In this document: positions 1 to 56,233 of the stretch, piece after piece | Position numbering within the stretch: the stretch's first letter is position 1 | How the letters are laid out: each line of letters opens with the position of its first letter | DNA from: an uncultured Clostridia bacterium | GTDB taxonomy: Bacteria > Bacillota > Clostridia > UBA1381 | DNA length: 56,233 nucleotides | Reading direction: 5' to 3' | Assembly (NCBI GenBank): GCA_944390495.1 | Contig: CALXQE010000063.1 | Coordinates: forward strand, 1-56,233 | Program-made: the position numbers and the translations under genes | The notes under the pieces: generated by a model | Told to the model about the DNA's origin: nothing | Databases searched by the model: none | What the model saw: only the letters and a program-made list of their open reading frames with translations

Positions 1-1
1 G

Positions 2-514
2 AAAATTATGATTGCGTCTGACATACATGGGTCAGCATATTATGCGGAAAAAATGATTGAAGCGTATAAAAGTGAGGGGGCAAAAAAGCTTGTACTTTTA
101 GGCGATATTCTTTACCACGGACCAAGAAATGACCTGCCTAAAGGTTACGAACCTAAAAAAGTTATTGAAATGCTTAACAAAATAAAAGATGAAATACTTT
201 GTGTAAGAGGTAACTGCGACACTGAAGTTGACCAAATGGTACTTGATTTTCCGGTACTTGCAGATTATGCTGTGATTTATGACGGAGATGTGACTATGTA
301 CTTAACACATGGACATAAATATAATCCTGATAACTTACCTCCGATTAAAAAGGGTGATTTCCTTGTTAACGGTCACACACATATACCGGCAAATGAAGAT
401 ATGGGAGATTTTACTTACATAAATCCCGGTTCGGTATCTATACCGAAAAACGGCAGTAAACATTCTTATATAATTTATGAAAACGGTAAGTTTGAATTTA
501 AAGAATTAAATTAA
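2..514 (+). CDS. yfcE: YfcE/MJ0936-type metallophosphoesterase, start just outside window
   Basis: Predicted phosphodiesterase of the calcineurin-like superfamily, acting in the cytoplasm with two bound metal ions. The metal-ligand motifs appear in order: SDIHG near the N-terminus, LGDILYHGPRND, RGNCD and NGHTH. An ATG lies at 8, but the frame is open to the first base and reads K-I-M-I-A-S-D. Base 1 is a G that would complete an ATG begun two bases outside the window, giving an MKIMIASD start that fits the family better. Length (about 170 residues) is normal. The physiological substrate is not known for most members. The gene is followed by its own hairpin terminator, so it is not co-transcribed with the lyase downstream. 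Confidence 0.88.
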   Translation, partial: KIMIASDIHGSAYYAEKMIEAYKSEGAKKLVLLGDILYHGPRNDLPKGYEPKKVIEMLNKIKDEILCVRGNCDTEVDQMVLDFPVLADYAVIYDGDVTMYLTHGHKYNPDNLPPIKKGDFLVNGHTHIPANEDMGDFTYINPGSVSIPKNGSKHSYIIYENGKFEFKELN

Positions 515-521
515 ATTTACA

Positions 522-547
522 GCTCGAACATTATGTTCGGGCTTTTT
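522..547 (+). terminator. Intrinsic terminator after yfcE
   Basis: Nine-base arms GCTCGAACA (522-530) and TGTTCGGGC (534-542) pair with one G-U wobble over a TTA loop. Five T residues follow. Confidence 0.85.
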
Positions 548-578
548 GTTTGTGCAATAGAACTATTTTAACTTATAC

Positions 579-607
579 TTGACTTATAAATTTAGGTAAT
601 TTATAAT
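579..607 (+). promoter_or_regulatory. Sigma-A type promoter of the rhamnogalacturonan lyase gene
   Basis: TTGACT (579-584), a 17-base spacer and a perfect TATAAT (602-607), 36 bases upstream of the ATG. An AGGAGA ribosome binding site sits at 631-636. No catabolite-control (cre) consensus was recognised nearby. Confidence 0.85.
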
Positions 608-642
608 ATAAATATAGATTATAAATTTAAAGGAGATATAAT

Positions 643-3600
643 ATGAAAACAAGAAAAAACAGATTGTTCTTATTTTTAAGGATAATGATAGCATTAATGA
701 TAAGTATGCAGTTAATAAATAGCAGTATTGTTTTTGCACAAAGCGGTGAACTTGTTTACATTCCCGTTGAATTTATTGATAATTTAGAGGAAAACAGTGA
801 TATTACATCGGATTTAAACTGGGATTATGTTGGAAGTGCCCAAACTGTTTCAAAAAATATAGTAAAAAACGGTGATGAAAAATATTTGTCCTTATCATCA
901 GATGCAATAAAAAACGGCGGATACGGAGGTTCATATTACCTTTACAATACATATTATCCTATAACAGGAGAGGGTACACTTGATTTTGATGTTAGATTAA
1001 ACAGCGGTAAAATGAAACTTTCCATAGGCGATGAAATTATTACAAGTTCCCTTTATCATGGTGCTTTGACTATGGAATTTGACGCTGATACAGGTAAAAT
1101 TACTTGCAATAATATAGAAATACCGTATGTTTTTGATAATATAAATTGGTATAAAATAAGTTTTGATTTTGATGTTAATAATAAAAGTTTTGATTTAACC
1201 ATTAAAGACAGCAGTGAAAGTGTTTTATTTGAAGAAATTGGGATTGCCTTTGAAGAGGCGGAGTTATTTCACATAACTAATATGACGTTTTCATACGCTG
1301 ACAGTAGTCCATTTTCATTTGATATAGATAACCTAAACTATGTAAATAAAAACACACAAAATTCAAGCGGTGGATATATGAGTATATCAGGTGAAAACAT
1401 TATGCAGTCAACTTATCCTGATTCGGCGGCAGAAACAAGTTATCTTATTGATAATCAAAAATACTTGCCAAGACGAATGGAATATTTAGACAGGGGACTT
1501 GTAGCTGTAAAAAGGACGGACGATGTATATTTATCGTGGAGATGGCTTGGCACGGAAGATATTACAACCGGATACAATATTTATCGTGACGGTGTAAAAA
1601 TTAACTCATCTCCAATAATTGAAAGTACAAATTATGTAGATAAAGATGGAACACTAAATTCAAAATATGTCGTTAAAAGTGTCATAGACGGAGTTGAAGT
1701 GGACGAAAGTGAAGAAGTAAATGTAAATCAAACTAATGCTTTAACTATACCGCTAAAGCAGTATTATTATGAAAATTACTCCAGCGGTGACGGAATGGTG
1801 GGTGACCTTGACGGTGACGGCGAATATGAAATAGTGGTACATCGCTATCCAGAGGACGTTTTTACAAGTACAAATTATCCGCTGATAGAAGCGTACAAAT
1901 TAGACGGTACACTTTTGTGGAGTATGAATATCGGTCCGAATGACTTAGAGCCGAAACAAAATCCTGTTATGCTTTATGACCTTAATGATGACGGAAAAAG
2001 CGAGGTTGTACTTCGTATAGGTGATGATTTTATTGATGGTGAAGGCGTAAGTGTTGGTGATATGGACGGTGACGGAATGACGAATTATCGTGATTACGTG
2101 TACAGCGAACAATATCTTACTAAAGGTCCTGAGTATTTAGCTGTATTTGACGGACTTACAGGAGGAATAATTGATAAAGTTCCCTTTGAGGGAGTGATTG
2201 CCCGTGACCCGTTAATTAGCTGGGGTAACGGTAATTCAATTACGCACAGACCATGGAAGTTTATGTTCACACCACTTAAAATAGATGATGAAGGTAATGC
2301 TTTTATTATAAGCAGGGGAATATATGCCAAAACAGGAATACAGTGCTGGAAACTTATAGATAACAAATTAGTTATGCAGTGGGATTTTGATTCCAATAAC
2401 TACTTTGCATATACAGGACAGGGAAATCATAATCTTACGTCAGGTGATGTGGACTATGACGGATACGATGAAATAATATACGGCAGTATGGGAGTAGACC
2501 ATGACGGTTCACCTTTATTTACTACACATCTCGGACACGGTGATGCACTTCATTTAGGTGATTTTGATATAGACAGACCGGGACTTGAAGTGGTTAAAAC
2601 AAATGAGAACGATACAGCTTATGCAAATGGTTCTATGTACGATGCAAGAACGGGAGAAGTGCTTTGGGGAGAGTATGCGGCAAGGGACACCACACGTGTA
2701 ATATGTGATGACATCGACCCAAGATACAGAGGCGGTGAAACATATACAAACGGTAAAGCCTTTGATTCAAAGGGTAATATCATAGATTCCCAGGGCGGCG
2801 ACAATTTTATGATTTACTGGGACGGAGATTTGCTTCGTGAACTTAATGACGATATAACAATATCAAAATATATGGCATATGACGATAAAGTGATACCACT
2901 CTTTACAGCCGATGACTGTCATTCAAATAACGGCACAAAGGCAAATTGTACTATACAGTGTGATATTTTGGGTGATTGGCGTGAGGAGGTGGTTTTACCG
3001 ACCGCAGACGGTAAAAGCTTAAAAGTATTTACAACAACTTGTCCCACAACGTATAAGCTATATACACTGACACATGACCCGATTTACCGTTTGGCAATAG
3101 CTTGGCAGAATAACGCATATAATCAGCCGCCCCATTTAGGTTTTTACTGGGGATATGATGTGGAGAGTATTCCAATACCGCAAATATATACAGTTAAAGA
3201 CGGAGTAAAAACATACAGCCCGTACAGTGATGATTACAAGAAATATGAAGTGGGACGAAAAGGGGAAAGTTTTTACGCTGATGAAAACAGCAGTACGGTG
3301 TTAGCGGATGAATTTCCAAGACTTACTTACCAAGGCAATCAGAATAATACTGAGGCAAGCGAGGAAACGATGAACCTTTTACCGTATATAACAAAGTATT
3401 ATGATGATGCACTAAAATACGGAGGATTGACAGATTACGTTACACTGCCTACAACAAAGGTATATTTGCCAACTACTGTAAGATTTGTCACAGATGAAAA
3501 TATTACTGTCACTGATATAAACGATGTACCTATTGAAAATTTGTGTGATGATATTAATTATGATGAGGTAAATAAACTTTTGACGGTGAGTGAAGATAAA

Positions 3601-4524
3601 AATTTATGGGTCAAAGTTAAAGGCGAATCATTTACGCAGATTTTTAATATTAAAGGCGGAGATTATCAAAGGGAAGATACATTTCTTTATGATACATTAG
3701 ATGTTGATGCGTTGGGTTCAGGAAGTGATTTTCTTGACAGCAGAATGAATATAAATGGGTGGAAGCTAAACGGCGATGGTGATAATGTTTCGGTAACTAC
3801 TTATGCCGATACTTCTTTCACGGGCAAAAAGCGTATGGTACATATAAGAAATGATTCTCAAACAGATGCTGAATTTTACTTGGACAGACCTGAATTTATA
3901 ACGAACGGCAGTATTGTTACAGAATTTGATGTTCAGCTTAGATACGGAGAAAGTGAAGTTGTTTTATGGAGCGGAGAACAGGATAAAAAATCGCTGTCAA
4001 TTAAACAAGTCGGTAACGCATTGTACATAGGCAGTATGGGAGAGTATAAGCTTATTGCCGAAAATCTTGAAACAACAGAAAAAAACGGTGCAGTATATCA
4101 TATTATATCGTGTATGGATTTTGATAATAGAGTATCGGATATAATGGTTTTAAAAGATGATAATGTTATCGGAAATCTTGAGGACTTGCCTTTTTACAGC
4201 AGTGATGAAAATTCACTGTCGAAAATATCGGTAATGGTAACCCCTGAAAGTGAGTTTGGAATTGATGACTTTGATATTAGTGTGTACAGCGGTATTTATG
4301 TTAAAAGAGATGATACAGACAGCGTAATTTTATCTGACGGTAATATGGATGTTAAGGATTCTGCTGTTCTTATAAGTAAATATGATAACGGAGCATTATC
4401 TTCATTAAATACGTTTAACACAGGTGAAGAAATAGCAATAGACAGCGGCATACAAACAGGAATATATGTTTGGAATGATTTATTAAATATGACACCTATT
4501 TTTAAAGGACTTGTTATTGAATAA
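643..4524 (+). CDS. Secreted PL11-type rhamnogalacturonan lyase with extra N- and C-terminal modules
   Basis: Predicted to cleave the alternating rhamnose-galacturonate backbone of rhamnogalacturonan I by beta-elimination outside the cell. Residues 1-33 form a signal peptide (KTRK, hydrophobic core, VFA-Q cleavage). Residues about 35-245 look like a beta-sandwich (laminin G/concanavalin-like). The PL11 core starts near residue 275 with RRMEYLDRGLVAV, includes acidic calcium-binding loops such as GDLDGDGEYEIV and DLNDDGKSEVV, and ends near residue 850 with GFYWGYDV. A second beta-sandwich covers about 1015-1215, and a small final module ends the protein. At 1293 residues it is about twice the usual 600-residue YesW/YesX enzyme. 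No SLH or dockerin repeat is visible, so it may be released. It has its own promoter and terminator. The PL11 assignment is firm; the flanking modules are inferred from composition. Confidence 0.9.
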   Translation: MKTRKNRLFLFLRIMIALMISMQLINSSIVFAQSGELVYIPVEFIDNLEENSDITSDLNWDYVGSAQTVSKNIVKNGDEKYLSLSSDAIKNGGYGGSYYLYNTYYPITGEGTLDFDVRLNSGKMKLSIGDEIITSSLYHGALTMEFDADTGKITCNNIEIPYVFDNINWYKISFDFDVNNKSFDLTIKDSSESVLFEEIGIAFEEAELFHITNMTFSYADSSPFSFDIDNLNYVNKNTQNSSGGYMSISGENIMQSTYPDSAAETSYLIDNQKYLPRRMEYLDRGLVAVKRTDDVYLSWRWLGTEDITTGYNIYRDGVKINSSPIIESTNYVDKDGTLNSKYVVKSVIDGVEVDESEEVNVNQTNALTIPLKQYYYENYSSGDGMVGDLDGDGEYEIVVHRYPEDVFTSTNYPLIEAYKLDGTLLWSMNIGPNDLEPKQNPVMLYDLNDDGKSEVVLRIGDDFIDGEGVSVGDMDGDGMTNYRDYVYSEQYLTKGPEYLAVFDGLTGGIIDKVPFEGVIARDPLISWGNGNSITHRPWKFMFTPLKIDDEGNAFIISRGIYAKTGIQCWKLIDNKLVMQWDFDSNNYFAYTGQGNHNLTSGDVDYDGYDEIIYGSMGVDHDGSPLFTTHLGHGDALHLGDFDIDRPGLEVVKTNENDTAYANGSMYDARTGEVLWGEYAARDTTRVICDDIDPRYRGGETYTNGKAFDSKGNIIDSQGGDNFMIYWDGDLLRELNDDITISKYMAYDDKVIPLFTADDCHSNNGTKANCTIQCDILGDWREEVVLPTADGKSLKVFTTTCPTTYKLYTLTHDPIYRLAIAWQNNAYNQPPHLGFYWGYDVESIPIPQIYTVKDGVKTYSPYSDDYKKYEVGRKGESFYADENSSTVLADEFPRLTYQGNQNNTEASEETMNLLPYITKYYDDALKYGGLTDYVTLPTTKVYLPTTVRFVTDENITVTDINDVPIENLCDDINYDEVNKLLTVSEDKNLWVKVKGESFTQIFNIKGGDYQREDTFLYDTLDVDALGSGSDFLDSRMNINGWKLNGDGDNVSVTTYADTSFTGKKRMVHIRNDSQTDAEFYLDRPEFITNGSIVTEFDVQLRYGESEVVLWSGEQDKKSLSIKQVGNALYIGSMGEYKLIAENLETTEKNGAVYHIISCMDFDNRVSDIMVLKDDNVIGNLEDLPFYSSDENSLSKISVMVTPESEFGIDDFDISVYSGIYVKRDDTDSVILSDGNMDVKDSAVLISKYDNGALSSLNTFNTGEEIAIDSGIQTGIYVWNDLLNMTPIFKGLVIE

Positions 4525-4534
4525 ATTCTATAAG

Positions 4535-4568
4535 AAAAAGCTTCGGGTAGATTTACCCGAAGCTTTTT
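4535..4568. terminator. Bidirectional terminator between convergent lyase and rhaM genes
   Basis: A perfect 15-bp stem, 4535-4549 with 4554-4568, closes a GATT loop. The arms begin with A5 and end with T5, so the hairpin can end transcription on both strands. Confidence 0.9.
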
Positions 4569-4662
4569 GAATAAGGGGGTCATTATAAACCTTATCGGTT
4601 TAATGTATTTTGTGAGGTCATTACCTATTATTACCCCTAATGTTTAAAATATTCATAAATTA

Positions 4663-4977
4663 TCAATCAAGATGGAAAAGAAGGTCAAGATCCTTTGAAA
4701 CAGGACTGTTATCAGGATTTGTTTCCATAATATCAGCCATGAAATCCCACCATTTTCTGTTTATGGCAGTATCTGCACCCTTTGCCCAAAGTTCTTCATC
4801 TTCGATTTCGATATATCCGTAAAGAACAAGAGTTTCCTTGTCAAGGAAGATTGAGTAATTTTTTCCGCCGTGTTCATGAATCATATCCTTCATTTCCTGC
4901 CACAGCTCGTTGTGTCTTTTCTCGTACTCCTCAGCCATACCTTCGTAAAGCTTCATTTTAAAACCTTTGTGTATCAT
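4663..4977 (-). CDS. rhaM: L-rhamnose mutarotase
   Basis: Interconverts the alpha and beta anomers of L-rhamnose in the cytoplasm, feeding rhamnose isomerase. The 104-residue length matches the RhaM/YiiL family. Visible landmarks are the N-terminal MIHKGF, Tyr18 and His22 in EYEKRHNELW, the paired tryptophans in NRKWWDFM and the ending NPDNSPVS. No rhamnose isomerase, kinase or aldolase gene is adjacent. The gene instead lies just downstream of the SCIFF maturase on the same strand, 18 bases away, with its ribosome binding site in that gap. It may be co-transcribed with the maturase, which looks like chance proximity. Convergent with the rhamnogalacturonan lyase, which would release the rhamnose-bearing oligosaccharides. 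Confidence 0.92.
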   Translation of the reverse strand: MIHKGFKMKLYEGMAEEYEKRHNELWQEMKDMIHEHGGKNYSIFLDKETLVLYGYIEIEDEELWAKGADTAINRKWWDFMADIMETNPDNSPVSKDLDLLFHLD

Positions 4978-4995
4978 TTTGATTCCTCCTTTATA

Positions 4996-6369
4996 TTATA
5001 TACTAAGTTTTTTGTGTGCCTCGATGGCTATTGCACATTCAAGACGTTTCTTTTCAAATACACAAGCCAATTCGTATGGCTCGTTAATATCACCGTTAAA
5101 GTTATAGGCATTAGCACTGCATCCGCCGCTGCAATAGAATTTAGCAAAACAGTTTTTGCATTTTTCCTTTGTATATACGTTTGAACGTTCAAATTTCTTG
5201 CTTATTTCCATATCAATTTTACCGTCTGCAACATTTCCCATTAAAAATTTCTCGTTACCGACAAATTGGTGGCATGGGTAAATATCTCCGTTAGCAGCAA
5301 CGGCAAGGTATTCGTGTCCTGCACCGCAGCCTGAAAGACGTTTAATAGCACATGGTCCTTGGTCAAGGTCAACCATAAAATGGAAGAAGTTAAAGCCTTT
5401 ACCTTCGTCATATCGTTTTACATATTCCTCTGTAAGGTTTTCATATTCTCTGCAAACTTCGTCAATATGCTTATCGGTAAGAGCATAATCCTCTGTTTCA
5501 GGTGCAACAACAGGTTCAACACTTGTCTGCTTAAATCCTAAATCGGCAAAATGAAGTACATCCTTTGCAAAATCAGTATTAAATGCTGTAAATGTACCTC
5601 TGACATAGTAATTGTCTTGATTTCTGCTGTTTGCAAGGTCAATGAATTTAGGCATTATTGCATCGTATGTTCCGCTGCCGTCAACACGGTATCTCATTCT
5701 GTCATTTGTTTCCTTTGTACCGTCAACACTCAAAACTACATTTGACATATTTTCATTGATATACTCTTTTATTTCGTCGTTTAGAAGTATACCGTTTGTA
5801 GTTATTGTGAATCGGAAATTCTTGTCATGAAGTTTACCTTGTTCTTTGGCATACTCAGTTATACCCTTTACAACATCGAAGTTCATAAGAGGTTCGCCGC
5901 CGAAGTAGTCGATTTCGATATTACGCCTATTTTGGCTGTTGTTTATTACAAAGTCAATGGCTTTTTTACCTGTTTCAAGGTTCATAAACCCTCTCGAGCC
6001 GTGGTATTCACCTGTATCTGCAAAACAATATTTACATCTTAAATTACAGTCGTGGGCAATATGAATACAAAGTGCCTTTACAACGGACTGTTTATTCCAG
6101 TTCTCGGCTATTTCTGCATAGCAGTCGTCAGTAAATAGCTGACCGTTTCTGAAAAGAGAACATATTTCGTTGTAACTTTCTTCAATGTCCTCTTTAGAAT
6201 ACTTATCTTTAAGTCCTTCCTTTATGAAATCAGGACATACCGTTTCAGGTGTGAACGGTTCAAGTATATAATCAAGCATATCGTACATAACGTCGTCCAC
6301 AACGTGAACAGCACCTGAATATATATCCATTACAATATTTAAACCTAACTGTTTATACTTATGTATCAC
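4996..6369 (-). CDS. scfB: SCIFF ranthipeptide maturase, radical SAM/SPASM
   Basis: Radical-SAM enzyme that installs thioether cross-links from the cysteines of the SCIFF peptide encoded immediately upstream. Residues 1-90 form the peptide-recognition (RRE-like) region, beginning MIHKYKQLGLNIVMD. The radical-SAM cluster motif CNLRCKYC is at about residue 112. The C-terminal SPASM domain has the expected auxiliary-cluster cysteines in CAIKRLSGCG, DIYPCHQF, CKNCFAKFYCSGGC and a final ELAC. The 457-residue length is typical. Translation starts at a GTG (6369-6367), preceded by GGGAG about ten bases away. A hairpin separates it from the peptide gene and probably lowers its expression relative to the peptide. 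Confidence 0.95.
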   Translation of the reverse strand: MIHKYKQLGLNIVMDIYSGAVHVVDDVMYDMLDYILEPFTPETVCPDFIKEGLKDKYSKEDIEESYNEICSLFRNGQLFTDDCYAEIAENWNKQSVVKALCIHIAHDCNLRCKYCFADTGEYHGSRGFMNLETGKKAIDFVINNSQNRRNIEIDYFGGEPLMNFDVVKGITEYAKEQGKLHDKNFRFTITTNGILLNDEIKEYINENMSNVVLSVDGTKETNDRMRYRVDGSGTYDAIMPKFIDLANSRNQDNYYVRGTFTAFNTDFAKDVLHFADLGFKQTSVEPVVAPETEDYALTDKHIDEVCREYENLTEEYVKRYDEGKGFNFFHFMVDLDQGPCAIKRLSGCGAGHEYLAVAANGDIYPCHQFVGNEKFLMGNVADGKIDMEISKKFERSNVYTKEKCKNCFAKFYCSGGCSANAYNFNGDINEPYELACVFEKKRLECAIAIEAHKKLSI

Positions 6370-6397
6370 TTTTTCAAAACTCCCTATATAAAATCAG

Positions 6398-6426
6398 AAA
6401 ATCATCGGCATAATGCCGATGATTTT
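6398..6426 (-). terminator. Hairpin between SCIFF peptide and maturase genes
   Basis: A perfect 13-bp stem, 6398-6410 with 6414-6426, over a three-base loop. On the minus strand it ends in four T residues. Its position just after the peptide stop codon and before the maturase suggests a leaky terminator or 3-prime mRNA stabiliser that sets a high peptide-to-enzyme ratio. Confidence 0.75.
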
Positions 6427-6457
6427 ACAGTTTAATTTATTCGGCTAATTTTAAGAA

Positions 6458-6601
6458 TTAGTTAGCTTGTTCGCACTTTTGGTTAGCAACTGTGCATGAT
6501 GTCTTACAAGCTGACTGACATGAAGTCTGGCACTCACCGCAGCCGCCATGCTTAGCTGTATCCTTTAAATTTGCCTTGTTTAGTGTCTGAACGTGTTTCA
6601 T
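6458..6601 (-). CDS. scfA: SCIFF ranthipeptide precursor (six cysteines in forty-five residues)
   Basis: A 47-residue peptide. It begins MKHVQTLNKANLKDTAK, then GGCGECQTSCQSACKTSC, and ends VANQKCEQAN. Cysteines are at 21, 24, 28, 32, 36 and 43, the defining SCIFF pattern. Family members are modified by the adjacent radical-SAM maturase, which links each cysteine sulfur to a residue in the intervening segments. The start has a strong AAAGGAGG ribosome binding site at about 6608-6615 (minus strand). SCIFF is nearly universal in Clostridia. Its biological role is still open, although signalling functions have been proposed. No exporter or protease gene lies beside it. Confidence 0.96.
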   Translation of the reverse strand: MKHVQTLNKANLKDTAKHGGCGECQTSCQSACKTSCTVANQKCEQAN

Positions 6602-6711
6602 GTTTTAGTCCTCCTTTAAAATATTATCTTCAGATAGATAAATTATAACATACTTTCTATCAAAAAGGAAGAGGTTTTTACAAATTTCTCTTTATTTTTG
6701 ATAAAATCACA

Positions 6712-7062
6712 CTATTTACCTATAATTGTACCGAGAACACCAGCTCCGAAAATTCCTCCTGCAATTGCAAAAAAGTGAGTATTAAATACAATTCGTCCGT
6801 TTATTCCAAGGGACAGCAGTATGAGAATAATGAAGTAAACGGCACAAAGGATAAGTGAGTGAATTAAGGCTTTACTGTCAGAAGATTTAGATACAGCAAA
6901 AGAGCCGACAAGTACACTTAAAATAACACTTGCATATACGAGATATACAATAACATTTTCACTGACGTTTGAAAAATATTCAACAACTGCCAATATAAGA
7001 AGCAGTATAAAAGTAAGGACTATTGAAAAAGCCGTACATTTAATAATACACTTAATATTCAT
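6712..7062 (-). CDS. TIGR04086-like four-helix membrane protein
   Basis: A 116-residue protein with four predicted membrane segments (starting near residues 10, 38, 65 and 90) and a glycine-rich end, IAGGIFGAGVLGTIIGK. Small membrane proteins of this kind occur next to yajC in many Firmicutes; their function is unknown. I place the start at ATG 7062 because GGGGAGG lies eight bases upstream. The longer frame to 7104 would begin inside the preceding hairpin. The gene follows yajC by 55 bases and its ribosome binding site is part of that gene's terminator hairpin. Confidence 0.75.
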   Translation of the reverse strand: MNIKCIIKCTAFSIVLTFILLLILAVVEYFSNVSENVIVYLVYASVILSVLVGSFAVSKSSDSKALIHSLILCAVYFIILILLSLGINGRIVFNTHFFAIAGGIFGAGVLGTIIGK

Positions 7063-7065
7063 AAT

Positions 7066-7099
7066 AAAAACCTCCCCATACATTAATGTATTAGGGAGG
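7066..7099 (-). terminator. yajC terminator hairpin that contains the downstream ribosome binding site
   Basis: On the minus strand CCTCCC (7099-7094) pairs with GGGAGG (7076-7071) around an ATACAT/ATGTAT inner stem, followed by T5 at 7070-7066. The GGGAGG arm is also the ribosome binding site for the membrane protein that starts at 7062. When the hairpin forms, translation of that gene should be blocked. Confidence 0.75.
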
Positions 7100-7116
7100 T
7101 ACAAATTTTATAACTA

Positions 7117-7521
7117 TTAGTTTTTATTTGATTCAACAGTTTTTACTGCGTCTCTTTCCATTTTGATAACTGATTTTTCGTTTGGAGTGCCGATATTACC
7201 TGTTTCGATAAATACGTATTCATCTTTGATTTTTGCAACCTTACCGCAGATACCGCCGATTGTAACAACCTTATCTCCGACTTTCATTGAGTTAATCATT
7301 TCTCTTGTTTCTTTTTCTTTCTTTCTTTGAGGTCTTATCATCATGAAGTAAAGAAGTACAATGATAAGTACAAGAGGAAGTATGCTTACAACTGTATTCA
7401 TTACAGGGTTAGCCTGGGGAGTTTGTTCAGTTGCTGCACCTGTGGTAGTAGTTGTTGTTGTGTCTTGCTGTGCTACTGTACCTTCGTTTTCTGCAAATAC
7501 TACTGTTTCTAAAATATTCAT
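7117..7521 (-). CDS. yajC: Preprotein translocase subunit YajC
   Basis: Auxiliary membrane subunit of the Sec/YidC protein-export machinery. A hydrophobic segment at about residues 42-62 ends in the hallmark YFMMIRPQRKKEKE. It is followed by the conserved cytoplasmic part MKVGDKVVTIGGICGKV. The N-terminal 40 residues are unusually long and rich in Thr, Gln and Ala (TTTTTTTGAATEQTPQ), probably a disordered outside tail. The ATG has AAAAGGAG upstream. Normal neighbours such as tgt and secDF are absent here. Confidence 0.93.
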   Translation of the reverse strand: MNILETVVFAENEGTVAQQDTTTTTTTGAATEQTPQANPVMNTVVSILPLVLIIVLLYFMMIRPQRKKEKETREMINSMKVGDKVVTIGGICGKVAKIKDEYVFIETGNIGTPNEKSVIKMERDAVKTVESNKN

Positions 7522-7617
7522 ATTAATTCTCCTTTTAAAAATTGTACTTTTTCATTATACTATTAAAATTATAACTTTTCAATACCTTTTACAAAAATTT
7601 ATAATTTATTAACAGAT

Positions 7618-8220
7618 TCAGGTAAACTGACGTAAGTTTTCGGCCATTTCAAATAATTTATGACCGCTTGCAATGAGTTTGCCGTGCTCTTTTAAATGTG
7701 CAAGATGAAAGGTTCTGCCCGATATTGATGAGGAGTATTCTCTCATCATAGCTATACATTTTTTATAAAGTGTATCATTTTTTATAGTAAAACAATATGT
7801 ATCGCCTATCTTATAAAGACTGCTCATCATAAGAGCTTCTTTATCAGCCATTTTTATTGCCATACACAAATCATCAAAGTCATTAAAGAAAAATATTGCT
7901 GTTTCAGCATTTTTTTTAACCTTTGCTTTAACAGAGGTGATTTTTGAAAATTCCTGTTTTGTGATTTTTCTTTTTTTGCCGCTGACACGGCTTACCATTA
8001 TATCCATTCCTTCTGTTGAAGGTGTTGCCTCCACAACGACTTGACCGTTATATGGGTTAAATCCTGTTTCTTCACGTATTGTTTCCATTATCTGAAACAG
8101 AAATGAGTGAAGTTCCTGGGAGTTTGGGGAAAGTTTTTTTACGTCTATATCAAGTTCATATAAATCAGTAGATGACAATGATACTTTAATCCTGTCTTTA
8201 TTTAATTTTTCTATTTTCAT
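7618..8220 (-). CDS. mecA: MecA-type adaptor protein for ClpC
   Basis: Adaptor that delivers substrate proteins to the ClpCP protease. The 200-residue protein has the two-part MecA layout. The N-terminal domain begins MKIEKLNKDRIKVSLSSTDL and contains ETGFNPYNGQVVVEA. A charged linker (KKRKITKQEF) leads to a C-terminal domain with FFFNDFDDLCMA and ISGRTFHLAHLKEHGK. It is transcribed divergently from the M23 gene, with 210 bases between the two starts. In sporulating Firmicutes it acts in competence and Spo0A control; the role here is inferred from the family. Confidence 0.9.
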   Translation of the reverse strand: MKIEKLNKDRIKVSLSSTDLYELDIDVKKLSPNSQELHSFLFQIMETIREETGFNPYNGQVVVEATPSTEGMDIMVSRVSGKKRKITKQEFSKITSVKAKVKKNAETAIFFFNDFDDLCMAIKMADKEALMMSSLYKIGDTYCFTIKNDTLYKKCIAMMREYSSSISGRTFHLAHLKEHGKLIASGHKLFEMAENLRQFT

Positions 8221-8430
8221 AGCTGTCGCCTTCTTTCCGCATATAAAAGTATTAGATACGCTATTATCATTATACTATATAAAATTTATTTTGGGAATAG
8301 AAATTTTAATATTTATAACTAAAAATGTATTCCATACATGGTTAAATTCCGAAATTTATTTGATAAAAGAAGTATATACGCACAAAAAAAGGTAACAATA
8401 CTAAATAATACAACACAGGGAGGTAAAAAA

Positions 8431-9228
8431 ATGAACAAAGAAAATAAAAAAGGGACAAAAAAGCTTCCGGGCTTTTACATAGCACTTTGCTGCTGTGTAT
8501 TAGTTATAGGTGCGGCAGGTTACTTTGCTGAAATGAAAAACAGCACAACAGACGTTTTGAATAAGTCTGAGGTTTCCGAAAATGTGTCAGAGTCAATTAA
8601 TGATGAAACAGCCCAGAGCAGTGAAGTATTTTCAGCAGATACGGAAAATCAAGAAAGTACAGTTTCATTAGAACAAACACCGGTACCTGCTGAGGAAACA
8701 AATACTTTACCGGTTGTGTCGCAGCCTTTAGAAAATGAGGAAACTGCAAGCGACGCTGCTCCGGTAGAAGATTATGCTGTTGATAATCCTGACGTTCAGG
8801 AAAGTGCAATTATTGTTTCTTCCCAGCAGCCTGTGTTCATAATGCCGGTAATGGGTGAAATAATAGGTGAATATTCGGACAAGCTTTTATATAATAACAC
8901 TTTGTCTGATTGGCGTACCCATAACGGTGTGGATATTAAGTCTGAAACGGGGTGCAGTGTACAGGCAGCAGCAGACGGTGTTATAGAAAATGTGTCAGAA
9001 GATGTAATGGGTAATTATGTGGAAATATCACATGCAGCCGGTTTTGTGACAAGATATATGGGACTTGAAACACTTGAAAGTCTTACAGTAGGAAAAGAAA
9101 TAAAATCAGGTGAGGTTATAGGTACAACGGGAACACCTAAGGGTGAAAATGTGACAGAGCCTCATCTGCACTTTGAAATGATGAAAGACGGCAGCTATGT
9201 AAATCCTAAGGATTATTTGCCGCAATAA
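8431..9228 (+). CDS. Membrane-anchored M23 peptidase, SpoIIQ-like
   Basis: A 265-residue protein with a short cytoplasmic tail (NKENKKGTKK), one membrane helix at about residues 14-33, a long acidic Ser/Glu-rich linker to about residue 130, and a C-terminal M23 (LytM) domain. The zinc ligands HNGVD and HLHFE are both present, so it should be an active peptidoglycan endopeptidase. This single-helix layout resembles SpoIIQ, which links forespore to mother cell during engulfment; clostridial SpoIIQ keeps its catalytic ligands. I chose ATG 8431 because GGGAGG lies seven bases upstream; the in-frame ATG at 8338 has none. No spoIIIA operon or spoIID is adjacent, so a vegetative wall enzyme remains possible. 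Confidence 0.78.
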   Translation: MNKENKKGTKKLPGFYIALCCCVLVIGAAGYFAEMKNSTTDVLNKSEVSENVSESINDETAQSSEVFSADTENQESTVSLEQTPVPAEETNTLPVVSQPLENEETASDAAPVEDYAVDNPDVQESAIIVSSQQPVFIMPVMGEIIGEYSDKLLYNNTLSDWRTHNGVDIKSETGCSVQAAADGVIENVSEDVMGNYVEISHAAGFVTRYMGLETLESLTVGKEIKSGEVIGTTGTPKGENVTEPHLHFEMMKDGSYVNPKDYLPQ

Positions 9229-9243
9229 AGTAATATAAAAAGT

Positions 9244-9279
9244 ATAAGGGCCTTTACTATGGTGGAGGTCCTTATTTTG
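9244..9279 (+). terminator. Terminator after M23 gene
   Basis: Ten-base arms 9244-9253 and 9266-9275 pair with one G-U, over a 12-base loop, and a short T-rich tract follows. Confidence 0.6.
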
Positions 9280-9326
9280 ATGTACATATAAAACAAATGA
9301 ATTTAAAGGTTTTTAACTTATTTTAC

Positions 9327-9355
9327 TTTACATTTGGGTAAAAAAAATATATAAT
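9327..9355 (+). promoter_or_regulatory. Promoter of the M50 protease-scpAB operon
   Basis: TTTACA (9327-9332), a 17-base spacer and TATAAT (9350-9355), 30 bases before the ATG. AAGGAG precedes the start. Confidence 0.8.
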
Positions 9356-9385
9356 AGTAATAACTGTATAATAAGGAGATAATAT

Positions 9386-10042
9386 ATGTTTAATTTTGAT
9401 ATAATGAGCATTTTAATAAATGTTCCGATAACACTTATAGCACTTACAGGACATGAATTTGCACATGGATATGTTTCAAAAAAGCTTGGAGACCCGACTC
9501 CTGAGTATCAGGGCAGACTTACATTAAATCCTCTTGCACATCTTGATCTTGTTGGTACGATTTTGATGATATTAACGGGATTCGGTTGGGCAAAACCTGT
9601 ACAGGTGGATCCGAGATACTATAAAGATCCTAAAAAGGGAATGGCTCTTACTGCACTGGCAGGTCCAATGGCTAATTTTATAATGGCATTTGCTGCACTG
9701 CTTATTTATGCTGTATTTTTTGTTATCAGTATAAAATTTAATGTTGCCCAAAACGCAGTAAATATTATAGGGGCTATTGCACAAATTTTTGCAGTGAGAA
9801 ATTTATGTTTTATGGTGTTTAACATTATACCGATACCACCCCTTGACGGTGCAAGGGTTTTGGGAATGTTTTTACCTAACGGAGCTTATTACAAAATGCT
9901 CCAATACGAGAGATATTCAATGCTGCTTATAATGTTTCTTTCACTTACAGGTGTATTCGGAGGAATAATAGGAACAGGGGTTAATTTTTTCATGACCGGA
10001 ATTTTGAAGGCTCTTAATGCAATAGTACAAATTATATTATAG
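9386..10042 (+). CDS. Site-2 protease family (M50) membrane metalloprotease
   Basis: A compact 218-residue intramembrane zinc protease. The catalytic HEFAH is in the first membrane segment (residues about 22-26). The third zinc ligand is in NIIPIPPLDGARVL near residue 145. There are five or six hydrophobic segments and no PDZ domain, which separates it from RseP. Proteins of this short YwhC-like group often precede scpA and scpB in Clostridia, as here, with five bases before the ScpA ribosome binding region. The substrate is unknown. First gene of a dense run through 14915. Confidence 0.9.
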   Translation: MFNFDIMSILINVPITLIALTGHEFAHGYVSKKLGDPTPEYQGRLTLNPLAHLDLVGTILMILTGFGWAKPVQVDPRYYKDPKKGMALTALAGPMANFIMAFAALLIYAVFFVISIKFNVAQNAVNIIGAIAQIFAVRNLCFMVFNIIPIPPLDGARVLGMFLPNGAYYKMLQYERYSMLLIMFLSLTGVFGGIIGTGVNFFMTGILKALNAIVQIIL

Positions 10043-10053
10043 AGGTTTTGAAA

Positions 10054-10785
10054 ATGGATAAAATATTATATAAACTTGATACTTTTGAAGGACCTCTTGA
10101 CTTACTTTTGACACTGATACAGAAAAATAAAGTAAGTATTTACGATATACCGATAGTTGAGATAACCGCACAGTACCTTGAGGCTATTGACGGTATAGAG
10201 GAAGCAAATCTTGATAATACAAGTGAGTTTCTTGTTATGGCGTCACATCTTCTTTATATAAAGTCAAGAATGCTGCTTCCCAAAAAAGAGGAAGAGGAAG
10301 AAGAGGAAGACCCGAGGGAAGAACTTGCAAGAAGGCTTATTGAATATCAAAAATTCAAGGAACTTTCTCAGGAACTTAGGAAAAATGAATTTTCAACAAA
10401 AAATATGGTGTTTCGTGAAACGGAGAAAATAAAGTTTCCCATACCTGAATACGACATACATCATGAAACGGACGAGCTTTTAGAGGCATTTAACAGCATT
10501 TTTCAGCGAAAACTACGTAAAGCACAGCCTGAAAAACGTGCTTTTTCACAGATAGTAGGACGAGAAAAAGTTTCAGTTGACGATATGGTTGAAAAAATAT
10601 GCAAGACTTTGAGCAAAAACAAAAGAGTTACATTTACCTCATTGTTTATGCCGGAGGATTCACGTCCTGAAATGATAGCTACATTTTTAGCGGTTCTTGA
10701 AATGATAAAACTAAATAAGCTTTTTGCTAATTACGATGATAACAGAAAGGATTTTATCCTTACTACGGAGAAAAAGAATGGATAA
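10054..10785 (+). CDS. scpA: Segregation and condensation protein A
   Basis: Kleisin subunit that bridges the heads of the SMC dimer in the chromosome condensation complex. The N-terminal DTFEGPLDLLLTLIQKNK and DIPIVEITAQYL are characteristic. A charged central linker (KKEEEEEEEDPREELARR) leads to the winged-helix C-terminus. The length of 243 residues is normal. I chose ATG 10054, eight bases after AGAGG, over an upstream in-frame TTG at 10048. It overlaps scpB by 8 bases, implying translational coupling. Confidence 0.95.
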   Translation: MDKILYKLDTFEGPLDLLLTLIQKNKVSIYDIPIVEITAQYLEAIDGIEEANLDNTSEFLVMASHLLYIKSRMLLPKKEEEEEEEDPREELARRLIEYQKFKELSQELRKNEFSTKNMVFRETEKIKFPIPEYDIHHETDELLEAFNSIFQRKLRKAQPEKRAFSQIVGREKVSVDDMVEKICKTLSKNKRVTFTSLFMPEDSRPEMIATFLAVLEMIKLNKLFANYDDNRKDFILTTEKKNG

Positions 10786-11371
10786 TATAAAATATGCAAT
10801 AGAGGGAATACTCTTTGCGGCAGGGGAGCCTGTCAAGGCGTCAAAACTTGCCGTTGTACTTGACACTGACACTGATACAATATGTAAGGCAGTGGAGGAT
10901 TTAAAAAGGGAGTATAACGAAGAACACAGAGGTTTTAACATAATTGATATTATGGACGGGTATCAAATTTGTTCAAGACCTGAATATTATAACTACATAC
11001 AGGAAATATTAGGAGAGCAGAGGAAACAGCCTTTATCTAACGCTGCAATGGAAGCACTTGCAATAATTGCTTATAAACAGCCCATAACAAAGGGACAGAT
11101 AGAGCATATAAGGGGAGTTAATTCTGACGGATGTGTAAACAGGCTTTTTGAAAGAGGTTTGATTGATGAAGCAGGCAGACTTGATGCACCCGGTAGACCT
11201 GTGTTGTATGTAACAACTGAAAACTTTTTGAGGTGTTTTGGACTTAAAAGTCCGGAAGAACTTCCGCCTCTTGACCTTGACAGATTAAACCTTGATACAG
11301 CCCAAGGATTACAGCTTGCAATAGGTGAGGACGGAGAAACAACTGTTTCAGAGGAAAACGATGAAACATAA
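10778..11371 (+). CDS. scpB: Segregation and condensation protein B
   Basis: Winged-helix partner of ScpA in the SMC-ScpAB condensin. MDNIKYAIEGILFAAGEPV at the start and the conserved ALAIIAYKQPITKGQIEHIRG near the middle identify it. The length of 197 residues is typical. The start at ATG 10778 lies within the last codons of scpA, after GGAG in TACGGAGAAAAAG. A longer frame from 10724 has no ribosome binding site and adds residues absent from the family. Confidence 0.95.
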   Translation: MDNIKYAIEGILFAAGEPVKASKLAVVLDTDTDTICKAVEDLKREYNEEHRGFNIIDIMDGYQICSRPEYYNYIQEILGEQRKQPLSNAAMEALAIIAYKQPITKGQIEHIRGVNSDGCVNRLFERGLIDEAGRLDAPGRPVLYVTTENFLRCFGLKSPEELPPLDLDRLNLDTAQGLQLAIGEDGETTVSEENDET

Positions 11372-11383
11372 GGAGGAATTTTC

Positions 11384-12001
11384 ATGGCGGCACTGTATAT
11401 AATAATAGCTGTTATTGCCGTCATAGCGGCACTCGTCTTTATAAATATTGATGTTTATTTTGATATTGCCTATAACAGCGGAGTTAACAGGGGAAGAATA
11501 TATATAAAATACGGATTTATAAGATTTAATATTTTGCCGCAAAGGTCGAAACATGAAAAGAAACAGGAAAAAGAACAAGAGGAATCAACAAAAGAGAGTA
11601 AAAAGGATACTGCGCATATTATAAAATTTGCTAAAGCTGTGTACCGTGAGGAAAAAGAGGACATATTAAAGATATTGGAAAAGCTTTTAAAAAAAGCAAT
11701 ACGCATTAAGGAACTTAATATATCTTCAGAATTCGGAACAGGTGACCCGATGTACACAGGTATTGCCACGGGTATGGTAAATGCAGTTGTTTACAGCGGT
11801 ATTTCTTATATTGACAGAAATATGAAAATAGACAGCTGGAATGTGTCCCTTACTCCGAATTTTGATGATGCTGTAATAAAAGCTGGTATTTTTACTAAAA
11901 TACGTACCAATATATTTAATTTGATAAGTATTATATGGAAAGCAGTTTTTCTGATATTGAAAATTGAGAAAATAAACAGGAGGATTAGTGAAAATGGCTG
12001 A
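11384..12001 (+). CDS. DUF2953 membrane-anchored protein (YtfI-like)
   Basis: A 205-residue protein with an N-terminal membrane helix (residues 2-22), a lysine/glutamate-rich cytoplasmic stretch at about 55-95 and a C-terminal segment containing GTGDPMYTGIATGMVNA. This is the pattern of DUF2953 proteins, which sit just upstream of ytfJ in spore formers. A sporulation link is inferred from that conserved pairing. AAGGAGG precedes the ATG. It overlaps ytfJ by 8 bases. Confidence 0.8.
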   Translation: MAALYIIIAVIAVIAALVFINIDVYFDIAYNSGVNRGRIYIKYGFIRFNILPQRSKHEKKQEKEQEESTKESKKDTAHIIKFAKAVYREEKEDILKILEKLLKKAIRIKELNISSEFGTGDPMYTGIATGMVNAVVYSGISYIDRNMKIDSWNVSLTPNFDDAVIKAGIFTKIRTNIFNLISIIWKAVFLILKIEKINRRISENG

Positions 12002-12431
12002 TAACAAAGTGAGCGAAATGATTTCAGAGGTATCTAAAAATTTCAGAGGAATGATTGATGCTAACGCTGTTGTGGGAGAGGCGATAGAAGTCGGTGACGG
12101 GACTGTTATTGTGCCCATATCAAAGGTAACATTTGGTTTTGGCGGCGGCGGAAGTGATTTTGACGGAAAAACAGATATACATTTCGGCGGCGGAATGGGA
12201 GGCGGTGCAAAGGTAAATGCAGAAGCCTTTCTTGTTATTAATAATGGTAATGTTCGTCTTATTCCAATGGGCGGCAGTACATCTGCTGTGGACAAGATTA
12301 TTGACCTTATGCCCGGTGTTATTGATAAAATAAACGGATTTATTGCTTCGAGAAAAGATAAAAAGAAAGAAAATAGTGAAGATAATCCTGAAGAAATTGT
12401 ATTTGATGAAATAATAGGAGAAGATATATGA
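11994..12431 (+). CDS. ytfJ: Spore protein YtfJ (GerW family)
   Basis: Forespore protein that helps spores germinate in response to some nutrients in Bacillus. The glycine-rich central part (FGFGGGGSDF, FGGGMGGGAKVNA) and the phrase TVIVPISKVTFGFG are diagnostic. A charged C-terminal tail (SRKDKKKENSEDNPEE) follows. I chose ATG 11994, ten bases after AGGAGG (11978-11983); a GTG six bases earlier is too close to the ribosome binding site. Supports the organism being a spore former. Confidence 0.92.
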   Translation: MADNKVSEMISEVSKNFRGMIDANAVVGEAIEVGDGTVIVPISKVTFGFGGGGSDFDGKTDIHFGGGMGGGAKVNAEAFLVINNGNVRLIPMGGSTSAVDKIIDLMPGVIDKINGFIASRKDKKKENSEDNPEEIVFDEIIGEDI

Positions 12432-14269
12432 TAACTACAAGAGATAAAATACTTTCCTCCGTTATGAAACCTACACGATATACGGGTGGAGAATTAAATG
12501 CTGTAATAAAAAATCCTGCTGATGTTTCCGTTAGATTCGGTTTTTGTTTTGCGGATACTTATGAAATAGCAATGTCACATTTGGGACTTGAAATTTTGTA
12601 TCACCTTCTTAATAAACGTGAAGATACGTACTGTGAACGTGTTTTTGCTCCATGGACTGACATGGAAGAAGAAATGAAAAAACACGGCATGAAGCTGTTT
12701 GCACTTGAAACAGGCGATGAGGTTACTCATTTTGATATGCTGGGATTTACTTTGCAGTATGAACTTTGTTATTCAAATATTGTAAATATGCTAAATCTTG
12801 CCGACATACCTGTAAGGGCAAAGGACAGAGATGAAAGTTATCCGATTATATGCGGCGGCGGACCTTGTGCATATAACGCAGAGCCGGTGGCAGATATATT
12901 TGATTTCTTCATGATGGGTGAAGGTGAAGAAATTATAAATGAGGTAGCAGACGAATACGTAAAATGGAAAAAGAGCGGTAAGAAGAATAAGCGTGACTAC
13001 CTTGAGGCTATTGCTAAAATAGAGGGTGTATATGTGCCGTCATTTTATGATGTTGAGTATAACGATGACAGAACGGTAAAAAGTGTACGCCCGAATAACG
13101 AAAACGCAAAGCCTAAAGTTAAAAAACGTATAATGAAGGATTTTAACGATGCTTATGCTCCTGATACGATTATAGTACCGTTTGGTGAAGTTGTGCATGA
13201 CAGAGTAATGCTTGAGGTAATGCGTGGCTGTATGCGTGGCTGCCGATTTTGTCAGGCAGGGTATATTTACAGACCTCTAAGGGAAAGAAAACCGGAAAAT
13301 CTTTTAGGTATAGCAGAAAATTTATTATCATGCAGCGGTTTTGATGAAATATCATTATCGTCACTGTCAACAAGTGATTTCGGCGGACTTAAAGAACTTA
13401 CAGACGGACTTTTGGATATGACAGAAAAGAAAAAAATAGGTTTGTCATTGCCGTCCCTTAGAATAGATAATTTTTCCCTTGAACTTATGAATAAAGTGCA
13501 AAAGGTCAGAAAAACAGGTATAACTTTTGCACCGGAAGCAGGTACACAAAGACTTAGAGATGTTATAAATAAAAATATCAATGAAGAGGATATTATAAAA
13601 TCAACGGATTTACTTTTTAGAGGCGGCTGGACAAACGTAAAGCTGTATTTTATGATAGGGCTTCCGACTGAAACAATGGAGGACGTACATGGAATTGCAG
13701 ACCTTGCACAAAAGGTTCTTGATGTTTATTTTGCCATTCCGAAAGAAGAACGTGCAAATAATATAAATATAACAGTCAGTACATCAAGTTTTGTTCCAAA
13801 ACCGTTTACGGCTTTTCAATGGGCTAAACAGGACAGCCGAGATATGCTTATTGAAAAACAGAACGAACTAAAATCTTCAATAAAATCAAAACGCATACGT
13901 TATAACTGGCACGACAATAAGACAAGTTACCTTGAGGGAGTCTTTGCAAGAGGTGACAGACGTTTGGGCGAAGTTATAATAAAAGCAGTTGAAAATGGCT
14001 GTAAATTTGACGGTTGGGGAGAACATTTTAAGTTCGATACATGGATGAAAACTTTTGATGAACTTGGTATTGACCCAGACTTTTATACATCAAGGGAAAG
14101 AAGCTATGAAGAGGTTCTTCCGTGGGAACATATAGATATAGGAGTCACAAAGAAATTCTTTATGCGTGAAAATGAAAGGGCTAAGGCAGCTACGACAACA
14201 CCTAATTGCAGGGAGCAATGCTCAGGCTGCGGAATAGCGTCCTTTGGTACGGGGGTATGTTATGAGTAA
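12428..14269 (+). CDS. TIGR03960-family B12-binding-like radical SAM protein
   Basis: A 613-residue radical-SAM enzyme of unknown reaction. The N-terminal third resembles a B12-binding domain (RFGFCFADTYEIAMSHLG, PIICGGGPCAYNAEP). The cluster motif CMRGCRFCQAGYIYRP lies near residue 268, followed by a barrel with TFAPEAGTQRLRDVINKN. The C-terminus carries a cysteine set, CREQCSGCG. It overlaps ytfJ in an ATGA and the next gene by 8 bases. The pair with the DUF2344 protein is highly conserved in Clostridia, usually upstream of ribonuclease G and rplU, which are not here. Confidence 0.9.
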   Translation: MITTRDKILSSVMKPTRYTGGELNAVIKNPADVSVRFGFCFADTYEIAMSHLGLEILYHLLNKREDTYCERVFAPWTDMEEEMKKHGMKLFALETGDEVTHFDMLGFTLQYELCYSNIVNMLNLADIPVRAKDRDESYPIICGGGPCAYNAEPVADIFDFFMMGEGEEIINEVADEYVKWKKSGKKNKRDYLEAIAKIEGVYVPSFYDVEYNDDRTVKSVRPNNENAKPKVKKRIMKDFNDAYAPDTIIVPFGEVVHDRVMLEVMRGCMRGCRFCQAGYIYRPLRERKPENLLGIAENLLSCSGFDEISLSSLSTSDFGGLKELTDGLLDMTEKKKIGLSLPSLRIDNFSLELMNKVQKVRKTGITFAPEAGTQRLRDVINKNINEEDIIKSTDLLFRGGWTNVKLYFMIGLPTETMEDVHGIADLAQKVLDVYFAIPKEERANNINITVSTSSFVPKPFTAFQWAKQDSRDMLIEKQNELKSSIKSKRIRYNWHDNKTSYLEGVFARGDRRLGEVIIKAVENGCKFDGWGEHFKFDTWMKTFDELGIDPDFYTSRERSYEEVLPWEHIDIGVTKKFFMRENERAKAATTTPNCREQCSGCGIASFGTGVCYE

Positions 14270-14915
14270 TTATATATTGAAGTATTCAAGAGATGATAGG
14301 GTGAAATATATTTCACACCTTGATTTTGTAAGAATGTTCCACCGTGCAATAAGACGTACAGATATTAACTTTGTTTTTTCTCAAGGTTTTAACCCTCATC
14401 CCGTTATGACTGTGGCACAGCCGTTATCTGTCGGTGTTACGTCGGACTGTGAGTATATGAAAGTCGGTTTTGACGGTGAATACAGCGAAAATGAGCTTCT
14501 TGAAAAAATCAATAACGCATTTCCGCCGGGATATAAAATACTTGCAGCTAAAAAGGTTTCGGGTAAAGAAATAGACCTTACAAAGCTTGACAGGGCTGTA
14601 TATACTGTTGAACTTGAATATGAGGGAAATGTTGATATTGACGGATTTCTTTCAAATAAAGAGCTTGTTGTTATGAAAAAAACAAAAAGCGGTGAAAAGG
14701 AATCGGATATTCGTCCGTATATCTATGAGCTTGAAAAAATAAGCGAAAATAACGGTATTCTTGTTTTAAAGATGTGTATTGCTGTTGGAAGCAGCTATAA
14801 CTTAAAGCCGCAAAGCGTTATTGACGCAATGGAAAAGTACATGGATAACTTTAAGTCTGGGTTTATGAATGTACATCGTAACAAGATGCTGCGGGGAGAT
14901 GTTGAATATTTATAA
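14262..14915 (+). CDS. TIGR03936/DUF2344 radical-SAM-associated protein
   Basis: A 217-residue partner of the preceding radical-SAM enzyme; in some species the two are fused. Family landmarks are YSRDDRVKYISHLDFVRMF at the N-terminus and NFVFSQGFNPHPVMTVAQPLSVG. The function is unknown; a tRNA or RNA role has been guessed from gene neighbourhoods. I chose ATG 14262, inside the end of the upstream gene, because family members start MSNYILKYSR-like. Last gene of the operon that begins at 9386. Confidence 0.88.
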   Translation: MSNYILKYSRDDRVKYISHLDFVRMFHRAIRRTDINFVFSQGFNPHPVMTVAQPLSVGVTSDCEYMKVGFDGEYSENELLEKINNAFPPGYKILAAKKVSGKEIDLTKLDRAVYTVELEYEGNVDIDGFLSNKELVVMKKTKSGEKESDIRPYIYELEKISENNGILVLKMCIAVGSSYNLKPQSVIDAMEKYMDNFKSGFMNVHRNKMLRGDVEYL

Positions 14916-14933
14916 AATTCTTGATAAAATTGG

Positions 14934-14962
14934 TTGAAAAAAACCTGTAAATATGATATAAT
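14934..14962 (+). promoter_or_regulatory. Promoter of the VOC-kduD operon
   Basis: TTGAAA (14934-14939), a 17-base spacer and TATAAT (14957-14962). Confidence 0.8.
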
Positions 14963-14993
14963 AATTGTAATAAAAGTATAGGAAGTGATAAAA

Positions 14994-15383
14994 ATGGTAC
15001 AAGGTATTGAGCATGTTGCCGTAGTATCAAAGGATACAGCTAATTTAAAAGATTGGTATATGGAGATGTACGGCGGCAGAGTTGTTTACGATAACGGTAA
15101 AGGTACATATTTTTTACAGTTCCCCGATGGAAGCATGATTGAATTTGTCATGGCAGCAGAGGACAAGGTTTCAGATGCTGAAAAAATGGCAGGAATAAGA
15201 CATCTTGCATTTGCGGTTAGCCCTAAATCATTTGACGAAATTGTTGCTAAATTAAAGGCTGACGACAGAGTTGAAGAAGTGCATGATGTATCAGAAAATG
15301 CTGCGGGACTTAAAACTTACTGGTACAGAGATATCGAAGGTAACTATTCACACCTTATATATCGTCCTGAACCACTTATCTAA
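14994..15383 (+). CDS. VOC (glyoxalase fold) family protein
   Basis: A 129-residue vicinal-oxygen-chelate protein. It starts MVQGIEHVAVVSKD, has a paired beta-alpha-beta fold with metal-ligand candidates His6, Glu near SMIEFVM, His in GIRHLAF, and a closing DIEGNYSHLIYRPEP. The reaction is not predictable from sequence. It lies 45 bases upstream of the KduD-like dehydrogenase behind one promoter, so it may handle the same hexulosonate substrate, for example as an epimerase or isomerase. I chose ATG 14994, after AGGAAG, over the in-frame GTG at 14985. Confidence 0.78.
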   Translation: MVQGIEHVAVVSKDTANLKDWYMEMYGGRVVYDNGKGTYFLQFPDGSMIEFVMAAEDKVSDAEKMAGIRHLAFAVSPKSFDEIVAKLKADDRVEEVHDVSENAAGLKTYWYRDIEGNYSHLIYRPEPLI

Positions 15384-15428
15384 GTTAATATTTTTATTAA
15401 AATATACAAATTTAAGGAGGAAAATTCA

Positions 15429-16229
15429 ATGAGTGAATTTTTAAACTTCAGCCTTGAAGGTAAGGTTGCACTTATTACAGGTGCATCATACGGTATAGGC
15501 TATGCTATTGCTTCTGCTTATGCAAAGTGCGGAGCAAAAATTGTATTCTGCGATATTAAGCAGGAACTTGTAGACAAAGGTCTTGAATCATACAAGGCTG
15601 ACGGTATCGAAGTAAAGGGTTATGTTTGCGACGTTACTAACGAAGAAATGGTTCAAGAAATGGTTAAGAAGATTGAGGAAGAAGTTGGTGTTATTGATAT
15701 TCTTGTTAATAACGCTGGTATAATCAGAAGAACTCCAATGACAGAAATGACAGCTGCTGACTTCAGAATGGTTATCGACGTTGACCTTAACGCTCCATTT
15801 ATCGTTTCTAAGGCTGTTATTCCTTCAATGATTAAGAAGGGTCATGGTAAGATTATAAACATCTGCTCAATGATGTCAGAACTTGGCCGTGAAACAGTTT
15901 CAGCTTATGCTGCTGCTAAGGGTGGTCTAAAGATGCTTACAAAGAACATCTGTTCAGAATATGGTGCTGATAACATTCAGTGTAACGGTATAGGCCCTGG
16001 TTACATAGCTACACCTCAAACAGCTCCTCTAAGAGAAACACAACCAGACGGTTCAAGACATCCGTTTGACCAGTTTATCTGCGGCAGAACTCCTGCAGGC
16101 AGATGGCTTCAGGCTGAAGAACTTACAGGTCCGGCTGTATTCCTTGCATCAGATGCATCAAATGCAGTTAACGGTCACATTCTATATGTTGACGGCGGTA
16201 TCCTTGCTTACATCGGTAAACAACCGTAA
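15429..16229 (+). CDS. kduD: KduD-like SDR dehydrogenase (2-keto-3-deoxygluconate / gluconate 5-dehydrogenase type)
   Basis: Short-chain dehydrogenase of 266 residues. The cofactor loop TGASYGIG is at about 16-24, DVTN at 68, NNAGI at 94, catalytic Ser about 146, and Tyr159/Lys163 in SAYAAAKGG. The substrate-loop region GRTPAGRWLQAEELTGPAVFL matches the KduD/Ga5DH group. KduD interconverts the 5-keto and 2-keto forms of 3-deoxyhexonate in pectin breakdown; a gluconate 5-dehydrogenase role cannot be excluded. AAGGAGG precedes the ATG. Codon choice is skewed to C-ending codons (AAC, TTC, ATC), unlike neighbours, suggesting high expression. Upstream partner is the VOC protein rather than KduI. 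Confidence 0.85.
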   Translation: MSEFLNFSLEGKVALITGASYGIGYAIASAYAKCGAKIVFCDIKQELVDKGLESYKADGIEVKGYVCDVTNEEMVQEMVKKIEEEVGVIDILVNNAGIIRRTPMTEMTAADFRMVIDVDLNAPFIVSKAVIPSMIKKGHGKIINICSMMSELGRETVSAYAAAKGGLKMLTKNICSEYGADNIQCNGIGPGYIATPQTAPLRETQPDGSRHPFDQFICGRTPAGRWLQAEELTGPAVFLASDASNAVNGHILYVDGGILAYIGKQP

Positions 16230-16250
16230 TTTAATAAAGCATAAAAAAAT

Positions 16251-16278
16251 CTCCTGTGCTAAAGGCACAGGAGTTTTT
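16251..16278. terminator. Bidirectional terminator between kduD and the ATP-grasp gene
   Basis: CTCCTGTGC (16251-16259) pairs with GCACAGGAG (16265-16273). A7 precedes and T6 follows, so it serves both convergent operons. Confidence 0.9.
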
Positions 16279-16280
16279 TA

Positions 16281-17612
16281 TTACTTTTTTTCTACAATAA
16301 TTGTTGGAAGTGACATTTCACTATATTGTGTTGAAATAATACTGTTTTTGGCAATTCTTGAATATAATCCTGCCATTTCGCCGTTATACATATAAATACC
16401 GGTTATGTTGCTGTATTTTTTATATTTTGCATTTTCATCATGGGTAATATCAATGTTAATTGTTTCGTATGGTGTGCAGTATTCCTGTAATAAATAGTGA
16501 TTATCAATATTTTCAGAAACTACCTTTTCCCAAGCTTCATCATCCATCCCCTCAACTCCGGCATATACACCCTTTGACGCATACCAATCTTCAGGTTTTA
16601 TAACCCATTTTTCCTTTGTATGAAGCACGTTATATTTTTCTACTGTATCCTTTGTAAGGGAAACGGTATATGGTATGTGTTCCTTTATATACTGTCTTTC
16701 TTCTTCTGTTAAAAATGCAGATGTCTGCTTATCGTGAAGAACCTTAAAAACAATTTTGTTATGTATTACCTGTGTTTTAAAATCTCCGATAAGGCATACG
16801 TTATTGTCCTCAGCTGCTTTTATAAATGGGAGTACCTTATCGTAATTACGCATTATGTCACACGTAACGGCACGTCTGTAAACAGCGTTAATTTGTCTGC
16901 CTGATGGAGAAATTAATTTGTTATTTTCGTATTTTAATTCTGTTATTTCGCAAATTTCACATTCATAGCCTGCATCTTCAAAAGCTTTTTTAAATGCTTC
17001 AAATTCACGGCTTATATCGTTATTGAAAAAATCTACTATTGCCACATACGGTTTTTCAACTGCTTTGTCGTATGTTTTGTAAATTTCGGTAAAAGCTCTT
17101 ACCCAAGAGCCGAAAAGTTCAAAGGTACGTACATTATACTCTTTTATAAATTCATTATATGAACTTGTCAGTTTTATTGCCTGGTTCATTTCCTTGTCCT
17201 CGTTCATGGCACTTGAACCGTCTGCGTTAAACTCACAGAATTTAAAAGAAAAATCATCTTCATTAAAGAATATATCTATTCTTGCAATAGGCAGAGCACA
17301 TTCATAGTGATTAGGACGAAGAATAAGCTTTTCAAGCCTTTCTTCAAATCCGAAAAGTTTTCTGTACTCGCTGTTTGTTTGATATTCGTGAATAACTTTT
17401 TCCAAAATTTTATACATTGTTTTGGCAGATTTTCTTATGTAATCAACCATTTTTTCTGTAAACATTTTTGGCATATACAATGTATGCACATAATATCCAT
17501 GATAACGTGCGGTTTTAGTTTTTATATACTCTTGTTGTATTTTTGCAGTTTTTTTGCTTTCTTCAAAATTGTTGTCTGTAAGTAGTTTATAGTATTCCTC
17601 TGCCTTCTGCAA
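16281..17612 (-). CDS. ATP-grasp ligase of the glutathionylspermidine synthase family
   Basis: A 443-residue ATP-dependent carboxylate-amine/thiol ligase. Family signs are FCEFNADGSSAMNEDKEMNQ (residues about 133-152), the nucleotide-binding lysines in NKIVFKVL and KWVIKPEDWYASKG, and the late YLLQEYC. The amidase domain of Escherichia coli GspS is absent. It overlaps the upstream glutamate-cysteine ligase by 26 bases. The pair would form gamma-Glu-Cys and then extend it with an amino acid or amine. Glutathione is the simplest product, but the acceptor cannot be read from sequence. Last gene of a three-gene minus-strand operon, ending at a shared terminator. Confidence 0.82.
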   Translation of the reverse strand: MQKAEEYYKLLTDNNFEESKKTAKIQQEYIKTKTARYHGYYVHTLYMPKMFTEKMVDYIRKSAKTMYKILEKVIHEYQTNSEYRKLFGFEERLEKLILRPNHYECALPIARIDIFFNEDDFSFKFCEFNADGSSAMNEDKEMNQAIKLTSSYNEFIKEYNVRTFELFGSWVRAFTEIYKTYDKAVEKPYVAIVDFFNNDISREFEAFKKAFEDAGYECEICEITELKYENNKLISPSGRQINAVYRRAVTCDIMRNYDKVLPFIKAAEDNNVCLIGDFKTQVIHNKIVFKVLHDKQTSAFLTEEERQYIKEHIPYTVSLTKDTVEKYNVLHTKEKWVIKPEDWYASKGVYAGVEGMDDEAWEKVVSENIDNHYLLQEYCTPYETINIDITHDENAKYKKYSNITGIYMYNGEMAGLYSRIAKNSIISTQYSEMSLPTIIVEKK

Positions 17613-18804
17613 AGCTGATCGTCTCCTTTAATGTTTTTTTACCGTAAATTATTTCTTTTAGCACCGACAAATATGTTCTGTCTTTTTCGGAAAGGTTATT
17701 ATAAGATGTTTCATATATAAGTTCAGCGGCTTTGTACGCTTTTATACCGTAAACATCTCCGTAAAATCCGTGAAGAATAATTTGCTTTTTAGCGTCTTCT
17801 ATTTGCTCAGTACTGATATTATTAAATATTTGGTTACTATTTTTAAACAGTCCCTTTATAAGTGCGGAGTACGCAAGTACATATTTAATCGGCATACTGT
17901 CTGCGGGACGTATTTCAAGATACTGTTTAAGGCGTACATCAGGAAAGAACATTGATAGTAAATGTTCAATTTCAGGTTCCGTAAGAATTGTATCATTGTA
18001 TATATCACATATTTTTTTACTGCCTGTAAATGAAAAATCATTGTTTTCCGATATAAGAATAGCAGGTGAATTGTAAATATATTCTGCGTATTCTTCAAAG
18101 AAATTGCAGTCTACAATTCCGCAGCGTTCATTGTCAACATTATTCCATATATATGAACGTAAAGTATTTGCGATGAATGGCTTTCCCTCGAAAATAGGTG
18201 AGTTATCACAGATAAGTGCTAAAATCGGACTTAATATATTTGCATATTTTAATTTCTTTATGCAGTCATCTTCGTTTGTAAAGTCGATTGAAACTTGAGT
18301 TGATGCAGTTCCACGCATCATGTTTTTACCGCATATTCCGGTGGATTTAAAGTACATATCCATAAACTCATAACGTTTTTTTGGTATAAGACTTATTTGC
18401 TCTGCCTTTTGCGTAGGCAAGTATCCGGTGCATACTAACCTGTAACCCTTTTCCTCAAGAACAGGATTAACAATGGAAAGAAAGTTATTATAAATACCTT
18501 CGATTTTAGCAAGGTCACTTGAGGGCATAATGCTTATTTCTATTTGTGCACCCGGTTCAAGTGTTATGTGATAATCATCGCAGGAAAGACCGATAAGAAA
18601 ACCTTCGCTGTAAATATGTTTGTTAAAATGCGGTGCAATTTTTTCCATTATGTATTCAACGCCGTTTCTGTATGGCATACATTCACCGTTTTTATTGCAT
18701 ACAAAATGCTCTATTTCAACTCCGACTGCACCTTGATTTGTATCTTTACAGCCCTTTTTTAAATATTCTGTTATACTATGTATGTTCTGTTTGTATATAT
18801 TCAT
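17587..18804 (-). CDS. Glutamate-cysteine ligase family protein (GCS2)
   Basis: Predicted to join glutamate and cysteine through the gamma-carboxyl using ATP, the first step of glutathione-like thiol synthesis. The 405-residue protein shows GAVGVEIEHFVCN near residue 26, the substrate-loop TLEPGAQIEISIMPSSDL near residue 85, and MMRGTASTQVSIDF near residue 166, all hallmarks of GCS2/EgtA-type ligases. It could instead use another amine acceptor, since EgtA and YbdK-like relatives vary. Translational overlap with the ATP-grasp gene strongly suggests a shared pathway. The ATG is 10 bases after the ABM gene. Confidence 0.85.
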   Translation of the reverse strand: MNIYKQNIHSITEYLKKGCKDTNQGAVGVEIEHFVCNKNGECMPYRNGVEYIMEKIAPHFNKHIYSEGFLIGLSCDDYHITLEPGAQIEISIMPSSDLAKIEGIYNNFLSIVNPVLEEKGYRLVCTGYLPTQKAEQISLIPKKRYEFMDMYFKSTGICGKNMMRGTASTQVSIDFTNEDDCIKKLKYANILSPILALICDNSPIFEGKPFIANTLRSYIWNNVDNERCGIVDCNFFEEYAEYIYNSPAILISENNDFSFTGSKKICDIYNDTILTEPEIEHLLSMFFPDVRLKQYLEIRPADSMPIKYVLAYSALIKGLFKNSNQIFNNISTEQIEDAKKQIILHGFYGDVYGIKAYKAAELIYETSYNNLSEKDRTYLSVLKEIIYGKKTLKETISFAEGRGIL

Positions 18805-18814
18805 AAAAACTCCG

Positions 18815-19114
18815 TCAGCAGAATACAGTTGGTACTTTAGTAAGCTGTTCTATCTGCACATCTCCATTAGTAATAGGTGTTATATTATCAATGAATTTTT
18901 TAAAATGAGGTGCGTTGTTATGTTGTTCTATTGCTGTATCATTTAGCCATTCCTCAACAAATGTAAACTTTGATGTATCGTTTCTGCTTTGATATATTTT
19001 ATATGCAATATTTCCTTTTTCTTTGCGTGTATCACGTACTACATCTACGGCACATTTTTTAAATTCATCAACGTGTCCGGGAAGTACGTCAAATTTTGCT
19101 ATTATAGTAATCAT
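18815..19114 (-). CDS. Antibiotic biosynthesis monooxygenase (ABM) domain protein
   Basis: A 99-residue ferredoxin-like alpha-beta barrel protein of the YgiN group, starting MITIIAKFDVLPGHVDEF and containing FVEEWLNDTAIEQHNNAPHF. Relatives oxidise quinols or remodel small aromatic and heme-type substrates without cofactors; many have no known substrate. First gene of the operon with the glutamate-cysteine ligase and ATP-grasp ligase, suggesting a stress or thiol-redox role. GGAGCTG precedes the ATG. Confidence 0.82.
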   Translation of the reverse strand: MITIIAKFDVLPGHVDEFKKCAVDVVRDTRKEKGNIAYKIYQSRNDTSKFTFVEEWLNDTAIEQHNNAPHFKKFIDNITPITNGDVQIEQLTKVPTVFC

Positions 19115-19202
19115 AATAAATTCAGCTCCTTAAAATAAATCTTCTTAATTATACCATATTTATAGAGATTTTACAAGTAATTTTGCAGTGAATTGTAATA
19201 GC

Positions 19203-19231
19203 TTGACGAGTGTTTTTTTAAGTGATATAAT
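19203..19231 (+). promoter_or_regulatory. Promoter of the ynbB-type gene operon
   Basis: TTGACG (19203-19208), a 17-base spacer and TATAAT (19226-19231). The ribosome binding site AGAGAGGA lies near 19253. Confidence 0.85.
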
Positions 19232-19272
19232 AACAAAGTTAATAACAAAGCACAGAGAGGATATATTTACCG

Positions 19273-20553
19273 ATGGATAAGAATAAATTTATAACGGATA
19301 ATTTCGGAATATCGAAAGAAGCGGCCCGATTAATTAACGAGGCGGAAGCTGATGTTAAGGAGCAGTTTAAGTATATAGAAGATATATGTGAAATAAATCA
19401 GCTTAAAGTTATGAAGGCTTTTGCAGACAACAGAGTTTCAGACAGTCACTTTGTTGCAACTACCGGTTATGGATATGATGATTTGGGACGTGACACACTT
19501 GACAGAGTTTATGCAGATATAATGAACGCAGAAGATGCACTTGTACGTCACAACTTTATATCAGGCACTCATACTATTTCAACGGCACTGTTTGCCGTGT
19601 TAAGACCGGGAGATACGTTAGCATCAATTACAGGTAAGCCTTATGATACGCTTGAAGAGGTAATAGGAATACAGGGCGAAGAAGGAAACGGTTCGTTAAA
19701 GGATTTCGATGTTGACTATGTTCAAATAGATCTTAAAGATGACGGTATGCCCGATACAGAAGAAATCAAAAAATTACTTACATCAAGAAAGATAAAAGCG
19801 GTAGCAATACAGCGTTCAAAGGGATACGGCTGGAGACCGACATACAGCTCAAAGGAAATAGGAGAGCTTATATCTTTTGTAAAGGAAATATCACCTGAAA
19901 CTATTTGTATAGTAGATAACTGTTACGGTGAATTTGTAGAGACAGAAGAGCCAACGGAGTACGGAGCAGACCTTATAGCAGGTTCACTTATAAAAAATCC
20001 AGGCGGCGGACTTGCACCCACAGGCGGATATATTGCCGGTAAGGCTAAATATGTGGAGCTTTGTGCATACAGACTTACATCTGTCGGTATAGGTAAAGAG
20101 GCAGGAGCATCTCTTGGTTTTAACAGACAGATGTATCAAGGGCTGTTTTTAGCACCTCATACAGTTTCACAGGCACTTAAAGCAGCTGTACTTTGCAGCC
20201 GTGTGTTTGAGAAATTGGGATTTGAGGTAGATCCAAAACCGAACGAAATACGTCACGATATTATACAGTCAATAAAATTCGGCGATGCTCAAAAGGTGAT
20301 AGAATTTTGTCGAGGAATACAAAAGGGAGCACCTGTTGACAGCTTTGTAACTCCGGAGCCTTGGGATATGCCAGGTTACAGTGATCAGGTTATAATGGCA
20401 GCCGGTGCGTTTGTACAGGGTGCGTCTATTGAGCTATCTGCTGATGCACCGATTAAACCTCCATATATAGCGTATATGCAGGGTGGACTTACTTATGAAA
20501 GTGCAAAGCTTGGAATAATGGTTGCAGCTGATAAAATGCTGAGAAAGGGATAA
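19273..20553 (+). CDS. YnbB/methionine gamma-lyase family PLP protein
   Basis: A 426-residue fold-type I PLP enzyme, often annotated as aluminium resistance protein or methionine gamma-lyase-like. Landmarks: ATTGYGYDDLGRDTLDRVYA, the glycine-rich SGTHTISTALFAVLRPGD, the aspartate-bearing CIVDNCYGEF, and the likely PLP lysine in AGSLIKNPGGGLAP. In Bacillus the homologue ynbB lies near glnR; the true substrate is not established. It begins a short operon with the CpXC and RluA-type genes. Confidence 0.9.
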   Translation: MDKNKFITDNFGISKEAARLINEAEADVKEQFKYIEDICEINQLKVMKAFADNRVSDSHFVATTGYGYDDLGRDTLDRVYADIMNAEDALVRHNFISGTHTISTALFAVLRPGDTLASITGKPYDTLEEVIGIQGEEGNGSLKDFDVDYVQIDLKDDGMPDTEEIKKLLTSRKIKAVAIQRSKGYGWRPTYSSKEIGELISFVKEISPETICIVDNCYGEFVETEEPTEYGADLIAGSLIKNPGGGLAPTGGYIAGKAKYVELCAYRLTSVGIGKEAGASLGFNRQMYQGLFLAPHTVSQALKAAVLCSRVFEKLGFEVDPKPNEIRHDIIQSIKFGDAQKVIEFCRGIQKGAPVDSFVTPEPWDMPGYSDQVIMAAGAFVQGASIELSADAPIKPPYIAYMQGGLTYESAKLGIMVAADKMLRKG

Positions 20554-20557
20554 TAAA

Positions 20558-21223
20558 ATGAGCCTTAATTTAAAGCAGAATGTGAAGTGTCCAAAGTGCG
20601 GACAAATGAGCGAAGTGACTGTATGGAATTCAATTACAGTAAGTGACAGCGTGGATTTAAAACAGGACTTGTTATCAGGTAAAATAAATATGTTCCGCTG
20701 CCCGTCATGCTATTACAGTGCCCTAATGCCGACACCGATGTTATATCATGATGAAAATAAAAAACTTATGATTTCATTTTCACCTTGTAATGATGAAGTT
20801 TTAAAACATCAGCTTTTTGACAATGTACAAAAGTCATCAAAGGAATCAGGTGAACTTGAAAAACTTGAGGGTTATAACTTGCGTTTTGTTGCTGATTATA
20901 ACGAACTGCTTGAAAAAATACTGATTTTTGATAACGGAATGAATGACAAGACCATTGAAGTTTTAAAGCTTATGATTTTGTCGCAGGATATAGAAAAGGC
21001 TGAGAGAAGAACATGTCGTTTTGGAAAAATAGAAAATAATGTGCTTGAATTTATGATTTACGATACAATCGAAAATCAAACATATACTTCACAGGTACCG
21101 AAGGAAACTTACGACACCATTGATTTACAGCTAAAACAATCAGGTGTAAAGCCGTATAGTTTTGGCTGGGAAATGGTAGACCCGTCATACGCAACAAGAC
21201 TTTTGAATGGATTTAACAACTGA
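20558..21223 (+). CDS. CpXC domain protein
   Basis: A 221-residue protein with two Cys pairs, VKCPKCGQ (about residue 10) and FRCPSCYY (about residue 47), forming the CpXC zinc-ribbon-like domain. The remainder is an alpha-beta region of unknown role. It starts four bases after the PLP enzyme gene and its stop codon overlaps the start of the next gene by one base. No catalytic residues are recognisable. Confidence 0.85.
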   Translation: MSLNLKQNVKCPKCGQMSEVTVWNSITVSDSVDLKQDLLSGKINMFRCPSCYYSALMPTPMLYHDENKKLMISFSPCNDEVLKHQLFDNVQKSSKESGELEKLEGYNLRFVADYNELLEKILIFDNGMNDKTIEVLKLMILSQDIEKAERRTCRFGKIENNVLEFMIYDTIENQTYTSQVPKETYDTIDLQLKQSGVKPYSFGWEMVDPSYATRLLNGFNN

Positions 21224-22116
21224 TGGACAGAGTATTTGAATATAAAGTAGCAGATGATTTTAACGGTGTTGATATAAAAACCGTACTAAAACAGCATTAT
21301 AAAATGTCCACCTGTCTTATAAAAGAACTTAAAAAGTATGACGAAGGAATATATTTAAACGGTGAACATAGAAGAGTAGTTGACACAGTAAAAAGCGGAG
21401 ATATACTTAAAATAACACTGCGTGATACAGGTTCTGAAAATATAATCGCAAAGGACGTACCTTTTAAAATAGTATATGAAGACGAGGATATTTTAATTGT
21501 TAATAAGCCGCCTCATATACCGACTCACCCGTCAATGGGGAATTATGAAAATTCACTGGCAAACGGTGTTATGTACCATTACAGAAAAAGGGGAGAAGAG
21601 AGGACGTTCAGGGCGGTAAACAGACTTGATAAAGACACTTCGGGGCTTATGGCGGTAGCAAAGAATGCCTATGTACATGCAAGAATGAGTGAGCAGATAC
21701 AGAATAAGACACTTAGAAGAAAGTATAAGTGTATAGTATGCGGTGATATAGAAAATGACGGAACAGTTGATGCACCGATAAAGCGTGCAGACGGTTCGGT
21801 GATTAACAGAGTTGTTTCCGCTGACGGACAAAGAGCAGTAACTCATTATCGTGTTGTAAAAAGATATGGTAATTACACATTGCTTGAAATGGAACTTGAA
21901 ACGGGACGCACACATCAAATACGTGTTCACATGGCATATATAGGTCACCCACTGGCAGGTGACTGGCTTTATGGAGTTGAAGATAAGGAACTGGTAAAAA
22001 GGCAGATGCTTCATTCTTGCTACATTGAATTTGTACATCCTGTTACAAATAAAAAAATGATTTTTAGTGATGATTTGGCAGAGGATATGAGTAATTTTAT
22101 CGAAAAAGTTTCGTAA
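21223..22116 (+). CDS. RluA-family pseudouridine synthase
   Basis: Converts uridine to pseudouridine in rRNA or tRNA. A degenerate S4-like N-terminus is followed by the catalytic motif RAVNRLDKDTSGLMAVAKN (Asp near residue 138). Later come RRKYKCIVCG and METGRTHQIRVH-type sequence (ETGRTHQIRVHMAYIGHPL). The length of 297 residues fits RluD/RluC-type enzymes. Which uridine is modified is not predictable. Last gene before the nfnAB promoter. Confidence 0.92.
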   Translation: MDRVFEYKVADDFNGVDIKTVLKQHYKMSTCLIKELKKYDEGIYLNGEHRRVVDTVKSGDILKITLRDTGSENIIAKDVPFKIVYEDEDILIVNKPPHIPTHPSMGNYENSLANGVMYHYRKRGEERTFRAVNRLDKDTSGLMAVAKNAYVHARMSEQIQNKTLRRKYKCIVCGDIENDGTVDAPIKRADGSVINRVVSADGQRAVTHYRVVKRYGNYTLLEMELETGRTHQIRVHMAYIGHPLAGDWLYGVEDKELVKRQMLHSCYIEFVHPVTNKKMIFSDDLAEDMSNFIEKVS

Positions 22117-22121
22117 AAATA

Positions 22122-22150
22122 TTGAAAAAAATCTAAAATTATGTTATTAT
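22122..22150 (+). promoter_or_regulatory. Promoter of nfnAB
   Basis: TTGAAA (22122-22127), a 17-base spacer and TATTAT (22145-22150), 54 bases before the nfnA start. AGAGGTGAT precedes the ATG. Confidence 0.75.
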
Positions 22151-22204
22151 AACAATTAGCGTGAATTACTTAATGATTATGAATAAAATTTAAGAGGTGA
22201 TATA

Positions 22205-23059
22205 ATGGCTTACAAAATTGTTAAAAAGAATGTGCTTAATCCACAAATCTTTTTAATGGAAATTGAAGCTCCGCTTGTTGCGAAAAAGGCAGAACCGGGT
22301 CAGTTCATTATTTTAAGAATTGATGAATACGGTGAAAGAGTACCTTTTACAATTGCGGATTTTGACAGAGAAAAGGGAACAGTTACAATTATCGTTCAGA
22401 TTGTAGGAAAGACTACTAAGGATCTTTCACAACTTGAAGAGGGAGAAGAGCTTTTAGACTTTGCAGGTCCTTTGGGTCAGCCGACTCCACTTGAGGGTAT
22501 TAAAAAGGTTGCAGTTATAGGCGGTGGTCTTGGTACAGCTATTGCTTATCCGCAGGCTAAAAAACTTCACAGCCTTGGTGCTGATGTAACTGTAATAACA
22601 GGTTTTAGAAATAAAGACCTTATTATTCTTGAAGACGAACTTAAAAAGGTTTCAAATAAGCTTATTGTTGCTACTGATGACGGTTCAAACGGTAATCAGG
22701 GATTTGTAACAGATATGCTTCAAAAGGAAATTGATAACGGCGAAAAGTTTGATGAAGTAATTGCAATCGGACCGCTTGTTATGATGAAATTTGTATGTAA
22801 GGTAACAGAAAAGTATAATATACCTACAACTGTTTCAATGAATCCTGTTATGATTGACGGTACAGGAATGTGCGGTGGATGTCGTATAATCGTAGGCGGA
22901 GAAACAAAGTTTGCCTGCGTTGACGGTCCAGACTTTGACGGTCACAAGGTTGATTGGGACAGTGCTATGAAACGTGGCAGAATGTTTAAGGACTATGAAG
23001 CAAAATCATGTGAAGAAGGTCACTGCAGAATTGGCAGAACCAATCACTGTGAAGATTGA
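22205..23059 (+). CDS. nfnA: NfnA-type ferredoxin:NADP oxidoreductase small subunit
   Basis: FAD/NAD-binding subunit of the electron-bifurcating transhydrogenase that couples NADPH, NAD and ferredoxin. The N-terminal FAD domain has EPGQFIILRIDEYGERVPFT. The nucleotide-binding loop IGGGLGTAIAYP is near residue 105. The C-terminus holds the [2Fe-2S] cysteines (MCGGCRIIVGG, FACVDGP). The length of 284 residues matches NfnA and the related dihydroorotate-dehydrogenase electron-transfer subunits. It lies 19 bases before the GltA-like NfnB gene, which is decisive for this reading. Codon bias suggests good expression. Confidence 0.9.
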   Translation: MAYKIVKKNVLNPQIFLMEIEAPLVAKKAEPGQFIILRIDEYGERVPFTIADFDREKGTVTIIVQIVGKTTKDLSQLEEGEELLDFAGPLGQPTPLEGIKKVAVIGGGLGTAIAYPQAKKLHSLGADVTVITGFRNKDLIILEDELKKVSNKLIVATDDGSNGNQGFVTDMLQKEIDNGEKFDEVIAIGPLVMMKFVCKVTEKYNIPTTVSMNPVMIDGTGMCGGCRIIVGGETKFACVDGPDFDGHKVDWDSAMKRGRMFKDYEAKSCEEGHCRIGRTNHCED

Positions 23060-23078
23060 TTAAGGGAGGATTTTTAGT

Positions 23079-24476
23079 ATGCCTAACATGAGATTGGACA
23101 AAAATCCGATGCCGGAGCAATGTCCTAATGTAAGAAATAAGAATTTCCTTGAGGTAACAACAGGTTATACAGAGGAAATGGCAATAGATGAGGCTAAAAG
23201 ATGTCTTAACTGTAAGCATAAGCCTTGTATGCAGGGTTGTCCTGTAAGTGTAAAGATACCTGAATTTATCGCATTTATCGCAGAGGGTGAGTTTGAAAAG
23301 GCTTACCAAAAGATTAAAGAAACTAATGCACTTCCTGCTGTATGCGGAAGAGTATGTCCACAGGAAAAACAGTGTGAGTCAAAGTGTGTAAGAGGTATCA
23401 AAGGCGAAAGCGTAGGTATTGGTCGTCTTGAAAGATTTGTTGCCGACTGGCACATGGCAAATGTAGAAGAGAAGATTGAAAAGCCTGAGCAAAACGGTAA
23501 AAAGGTTGCTGTTGTAGGTTCAGGTCCGTCAGGACTTACTGTTGCAGGAGACCTTGCAAAGAGAGGTTATGCTGTAACTGTTTACGAAGCTTTCCATACA
23601 GCCGGCGGTGTTTTGATGTACGGTATTCCTGAATTCAGACTTCCTAAGGATATTGTTCAAAAGGAAATCTCAAACTTAAAGGATATGGGTGTTGACATCG
23701 AAACAAATGTAATTATCGGTAAGACACTTACAGTTGATGAACTTATTGACGATATGGGCTTTGATGCTGTATATATCGGTTCAGGTGCAGGTCTTCCTCA
23801 TTTCATGGGTATTGAGGGTGAAAGCCTTAACGGTGTTTACAGTGCAAACGAATTCTTAACAAGAATTAACCTTATGAAGGGTTACAAATTCCCTGAATAT
23901 GATACACCTGTATATGTAGGTAAAAATGTTGCTGTACTTGGCGGCGGTAACGTTGCAATGGACGCTGCAAGATCTGCAAAACGTCTTGGTGCTGAAAATG
24001 TATACATAGTTTACAGACGTGGTAAGGAAGAACTTCCTGCAAGAGCTGAAGAAGTATTCCACGCTGAAGAAGAGGGTATTGTATTCAAACTTTTACAGAA
24101 CCCAACAAAGATTCTTGGTAATGAAGATGGCTGGGTAACAGGTATGGAAGTTATCAAGATGGAACTTGGTGAACCTGACGAAAGCGGAAGAAGACGTCCT
24201 GTTCCTATTGAAGGCAGTGAAGAAGTGCTTGATATAGATACAGTAGTTGTAGCTATCGGTCAAACACCTAACCCTCTTATCAGACAGACTACAAGAGGTC
24301 TTGAAACAAATAAGAGAGGCTGTATAATAGCTGACGAGGAAACAGGTAAGACAACAAAGGATCACGTATATGCAGGCGGTGACGTTGTTACTGGTGCAGC
24401 AACTGTTATTCTTGCAATGGGTGCAGGTAAAGCTGCTGCTGAGGCCATTGATAAAGAGCTTAGCGGTAATAACTAA
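23079..24476 (+). CDS. nfnB: NfnB-type large subunit (GltA-like NADPH:ferredoxin oxidoreductase)
   Basis: A 465-residue flavoprotein with two N-terminal [4Fe-4S] cysteine sets (CLNCKHKPCMQGCP and CGRVCPQEKQCESKC). It has an FAD-binding GSGPSGLTVAGDLAKRGY at about residue 147 and an NADPH-binding GGGNVAMDAARSAKRLG at about residue 288. This is the GltA/NfnB layout. Without a GltB large glutamate-synthase gene nearby, and with NfnA directly upstream, electron bifurcation is more likely than glutamate synthesis. Ends before a strong terminator. Confidence 0.92.
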   Translation: MPNMRLDKNPMPEQCPNVRNKNFLEVTTGYTEEMAIDEAKRCLNCKHKPCMQGCPVSVKIPEFIAFIAEGEFEKAYQKIKETNALPAVCGRVCPQEKQCESKCVRGIKGESVGIGRLERFVADWHMANVEEKIEKPEQNGKKVAVVGSGPSGLTVAGDLAKRGYAVTVYEAFHTAGGVLMYGIPEFRLPKDIVQKEISNLKDMGVDIETNVIIGKTLTVDELIDDMGFDAVYIGSGAGLPHFMGIEGESLNGVYSANEFLTRINLMKGYKFPEYDTPVYVGKNVAVLGGGNVAMDAARSAKRLGAENVYIVYRRGKEELPARAEEVFHAEEEGIVFKLLQNPTKILGNEDGWVTGMEVIKMELGEPDESGRRRPVPIEGSEEVLDIDTVVVAIGQTPNPLIRQTTRGLETNKRGCIIADEETGKTTKDHVYAGGDVVTGAATVILAMGAGKAAAEAIDKELSGNN

Positions 24477-24497
24477 TTTTACATATCATTAAAATTA

Positions 24498-24535
24498 ATC
24501 TCCCATTGGTAGTTATACCGGTGGGAGATGTTTTT
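24498..24535 (+). terminator. Terminator after nfnAB
   Basis: A 13-bp stem, 24498-24510 with 24517-24529, contains two G-U pairs and is followed by a five-T run at 24531-24535. Confidence 0.88.
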
Positions 24536-24625
24536 ATGTAGAGTAATGAAACTATCACTTTGGAACTTTATGGACATAAAATCAGTCTAAATATATATAA
24601 TGTAAATATAAAGGAGGATAAGTGT

Positions 24626-27004
24626 GTGAAGAAAATAATTATGGTTGCCGCTGTAATGTGTGCAATGACAATTACTGCAAGTGCAGGGGATTTGACTTTT
24701 ACACCGGAGGGCGGAGGCAAGTGGATATTCTGCAATAATCCGGAGGGGATAAGAAACTGTGATTTAATGAATGACAGTGAAAATCCTTCTACATACATAA
24801 TGAATAATGAAAATCTTGAGCCGGATTTATATGATTTTCTTATATGCCATATAAATACCACTGATACAGACGGTGGTTACGGTGTGGGACAGAATATAGA
24901 GGTAGATATAGAAATTACTGCTGTGGAGGACAGCGAAATAACAATAAATAAAGCTTTTTTTGAAACACCAACGGATAGTGCCTTTATTTTTGGTGACGGT
25001 ACATGGGCAAAGGAAATGCACAAGGTAGGATGTCTTAACGGTTTTGCGTCATTTTTAGGTGTAGACTTGGCAGAACGCAACGGTTCTTGGTTATATGAGG
25101 CACAGGACTATGAGCCGGTAACTATAAATCTTAAAAAAGGCGAAACGGTGTGGCTAAGTGATTACATGGATGATTACAGAGTTGTATGTCCTAATAAACC
25201 TGTTCAGATAATGGGTGAGGTTGAATTGACAGAGGGCATGATGAATTTTAATGTTGCGGCATTTAGAAGCGGAGAAGAAGTTGGTGACAGAAGTAGTTTT
25301 AATCCGGAAGCGGACTTTGGTGAATATGCGTACACACGTACGCAGAAGGGTATAGCAGATTCATTGCCTAATGTAAATGTAGAGCTTGAATACAAGATTG
25401 ATAATACGGTTAAAGATGGTGACTATTTTGAAAATAAAGTATTTAACCAGTATAAACCGGACGGATATGTGACGGACGCATGGTGTTCACATCTAAATCC
25501 TCAGGATGATATATGGTCAAAGGATATTGCTGTTGAAAATGACCTGCTCACGATGTATTATAAGGATGATACAAAGCTTGATTATTACGGTTCAAAAGTA
25601 AAAGACAGTCTTAAGAACAATATATGGACTTTTGACCCGTTCCATAGTGATACAACTTCTTATCAAGGTACGGCGACTTGGTTTAATGCGGAAGACTATA
25701 TGCCTAATTACGATTTATCAGTAAATCGCAGTAATCAGGGATATGGATGCAGTATGGGTAATTACTGTGTTACGGAAAGCTATAATTTAAAAGTATCAAA
25801 TGTGACAAACAGAGATAGATATTTTGAGTATGAGGCAGAAACAATTTCAAATATTGCTGTATATGTTGAAGATGAGAACGGGAAGCACAGCGGACTTTTA
25901 AAGGGTGAAACAAGTGCAGCGGAAAGAAATGTACTTGCAAGCGTAAAAATACCTGCAAACAGTGAAAAGGAATTTACAGTAAACGTTGTACTCCCAATTA
26001 ACTATGTGGGCGGAATAAAAAACCGATTTAAAGTATCTGAAAAAAGCAGTATTGACAAGTATTACGAGGACTTTTTAAGTGAACCGAGGGCACAGGAGGG
26101 ACCGATTACAACGGGCGTACTTGCCGAAGAGGTAAAGGATAAGTTACCGCAAAGCGTGAAGGATATTATCAGAGGCAACTATAATTGTTATGAACTTGTG
26201 GAAACTGATGACGGGTATATGATGCGTTGGCTGGCGTGGGACGGAAGTCCTTATTACTACACGGCACAGTGGGACAGAGTAAAAACAATATATTATCTTG
26301 ATAAGAATTATAATATTGTGGATAAATATGTGCCTGAAATTATAACAAAGCTTGCACTTTATTACGATGGATATTATTACATTGAGAATGCGGAAGGAAA
26401 CAGGTTTAAATCAGCTGATGGGCAGAACTGGGAAAGCTACAACCACCGTATGCCACTCCCTGAAATAAGTTTTAATAACTCTGTTCCTTCAAAGTGGGCA
26501 GAAAGTGAAGTTGAGAGAGCATATATAATAGATATTGTTCCATATGAATTTTTAAATAAATTGTCCTATAAATATGATATGAAACGAGAAACTTTCTGCG
26601 ATATTCTTGCAAGTATGCTGGAATTGAAGGATATGCTTCCTCCAGAAGGTGAAGGTCATTTTAGCGATACAGATAACACAAACGTTTTAAAGCTTTGCGG
26701 TGCGAAAATTATCAACGGCTATGATGACGGAACATTCAGACCTGACGGAAGTATAACTCGTCAAGAGGCGGCTGCAATGCTTTACAGAACTGCCAAATAT
26801 TTAGGATATAAGGATAAAGAGATAAGTCCTGACAGAGTGTTCAGTGATGATGCAAGTATAGCAGAATGGGCTAAAGATGCGGTATATCAAATGAATTTAA
26901 GTAATATTATGTTCGGATTTGGTGGAGGAATGTTTGCACCTGAAAATAATTACACAAATGAGCAATCTATTGCTACTGTTTTAAGATTGTATGATGCAGT
27001 TTAA
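24626..27004 (+). CDS. Secreted protein with C-terminal S-layer homology repeats
   Basis: A 792-residue exported protein of unknown function, anchored to the cell wall by SLH repeats. A signal peptide (VKKIIMVAAVMCAMTITASAG) occupies the first 21 residues. Residues about 25-610 match no family I recognise; they are rich in Asp, Tyr and Trp and look beta-structured. Three SLH units follow: a degenerate one near 625-670, a clear one near 675-735 (AKIINGYDDGTFRPDGSITR) and a last one near 740-792 (NIMFGFGGGMFAPENNYTNE). I chose GTG 24626 because AAGGAGG lies eight bases upstream and it begins the signal peptide. The longer frame from 24560 lacks one. Own terminator, probably a monocistronic unit. 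Confidence 0.85.
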   Translation: MKKIIMVAAVMCAMTITASAGDLTFTPEGGGKWIFCNNPEGIRNCDLMNDSENPSTYIMNNENLEPDLYDFLICHINTTDTDGGYGVGQNIEVDIEITAVEDSEITINKAFFETPTDSAFIFGDGTWAKEMHKVGCLNGFASFLGVDLAERNGSWLYEAQDYEPVTINLKKGETVWLSDYMDDYRVVCPNKPVQIMGEVELTEGMMNFNVAAFRSGEEVGDRSSFNPEADFGEYAYTRTQKGIADSLPNVNVELEYKIDNTVKDGDYFENKVFNQYKPDGYVTDAWCSHLNPQDDIWSKDIAVENDLLTMYYKDDTKLDYYGSKVKDSLKNNIWTFDPFHSDTTSYQGTATWFNAEDYMPNYDLSVNRSNQGYGCSMGNYCVTESYNLKVSNVTNRDRYFEYEAETISNIAVYVEDENGKHSGLLKGETSAAERNVLASVKIPANSEKEFTVNVVLPINYVGGIKNRFKVSEKSSIDKYYEDFLSEPRAQEGPITTGVLAEEVKDKLPQSVKDIIRGNYNCYELVETDDGYMMRWLAWDGSPYYYTAQWDRVKTIYYLDKNYNIVDKYVPEIITKLALYYDGYYYIENAEGNRFKSADGQNWESYNHRMPLPEISFNNSVPSKWAESEVERAYIIDIVPYEFLNKLSYKYDMKRETFCDILASMLELKDMLPPEGEGHFSDTDNTNVLKLCGAKIINGYDDGTFRPDGSITRQEAAAMLYRTAKYLGYKDKEISPDRVFSDDASIAEWAKDAVYQMNLSNIMFGFGGGMFAPENNYTNEQSIATVLRLYDAV

Positions 27005-27016
27005 GAACCTAAAAAC

Positions 27017-27048
27017 TCCCGAGTTACAAATAAACTCGGGAATTTTTT
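27017..27048. terminator. Bidirectional terminator between SLH gene and spo0A
   Basis: TCCCGAGTT (27017-27025) pairs with AACTCGGGA (27033-27041). A5 precedes and T7 follows. Confidence 0.9.
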
Positions 27049-27058
27049 TGTTTGAATA

Positions 27059-27841
27059 TTATTTTTTCATTGTCAGTCTTATTCTATCGGCTACCATAGC
27101 AATAAATTCTGAATTGGTAGGTTTGCCTTTGCCGTTATGTACGGTATATCCGAATATCTCATTGGTAAGTTCAGGTTTACCTCTGTTCCATGCGACTTCG
27201 ATAGAGTGACGTATCGCTCTTTCAACTCTGCTTGATGTTGTATTATATAATTTAGCAATATCGGGATAAAGATTTTTTGTAATATAGTTAAGTAAGTCCA
27301 TGTTTTCAACTACCATCATTATTGCTGTTCGTATATATTGGTAGCCTTTTATATGTGCAGGTACACCAAGGTCGTGAATAACATTTGTAACTGCCATTTC
27401 AAGGTCCTCGGTTTCTTTTTCTTCTATGTGGTTGTGAACAGGAACAGATTGGTTTGTCTGTAAAGCAGGAGCTGATACAACTTCTCTTATAGCTTCGCAT
27501 ATACGTTCGTTATTTTGTGGTTTTAACAAACAAAAATCTGCATATCCTGATGATAAAACCATGTTAATTGCCAAAGACGATATGGAATACAAAATAATTC
27601 GAGGCTTTTTATCGAGTTTTGTATTATTCAGTTTGTTAATTAACCCTTTTCCGTCAAGCTTCGGCATTACAAGATCTAAAATAACAACATCAGGATTTGT
27701 TTCCAAAATCATTTTAAATGCTTCTTCGCCGTCAAAAGCTTGATATGCTGTCATATCGGGCTGTGTTTTGATAAAATCGGTCATTTCGTTGTTAAGCTCA
27801 GTGTTGTCATCTGCTACAAGAACAGAAATTGTCTTGTTCAT
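27059..27841 (-). CDS. spo0A: Sporulation master regulator Spo0A
   Basis: Response regulator whose phosphorylated form switches cells into sporulation by binding 0A boxes. The N-terminal receiver has acidic Asp11/Asp12, phospho-acceptor Asp56 ([13 protein letters not shown]) and the lysine in CLLKPQ. The C-terminal DNA-binding domain contains [20 protein letters not shown] and the recognition helix [19 protein letters not shown], nearly invariant in spore formers. The length of 260 residues is normal. Usually spoIVB is just upstream; here a small cysteine-rich peptide gene takes that place. Confidence 0.97.
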
Positions 27842-28002
27842 ATAATAAATCCTCCTATCGTATAACTATAACAAAATATAAATTGTCCATATATGTAAAA
27901 TAAATACATAAATGTAAATATTTACCTTTTTCAAAAAGTATTATAGCATATAAAAATCATTAAATCAAGAGTTTTTTGAAAAAATTACCATAAAATGTAA
28001 TT

Positions 28003-28009
28003 TGTCGGA
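28003..28009 (+). promoter_or_regulatory. Possible 0A box upstream of spo0A
   Basis: TGTCGGA matches the 0A-box core TGTCGAA at six of seven bases, about 160 bases upstream of the spo0A start. The region 27842-28077 is otherwise AT-rich with no gene or clear promoter. Chance occurrence is quite possible. Confidence 0.25.
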
Positions 28010-28077
28010 AATTTATACCTATAAAAACAAAAAAATTGTATAAAAAAATATGCTTGTACAAAATAATACATGTCAAA

Positions 28078-28104
28078 GCGGGTGCCATAGAAAGAAGCAC
28101 CCGC
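28078..28104 (-). terminator. Hairpin after the small Cys-rich peptide gene
   Basis: GCGGGTGC (28078-28085) pairs with GCACCCGC (28097-28104) over an 11-base loop. Only a short T stretch follows on the minus strand, so termination may be partial and allow read-through toward spo0A. Confidence 0.6.
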
Positions 28105-28117
28105 AATGAAGAATTGA

Positions 28118-28243
28118 TTAGTTATTGCACATGCAAGTTACGATAACAATGATAATAAGAACCCAAAGGATCATATCAAGGTCAAAGTTACAGCCGCTGT
28201 TACTGTTGCATCCGCAGTAATTTCTTTCACAACATTCACCCAT
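28118..28243 (-). CDS. 41-residue Cys-rich single-helix membrane peptide
   Basis: The peptide reads MGECCERNYCGCNSNSGC, then NFDLDMILWVLIIIVIVTC and CMCNN. Seven cysteines flank one strongly hydrophobic helix. AAAGGAGG eight bases upstream of the ATG fixes the start; a longer frame to 28423 has none. The layout recalls the small Gly/Cys-rich YjcZ-type sporulation peptides of Bacillus, but I see no direct match. Its place directly upstream of spo0A on the same strand hints at a spore or envelope role. Function unknown. Confidence 0.7.
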   Translation of the reverse strand: MGECCERNYCGCNSNSGCNFDLDMILWVLIIIVIVTCMCNN

Positions 28244-28311
28244 TTTAAAAGCCTCCTTTCGATGTTTTGTAATATATATTATGATTATTCCATTTATTTT
28301 GCAGATTGTCC

Positions 28312-28340
28312 TTGAAATTTTTCTAAAAATAGGGTACAAT
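28312..28340 (+). promoter_or_regulatory. Promoter of the DUF896-asnA-asnS operon
   Basis: TTGAAA (28312-28317), a 17-base spacer and TACAAT (28335-28340), 34 bases upstream of the TTG start. Confidence 0.8.
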
Positions 28341-28374
28341 AGGAATAGTGATATTTTCTTGAGGAGGTAATCTT

Positions 28375-28551
28375 TTGGAACGAAAGAAAATAGAGAGAAT
28401 AAATGAGCTTGCGAAAAAAGCAAGAACGATTGGTTTAACCGATGAGGAAATAGCTGAACGTGACAGCCTACGCAAGGAATATCTGGATGCCATACGTCGT
28501 AATTTTAAACAGACGCTTGACAGTATTGAAATAATAGATAAAGGAGAATGA
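28375..28551 (+). CDS. DUF896 (YnzC-like) small protein
   Basis: A 58-residue helical protein, starting at TTG (28375) seven bases after GAGGAGG. It contains RINELAKKARTIGLTDEE and RDSLRKEYLDAIRRNF, the DUF896/YnzC signature. YnzC of Bacillus is an SOS-regulated coiled protein of unknown function. It ends three bases before asnA, so it is probably translationally coupled to it. Too short for many automated gene calls. Confidence 0.88.
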   Translation: MERKKIERINELAKKARTIGLTDEEIAERDSLRKEYLDAIRRNFKQTLDSIEIIDKGE

Positions 28552-28554
28552 AAT

Positions 28555-29562
28555 ATGCCACTTACAATCCCTGAAAACTATAAGTCAGAACTTGGCGGAC
28601 GTGAAACCGAATTGGCGATTAAATTTATAAAGGATACTTTTCAGCATGAGATTATTTCGGCTTTAAATCTACAAAGAATATCTGCACCGCTTTTCGTACG
28701 TCCGGAAACTGGACTTAACGATAATCTAAACGGTGTTGAAAGACCTGTAAGTTTTGATGCACCATGTATCGGAGGTGCAGTTTTAGAAATTGTACACTCA
28801 CTTGCAAAATGGAAGAGAATGACTCTGGGCAGATATGGTTTTGAGCCGGGAGAAGGTCTTTATACAGATATGAATGCCATAAGACGTGATGAAGAAGTAG
28901 ATAATCTTCATTCAATGTACGTTGACCAGTGGGACTGGGAGGCTGTTATTGAAAAGAAAGACAGAAATATTGACACTTTAAAGAGCTTTGTAAATCGTAT
29001 ATACAGTGCAATGAAATCAACTCAAAGCAGAGTTTGTCAAAAGTTTTCTTGCCTTGAAAATAATTTCCCTGAAGAGATTACATTTATAACAACACAGGAA
29101 CTTGAAGATATGTATCCTGATCTTACTCCTAAGGAAAGAGAAAATAAGCTTCTTCGTGAAAAGAAGGCAGTATTTTTGATGCAGATAGGAAAAGAGTTAA
29201 AGTCAGGTCAAAGACATGATGGCAGAGCTCCGGACTATGATGATTGGGAACTTAACGGTGATATACTTGTTTATTATCCGCTTCTTGACATGGCGTATGA
29301 ACTATCAAGTATGGGTATAAGAGTAGATGAGGATTCTTTGCTTTCTCAAATAAAAATTGCAGGTTGTGAGGATAGACTTGAACTTGATTTCCATAAGAAA
29401 CTATTAAATAAGGAACTTCCTTATACAATCGGCGGAGGTATAGGTCAGTCAAGACTTTGTATGTACATGCTTGGTAAAGCACATATCGGTGAAGTACAGT
29501 CATCTGTATGGCCTGATGAAATGAGAAAGGTATGTAAAGAAAACGGAATAAACTTACTATAA
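28555..29562 (+). CDS. asnA: Aspartate-ammonia ligase
   Basis: Makes asparagine from aspartate, ammonia and ATP (the AsnA route, without glutamine). Typical features are LNDNLNGVERPVSFD, EIVHSLAKWKRMTLGRY, EGLYTDMNAIRRDEE, SMYVDQWDWE and the late IGGGIGQSRLCM. At 335 residues it has the normal AsnA length. GGAG precedes the ATG. It is followed after 16 bases by asnS, so asparagine production and its charging to tRNA share one transcript. No T-box leader was seen upstream. Confidence 0.96.
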   Translation: MPLTIPENYKSELGGRETELAIKFIKDTFQHEIISALNLQRISAPLFVRPETGLNDNLNGVERPVSFDAPCIGGAVLEIVHSLAKWKRMTLGRYGFEPGEGLYTDMNAIRRDEEVDNLHSMYVDQWDWEAVIEKKDRNIDTLKSFVNRIYSAMKSTQSRVCQKFSCLENNFPEEITFITTQELEDMYPDLTPKERENKLLREKKAVFLMQIGKELKSGQRHDGRAPDYDDWELNGDILVYYPLLDMAYELSSMGIRVDEDSLLSQIKIAGCEDRLELDFHKKLLNKELPYTIGGGIGQSRLCMYMLGKAHIGEVQSSVWPDEMRKVCKENGINLL

Positions 29563-29578
29563 TAATTGAAAGGACAAA

Positions 29579-30988
29579 ATGTCAATGAAAACAACTATAA
29601 AACAGCTGTATCGTGAAACAAAGAAGTTTGGTGGGAACAAAATCACGGTATCAGGGTGGATAAGAAATATAAGAATATCAAAAATGTTTGGTTTTATAGA
29701 ACTAAATGACGGTAGTTTTTTTAAAAACCTTCAGATAGTAATAGAGGCTGAAAAGCTTGAGAATTTCCAGCAGCTTTCAAAGCTTAATATAGGTTCTGCC
29801 GTTACTGCAACCGGTACACTTGAGCTTACACCCGGTGCAAAACAGCCATTTGAATTAAAAGCTGATGAAGTTTTTGTAGACGGTGAATCAACACCTGATT
29901 ATCCGCTTCAGAAAAAGCGTCACAGTTTTGAATACTTGCGTACTATTGCACATCTAAGACCGAGAACAAATACATTCTCAGCAGTGTTTAGAGTACGTTC
30001 TATGATTGCTTATGCAATTCACCAGTTTTTCCAGGAGAGAAACTTTGTATATGTGCACACACCGATTATAACAGCAAGTGACTGTGAGGGTGCCGGTGAG
30101 ATGTTCCAGGTTACCACTATGGATATGGAAAATCTACCTAAAGACAACAAAGGAAATGTTGATTATTCAAAGGATTTCTTTGGTAAACATGCAAATCTTA
30201 CAGTAAGCGGTCAGCTTAATGTCGCAACATATTGTATGGCGTTTAGAAATGTGTATACATTTGGACCTACATTCCGTGCGGAAAATTCAAATACAACACG
30301 TCATGCAGCAGAATTTTGGATGATTGAGCCTGAAATTGCATTTGCAGATTTACAGGATGATATGGAATTGGCAGAGGATATGCTAAAGTATATTATAAAT
30401 TACTGCCTTGAAAATGCACCGGAAGAAATGGAATTTTTCAACCAGTTTATAGACAAAGGACTTCTTGAAAGACTTCATCATGTAGTAAACAGTGATTTTG
30501 CACAGGTTACTTATACAGAAGCAGTTAAGATTTTGGAGGAGGATTCAAAGGCAGGAAAGGTTAAGTTTGATTATCCTGTTTCTTGGGGATGTGACCTTCA
30601 AACTGAACATGAAAGATACCTTACAGAGCAGGTATTTAAGCGTCCGCTTTTCGTAACTGATTATCCGAAGGAAATTAAAGCCTTTTATATGAAGCTCAAT
30701 GATGACAAAAAGACTGTTGCAGCAATGGATTTACTTGTTCCGGGAGTCGGTGAAATTATCGGCGGCAGTCAGAGAGAAGAAAATTATGACGTACTTGTGG
30801 AAAGAATGAAGGAACTTGGTCTTAATGAAGAGGACTACGATTTCTATCTTGACCTTAGAAAGTACGGTACAAATAAGCATGCGGGATTTGGCCTTGGCTT
30901 TGAAAGAGCTGTTATGTATATAACAGGTGTATCAAATATCAGAGATGTTCTTCCGTTCCCGAGAACGGTCGGAACTGCTGAATTCTGA
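29579..30988 (+). CDS. asnS: Asparaginyl-tRNA synthetase
   Basis: Charges tRNA-Asn. The OB-fold anticodon-binding domain ([21 protein letters not shown]) is followed by the class II core. Motif 2 is visible around [23 protein letters not shown] and motif 3 in [15 protein letters not shown]. The length of 469 residues is typical. Two in-frame ATGs (29579 and 29585) follow AAGGA at five and eleven bases; the first is used here. Both asnA and a dedicated AsnRS mean that the cell does not depend solely on amidation of Asp-tRNA. Confidence 0.96.
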
Positions 30989-30996
30989 TTTAACAG

Positions 30997-31022
30997 GGAG
31001 GCTGTAAACAGCCTCCTTATTT
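30997..31022 (+). terminator. Terminator after asnS
   Basis: GGAGGCTG (30997-31004) pairs with CAGCCTCC (31009-31016) over TAAA. The T tract after it is short and interrupted, so some read-through into the TPR gene is likely. Confidence 0.7.
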
Positions 31023-31050
31023 GTATTTAATTATTTGCGGAGGAATTTTT

Positions 31051-31869
31051 ATGACTTTTGTTTTAATATTGATTGCAATAATCATAGTGGTGGTGGCATT
31101 TAAGTTTAATGTTCTTTTAGGTATAGCAGCAATAGCTTTGATTGCCGGTTATGGAATTTATCGTATTATACCTTCATATTACACAATGATGGGAAATAAG
31201 GCATTCCAAATCGGAGATGAAAAGACAGCAAGGATTTGGTATAAAAAGGCATACGATACCGGAAGAACTAAAATTACATTTAAAATAAACTACGCATATT
31301 TGCTTTTGAGATTGGGAGAAGCTGATGAAGCAGAAAAGGTACTTGACCCTATTATTAGAGTAAAAAGTTTGCCTATGGCAAAGAAATATCCGGCAAAACA
31401 GCAAAGATGTATGGTGTACTATAAGCAGGGACGACTTGATGAAGCTATTGAAGATGCACAGTCAATGATGGATGAAGGATTTAGAACAACACAGCTTTAC
31501 GGTATGCTTGGTTACTTTAAGTTGTTAAGAAATGACCCTGTTGATGAAGTTACAGCCTTTTGTGAAGAAGCTTATGAATATAACAGTGATGATAAAGATA
31601 TAAAGGATAATCTTTCACTTTGTTATTATAAAGGCGGAAGATATGAAGATGCTGAAAAAATATCAGACGCATTGGTACAGTCTGCACCGACTTTTTTAGA
31701 GGCATATTATCATGGTGCACAGATAGCGTTAAAACTTGGTAAAAAAGATAAGGCTAAAGATTATTTGGAAAAGATAAAGGATTGCAGACGCAGTGCACTT
31801 ACAACTGTTTCAGAGGAAGAAATAGAACAGTTAAAAAGAGAGGTAGAAAATGAAAACACCGCTGGCTGA
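31051..31869 (+). CDS. Membrane-anchored tetratricopeptide repeat protein
   Basis: A 272-residue protein with two hydrophobic stretches at residues 2-38, then helical TPR-like repeats from about residue 50 (ARIWYKKAYDTGRTKITFK, DEAEKVLDPI, LDEAIEDAQSMM, ALVQSAPTFLEAYYHGAQIA) exposed in the cytoplasm or outside. TPR proteins scaffold other proteins; no partner is evident. ATG 31051 follows GCGGAGGAA. It overlaps rarA by 20 bases, so the two are coupled. Confidence 0.8.
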   Translation: MTFVLILIAIIIVVVAFKFNVLLGIAAIALIAGYGIYRIIPSYYTMMGNKAFQIGDEKTARIWYKKAYDTGRTKITFKINYAYLLLRLGEADEAEKVLDPIIRVKSLPMAKKYPAKQQRCMVYYKQGRLDEAIEDAQSMMDEGFRTTQLYGMLGYFKLLRNDPVDEVTAFCEEAYEYNSDDKDIKDNLSLCYYKGGRYEDAEKISDALVQSAPTFLEAYYHGAQIALKLGKKDKAKDYLEKIKDCRRSALTTVSEEEIEQLKREVENENTAG

Positions 31870-33127
31870 CAGAATACGTCCAAAAGGCGTTGACGAGGTA
31901 GTGGGGCAGAAGCACCTTATAGGAGAAGGAAAAATACTGCGTCGAATAATTGAAAGTAATGAAGTCCCCAATATGATTTTTTACGGGCCAAGCGGCGTAG
32001 GAAAAACCACTATTGCAAATATCATAGCAGAGAAAACCGGAAAAACACTTCATAAATTAAATGCAACTACCGCATCTGTTTCTGATATAAAAAATATCGT
32101 ATCTACACTTGATAGTTTTCTTGCAATGAATGGAGTTCTTCTGTACTTGGACGAAATACAGAACTTTAATAAAAAACAACAGCAGTCACTTCTTGAATTT
32201 ATGGAAAACGGTAAAATAACACTGATTGCGAGTACAACGGAAAATCCGTATTTTTATATTTATAATGCTGTTTTGTCAAGAAGTACGGTATTTGAATTTA
32301 AACAAGTGGAAGCGGAAGACATAAAACAGGCTCTTTTGAGGGGGCTTAATATATTAGAAAAGGAAGAATATAAGGGTTTTGAAATAGAGCTTGAAGATGG
32401 AGTTTTAGAACACATAGCCACAAGTGCCGGCGGTGATGTCAGAAAGGCACTAAACTCCCTTGAAATATCACTTCTTACCACAAGTGCTGACGGTAACGGC
32501 ATAATAAATGTGACTCTTGATACAGCCGAGCAGGCTGTACAGAAAAAGGTTATACGTTATGACAAAGACGGTGACAGTCACTATGATGTGTTAAGTGCTT
32601 TTCAAAAATCAATACGAGGTTCTGACCCGGACGGAGCAGTTCATTATCTTGCAAGGCTTTTATCTGCCGGTGATATGCAAAGCGTATGCAGAAGACTGCT
32701 TGTTATAGCTGCTGAAGATATAGGTCTTGCATACCCTATGGCAATAACTATTGTAAAATCATGTGTTGACAGTGCACTTCAAATCGGTATGCCGGAAGCA
32801 CAGCTCCCTTTAGCAGAGGCGACAATACTTCTTGCCACATCTCCTAAATCTAATTCTGTTACACAGGCAATATCAATGGCTATGTCAGACATTGAAAGAC
32901 GTGACACAGGCGATGTGCCGATGCACATAAAAGATGCACATTACAGCGGAGCTAAAAATCTCGGTCACGGCACGGAATATAAATTCCCACATGATTATGA
33001 AAATCATTATATATCGCAGCAGTATTTGCCGGATAATATAAAAGATGTAAAGTATTATACTTATGGTGACAATAAAAATGAACAGGCGGCAAAGAATTAT
33101 TGGGATCGGATAAAGAAAGGAAAGTAA
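31850..33127 (+). CDS. rarA: Replication-associated recombination protein A
   Basis: AAA+ ATPase (MgsA/WHIP family) that acts at stalled replication forks. It begins with LADRIRPKGVDEVVGQKHL. The Walker A is YGPSGVGKTT and Walker B LYLDEIQNF, with a sensor in IASTTENPYF. The C-terminal tetramerisation part ends HDYENHYISQQYLPD. The length of 425 residues is typical. The start lies inside the TPR gene. Confidence 0.95.
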   Translation: MKTPLADRIRPKGVDEVVGQKHLIGEGKILRRIIESNEVPNMIFYGPSGVGKTTIANIIAEKTGKTLHKLNATTASVSDIKNIVSTLDSFLAMNGVLLYLDEIQNFNKKQQQSLLEFMENGKITLIASTTENPYFYIYNAVLSRSTVFEFKQVEAEDIKQALLRGLNILEKEEYKGFEIELEDGVLEHIATSAGGDVRKALNSLEISLLTTSADGNGIINVTLDTAEQAVQKKVIRYDKDGDSHYDVLSAFQKSIRGSDPDGAVHYLARLLSAGDMQSVCRRLLVIAAEDIGLAYPMAITIVKSCVDSALQIGMPEAQLPLAEATILLATSPKSNSVTQAISMAMSDIERRDTGDVPMHIKDAHYSGAKNLGHGTEYKFPHDYENHYISQQYLPDNIKDVKYYTYGDNKNEQAAKNYWDRIKKGK

Positions 33128-33131
33128 TTTT

Positions 33132-35042
33132 ATGAAGGACGGATATATAAGATGTGCTGCTGCAACGGTTGATATAAAGGTTGCAGATACTGTTTATAAT
33201 ACTGATAATATAATAAATGCAATAAAAGAGGCTTCTAAAAATAATATTAAGCTTATAGTATTTCCTGAATTTTGTATAACAGGATATACATGCGGTGATT
33301 TGTTTATGCAAAAACTGCTTACTGACAAGGCTAAAGAGAGTCTGTTAAAAATAGTGAGGGACACTAAAGAACTTGATATTGTGGCGGTAGTGGGACTGCC
33401 GTATATAGTGAATCAGAAATTGTATAATTGCGGAGCTGTTATAAACAAGGGACACATAAAAGGACTTGTGCCAAAAGAAAATATACCTAATTATTCTGAA
33501 TTTTATGAAATGCGTCACTTTGAAAAGGGACATAAAAAAGCTGAGTATATAGATATAAACGGTGAAATGGTACCCTTTGGAACAGATATTTTGTTTAAGT
33601 CAGAATCTTTGGGTGAATTTGTACTTGCAGTTGAAATATGTGAGGATTTGTGGACACAAAATCCGCCGTCAGTACGTCATGCCTGTGCAGGTGCTACGGT
33701 GATTGCAAATTTATCTGCCAGTAATGAAATAATTGCAAAGGACGAGTACAGAGAACTTTTAGTTAAAAGTCAGTCGGCAAAATTATACTGCGGTTATATA
33801 TATGCCGATGCAGGTTACGGAGAATCAACAACAGACCTTGTGTTTGCAGGTGACAATATTATTGCTGAAAACGGAACAATTCTTGCAAGAAGTAAAAGAT
33901 TTACTAATGAATGTGTATATAGTGAGCTTGATTTGGAAAGACTTGCAGGTGAGAGGAAAAAGAGTAACACTTACAATATTTCAGGGACAGAGGAATATGT
34001 TACGGTAGGTCTTGAAATGGAATTAGGCGAAACAGAGCTTACACGATATATAGATAAACTTCCTTTTGTACCGGGAAATGAAGAAAAACGTGAAAAACGC
34101 AGTGAAGAAATACTTTCCATTCAGTCAATGGGACTTAAAAAACGTCTTGACCATACGGGAGCGAAAAATGCTGTTGTAGGAGTAAGCGGAGGGCTTGATT
34201 CTACACTTGCTTTGCTTGTTTTGGTACGTGCCTTTGACAGTCTTAACATAGACAGAAAAAATATTACGGCTGTTACTATGCCGTGCTTTGGTACAACTGA
34301 CAGAACCTATAATAATGCAGTTAATTTTGCCAATTCACTTGGTGTAACATTAATTGAAGTAAATATTAAAGATGCGGTAAATCAGCATTTTAAAGATATT
34401 GGACAAAATCCTGATGTGTACGATGTGACATACGAAAACTCACAGGCGAGAGAAAGAACACAGATATTAATGGATATTGCTAATAAAAACGGCGGCCTTG
34501 TTATAGGTACAGGAGATATGTCAGAGTTGGCACTTGGCTGGGCAACGTATAACGGTGACCACATGTCTATGTACGGTGTTAATGCAGGAGTACCTAAGAC
34601 GCTTATACGTTATCTTGTGGACTATGAGGCAAACCGTACAGATAATGAGGTGCTTAAAAGAACACTAAAGGATATTTTAGATACCCCTGTAAGTCCTGAA
34701 CTTCTTCCGCCTAAGGACGGTAAAATTTCGCAGAAAACAGAACATATAGTAGGTCCTTATGAGCTTCATGATTTCTTCTTGTACCATTTAATGAGATTTG
34801 GTTCAAGACCGTCAAGGATTTTAAGGCTTGCGGTAAAAGCTTTTGAGGGTGAGTATGACAGAAAAGTAATTCTTGAATGGCTGAAGGTTTTTTGCAGACG
34901 ATTTTTCACGCAGCAGTTTAAACGTTCCTGTCTTCCTGACGGACCAAAGGTGGGAAGTGTGGCTCTTTCTCCGAGAGGTGACTGGCGTATGCCGTCAGAC
35001 GCATCGTACAGACTATGGGTGGAGGAGCTGGAAACACTCTGA
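33132..35042 (+). CDS. nadE: Glutamine-dependent NAD+ synthase
   Basis: Final step of NAD synthesis: amidates deamido-NAD using glutamine. The N-terminal nitrilase-like amidase domain has the Glu-Lys-Cys triad in FPEFCITGY, VPKENIPNYSEFYE and VEICEDLW. A tunnel-linked C-terminal synthetase domain carries the P-loop GVSGGLDSTLAL near residue 350 and GTGDMSELALGWATYNGDH. The length of 636 residues is typical of the two-domain type. It starts four bases after rarA ends. Confidence 0.96.
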   Translation: MKDGYIRCAAATVDIKVADTVYNTDNIINAIKEASKNNIKLIVFPEFCITGYTCGDLFMQKLLTDKAKESLLKIVRDTKELDIVAVVGLPYIVNQKLYNCGAVINKGHIKGLVPKENIPNYSEFYEMRHFEKGHKKAEYIDINGEMVPFGTDILFKSESLGEFVLAVEICEDLWTQNPPSVRHACAGATVIANLSASNEIIAKDEYRELLVKSQSAKLYCGYIYADAGYGESTTDLVFAGDNIIAENGTILARSKRFTNECVYSELDLERLAGERKKSNTYNISGTEEYVTVGLEMELGETELTRYIDKLPFVPGNEEKREKRSEEILSIQSMGLKKRLDHTGAKNAVVGVSGGLDSTLALLVLVRAFDSLNIDRKNITAVTMPCFGTTDRTYNNAVNFANSLGVTLIEVNIKDAVNQHFKDIGQNPDVYDVTYENSQARERTQILMDIANKNGGLVIGTGDMSELALGWATYNGDHMSMYGVNAGVPKTLIRYLVDYEANRTDNEVLKRTLKDILDTPVSPELLPPKDGKISQKTEHIVGPYELHDFFLYHLMRFGSRPSRILRLAVKAFEGEYDRKVILEWLKVFCRRFFTQQFKRSCLPDGPKVGSVALSPRGDWRMPSDASYRLWVEELETL

Positions 35043-35067
35043 CATCTTTTAAGCGGAGGGATTTTAG

Positions 35068-35925
35068 GTGACCAAGGGCAAGATATGTCTTATTTTATCA
35101 GCACTTATTTACGGAGGAGCACCTATTTTAGCTAAAATAGCATATAAGGGCGGAATTAATGAGATGACGCTTACTTTTTTGAGGACGTCGCTTACACTTC
35201 CGCTCTTATTTATTTATATTTTGTTTCGTAGAAAACCACTACATCTTACAAAGAAACAGTTTATGAAAATAACTGTTTTGGGTGTGGTAGGAGGAACATT
35301 TGCGATGCTTTCGCTGTATTCCTCCTATAACTATATATCAACAGGGCTTGCCACAACGCTGCATTTTATATATCCTCTTGTTATAGTGATAGTGTCAGCT
35401 TTAATTTACAGGGAAAAAATGAGCGGTGCAAAGCTTATATCAGTTATGCTTGTGACAACGGGTATATTTTTGTTTGTGGATTTAACAAACAGAGCAGATA
35501 CCGTTGGAGTAATTCTTGCAATCCTGTCAGGTATATTATATAGTTTTTATGTAATATATCTTGACCGCTCCGGTCTTGATAAAATGGACTATGCAGTACT
35601 TACATTTTATCTGCTTACTATAATGAGCGGTGGTACGCTGATATTCGGCGGACTTACAGATAGTATAACGCTTGCAGGTATTAGTCCGTCAGCGTGGGTG
35701 TGTGCGGCTACTATTTCGATTGTTGTATCCCTTGGTGCAGTGCCGCTTTTTCAGGCGGGAGTACGGTATGAAGGAGCTTCTACTGCCGGAATTATTTCGG
35801 CTGTTGAGCCTATAACGACACTTATACTTGGTATGGTATTTTTAAATGAAAGTATGGACTTTGCACAGTATTTGGGTGGTGCGTTGATAATCGCCGGAGT
35901 TGTGATAGCAGAAAAGTATAGATGA
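35068..35925 (+). CDS. EamA-family (DMT) transporter
   Basis: A 285-residue membrane protein with ten predicted helices in two EamA repeats, the second beginning near residue 150 (VILAILSGILYSFYVIYLDR). Substrate unknown; relatives export amino acids, nucleobases or other metabolites. The start is a GTG (35068) seven bases after GGAGGG. Located 25 bases after nadE, so probably the last gene of that operon. Confidence 0.85.
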   Translation: MTKGKICLILSALIYGGAPILAKIAYKGGINEMTLTFLRTSLTLPLLFIYILFRRKPLHLTKKQFMKITVLGVVGGTFAMLSLYSSYNYISTGLATTLHFIYPLVIVIVSALIYREKMSGAKLISVMLVTTGIFLFVDLTNRADTVGVILAILSGILYSFYVIYLDRSGLDKMDYAVLTFYLLTIMSGGTLIFGGLTDSITLAGISPSAWVCAATISIVVSLGAVPLFQAGVRYEGASTAGIISAVEPITTLILGMVFLNESMDFAQYLGGALIIAGVVIAEKYR

Positions 35926-36006
35926 ATTAGGTTTTGAAAAACGGATTTTTTCCTTTATAAAGGGTTAAGTTCTGTTAAACCAATACTATATTTTGTCTGG
36001 AATATA

Positions 36007-36037
36007 AAAGACAGCGAAAGCTGTCTTTATTTTTTTA
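36007..36037 (+). terminator. Terminator after the EamA gene
   Basis: AAAGACAGC (36007-36015) pairs with GCTGTCTTT (36020-36028) over a GAAA tetraloop, followed by a T-rich run. Confidence 0.9.
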
Positions 36038-36046
36038 TTAAAAGAC

Positions 36047-36075
36047 TTGATTATTTTGATATAATGTGGGATAAT
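36047..36075 (+). promoter_or_regulatory. Promoter of the DUF512-der-plsY-gpsA operon
   Basis: TTGATT (36047-36052), a 17-base spacer and GATAAT (36070-36075), 34 bases before the ATG; a second TATAAT at 36060-36065 lacks a well-spaced -35. Confidence 0.65.
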
Positions 36076-36109
36076 ACAAAATGGATAATAATTCGGACAG
36101 GAGAAAATT

Positions 36110-37432
36110 ATGAGAAAAGCCGATACAACAATAAAATATGTAGAGCCGGACTCAATCGCATTTGAGGCAGGAATAGAGCCTGGTGATAAACTGATAACAG
36201 TAAACGGTCATGATTTCCACGACATTCTTGAATACCGTTATTTAACGGCAGAGTATGAGGTGACTTTGGAGGTGCTGAAAAAGGACGGCACAACTGAAAT
36301 GATTACCGTTGAAAATGACTATGAGGATTTAGGTATAGAATTTGAAGAAGGACTTATTGATGAGGCACAGAGCTGTCGAAATAAGTGTATTTTCTGTTTT
36401 ATAGACCTGCTTCCAAAGGGTATGCGTGAAACGGTATATTTTAAAGATGATGATACACGTTTGTCATTTTTACAGGGGAATTACGTAACTCTTACTAATA
36501 TGTCCGATGAAGAAATTGACAGGCTTATAAAAATGCGTGTTTCACCGATAAATATAAGTGTACATGCAACAGAGCCAAAACTTCGTGAAATGATGCTAAA
36601 TAACCGCTTTGCAGGTAAGTGTTATGGCATAATGAAGAAATTTGCAGAAAACGATATATATATGAACTGTCAGATAGTGCTGTGTCCTGGGATTAACGAC
36701 GGTGAGCATTTAAAACGTTCACTTACTGATTTAGGAAATCTTTTTCCCTATGTAAACAGTATTTCAGTAGTGCCTGTCGGGCTTACAAGGTATCGTGAGG
36801 GACTTTGCAAAATTGAGCCGTTTACAGCCAAAACAAGCAGAGAAACTATTGAATTTGTTGAAAAAATACAAAAGGATTTTCTTAAAAAATACGGTTCAAG
36901 ACTTGTATATCTGGCAGATGAATTTTATATAAATGCTAAAATGGAGATGCCTTTGGCGGAAGAATACGAGGGTTTTCCGCAAATTGAAAACGGTGTGGGA
37001 CTTATTGCAAGTATGCAGGAGGAGTTTGACAGTGGTTTAAAACTTGTGGAAGATAAGAATAGGTCAAGGCATATTTCAATAGCCACAGGTGAAATATCAT
37101 ACGATTTTATAAAGACGCTCTCCGAAAGAATAGAAGACAAATGCGGCGGTGTTAAAATAGATGTGTATGCTATAAAAAATAACTTTTTCGGCGGCGGTGT
37201 GAATGTATCAGGGCTTGTATGCGGCTGTGACATTATAGAGCAGCTTAAAGGCAAAATCACAACAGATGAACTTATGATACCACATAGTATGCTCCGTGAT
37301 GATGACAATATTTTCCTTGATGATACAACGGTAGAAGATGTTGAAAAAGAACTATCAGTTAAAATTACACCGATAATTAATGACGGATACGAATTTATAG
37401 AAAAGATTTTAGATGAGGAACTTGGATTTTAA
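36110..37432 (+). CDS. DUF512 radical SAM protein with PDZ-like N-terminus
   Basis: A 440-residue protein. Residues 1-75 form a PDZ-like domain (EPDSIAFEAGIEPGDKLITV). A cluster motif of radical-SAM type follows (CRNKCIFCF, about residue 88), then a barrel with SPINISVHATEPKLREMML. The DUF512 C-terminus carries LVYLADEFYI and the glycine-rich NFFGGGVNVSGLVCGCD. The function is unknown; it commonly stands next to der in Clostridia, as here. GGAG precedes the ATG. Confidence 0.88.
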   Translation: MRKADTTIKYVEPDSIAFEAGIEPGDKLITVNGHDFHDILEYRYLTAEYEVTLEVLKKDGTTEMITVENDYEDLGIEFEEGLIDEAQSCRNKCIFCFIDLLPKGMRETVYFKDDDTRLSFLQGNYVTLTNMSDEEIDRLIKMRVSPINISVHATEPKLREMMLNNRFAGKCYGIMKKFAENDIYMNCQIVLCPGINDGEHLKRSLTDLGNLFPYVNSISVVPVGLTRYREGLCKIEPFTAKTSRETIEFVEKIQKDFLKKYGSRLVYLADEFYINAKMEMPLAEEYEGFPQIENGVGLIASMQEEFDSGLKLVEDKNRSRHISIATGEISYDFIKTLSERIEDKCGGVKIDVYAIKNNFFGGGVNVSGLVCGCDIIEQLKGKITTDELMIPHSMLRDDDNIFLDDTTVEDVEKELSVKITPIINDGYEFIEKILDEELGF

Positions 37433-37444
37433 AGGAGGCAGTGT

Positions 37445-38770
37445 ATGAAACCTTTAGTTGCGATAGTGGGAAGACCGAATGTCGGTAAATCCACTTTATT
37501 TAATAAGATAACGGGAAAGAGAATAAGCATAGTTGAGGATACTCCCGGCGTTACACGTGACAGAATTTACGCCGATGCCTCATGGCTTGACAAGCACTTT
37601 ACGTTAGTGGACACAGGAGGTATAGAGCCGGCGTCAAAGGACGAAATACTTGTGCAGATGCGTCGTCAGGCGCAGCTTGCCATAGAAATGGCAGACGTTG
37701 TAGTTTTAATGACAAATGTTAAAGACGGTGTTACGGCAAACGACCAGGACGTTGCACAAATGCTTTTAAAAGCTAAAAAGCAGATAGTATTGGCAGTTAA
37801 CAAGGTGGATAATACAGGTGATCCGCCGTTTGAATTTTATGAGTTTTATAACTTGGGACTGGGTGACCCGATTGCTATATCTTCAACACATGGCTTAGGT
37901 GTCGGTGATTTACTTGATGAAGTTACAAAGAAGTTCCCTGAAGATGCTGATACTTCAGAGGACGAGGACGAAATTAAGGTGGCTGTAATAGGTAAGCCGA
38001 ATGCAGGAAAGTCATCACTTATAAATAAAATTTTAGGTGAGGACAGAGTTATTGTAAGTAATATTGCAGGTACAACGAGAGATGCTATTGATTCACATTA
38101 CGAGAAAAACGGTGATAAGTATTTGTTTATAGATACAGCCGGAATGAGAAAACGTGGTAAAATAGATGAAAATGTAGAGCGTTACAGCGTTGTACGTTCT
38201 TTAGCGGCAGTTGACAGAAGTGATGTTTGCGTTATTATGATTGATGCGTCTGAGGGTATAACGGAACAGGATACAAAGGTTGCAGGCTATGCACATGAAC
38301 AGGGAAAGGCATGTATATTTGCAATAAATAAATGGGATATTGTAGATAAAGACGATAAAACAATGAAAAACTTTACCATGAGAGTAAGGGAAGAATTTGC
38401 GTTTATGTCTTATGCCGAAATTGTGTTTATAAGTGCGAAAACCGGTCAGAGAGTTGATAAGCTCCTTAATATGATTAAGGCAGTTAATGAGCAGCATAAG
38501 AGAAGAATTACAACAGGTATGCTAAATGACGTTCTAAACGAGGCAATGGCAAAACAACAGCCGCCGTCAGACAAGGGCAGACGCCTTAAAGTATATTACG
38601 GTACACAGGCGGCAACAGCACCTCCTACATTTATACTTTTTGCAAATTCAAGGGAACTATTCCACTACTCGTATTTGAGATTTATAGAAAATCAGGTGCG
38701 TGAGGCATTTGGTTTTAACGGTACACCGATTAAATTTATTATAAGAGAAAAGAACGAAAAGAAGATGTAA
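37445..38770 (+). CDS. der: Ribosome-assembly GTPase Der (EngA)
   Basis: Essential GTPase for 50S subunit maturation. It has two tandem G domains: the first with GRPNVGKSTLFN and VNKVD, the second with GKPNAGKSSLINK near residue 185, DTAG and NKWD. A C-terminal KH-like domain follows (RRLKVYYGTQAATAPPTFILF). The length of 441 residues is typical. AAAGGAGG precedes the ATG. Confidence 0.97.
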   Translation: MKPLVAIVGRPNVGKSTLFNKITGKRISIVEDTPGVTRDRIYADASWLDKHFTLVDTGGIEPASKDEILVQMRRQAQLAIEMADVVVLMTNVKDGVTANDQDVAQMLLKAKKQIVLAVNKVDNTGDPPFEFYEFYNLGLGDPIAISSTHGLGVGDLLDEVTKKFPEDADTSEDEDEIKVAVIGKPNAGKSSLINKILGEDRVIVSNIAGTTRDAIDSHYEKNGDKYLFIDTAGMRKRGKIDENVERYSVVRSLAAVDRSDVCVIMIDASEGITEQDTKVAGYAHEQGKACIFAINKWDIVDKDDKTMKNFTMRVREEFAFMSYAEIVFISAKTGQRVDKLLNMIKAVNEQHKRRITTGMLNDVLNEAMAKQQPPSDKGRRLKVYYGTQAATAPPTFILFANSRELFHYSYLRFIENQVREAFGFNGTPIKFIIREKNEKKM

Positions 38771-38784
38771 CGGAGGGTAATATA

Positions 38785-39417
38785 GTGTTAATGATTGTTG
38801 TTTTGGCGATTGTATCATATCTTATAGGTTCGATTAATTTTTCGATTATCCTGTCGAGAATTATTGGCGGAAAGGACATAAGACAAAGCGGCTCGGGTAA
38901 TGCGGGAGCAACAAATATGCTCCGTACATACGGCAAAAAAATGGGTGTTATAACGCTTTTACTCGATGTTTTAAAGGGCATTATTGCAATACTTATAGCA
39001 AGATTTGTGCGTGACAAATTAGGATTTAATTTTGAAGCACTGGACTATATAGCCGGAGTATGCGTTGTACTCGGTCATAACTTTCCTTTGTACTTTGGAT
39101 TTAAAGGCGGAAAAGGTGTTGCAACAAGTCTTGGTGTTGTGCTGATGCTTGACTGGAAAGTGGGGCTTATTGTTGCAGTGTGTGCTATTTTGATAATGGC
39201 AGTTACAAAATATGTATCACTTGGTTCAATTCTTGGCGGAGCGGCGTTTATTGTTGTTGAAATAATAAAGGCGTTGGTAACAAAAAGCTTTAATATAGCA
39301 GAGATTGTGTGTGTTGTAATAATCGGGGGACTTTTAATTGCAAGACACCATGCAAATATAAAAAGACTTATAAGCGGAACGGAAAACAAGCTAAGTTTCA
39401 GTAAAAAGGAGAAATAA
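38785..39417 (+). CDS. plsY: Acyl-phosphate glycerol-3-phosphate acyltransferase
   Basis: Membrane enzyme for the first acylation in phospholipid synthesis. A 210-residue, five- to six-helix protein with the PlsY motifs SGNAGATNMLR (near residue 37) and GFKGGKGVATSLG (near residue 107). The start is a GTG at 38785, seven bases after GGAGGG; an in-frame ATG two codons later is too far from it. Followed one base later by gpsA, whose product supplies glycerol 3-phosphate. Confidence 0.95.
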   Translation: MLMIVVLAIVSYLIGSINFSIILSRIIGGKDIRQSGSGNAGATNMLRTYGKKMGVITLLLDVLKGIIAILIARFVRDKLGFNFEALDYIAGVCVVLGHNFPLYFGFKGGKGVATSLGVVLMLDWKVGLIVAVCAILIMAVTKYVSLGSILGGAAFIVVEIIKALVTKSFNIAEIVCVVIIGGLLIARHHANIKRLISGTENKLSFSKKEK

Positions 39418-39418
39418 T

Positions 39419-40408
39419 ATGAAGATAGCAGTAATTGGTTCAGGAGGCTGGGGAACAGCCATAGCAATAATGCTTTCCTCAAGGGGGCATGATGTTTATT
39501 TGTGGTCATGGATACAGGAGGAAACAGATAGACTGAAAGCTGACAGGGAAAATAAAGAATTTTTGCCCGGTGTAAAATTTCCCGATATGATTTATTGTAC
39601 ACATGATATGGCAGAATGTACAGATGGAGCAGACCTTGTAGTAACAGCCGCACCGTCACCTGCAACACGTACCACAGCAAAACAGCTTTCGCCGCATATA
39701 AAGCCGGGACAAAAGATAGTAAACATTTCAAAGGGACTTGAAGAAGGAAGTCTTTTAAGGCTTTCAGAGGTTTACAAAGAGGAAATACCGCAGGGTGATA
39801 TTTCAGTTATGAGCGGACCGTCACATGCGGAGGAAGTTTCAAGGGGACTTCCAACAACAAACGTTGTTGCGTCTGAAAATATCGAAACGGCAAAATACAT
39901 ACAGGATATATTTATGGGAGATATGTTCAGGGTATATACTTCAACAGATGTAACAGGAGTTGAGCTTGGCGGAGCATTAAAGAACGTAATCGCATTATGT
40001 GCAGGTATAAGCGACGGCTTAGGTTACGGCGATAATACAAAGGCTGCACTTATGACAAGAGGTCTTGCAGAAATAGCAAGATTAGGCACAGCAATGGGTG
40101 CAAATGAAAAGACATTTATGGGACTTAGCGGTGTAGGCGATTTAATAGTTACATGCACAAGTATGCACTCAAGAAATCGCAGAGCAGGTATACTTTTAGG
40201 TCAGGGAAAGACTTTGCAGGAAACACTTGACAGTGTACACATGGTTGTAGAAGGTGTAAATACGGCAAAGGCTGCCTATGAAATGGCTAAAAAATATAAC
40301 GTAGAAATGCCGATAGTGGAAGAAGCGTATAATATTTTATATAACGGCAGAAATGCCCGTGAGGCAGTGCTGCTGCTTATGACCAGAGAAAAAAGAGAAG
40401 AAAGATAG
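39419..40408 (+). CDS. gpsA: NAD(P)-dependent glycerol-3-phosphate dehydrogenase
   Basis: Reduces dihydroxyacetone phosphate to glycerol 3-phosphate for lipid synthesis, feeding PlsY. The nucleotide-binding GSGGWGTAIA is at residue 7; later come VMSGPSHAEEV and the substrate region GGALKNVIALCAGISDG. The length of 329 residues is typical. It ends a cluster of housekeeping genes; a stem-loop without T-tract separates it from ktrB. Confidence 0.96.
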   Translation: MKIAVIGSGGWGTAIAIMLSSRGHDVYLWSWIQEETDRLKADRENKEFLPGVKFPDMIYCTHDMAECTDGADLVVTAAPSPATRTTAKQLSPHIKPGQKIVNISKGLEEGSLLRLSEVYKEEIPQGDISVMSGPSHAEEVSRGLPTTNVVASENIETAKYIQDIFMGDMFRVYTSTDVTGVELGGALKNVIALCAGISDGLGYGDNTKAALMTRGLAEIARLGTAMGANEKTFMGLSGVGDLIVTCTSMHSRNRRAGILLGQGKTLQETLDSVHMVVEGVNTAKAAYEMAKKYNVEMPIVEEAYNILYNGRNAREAVLLLMTREKREER

Positions 40409-40421
40409 CTAAATGAAAAAA

Positions 40422-40453
40422 CAGTTTTATGTTCACATCTGAACACAAGACTG
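40422..40453 (+). other. Stem-loop between gpsA and ktrB
   Basis: Arms 40422-40435 and 40440-40453 pair over 14 positions with one A-C mismatch and one G-U, around a CATC loop. No T-run follows, so it is not a classic terminator. It ends eight bases before the ktrB start and could influence its translation. Confidence 0.6.
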
Positions 40454-40460
40454 TAAAGAG

Positions 40461-41816
40461 GTGATAAATATTTTTAGAAGAATATTTTTATTTAAAAGAA
40501 TAAATCCGGCAAGACGTATTGCATTAGGTTTTGCCGCTATAATATTAATCGGAGCGTTGCTTTTGATGCTGCCTATTTCATCAAAGGAACGAGTTGTAAC
40601 ACCGTTTTTGACGACGCTTTTTACTGCAACGTCAGCAACATGCGTGACAGGTCTTACTCTGCTTAATACAGGCGGATATTTCAGTATATTCGGTCAGTTT
40701 GTGATAATAACTTTGATACAATTTGGCGGATTAGGTTTTATGACAATTTTGTGCTTTATGTTTTTTGTATCGAATAAGCAAATAGGATTAAAAAACAGAT
40801 TAATGATAGCACAAACCATGGGTACGGAAAGTATTGCAGGAGTAGTTAAACTTGCTAAACATGTACTTGTAATAACAGCATTTGTAGAAGGAATAGGTGC
40901 AGTTTTACTGGCTCTTAGATTTATACCTAAATACGGCTTTTTAAAAGGTCTTTGGTTTAGTATATTCCATTCAATATCAGCATTTTGTAATGCGGGATTT
41001 GATATTATAGGTGATGGACTTAGCTTGTACTCATACCGCCATGATGCACTTGTTCTTTTAACAATAGCTCTTTTAATCATAATAGGTGGTCTGGGCTTTA
41101 TTGTGTGGGAAGATATTTTAAAGAACAAGCATTGGAAACTAATGAGTATGTATTCAAGAATTGTACTTACAGCTACGGCAATATGTCTTGTGATAGGTAC
41201 TGCGGGATACTTTTTATTTGAATATAATAATCCTGAAACTATGGGAGATATGACATTTGGAGGAAAGTTAATATCATCATTTTTCCAGTCTACAACCACG
41301 AGAACGGCAGGATATGATGCTTTAATACAAAACAATTTAACTAACATATCCAAACTATGGGGTATAATACTTATGATGATAGGCGGAGCCTCAGGTTCTA
41401 CTGCCGGCGGTGTAAAGATAGGAACGATAGTACTTGTTTTTGCAACACTTATGTCATTCTTAGGCTCAAAACATGATGTTGTACTGTCAAAAAGGCGAAT
41501 AGGGCACAGAACGATTATTCATGCTATGTCACTTCTTATGATGTGGCTGATACTTGTTGTATTAGGCGGTTCAGTGATAAGTTTAATTGACGGTCAGTCG
41601 ATTATAAATGCCATGTATGAAACAGCATCGGCATACAGCACGGTAGGACTTACAGTCGGAGTATCGGAAGATGCGTCTGTAATTACAAAGATTATATTAA
41701 TTATATATATGTTTTTTGGAAGAATCGGTATTATGACAATAAGCGTCATGTTTATGACTCGGGCAGGCAAGGATAAGTGTGTACGTTATCCGGACGGTAA
41801 ATTTATAATAGGTTAG
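40461..41816 (+). CDS. ktrB: KtrB/TrkH-type potassium uptake channel subunit
   Basis: Ion-conducting membrane subunit of a Ktr potassium uptake system, with the regulator KtrA encoded next. The 451-residue protein has four M1-P-M2 repeats; selectivity-loop segments include TATSATCVTGLTL, SAFCNAGFDI, TTRTAGYD and TASAYSTVGLT. The usual start is GTG 40461, but AAAGAGGTG overlaps it, so translation may really begin a few codons later, for example at the in-frame ATT 40470; the N-terminus is uncertain by several residues. Twelve bases separate it from ktrA. Confidence 0.92.
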   Translation: MINIFRRIFLFKRINPARRIALGFAAIILIGALLLMLPISSKERVVTPFLTTLFTATSATCVTGLTLLNTGGYFSIFGQFVIITLIQFGGLGFMTILCFMFFVSNKQIGLKNRLMIAQTMGTESIAGVVKLAKHVLVITAFVEGIGAVLLALRFIPKYGFLKGLWFSIFHSISAFCNAGFDIIGDGLSLYSYRHDALVLLTIALLIIIGGLGFIVWEDILKNKHWKLMSMYSRIVLTATAICLVIGTAGYFLFEYNNPETMGDMTFGGKLISSFFQSTTTRTAGYDALIQNNLTNISKLWGIILMMIGGASGSTAGGVKIGTIVLVFATLMSFLGSKHDVVLSKRRIGHRTIIHAMSLLMMWLILVVLGGSVISLIDGQSIINAMYETASAYSTVGLTVGVSEDASVITKIILIIYMFFGRIGIMTISVMFMTRAGKDKCVRYPDGKFIIG

Positions 41817-41828
41817 GGAGATGAAAAA

Positions 41829-42485
41829 ATGAGAACTTTTGGAGTAATTGGACTTGGAAGATTTGGTGTTTCTGTTACTATGCAGCTGTTTAAAATGGGG
41901 TATGAAGTACTTGCCATTGATAAGAATATAGACAGAGTTAATGCTATGGCTGATTATGCAACTACTGCTTTATGCGGTGACGCTAAAGATGAAAATGTAC
42001 TTAAAAACATCGGTATCAGAAATTGTGACTGTGTTATTGTGGCAATAGGTAACGATTTAACAGACAGTATTTTAACGACTCTTTTGCTTAAAGAATTTGA
42101 TATAAAGCAGATTGTATGCCGTGCAAGGGACAACCAGCACAAAAAAGTATTAAAAAAGATTGGTGCAGACAATGTTGTAATTCCTGAGCAGGAGACAGGT
42201 ATAAAAACAGCAATAAGTCTTGTATCAGGCAGACTTATAGATATGATTGATCTTTCGGACGAATTCGGTATAGCAGACATTATAGTTCCGTCTGTGTGGG
42301 TAGGTAAAAGTATAAATGCACTTTCTATCAGAAAACGTTACGGAATTAACATTGTTGCAATAAAAAGTCAGACAGATAAGCATGAAGTTAATATTTCGCC
42401 GTCACCTGAATATATATTTAAAGATAAGGATATAGTAGTACTTGTAGGAAGATCAGATATAATAAACGAACTTACGGCACAATAA
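41829..42485 (+). CDS. ktrA: KtrA potassium channel regulatory subunit (RCK)
   Basis: Cytoplasmic ring subunit that gates KtrB in response to nucleotides (and, in many Firmicutes, cyclic di-AMP). The N-terminal Rossmann domain has VIGLGRFGVSV and the acidic IDKNIDRV. A RCK_C domain follows from about residue 135. The length of 218 residues is typical. GGGAGATG precedes the ATG. Confidence 0.94.
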   Translation: MRTFGVIGLGRFGVSVTMQLFKMGYEVLAIDKNIDRVNAMADYATTALCGDAKDENVLKNIGIRNCDCVIVAIGNDLTDSILTTLLLKEFDIKQIVCRARDNQHKKVLKKIGADNVVIPEQETGIKTAISLVSGRLIDMIDLSDEFGIADIIVPSVWVGKSINALSIRKRYGINIVAIKSQTDKHEVNISPSPEYIFKDKDIVVLVGRSDIINELTAQ

Positions 42486-42491
42486 ACAGTG

Positions 42492-42515
42492 GGGATTGCA
42501 TTGCAATCCCTTTTT
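42492..42515 (+). terminator. Terminator after ktrAB
   Basis: GGGATTG (42492-42498) pairs with CAATCCC (42504-42510) and five T residues follow. Confidence 0.85.
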
Positions 42516-42616
42516 ATGTAAAGACTTTTTTACATTTTAAAGTTACAGAAAATATTGACAATGGGGAATATTTTTTATACAGTATAAATAAAGAGTAAAA
42601 AAAAGATAAAAAAGCA

Positions 42617-42645
42617 TTGACAAAAGTTTAACAATCATGTATAAT
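42617..42645 (+). promoter_or_regulatory. Strong adhE promoter with overlapping Rex-type operator
   Basis: Perfect TTGACA (42617-42622), 17-base spacer and TATAAT (42640-42645). The stretch 42617-42634 also fits the 18-base Rex site TTGTTAANNNNTTAACAA: TTGACAA, four bases, then an exact TTAACAA. Rex is the NADH-sensing repressor that controls adhE in many clostridia. Its binding here would cover the -35 and block RNA polymerase until NADH rises. Confidence 0.75.
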
Positions 42646-42656
42646 AGTATCACAAG

Positions 42657-42698
42657 ATTGATAAATATTTAACGATAAAAATTTATCAATCATTGATA
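42657..42698. repeat. Triple ATTGATA half-sites around the adhE transcript start
   Basis: ATTGATA occurs at 42657-42663 and 42692-42698, and its inverse TATCAAT at 42684-42690. The first and second form an 11-bp perfect inverted repeat (42656-42666 with 42681-42691). The second and third form a 15-base palindrome (42684-42698). They lie immediately downstream of the -10, in the predicted 5-prime leader. An operator or a leader hairpin are both possible. Confidence 0.6.
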
Positions 42699-42732
42699 TA
42701 AACTACTGACCAAGAATTCAGGAGGGCTAAAT

Positions 42733-45315
42733 ATGGCTGAAGTAAATGTAAATGAAATGATTAACGGTTATGTGGAAAAAGCACAGAAGGCTTTAGAAGA
42801 GTTCATGAACTACAATCAGGAACAAATTGATGAGATTGTAAAGGCAATGACTCTTGCAGGTCTTGACAAGCACATGGAGCTTGCTAAAATGGCTGTTGAA
42901 GAAACAGGCAGAGGTGTTTATGAAGACAAGATAACAAAAAACATGTTTGCAACAGAATATGTTTATCATTCAATAAAAAATGAAAAGACAGTTGGTGTAA
43001 TAGCTGAAAACGACCTTGAAGATTATGAGATTATTGCAGAGCCGGTTGGCGTTGTCTGCGGTGTTACTCCTGTAACGAATCCTACTTCAACAACTTTGTT
43101 TAAGGCAATTACTTGTATAAAGGCAAGAAACCCGATTATATTCGGTTTTCACCCGTCAGCACAACAGTGTAGTGCGGCAGCGGCGAAGATTGTACTTGAT
43201 GCAGCAGTTGCAGCAGGAGCACCGGAAAATTGTATCCAATGGATTGAGTATCCGTCTATTGATGCAACAAACGCACTTATGAATCACCCGGGAGTTGCAA
43301 CTGTACTTGCAACAGGCGGAAGCGGTATGGTTAAGGCTGCTTATTCAACAGGCAAACCGGCACTTGGCGTTGGTCCCGGTAACGTACCTTGCTACATTCA
43401 TAAGAGTGCAGACCTTGAACAGGCTGTAAATGACCTTATACTTTCAAAGACATTTGACAACGGTATGATTTGTGCATCAGAACAGGCAGCAATCGTTGAC
43501 AAGGCAATAGCACCTAAGTTTGAAAAGTTAATGAAGAAATACGGCTGCTATTTTGCAAAACCTGATGAAATTAAAAAGATAAGTGATTATGTTATTAACA
43601 GCGAGAAGGGTGCAGTAAATCCTGACGTTGTAGGTAAGAGTGCTGAATGGATTGCAAATAATGCAGGAGTTAAGGTGCCGGAGGGAACAAAAATTCTTCT
43701 TGCTAAACTTGACGGAGTTGGTCCTGAGTATCCGCTTTCAAGAGAAAAACTAAGTCCTGTATTGGCATACTTCATTGTTGATTCAACAGAAGAAGGTATA
43801 GACAGAGCAGAAGAAATGGTAATGTTCCACGGTATGGGTCACTCTGCTGTTATTCATGCAAATGACGATGAAGTTATAGAGAAGTTTGCAGATACAATGA
43901 AGGCAAGCAGATTGATTGTAAACTCACCATCTTCACACGGTGCAATAGGTGATATATATAACACAAATATGCCGTCACTTACTCTCGGCTGCGGAAGCTA
44001 CGGCGGTAACAGTGTAAGCGGTAACGTCACAACTATTAACCTTATTAACCAGAAGAGAGTGGCAAAAAGGAGAGTAAATATGCAGTGGTTCAAAGTTCCG
44101 GATAAGATTTATTTTGAAAATAATTCAATTCAGTATCTTGAAAAAATGCCTAATATTTCAAGAGCATTTATTGTAACAGACCCCGGTATGGTTACTTTGG
44201 GATATGTTGATAAAATTCTTTACTATTTGAGAAAGAGAACAGATTATGTTCACTGTGAAATTTTCTCAGATGTTGAGCCGGATCCGTCAATCGAAACAGT
44301 TCGTAAAGGTGCGGAAATGATGGATGAGTTTAAGCCTGACGTTATTATAGCACTTGGCGGCGGTAGTGCTATGGACGCTGCAAAGGGTATGTGGTTATTC
44401 TACGAGCACCCGGATGTTGACTTTAACTCACTTAGACTTCGTTTCCTTGATATAAGAAAACGTGCGTTTAAGTTCCCTAAGATGCGTAATAAGGCACAGC
44501 TTGTTGCAATCCCTACAACTTCAGGTACAGGTAGTGAAGTTACAAGTTTTGCGGTTATCTCAGATAAGAAGAAGAACATGAAGTATCCTCTTGCAGATTA
44601 TGAATTGACACCGAATGTGGCAATTATTGATCCACAGTTCGTAATGAGTCTGCCTAAGGCTCCGACAGCTGATACAGGTCTTGATGTTTTGACTCATGCT
44701 ATTGAAGCTTATGTATCTGTTATGGCATCTGATTATACAGACGGTCTTGCTATGAAGGCAATTCAGCTTGTATTTAAGTATTTGCCGAGAGCATACAAAA
44801 ACGGCAGTGAAGATGCAGAGGCAAGAGAAAAGATGCACAATGCAAGCTGTATGGCAGGTATGGCATTTACAAATGCTTTCCTTGGACTTAATCACTCAAT
44901 AGCTCACAAGATAGGCGGAGAGTATCATGTTCCTCACGGAAGAGCAAATGCGGTATTACTTCCTCATGTAATTGCATATAACGCAAAAACTCCTTCAAAA
45001 TTTGTATCATTCCCTAAGTATAAGAAGTTTATTGCAGATGAAAAGTATGCAGAAATTGCAGCTTTCCTTGGTCTTCCTGCAAAGACAACAGAAGAGGGCG
45101 TACAAAGCTTGATTGATGCAATAGTAAATCTTATGAAAGAACTTAATATGCCGCTTTCATTTGAAGAGTGTGGTATAGATGAAGAAACTTATATGAATAA
45201 TATTCCTGATATTGCAAATAAGGCATTCGAAGATCAGTGTACAACAGCTAATCCGAAACTTCCGTTTGTTAAGGAAATAGAGGAAATTATGAAAAAGGCA
45301 TATAAGAATAATTAA
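42733..45315 (+). CDS. adhE: Bifunctional acetaldehyde-CoA / alcohol dehydrogenase
   Basis: Reduces acetyl-CoA to ethanol in two steps, regenerating NAD during fermentation, and forms spirosome filaments. The N-terminal aldehyde dehydrogenase domain (residues 1-430) has catalytic Cys in DNGMICASEQA. After a linker, the iron-dependent alcohol dehydrogenase domain (from about 450) has ALGGGSAMDAAKG and the metal histidines in LNHSIAHKIGG and HVPHGRANAV. The length of 860 residues is normal. GGAGGG precedes the ATG. Codon bias indicates high expression, in line with the strong promoter. Single-gene transcript. Confidence 0.97.
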   Translation: MAEVNVNEMINGYVEKAQKALEEFMNYNQEQIDEIVKAMTLAGLDKHMELAKMAVEETGRGVYEDKITKNMFATEYVYHSIKNEKTVGVIAENDLEDYEIIAEPVGVVCGVTPVTNPTSTTLFKAITCIKARNPIIFGFHPSAQQCSAAAAKIVLDAAVAAGAPENCIQWIEYPSIDATNALMNHPGVATVLATGGSGMVKAAYSTGKPALGVGPGNVPCYIHKSADLEQAVNDLILSKTFDNGMICASEQAAIVDKAIAPKFEKLMKKYGCYFAKPDEIKKISDYVINSEKGAVNPDVVGKSAEWIANNAGVKVPEGTKILLAKLDGVGPEYPLSREKLSPVLAYFIVDSTEEGIDRAEEMVMFHGMGHSAVIHANDDEVIEKFADTMKASRLIVNSPSSHGAIGDIYNTNMPSLTLGCGSYGGNSVSGNVTTINLINQKRVAKRRVNMQWFKVPDKIYFENNSIQYLEKMPNISRAFIVTDPGMVTLGYVDKILYYLRKRTDYVHCEIFSDVEPDPSIETVRKGAEMMDEFKPDVIIALGGGSAMDAAKGMWLFYEHPDVDFNSLRLRFLDIRKRAFKFPKMRNKAQLVAIPTTSGTGSEVTSFAVISDKKKNMKYPLADYELTPNVAIIDPQFVMSLPKAPTADTGLDVLTHAIEAYVSVMASDYTDGLAMKAIQLVFKYLPRAYKNGSEDAEAREKMHNASCMAGMAFTNAFLGLNHSIAHKIGGEYHVPHGRANAVLLPHVIAYNAKTPSKFVSFPKYKKFIADEKYAEIAAFLGLPAKTTEEGVQSLIDAIVNLMKELNMPLSFEECGIDEETYMNNIPDIANKAFEDQCTTANPKLPFVKEIEEIMKKAYKNN

Positions 45316-45338
45316 TTTAAAATTAATTGAATGAAAAG

Positions 45339-45377
45339 ACCTACCGAATGATAATATGTATCATTCGGTAGGTTTTA
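45339..45377. terminator. Bidirectional terminator after adhE
   Basis: A perfect 15-bp stem, 45339-45353 with 45359-45373, over a five-base loop, with a T tract after it and A tract before it. Confidence 0.92.
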
Positions 45378-45434
45378 TATAAAAATAGCAGTAATCGGAT
45401 TACTTACTGCTATTTTTGTGTGTTGAGAGGAGAT

Positions 45435-45808
45435 TTATGAAATTTTAAGAGTTCTTAAAAGAGCTTCCATATAGTAATAGTCACCCAATATACAGAACTC
45501 ATCAACACCATTGTTACCCGGTTTTGAATATACAGAATGTAAAAGTATTCCGTCTAAATTCTGAGAATTATCGGCTAAATAATATTTTGTAAGTGAATTA
45601 ACAATAGCCTTTGCTGTGTCAATATATAATTTACGCAAATTCTCATCGTTTATGTACTCGGCTGATTCATACAAACCGCATGCAAGAATAGCTCCGGCTG
45701 AAGAATCACGTTCTTCATTGCCGTCTGTAAATATCAAGTCCCAGTAGGGAACAAGGTCATCAGATAAGTGATTTAAGAAATATTCACAAACACGTTTGTT
45801 ATTTATGA
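45435..45808 (-). pseudogene. C-terminal remnant of a GH88 unsaturated uronyl hydrolase
   Basis: About 120 C-terminal residues of a GH88/YteR-like hydrolase that would open unsaturated galacturonyl or glucuronyl oligosaccharides from pectin lyases. Conserved pieces in order: YFLNHLSDDLVPYWDL, NEERDSSAGAILACGLYE, LLHSVYSKPGNNGVDEF, LGDYYYMEALLR. The frame stays open upstream past the TTG at 45737 to about 45808. There homology stops, and on the other strand the AraC-like gene begins. About two thirds of the enzyme, with the catalytic aspartates and the start, is missing. No ribosome binding site remains. Confidence 0.85.
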
Positions 45809-46573
45809 GTGAAAAATGTAATTGGAATTTACTGCAGTTTCATTATCATGAAGTATATGAAATGCTTATATGCCTTGAGGCAGAAGATGTAGTATGTTTT
45901 GCGGAAGATAGAGTTTATGAAATGAAAAGGGGAAGTGTTTTTCTGTTCCCGCCGTACATTATGCACAGAACAACTACTGCTCAAAGTTCTAAATATCATA
46001 GATATGTTATATATTTTAACACAAGTGACTTAATTGATTTTTCATATTACTCAAAATCACTGTTTTCTTTTTTTGAAAAAGGATTTATGCATTTGGAATT
46101 AAATGAAAAAGAAATCAGAGATATAGTTAATATTGTTGATGATAATATTTTCGGAAAAGACAGTAAATTTATGCCTGAAATAAAAAACAGTATGAGATTA
46201 TTTAGACTTATATTGTATTTAAATGAGATAAGCAGCAGTAATGAAGATTTACAAATTACAGCGTATAATGAAATAAATGACGTATTGGACTACATACAAA
46301 AAAACATTAAAGATTCAGAAATGACGCTGTCTTCAATATCAAAACATTTTTTTTAGAAGTACAACCTCAATTAATGAATTATTTAAGAAATATATGCACT
46401 CAACTGTTAAAGAATATATAATATCTAAAAGAATAAATCTTGCACAGGAATATTTAAGAAAGGATTATTCAGTCAGTGCGGTTTGTGATATGGCAGGATT
46501 TAATAATTATTCTCATTTTATAAGAACATTTAAAAACATAGTATGGATATCTCCGAAACAGTATTCAAAATAG
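45805..46573 (+). pseudogene. AraC-family regulator broken by a frameshift in a T8 run
   Basis: The first part (45805-46356) is a cupin sensor domain (QFHYHEVYEMLIC, KRGSVFLFPPYIMHRTT) followed by the start of the AraC helix-turn-helix (DVLDYIQKNIKDSEMTLSS). It stops at TAG right after eight T residues (46347-46354). Removing one T restores KHFFRSTTSINELFKKYM and the rest of the two-HTH domain (KRINLAQEYL, DMAGFNNYSHFIRTFK, SPKQYSK) ending at TAG 46571-46573. No ribosome binding site precedes ATG 45805, and the N-terminus seems cut at the junction with the GH88 remnant. Such regulators usually control neighbouring pectin genes. A sequencing error or programmed slippage could mimic the frameshift. 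Confidence 0.82.
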
Positions 46574-46633
46574 AAATAATATAAATGATAATTTATATGT
46601 AATTAAAATAAAGTAAAAGGAGGAACAGAAAAA

Positions 46634-48106
46634 ATGAACAAGCAGGAATACTTAAATCATATTGATGAAGTGAACAAAAGGGGAAGATTTAAAGATACAT
46701 GGGAATCATTATCCCAGTACACAGTGCCTAAATGGTACAGAGATGCTAAATTCGGTATATTTATCCATTGGGGTATATACAGTGTGCCTGCCTTTGGAAA
46801 TGAGTGGTATTCAAGGAATATGTATATACAAGGTTCAAAGGAATTTGAGCACCACATAAAGACTTATGGAAATCAAAAGGATTTCGGGTACAAGGATTTT
46901 ATACCAATGTTTAAAGCAGAAAAATTCAGTGCAGGGGAATGGGTTAATTTATTTAGTAGAGCAGGTGCACAGTACGTTGTGCCTGTTGCTGAACATCATG
47001 ACGGATTTCAAATGTATAAAAGTGATATTTCCCATTGGAATGCTTATGAAATGGGACCTTGCCATGATGTATTAGGTGAATTGTCAGAAAAACTTAAAGA
47101 AAAGGGAATAGAAAACGGTGCTTCATCTCACAGAGTGGAACATTGGTTCTTTATGGGACACGGTAAGGAGTTTGAAAGTGACATTACTGATGATGAAAAA
47201 GAAGGTGATTTTTATTATCCTGCGATGAAAGAATCTGATCACCATGATCTATTTTCAAAACCTGAACCTACTAAAGAGTTTTTGGAGGACTGGCTTGTAA
47301 GATGCTGTGAAATTGTTGATAAATTTAATCCTAAAATTATATATTTTGATTGGTGGATACAGCATAGTGCAGTAAAACCGTATCTTAAAAAATTTGCAGC
47401 ATATTATTATAACCGTGCAGACGAGCGTAACATAGAAGTAGTTATAAACTACAAGCACGATGCCTTTATGTTTGGGACAGCAGTTGTTGATATTGAAAGA
47501 GGACAATTTGCCGAGGCAAAGCCTTATATATGGCAGACAGATACAGCAGTTGCTAAAAATTCATGGTGCTATACAGAAGGAAATATTTATAAAAATCCGG
47601 TAGATATTGTTTGTGACTTAGTAGATATTGTAAGCAAAAACGGAAGATTGCTACTAAATGTCGGACCGAAATCAGACGGTACAATTCCTGATGAGGATAG
47701 GCATATATTAGAGGAAATAGGCAAGTGGTTAAATGTAAACGGTGAGGCGATATATGGTTCGTCCCTTTGGAGATATTCATCAGAAGGACCGACAAAAATC
47801 ACAGAAGGACAATTTGCAGATAACGACAGCAAAGGATATACAAGTCAGGATATAAGATTTACAATTAAGGGTGATTCGTTGTATGCGACAATTATGAAAT
47901 ATCCCGATGACGGAAATGTTACAATTACAAGATTATCCAAATCAGATGCAAGCAAATTACCTTTATTCCATGGAATTATAAAGGATGTATCTGTATTGGG
48001 ATTTGACGAAAAACCTGTATTTACTCGTGATGAAACAGGGCTTCACATATCTGCTAAGACAGTTAAAAGTGAGTATCCTGTTGTGTTTAAAATAAAATTG
48101 GACTAA
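46634..48106 (+). CDS. GH29 alpha-L-fucosidase
   Basis: Hydrolyses terminal alpha-linked fucose. A 490-residue protein without signal peptide, so cytoplasmic; substrates would be imported oligosaccharides. GH29 features: WYRDAKFGIFIHWGIYSVPAF near residue 35, EHHDGFQMYKSDISHWNA, the likely nucleophile Asp239 in IIYFDWWIQ, and LLLNVGPKSDGTIP in the last third. A small beta-sandwich ends the protein. Fucose occurs on rhamnogalacturonan II and xyloglucan side chains and on host mucin glycans. AAAGGAGGAA precedes the ATG. Perhaps once regulated by the broken AraC gene upstream. Confidence 0.93.
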   Translation: MNKQEYLNHIDEVNKRGRFKDTWESLSQYTVPKWYRDAKFGIFIHWGIYSVPAFGNEWYSRNMYIQGSKEFEHHIKTYGNQKDFGYKDFIPMFKAEKFSAGEWVNLFSRAGAQYVVPVAEHHDGFQMYKSDISHWNAYEMGPCHDVLGELSEKLKEKGIENGASSHRVEHWFFMGHGKEFESDITDDEKEGDFYYPAMKESDHHDLFSKPEPTKEFLEDWLVRCCEIVDKFNPKIIYFDWWIQHSAVKPYLKKFAAYYYNRADERNIEVVINYKHDAFMFGTAVVDIERGQFAEAKPYIWQTDTAVAKNSWCYTEGNIYKNPVDIVCDLVDIVSKNGRLLLNVGPKSDGTIPDEDRHILEEIGKWLNVNGEAIYGSSLWRYSSEGPTKITEGQFADNDSKGYTSQDIRFTIKGDSLYATIMKYPDDGNVTITRLSKSDASKLPLFHGIIKDVSVLGFDEKPVFTRDETGLHISAKTVKSEYPVVFKIKLD

Positions 48107-48120
48107 TATATATAATAAAA

Positions 48121-48150
48121 AAATTCCCTTTATTTTATAAAGGGAATTTT
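48121..48150. terminator. Bidirectional terminator between fucosidase and PBP genes
   Basis: A perfect 12-bp stem, 48121-48132 with 48138-48149, flanked by A and T runs. Confidence 0.92.
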
Positions 48151-48160
48151 TTATGTCAAA

Positions 48161-50818
48161 TTATTCTGAAGCTGATTCTCCGCTGTCGCCTGAACTTGAA
48201 GTGTCAGAACTTTCTGACGAGGTACTTGAACTTTCTCCGGAAGATTCACTTCCACCGGAAGAACTTTCATTTCCAGAAGTGTTTTCACTTGACGTACTGC
48301 CTCCGGATGTATTTTCTCCTGAGGTAGAACCGCTTGATGTATTACCACTTGATGTGTTGTTTGAGCCTCCTGAATTTGTTTGATTTCCACCCGTTGTACC
48401 GCCGTTTGATGTATTATCTGTTGAATCGGATGAGTTATTTCCTGTTGATGGTTTGGCGGTTACTTCACTCTTTGGAGTAGGTGAAGGGGAAGGAGCAGTA
48501 GAAGGCTTTGTAGTTTCTTCTGTCGGTTTGCGACTTGCATGGGATGCATCACAATATGCTTTAGGCTGTGTTCCTTCAACGAAAAATGCTGTCGTTGTGG
48601 AGCATGTGCTTGTGGCAAGCATACCGGATTTTTCACATACTTCAACCTCTACCACGTTATTAGGTTTAGTAAGTTCCTTTTTGTCAAGGGATTCATGAAT
48701 TTCTTCCATGACAATATTCCATGCGGTAACAGTCGGGTTACCTGAAACACCTGCGGCAGAAAGAGATGCAGGCGTATCAAATCCATACCAACATGCACCT
48801 ACATAGTATGGAGTAAAACCAACAAACCATTTATCACAGTCATCATCGGTAGTACCTGTTTTGCCGTAAGTAGAAATTCCGCAGTCAAGTTTTGCACTGC
48901 GACCTGTACCTACACTGCTGTTGACAACGCCGTATAGTAAATCAGTAGTAATGTATGCAGATGCGGCACTTATTGCTTGTGTTGCATTCGGTGTGTTTTG
49001 AAGTATAACCTGACCTGTTGAGTCAAGAACTTGAGTGTATGTGTAAGGCTCGATATATTTTCCGCTGTTTACAAAAGTTGCGTATGCAGCAGCCATATCT
49101 TTTACAGTAACACCCTGTGTAAGACCGCCAAGTGCAAGAGATGAATAGTTTTTATCTTTTTCATCAAGTGTAGAAATATGGAATTTATTTTGAAGGTAAC
49201 CGAAAGATGTCGATAAACCAACCATATCAAGAACCTTTACGGCAGGGATATTTGATGAACGGGCTACTGCTTCTTTAACAGTCATGTCGCCATAGAAATC
49301 ATTATAGGAGTTTTTAGGTTTCCAGTTATCATTACCTATTGTGATTTCTTCGTCAGTTACAATTGTAACTTCTGTTATCTTTCCTGTATCTATACCGGGT
49401 GCATACACAGATAGTGGTTTAATTGCCGAACCTGGCTGACGCTTTGATTGAGTTGCTCTGTTCCAGCCTCTTATGTCAGTCTTTTCACCAAGACCACCGA
49501 CAAGTCCTCGTATTTTACCTGTATAAGGGTCAATGATTACCATTGCTGATTGAGCACCTTTACCAGTATAAGGGAAATTAGACGTATCAGTGAATGTATC
49601 TTCTAATATATCCTGTATGTCGGGATTAAGGGTTGAGTAGATTTTAAGACCGCCGTTATATACCTGCTGAGTTGCAAAATCTGCTGAATATCCCTTTTGT
49701 TCCATAAGGTCGTTTATAACGTCGTTTACAACCTGATCAACGAAATATGAAGTAATACGTCCCTGGTTTTCTTTGTGAGCGTTGCTTACCACTAAATCGC
49801 TTGAAGATGCCTGTGAATATTCTGCTTCACTTATATATCCCAAATCGAGCATCTTCTTTAGAACAACATTTCTCTTTTCTATATTATTTTCAGGATGCAC
49901 AAACGGGTCATATTGTGAAGGGAATTGGGTTATTCCGGCGATAGATGCGGCTTCTGCCAATGTAAGCTCAGAGGCACTTTTATTAAAATAGGTGTTAGCC
50001 GCAGCTTCAACACCGTTACAGCCGTTTGCAAAGTAAACAATATTAAGATACATCGTAAGTATCTCGTCTTTTGATAATTGTTTTTCGAGTGCAATCGCAC
50101 GCATCATTTCTTTTATTTTACGTGAAGGAGTATTTTCTGTTTCGTTTGTAATGTTCTTAATTACCTGCTGCGTTATGGTACTTCCTCCGTAATTTGAAGT
50201 TCCTATACCGATTTTTGCCAATATCCATTTACCTGTTGCACCAAGCGTACGCTTTATATCAACGCCGTGATGTTTATAAAATCTTTCGTCCTCAATCGCA
50301 ACTACTGCATCTTTCATTATTTGAGGGATTTTTGATGAATCAATCCATATACGATTAGAATCGGATTGAATTTGTTCAAGTTCCTGAGGTTGTCCGCTTT
50401 CGTCTTCATAATATATAAAGGAAGAATAATTTAAAGCAAGCGTTTGTATATTCATATCCTTTATTTCCCTTGAAACGGCTGCGTACATACCTACTGCTAC
50501 ACCTGAAATAATTACAATCATTATTAAAACTGCAGACAGTATCGTCATTTTCAGACGTTTTCTGAATTGTATTTGTTTTTCTGTCAGTTGTTTTTTCTTT
50601 TTCTTCTTAGAGCGAGAAGTGTTTTGGTTTCTTCGTCTTGACGGAGTATTGGATGTATCAGCATTTTGTGATGGACGTTTTGGCTGTGAAGATGTCTGTC
50701 TGCGTCTGCGTGGAACATCCGAAGGACGTGATGTTATCATGTCGTAAGCTTCCCAGTCAAAATCATCATTTGGCGTGTACCCGGAATTACGCCTGTTTCT
50801 TCCGTTATTGTCTGCCAT
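48161..50818 (-). CDS. Class A penicillin-binding protein with long Ser/Gly-rich tail
   Basis: Bifunctional peptidoglycan synthase of 885 residues. A basic, disordered cytoplasmic N-terminus (RRRRQTSSQPKRP, SKKKKKKQLTEK) leads to one membrane helix at about 92-114. The GT51 glycosyltransferase domain has the catalytic Glu in AIEDERFYKHHGVD and then GGSTITQQVIKN. The transpeptidase has active-site Ser in PGSAIKPLS, the SSN motif (VARSSNIPAV) and KTGTTDD. The last 120-odd residues are almost only Ser, Gly, Thr, Asn and Glu, with SSG/TSG-like repeats. I chose ATG 50818 because ACAGGAGG lies just upstream; the frame to 50836 would start inside that site. Confidence 0.95.
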   Translation of the reverse strand: MADNNGRNRRNSGYTPNDDFDWEAYDMITSRPSDVPRRRRQTSSQPKRPSQNADTSNTPSRRRNQNTSRSKKKKKKQLTEKQIQFRKRLKMTILSAVLIMIVIISGVAVGMYAAVSREIKDMNIQTLALNYSSFIYYEDESGQPQELEQIQSDSNRIWIDSSKIPQIMKDAVVAIEDERFYKHHGVDIKRTLGATGKWILAKIGIGTSNYGGSTITQQVIKNITNETENTPSRKIKEMMRAIALEKQLSKDEILTMYLNIVYFANGCNGVEAAANTYFNKSASELTLAEAASIAGITQFPSQYDPFVHPENNIEKRNVVLKKMLDLGYISEAEYSQASSSDLVVSNAHKENQGRITSYFVDQVVNDVINDLMEQKGYSADFATQQVYNGGLKIYSTLNPDIQDILEDTFTDTSNFPYTGKGAQSAMVIIDPYTGKIRGLVGGLGEKTDIRGWNRATQSKRQPGSAIKPLSVYAPGIDTGKITEVTIVTDEEITIGNDNWKPKNSYNDFYGDMTVKEAVARSSNIPAVKVLDMVGLSTSFGYLQNKFHISTLDEKDKNYSSLALGGLTQGVTVKDMAAAYATFVNSGKYIEPYTYTQVLDSTGQVILQNTPNATQAISAASAYITTDLLYGVVNSSVGTGRSAKLDCGISTYGKTGTTDDDCDKWFVGFTPYYVGACWYGFDTPASLSAAGVSGNPTVTAWNIVMEEIHESLDKKELTKPNNVVEVEVCEKSGMLATSTCSTTTAFFVEGTQPKAYCDASHASRKPTEETTKPSTAPSPSPTPKSEVTAKPSTGNNSSDSTDNTSNGGTTGGNQTNSGGSNNTSSGNTSSGSTSGENTSGGSTSSENTSGNESSSGGSESSGESSSTSSESSDTSSSGDSGESASE

Positions 50819-50856
50819 AATGTATCCTCCTGTCATAAAATTAATTATACATATTA

Positions 50857-50885
50857 ATTATATCCTAAAATTTAAAAATTTGCAA
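50857..50885 (-). promoter_or_regulatory. Promoter of the class A PBP gene
   Basis: On the minus strand TTGCAA (50885-50880), a 17-base spacer and TATAAT (50862-50857), 39 bases before the ATG. Confidence 0.75.
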
Positions 50886-50963
50886 CATTTATTTTTTTAG
50901 GTAAAAAATGTATATGGATATTAATATTTGGGAATAATCAAAACATTAAAAGGAGGAAGAATT

Positions 50964-51329
50964 ATGAAAAATTTAAAGAATACAATTATAGTTTCATCAT
51001 ATTTATTACTTATAGCATTATTTTTCGGAGGTGGATATGCGTTAGGGAGAATTGGTACGGATTCTAAAGAAAATGAAATGCCGCTGCCTACAACTGCCGC
51101 AGTTGAAACGATTGCGGAAAATGAAAACAAGAGTCCATACTACGAAGTAAAATCTGAAAACGGAAGACTTGTGATATATAAGTGTATTGGTGACAATAAA
51201 CAAGTAATTGCAAGTGAAGAAATAAGCGAAAATATTTTCCCTAAAGATGATATTGAAGAACTGAAAGAAGGAGTTCAATTTGACAGGCTTGAAGAGGCTC
51301 AGCAGATGTTTGAAAATTTTGTAAGCTGA
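50964..51329 (+). CDS. Small membrane-anchored protein of unknown function (possibly BofC_C-like)
   Basis: A 121-residue protein with one N-terminal membrane helix (residues 8-30, VSSYLLLIALFFGGGYALG), a short Thr/Glu-rich linker and an outside domain. That domain contains YYEVKSENGRLVIYKC and SEEISENIFPKDDIEELKEGVQF. The last 60 residues resemble the small BofC C-terminal fold found in secreted clostridial proteins, but I cannot confirm it. ATG 50964 follows AAAAGGAGG; an in-frame ATG at 50928 lacks a ribosome binding site. Divergent from the PBP gene, upstream of groESL. Confidence 0.75.
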   Translation: MKNLKNTIIVSSYLLLIALFFGGGYALGRIGTDSKENEMPLPTTAAVETIAENENKSPYYEVKSENGRLVIYKCIGDNKQVIASEEISENIFPKDDIEELKEGVQFDRLEEAQQMFENFVS

Positions 51330-51456
51330 GAATTTCACTTCATATATTAAGTTTATGAACAAATTGTAAAAAAGTAAAAAGTGAGATACAGAAAGATTTT
51401 AAAAGAATTAATAAGAAATATAGAGAAAATATGGCAAAACAACTCAAAAACAGACT

Positions 51457-51485
51457 TTGATAAATACTGCAAAAAAGCACATAAT
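51457..51485 (+). promoter_or_regulatory. groESL promoter
   Basis: TTGATA (51457-51462), a 17-base spacer and CATAAT (51480-51485). The transcript would start within the CIRCE operator. Confidence 0.65.
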
Positions 51486-51487
51486 AC

Positions 51488-51524
51488 ACTTGTTAGCACT
51501 CAAAGAGGTCGAGTGCTAACAAGT
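51488..51524 (+). promoter_or_regulatory. CIRCE operator (HrcA-binding)
   Basis: Exact consensus TTAGCACTC (51493-51501), nine bases, GAGTGCTAA (51511-51519). The arms extend further: 14-base perfect arms 51488-51501 and 51511-51524. HrcA represses groESL here until heat stress. No hrcA gene is in the window. Confidence 0.97.
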
Positions 51525-51553
51525 AGAGGTGAATTAAAACATTTAGGAGGTAA

Positions 51554-53487
<1,934 letters not shown>

Positions 53488-53503
53488 TTTGAATATAATG
53501 AAG

Positions 53504-53531
53504 AAGTTGTCAGGAAACTGGCAACTTTTTT
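53504..53531 (+). terminator. groESL terminator
   Basis: AAGTTGTCAG (53504-53513) pairs with CTGGCAACTT (53518-53527), with one G-U, over a GAAA tetraloop and T-run. Confidence 0.9.
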
Positions 53532-53567
53532 GTTGTGTAAAAATAAGCGGAGATGTTGTGATACAAT

Positions 53568-54040
53568 TGATGGGTGAGAAATGAAAAGGGAAATGAACTC
53601 CAAATATGATATAATGTTTAACGACCGAGAGAAACAAAGTATTAAAGGAGACATTTCCCATGAATATTCTAACAGCAAATAACCGTTTTCGTAAACGTGT
53701 AATTAAAAGAAGTTACAAAATATTGAGTAACAGAAGCTTCAAGGTATTACAGAGTAAGCCGTCAGGCGATTTATGAGTGGCAACACCAAGGCATAACGGG
53801 AAAGTGGAACGTCAACATAGAACGGACGAATTAAGATTTTATAAAAAAATGAGAATGTATAGCCTCGATGACGGAAGGAAACAACTTGCAAGATATAATG
53901 TTAAATCAAACAATATACCCAAAACATGTCTTGAATTTCTTACACCTAATGAAGTGCTTAATAAATATTTAGAATTGATGTGAAACATTGTAATCATGTT
54001 TGTGTGTTACTTTTTATTTTTATCAAAGTGTCACCCATCA
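53568..54040 (+). mobile_element. Internally deleted insertion sequence with perfect 10-bp terminal repeats
   Basis: TGATGGGTGA (53568-53577) and its exact inverse TCACCCATCA (54031-54040) bound a 473-bp element. Inside are the two ends of a DDE (IS481-like/integrase core) transposase, with the middle missing. No target-site duplication is obvious: the flanks are TACAAT on the left and TTGACA on the right. The element could be moved only by a full-length relative. Confidence 0.75.
53660..53983 (+). pseudogene. Deleted and frameshifted DDE transposase
   Basis: The start is intact: AAAGGAG, then ATG 53660 reading MNILTANNRFRKRVIKRSYK, typical of the N-terminal helix-turn-helix domain. After about 53720 the conserved reading VTEASRYYRVSRQAIYEWQ continues in another frame, so a one-base shift has occurred. 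Near 53778 it jumps to the C-terminal end, TPRHNGKVERQHRTDELRFY, followed by LEFLTPNEVLNKYL (53777-53983). The catalytic middle, roughly 600 bases, is gone. Not functional. Confidence 0.82.
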
Positions 54041-54084
54041 TTGACAATTGTACAAAGAATATTTACTGTGATGGCTTGTTTTTC

Positions 54085-54113
54085 TTGACTTTCATTTTAT
54101 AAACTGATATAAT
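54085..54113 (+). promoter_or_regulatory. tRNA-Leu promoter
   Basis: TTGACT (54085-54090), a 17-base spacer and TATAAT (54108-54113), 12 bases before the tRNA. Confidence 0.88.
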
Positions 54114-54125
54114 AATAAAGTAGAT

Positions 54126-54210
54126 GCGGATATGGCGGAATTGGCAGACGTGCATGATTCAGGTTCATGTGGGGCAACCCGTGCAGGTTCAAGTCCTGTT
54201 ATCCGCACCA
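54126..54210 (+). tRNA. tRNA-Leu (anticodon CAG)
   Basis: An 85-base class II tRNA. The acceptor stem GCGGATA pairs with TATCCGC and CCA is encoded. The anticodon stem CATGA/TCATG encloses TTCAGGT, placing CAG at 54160-54162 and reading CUG codons. A variable arm (GTGGGGCAACCCGT) and T-arm GGTTCAAGTCC follow. A hairpin terminator lies downstream. Confidence 0.97.
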
Positions 54211-54215
54211 ATATA

Positions 54216-54250
54216 AAAAGAAAACGCATAGCTATGCTGTTTCTTTTTTT
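54216..54250 (+). terminator. tRNA-Leu terminator
   Basis: Pairing of AAGAAA-type and TTTCTT-type arms around GCAT/ATGC (54226-54237), ending in a seven-T run. Confidence 0.8.
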
Positions 54251-54281
54251 GTTTACACGTTTTTTACACGAATTATTATAC

Positions 54282-54379
54282 TTATACTATTTTGTTAAGT
54301 ACTGCAATAGCTCTTTGTTCTTCTTTAGGATATAGATATGAGTATGTATCACGCGTTATTTCTATTTTAGAACGATCTA
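54282..54379 (-). pseudogene. C-terminal fragment of a tyrosine recombinase (integrase)
   Basis: The minus strand reads CSLDRSKIEITRDTYSYLYP, then KEEQRAIAVLNKIV and stop. This is the C-terminal end of phage/ICE integrases, where TxxTYSHLYP-like sequence carries the catalytic tyrosine region. An in-frame stop lies just upstream. It lies about 70 bases from the 3-prime end of tRNA-Leu, the classic place for an integrase gene of an element inserted in that tRNA. Confidence 0.7.
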
Positions 54380-54534
54380 AACTACAGGTAATTTACTGAA
54401 TTTTAAATCAGTTATTTGCTGCGTTAATTTCATCTTTCCGTATATATGTATAAAAAGCAATACTGAAGAAAACATAATAATTCCATTCATAAATACTATT
54501 AGTTTTAACTTTATTTGTTTATTCAATATTATAC

Positions 54535-54632
54535 ACATCTTTGATAAATTCCAAAAACTCATCCGAAGTATAAAAATCCATTTTTTCATTACAAGTGATA
54601 TTTTTTCTTGAGACCTTTTGCCATAAAAATAT
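54535..54632 (-). pseudogene. Second possible integrase fragment
   Basis: The minus strand reads FLWQKVSRKNITCNEKMDFY, then TSDEFLEFIKDVYNIE and stop. The FYTSDEFLEFI phrase resembles the FWTxEEFxxFI hinge between the core-binding and catalytic domains of Tn916/phage-type integrases. The strand matches the C-terminal fragment at 54282, and the intervening catalytic part is missing. Low certainty because the match is short. Confidence 0.4.
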
Positions 54633-54644
54633 GCACTTCAAAAG

Positions 54645-54664
54645 TGTCTAACTTTTGGAGTACA
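54645..54664. repeat. Probable IS3-family terminal repeat remnant
   Basis: TGTCTAACTTTTGGAGTACA closely resembles the terminal inverted repeat seen at ends of many IS3-family elements in Firmicutes (TGTACT...CAAAAGTTAGACA on the other strand). No transposase reading frame is attached. The rest of 54380-54770 holds nothing else I can identify. Confidence 0.4.
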
Positions 54665-54772
54665 TATTGAACTTTCTCTGATTTTTTTGTGGGATGTATT
54701 ATTTATAATAAAGAGATAATACGAATTATAGGTTAAAATATATTAAAATGTTTCAATATGGAAGTTTCGGGC

Positions 54773-54801
54773 TTGATTTTAAATATTGCTATTGTTATAA
54801 T
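54773..54801 (+). promoter_or_regulatory. Promoter of the terminal secreted-protein gene
   Basis: TTGATT (54773-54778), a 17-base spacer and TATAAT (54796-54801), 40 bases before the ATG. Confidence 0.75.
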
Positions 54802-54841
54802 ATAAAGCGTGATATAATTAATATTTTTAGGGAGGTAAGTT

Positions 54842-56233
54842 ATGAGTATATTGAAAAAACTTATTGCGGTAACAATTTCTTTAGCAGTATTAATATCGGG
54901 AGTTTCTGCTTTTTCTGCAGATCATACTGAAAATATACTTATAAACGGTAATTGTGAAAGTGAAACTTTAGGAACAACAGGCTGGAGATTTAAAGACAGC
55001 GGCGGCTGGTATTATGAAAGTGAAAATCCTGTTAAGTTATCGCATGGAATTGAAGGAAATTATTCATTATCTTTTTTAAGTGCAAAATTAACACAGCGTG
55101 TAAATTTAAAAAGAAATGTTACATACGAACTTAGTTTTTCTATAAAGGCTGATAAGGATTGCATTGTTACAGCAGGATTTGATGATGGATCTCAGGATTG
55201 GCCTGCGAGCTATCCTGTAAAGACTGAGGAATTTTCCGTAGGAACAGAATGGCAAACTTTAAAAATGGAATTTGAGTGTTTAAATACTCAGGATTATCTT
55301 GCATTTTTTTGCCTGTGGGACGAAATAAATGTATATGTTGACGATGTAGTTTTAAAAGAAAAAGACAGCTATATCTCAAAACTTATGACAGGTGTAGATG
55401 GTGATGGTGCTATAAGTTACTCGTCAGATTATCGTGATAATAATTCGTATTTTGCAACTGCATTATATAATGAAAATAACGAGTTGATAGGAGTTATTCC
55501 TCATTTAAAAAGCGGAACATTTAGTCCAGTTGAAACATATGGTGAATACATGGTGAAGAATTATTTGCTTGATGAGAGCGGTATGCAAACGAGAACACAG
55601 ATTGTCGTATATAATGAACAAATTGTGCTTTCTGGAGATGAGTCAATAGGAAAAGTAAAGAGTATCACTTTGTCTGAACATGAAATGAATTTAAATACTG
55701 ACAGTGCTAAAACGCTTGATGCAGTGTTAATGCCAAGCTTTTCATATAATAATGACGTGCAGTGGGAAAGTTCGGATAATTCCGTTGTTACAGTTTCTGA
55801 CAATGGTGTAGTAACTGCACTAAAAGAGGGCAGTGCTGTTATTACTGCAAGGATAGGTACAATAGCTGATACATGTAATATTACTGTTTCCAAAAAGGAA
55901 GAAACAAAAGGAATAACACTTGATAAAACAAATATCAGTTTACAAGAAATTGATTCTGTATATCCACTTCATGCGTCTGTAACACCGACAGGTTCATCAG
56001 ATGTTTTGTGGCAATCAGACAATGAAGATATTGCCGTTGTAACAGATGGTGTAGTAACTGCAAAGGGTGAAGGAGAAACAACTATTACGGCATCAACAGC
56101 AGATGGAAAACACAGCATAGAGTGTGTAGTTAATGTAAGTGTATCAGATAATACAATTACAAACGATACTTTCTATAAAGATACCGATGGTAATAATATA
56201 TATTCTCAAGGTGGAGGTATATACAAATTCGGT
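54842..56233 (+). CDS. Secreted multidomain protein: carbohydrate-binding, two Big2 domains, start of a GH43-like domain (3-prime truncated)
   Basis: The frame is open to the window end (464 codons). Signal peptide: residues 1-29 (MSILKKLIAVTISLAVLIS, ending FSA-D). Residues about 32-180 look like a CBM4/9-type carbohydrate-binding beta-sandwich (LINGNCESETLGTTGWRF, DDVVLKEKD). Residues about 185-275 form another beta module. Two bacterial Ig-like (Big2) domains follow: 277-355 (VQWESSDNSVVTVSDNGVV) and 357-440 (VLWQSDNEDIAVVTDGVV). The last visible residues, DGNNIYSQGGGIYKFG, look like the opening of a GH43-type five-bladed propeller. GGGAGG precedes the ATG. Probably an arabinan- or galactan-acting enzyme, inferred. 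Confidence 0.8.
   Translation, partial: MSILKKLIAVTISLAVLISGVSAFSADHTENILINGNCESETLGTTGWRFKDSGGWYYESENPVKLSHGIEGNYSLSFLSAKLTQRVNLKRNVTYELSFSIKADKDCIVTAGFDDGSQDWPASYPVKTEEFSVGTEWQTLKMEFECLNTQDYLAFFCLWDEINVYVDDVVLKEKDSYISKLMTGVDGDGAISYSSDYRDNNSYFATALYNENNELIGVIPHLKSGTFSPVETYGEYMVKNYLLDESGMQTRTQIVVYNEQIVLSGDESIGKVKSITLSEHEMNLNTDSAKTLDAVLMPSFSYNNDVQWESSDNSVVTVSDNGVVTALKEGSAVITARIGTIADTCNITVSKKEETKGITLDKTNISLQEIDSVYPLHASVTPTGSSDVLWQSDNEDIAVVTDGVVTAKGEGETTITASTADGKHSIECVVNVSVSDNTITNDTFYKDTDGNNIYSQGGGIYKFG

Follow-up and report, generated by a model that had tools for sequence, protein, structure and literature searches.

Described routes to glutathione use GshA together with GshB, the eukaryotic pair of enzymes, or GshF (PMC10295655; PMC7278568). 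A GshF-type enzyme has been described in Clostridium perfringens (PMC2940859), and a plant-type ligase has been reported in Pelobacter carbinolicus, for which the second enzyme is not known (PMC3543383). The thiol of many anaerobic Clostridia, if they make one, is unsettled, and annotation seeks gshA, gshB or gshF. Kino and colleagues (2007) reportedly showed that C. acetobutylicum has a GshF-type system split into two proteins, which makes glutathione.

The window analyzed here, a single stretch of 56,233 nucleotides from a 2.32-Mb assembly in 113 contigs, holds an operon that encodes a glutamate-cysteine ligase (GCS2) and an ATP-grasp ligase (GRASP), preceded by an ABM-domain protein (ABM). 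As with GshA and GshB of E. coli and alphaproteobacteria, the two ligases would carry out two successive ATP-dependent ligations, and GCS2 is homologous to the plant and alphaproteobacterial ligase; however, GRASP is not GshB, and the window's genome lacks the corresponding family PF02955. GshF and the split C. acetobutylicum pair likewise reportedly proceed through gamma-Glu-Cys to glutathione in Firmicutes, and the fusion seen in GshF has a counterpart in one GRASP homologue that is also fused to a ligase, but in GshF the ligase is of the E. coli type and the synthetase resembles D-Ala-D-Ala ligase, whereas GCS2 and GRASP come from other families. We propose that the operon probably represents a two-step route to a glutathione-type thiol, in which GCS2 acts first and GRASP second, with glycine as the presumed acceptor.

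Organization of the operon and the GCS2 ligase

The three genes are arranged on the minus strand in the order ABM, GCS2, GRASP (Table 1). Only 10 bases separate the end of ABM from the start of GCS2, and the initial annotation was correct both in placing an ABM protein ahead of GCS2 (Pfam ABM, 70.3 bits, E 1.6e-19) and in reporting a 26-base overlap of the GCS2 and GRASP reading frames, such that GCS2 terminates within GRASP. The GRASP start codon is TTG (17612), with AAAGGAG ten bases upstream (Shine-Dalgarno sequence at 17629-17623). Because a promoter-like site precedes ABM and a terminator-like hairpin lies directly past GRASP, the three genes are likely transcribed as a single unit; an Rfam scan found no Rfam elements inside or close to the operon. 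The divergent neighbor at 19273-20553 belongs to the methionine gamma-lyase family (PF06838, 1.8e-194) and also adjoins the operon in many relatives, reflecting either a sulfur link or plain synteny. Near relatives carry names such as uncultured Clostridia, Oscillospiraceae and Lachnospiraceae bacteria.

Table 1. Features of the ABM-GCS2-GRASP locus (positions in the window)
Feature	Position	Strand	Basis and remarks
Candidate promoter-like site	19148-19176	minus	consensus scan; TTGTAA-17-TATAAT, TG before second hexamer
ABM	18815-19114	minus	Pfam ABM; Shine-Dalgarno AAGGAG at 19131-19126; 99 aa
GCS2	17587-18804	minus	Pfam GCS2, TIGR01436, PDB 6gmo/2gwc; 405 aa
GRASP (ATP-grasp ligase)	16281-17612	minus	AlphaFold2 model, fold matches, residues; 443 aa
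Terminator-like hairpin	16251-16273	both	9-10 bp, T-run on both strands; common to convergent SDR gene

With regard to GCS2, the protein matches the Pfam GCS2 family above its cut-off (90.9 bits, E 1.2e-25), and residues 11-323 align with plant chloroplast glutamate-cysteine ligases (PDB 6gmo/2gwc, E 1e-39); annotated glutamate-cysteine ligases on Paracoccus and Ruegeria plasmids align as well. The NCBIfam plant ligase model TIGR01436 gives 182 bits, under its curated equivalog cut-off of 463.15, and the second best model, EgtA (108.5 bits, E 3.3e-31), also remains under its curated cut-off. By homology, GCS2 is a glutamate-cysteine ligase of the plant/alphaproteobacterial type that is too distant to be named by TIGR01436. 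Seventeen aligned GCS2 proteins have about 60 invariant columns in common, and these are intact in the window's protein apart from a five-residue loop deletion; the five loop residues are kept in the aligned relatives, except that one relative lacks two of them. Differences from the closest GCS2-bearing relative fall mostly at third codon positions and no stops occur, a pattern suggestive of purifying selection, weaker than that on GRASP.

Fold and catalytic residues of GRASP

Searches with the single GRASP sequence (Pfam, NCBIfam, and PDB by phmmer) returned nothing useful, such that profile and fold comparisons were needed; GRASP currently goes unnamed in annotation because it reaches no curated NCBIfam cut-off. 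Relatives of GRASP match circularly permuted ATP-grasp models (up to 2.5e-11) and GSP_synth models (up to 3.1e-14). The AlphaFold2 model of GRASP is confident (pLDDT 90.8, pTM 0.90). Its closest solved folds are YgiC (Z 30.7), YjfC (Z 29.3) and GspS (Z 28.4), followed by glutathione synthetase from potato with gamma-Glu-Cys bound (5oes; Z 28.1 over 399 residues), 3kal, a homoglutathione synthetase (Z 28.0), and human glutathione synthetase (2hgs; Z 27.7); these six matches span 357-415 residues each, and 1m0w matches as well (Z 26.4). By comparison, the match of the model to bacterial GshB (1gsa) is partial (Z 8.8) and limited to the C-terminal 215 residues; the GSH-S_ATP family (PF02955) did not match the window's protein and matched one of 27 relatives, at 3.6e-4. 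The predicted resemblance to eukaryotic glutathione and homoglutathione synthetases thus covers the whole length of the fold (Z 24-28) and includes the Mg, ATP and Arg residues and the Tyr-x-Arg loop, but identity is only 11-15%, and no match to the Pfam eukaryotic glutathione synthetase family was listed for any GRASP member scanned. GspS, YgiC and YjfC share the GRASP fold, with catalytic residues that pair one by one, but GRASP differs from them in that it has no amidase domain and that its gene is paired with one for a glutamate-cysteine ligase. The initial annotation had placed GRASP in the glutathionylspermidine synthase family without an amidase domain; the absence of the N-terminal GspS amidase was borne out by Pfam and by the length of the protein (443 aa), while family membership holds by way of relatives and fold and not by any Pfam match of the protein alone. 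A search of a phage collection gave no GRASP match. As the fold also occurs in peptide-spermidine ligases (YgiC/YjfC and GspS) and in natural-product ligases (Cp1B), it does not indicate which acceptor GRASP uses.

Profile alignment with E. coli GspS (hhalign E 9e-5), complemented by column counts, paired R111 with R316, D113 with D318, E127 with E330, N129 with N332, S134 with S337, K286 with K498, K339 with K533 and R419 with R598; all eight GRASP residues are invariant in 27/27 class-wide GRASPs. The residues that serve Mg binding, ATP binding and phosphoryl transfer in the glutathionylspermidine/glutathione synthetase fold are thus invariant in GRASP with a single Ser-to-Gly change, as every GRASP has Gly132 at the position of GspS S335 and human S149. 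Class-wide GRASPs also share an invariant Y245-R246-R247, where GspS has W-K-T. In eukaryotic synthetases, the gamma-glutamyl carboxylate is bound by the Arg of a Tyr-x-Arg motif (PMC2845819), and since Y245-R246-R247 falls at this motif, as placed by motif comparison rather than superposition, it hints at a dipeptide site in GRASP. The Tyr-Arg-Arg motif is also present in 3n6x, a protein of unknown function.

Pairing with GCS2 and replacement of the first-step ligase

Among the 70 genomes of the window's family, GRASP occurs in 36 and GCS2 in 17, and every GCS2 gene adjoins GRASP. A class-wide sample of 391 genomes contained full-length GRASP in 28; GRASP lies directly downstream of GCS2 at 24 of these 28 loci (including one 886-aa fusion), and all 28 genomes have some glutamate-cysteine ligase. 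Ten genomes of the class sample have GCS2 without GRASP, and GCS2 therefore has roles elsewhere too. In a phylum-wide sample, GRASP was found in 26/398 genomes from 22 genera, and GCS2 adjoined it at 9/9 further Bacillota loci inspected. As the adjacency recurs in dozens of genomes, it exceeds what chance would produce, and the conserved core consists of two genes, GCS2 and GRASP, scattered through Bacillota. Of the three-gene synteny raised in the initial annotation, it is this pair that recurs across the phylum; ABM has joined it in some genomes of the window's family only. Inspection by eye of the surroundings of 20 class-level loci for a third conserved partner showed only a few repeated neighbors of cation-efflux-like and ABC type.

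ABM precedes the GCS2-GRASP unit in part of the window's family only, and is a local addition to the two-gene core that would serve as an accessory of the operon. It remains beside GRASP where GCS2 is gone. Its best PDB match is PA3566 (E 7.7e-13), with a weaker match to LsrG, and kin of this kind indicate no specific role; an alignment of 18 sequences also underlies the ABM assignment. The suggestion that ABM handles oxidized partners found no specific support.

Within the window's genus, GRASP is present in 16/16 genomes (in two pieces in one and as a fragment in another) and GCS2 in only 2/16, such that most of the genus keeps ABM-GRASP without GCS2. This distribution had suggested that GRASP is independent of thiol synthesis, a reading overturned by a search for PF04262, the E. 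coli-type ligase family unrelated to GCS2: 13/16 genomes carry a PF04262 ligase, and the three that do not are both GCS2 bearers and one assembly that is 84% complete. Among the 36 GRASP genomes of the family, 35 have a glutamate-cysteine ligase, with GCS2 in 17, a GshF-type PF04262 ligase in 19, and both in a single genome. Across all 70 genomes, GRASP and a ligase occur together in 35, GRASP without a ligase in one and a ligase without GRASP in one (Fisher 1.7e-17, before correction for kinship). The GRASP tree requires at least four independent GCS2/PF04262 switches, in all of which the two change in opposite direction; a phylogeny-aware test of the exclusion gave p 0.125, four pairs being too few to reach 0.05. 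The same swap pattern is seen in a distant class member (G412), where a PF04262 ligase is encoded two genes from GRASP. The ligases that took the place of GCS2 are similar to GshF in its ligase half and lack the synthetase half.

GCS2 has thus been repeatedly replaced by an unrelated ligase while GRASP was kept, a clear instance of the first step of a pathway passing several times to an enzyme of another family. GshB (PF02955) is absent from 15/16 genomes of the genus, including that of the window. Because a ligase of one kind or the other accompanies GRASP and GshB is missing from all but one genome of the genus, we infer that GRASP very probably consumes gamma-Glu-Cys, whichever ligase supplies it. 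An EgtC-like amidotransferase was also considered as a required partner; a strong match was found in only 7/16 genus genomes and not in that of the window. At three loci of the replacing PF04262 ligase (L163:128-3672, L165:2893-6280 and L167:3394-6774), the GshF-type ligase occurs together with an EgtC-like class II amidotransferase and a highly divergent GCS2-like protein (about 460 aa; TIGR01436 E ~1e-11, no Pfam match).

Proposed route and alternative readings

In the proposed route, GCS2 would use ATP to join the gamma-carboxyl of glutamate to cysteine, yielding gamma-Glu-Cys; GRASP would then convert the cysteine carboxylate of gamma-Glu-Cys to an acyl phosphate at the expense of ATP and react this with an amine; glycine is the likeliest candidate and would give glutathione. 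Glycine is assumed as the default acceptor because GRASP occupies the place of the missing synthetase, and glutathione is the likeliest product of the unit. On this reading, GRASP would act as a glutathione synthetase that shares no sequence relationship with GshB or GshF. It would join GshB, GshF and the eukaryotic synthetase as a further, separately recruited second-step enzyme, and many genomes could be flagged as thiol makers despite an unnamed second enzyme. We found no earlier report of the GRASP family as the second step of thiol synthesis, a weak negative since most subscription papers lay outside the literature covered. The initial annotation had left the product as glutathione or another gamma-Glu-Cys thiol; the type of the first ligase, the fold of GRASP, the pairing, the fusion and the GCS2 swap all favor a thiol of this class, with glutathione the most probable of the candidate products.

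It is possible, though we consider it unlikely, that GRASP joins gamma-Glu-Cys to another amino acid (a homoglutathione-like gamma-Glu-Cys-Xaa) or to a polyamine (gamma-Glu-Cys-spermidine) and so makes a new thiol. Such acceptors are conceivable because the folds closest to the GRASP model include peptide-spermidine ligases, with YgiC first and homoglutathione synthetase close as well; a peptide-spermidine ligase activity is reported for YgiC (PMC12568646, reference 48). GspS-type polyamine ligases, however, act on glutathione or peptides, and the window's genome has no GshB to supply glutathione; in addition, GRASP has the Tyr-x-Arg of glutathione synthetases where GspS has W-K-T. A broad amino-acid range would have a parallel in the glutathione synthetase of C. 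acetobutylicum, which is unrelated to GRASP and reportedly takes many amino acids (Kino 2007). Equally tentative is the broader idea that GCS2-GRASP constitutes an undescribed low-molecular-weight thiol route, widespread in anaerobic Bacillota, whose conjugate is not glutathione and represents a new thiol of gut and rumen bacteria; we regard this as doubtful. On plasmid pSRC2 of Selenomonas ruminantium (L084:2993-7335), the GCS2 and GRASP genes flank one for a 577-aa MATE-type exporter in a single run, which suggests that certain hosts may export the thiol or a conjugate.

That GRASP makes some other amide, with GCS2 serving a separate thiol or amino-acid pathway and sharing the operon incidentally, appears improbable to us. 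The many ABM-GRASP loci without GCS2 in the window's genus would fit such a separation, as would the replacing PF04262 ligases, which lie in separate loci and are accompanied in some cases by an EgtC-like amidotransferase, and the distant GRASP-related ligases in natural-product-like clusters without GCS2 (on Mesorhizobium and Pantoea plasmids); yet GRASP genomes free of GCS2 carry the unrelated glutamate-cysteine ligase, and the presence of such a ligase in 28/28 class-sample genomes with full-length GRASP, together with the fusion protein, argues for a shared pathway. The Pantoea agglomerans cluster, on the 38-kb plasmid pNBBC01-5 (L086:6491-16821), encodes in addition to the distant GRASP relative a diaminobutyrate transaminase, ThiF, TauD, two more ATP-grasp-type ligases and an MFS exporter.

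Finally, an ergothioneine-like route with gamma-Glu-Cys as a mere sulfur donor (EgtA-like) would accommodate the EgtA match of GCS2 and its pairing with an EgtC-like class II amidotransferase in other Clostridia, but it is highly improbable here, given that the plant ligase model scores far above EgtA (182 vs 108.5 bits), that the partner is a ligase rather than EgtB, EgtC or EgtD, and that the window's genome has only weak amidotransferase-family matches, unlike the strong EgtC-like ones in relatives. The GCS2 and EgtC-like pairs, which occur in Clostridia genomes without GRASP (L131:6202-8287, L132:1950-3954, L134:5990-7964, L135:5141-7112 and L137:5722-7705), possibly represent a separate gamma-glutamyl pathway; GATase_4 was confirmed for the L131 and L134 amidotransferases, and ABC-transporter genes adjoin the pair at two of the loci.
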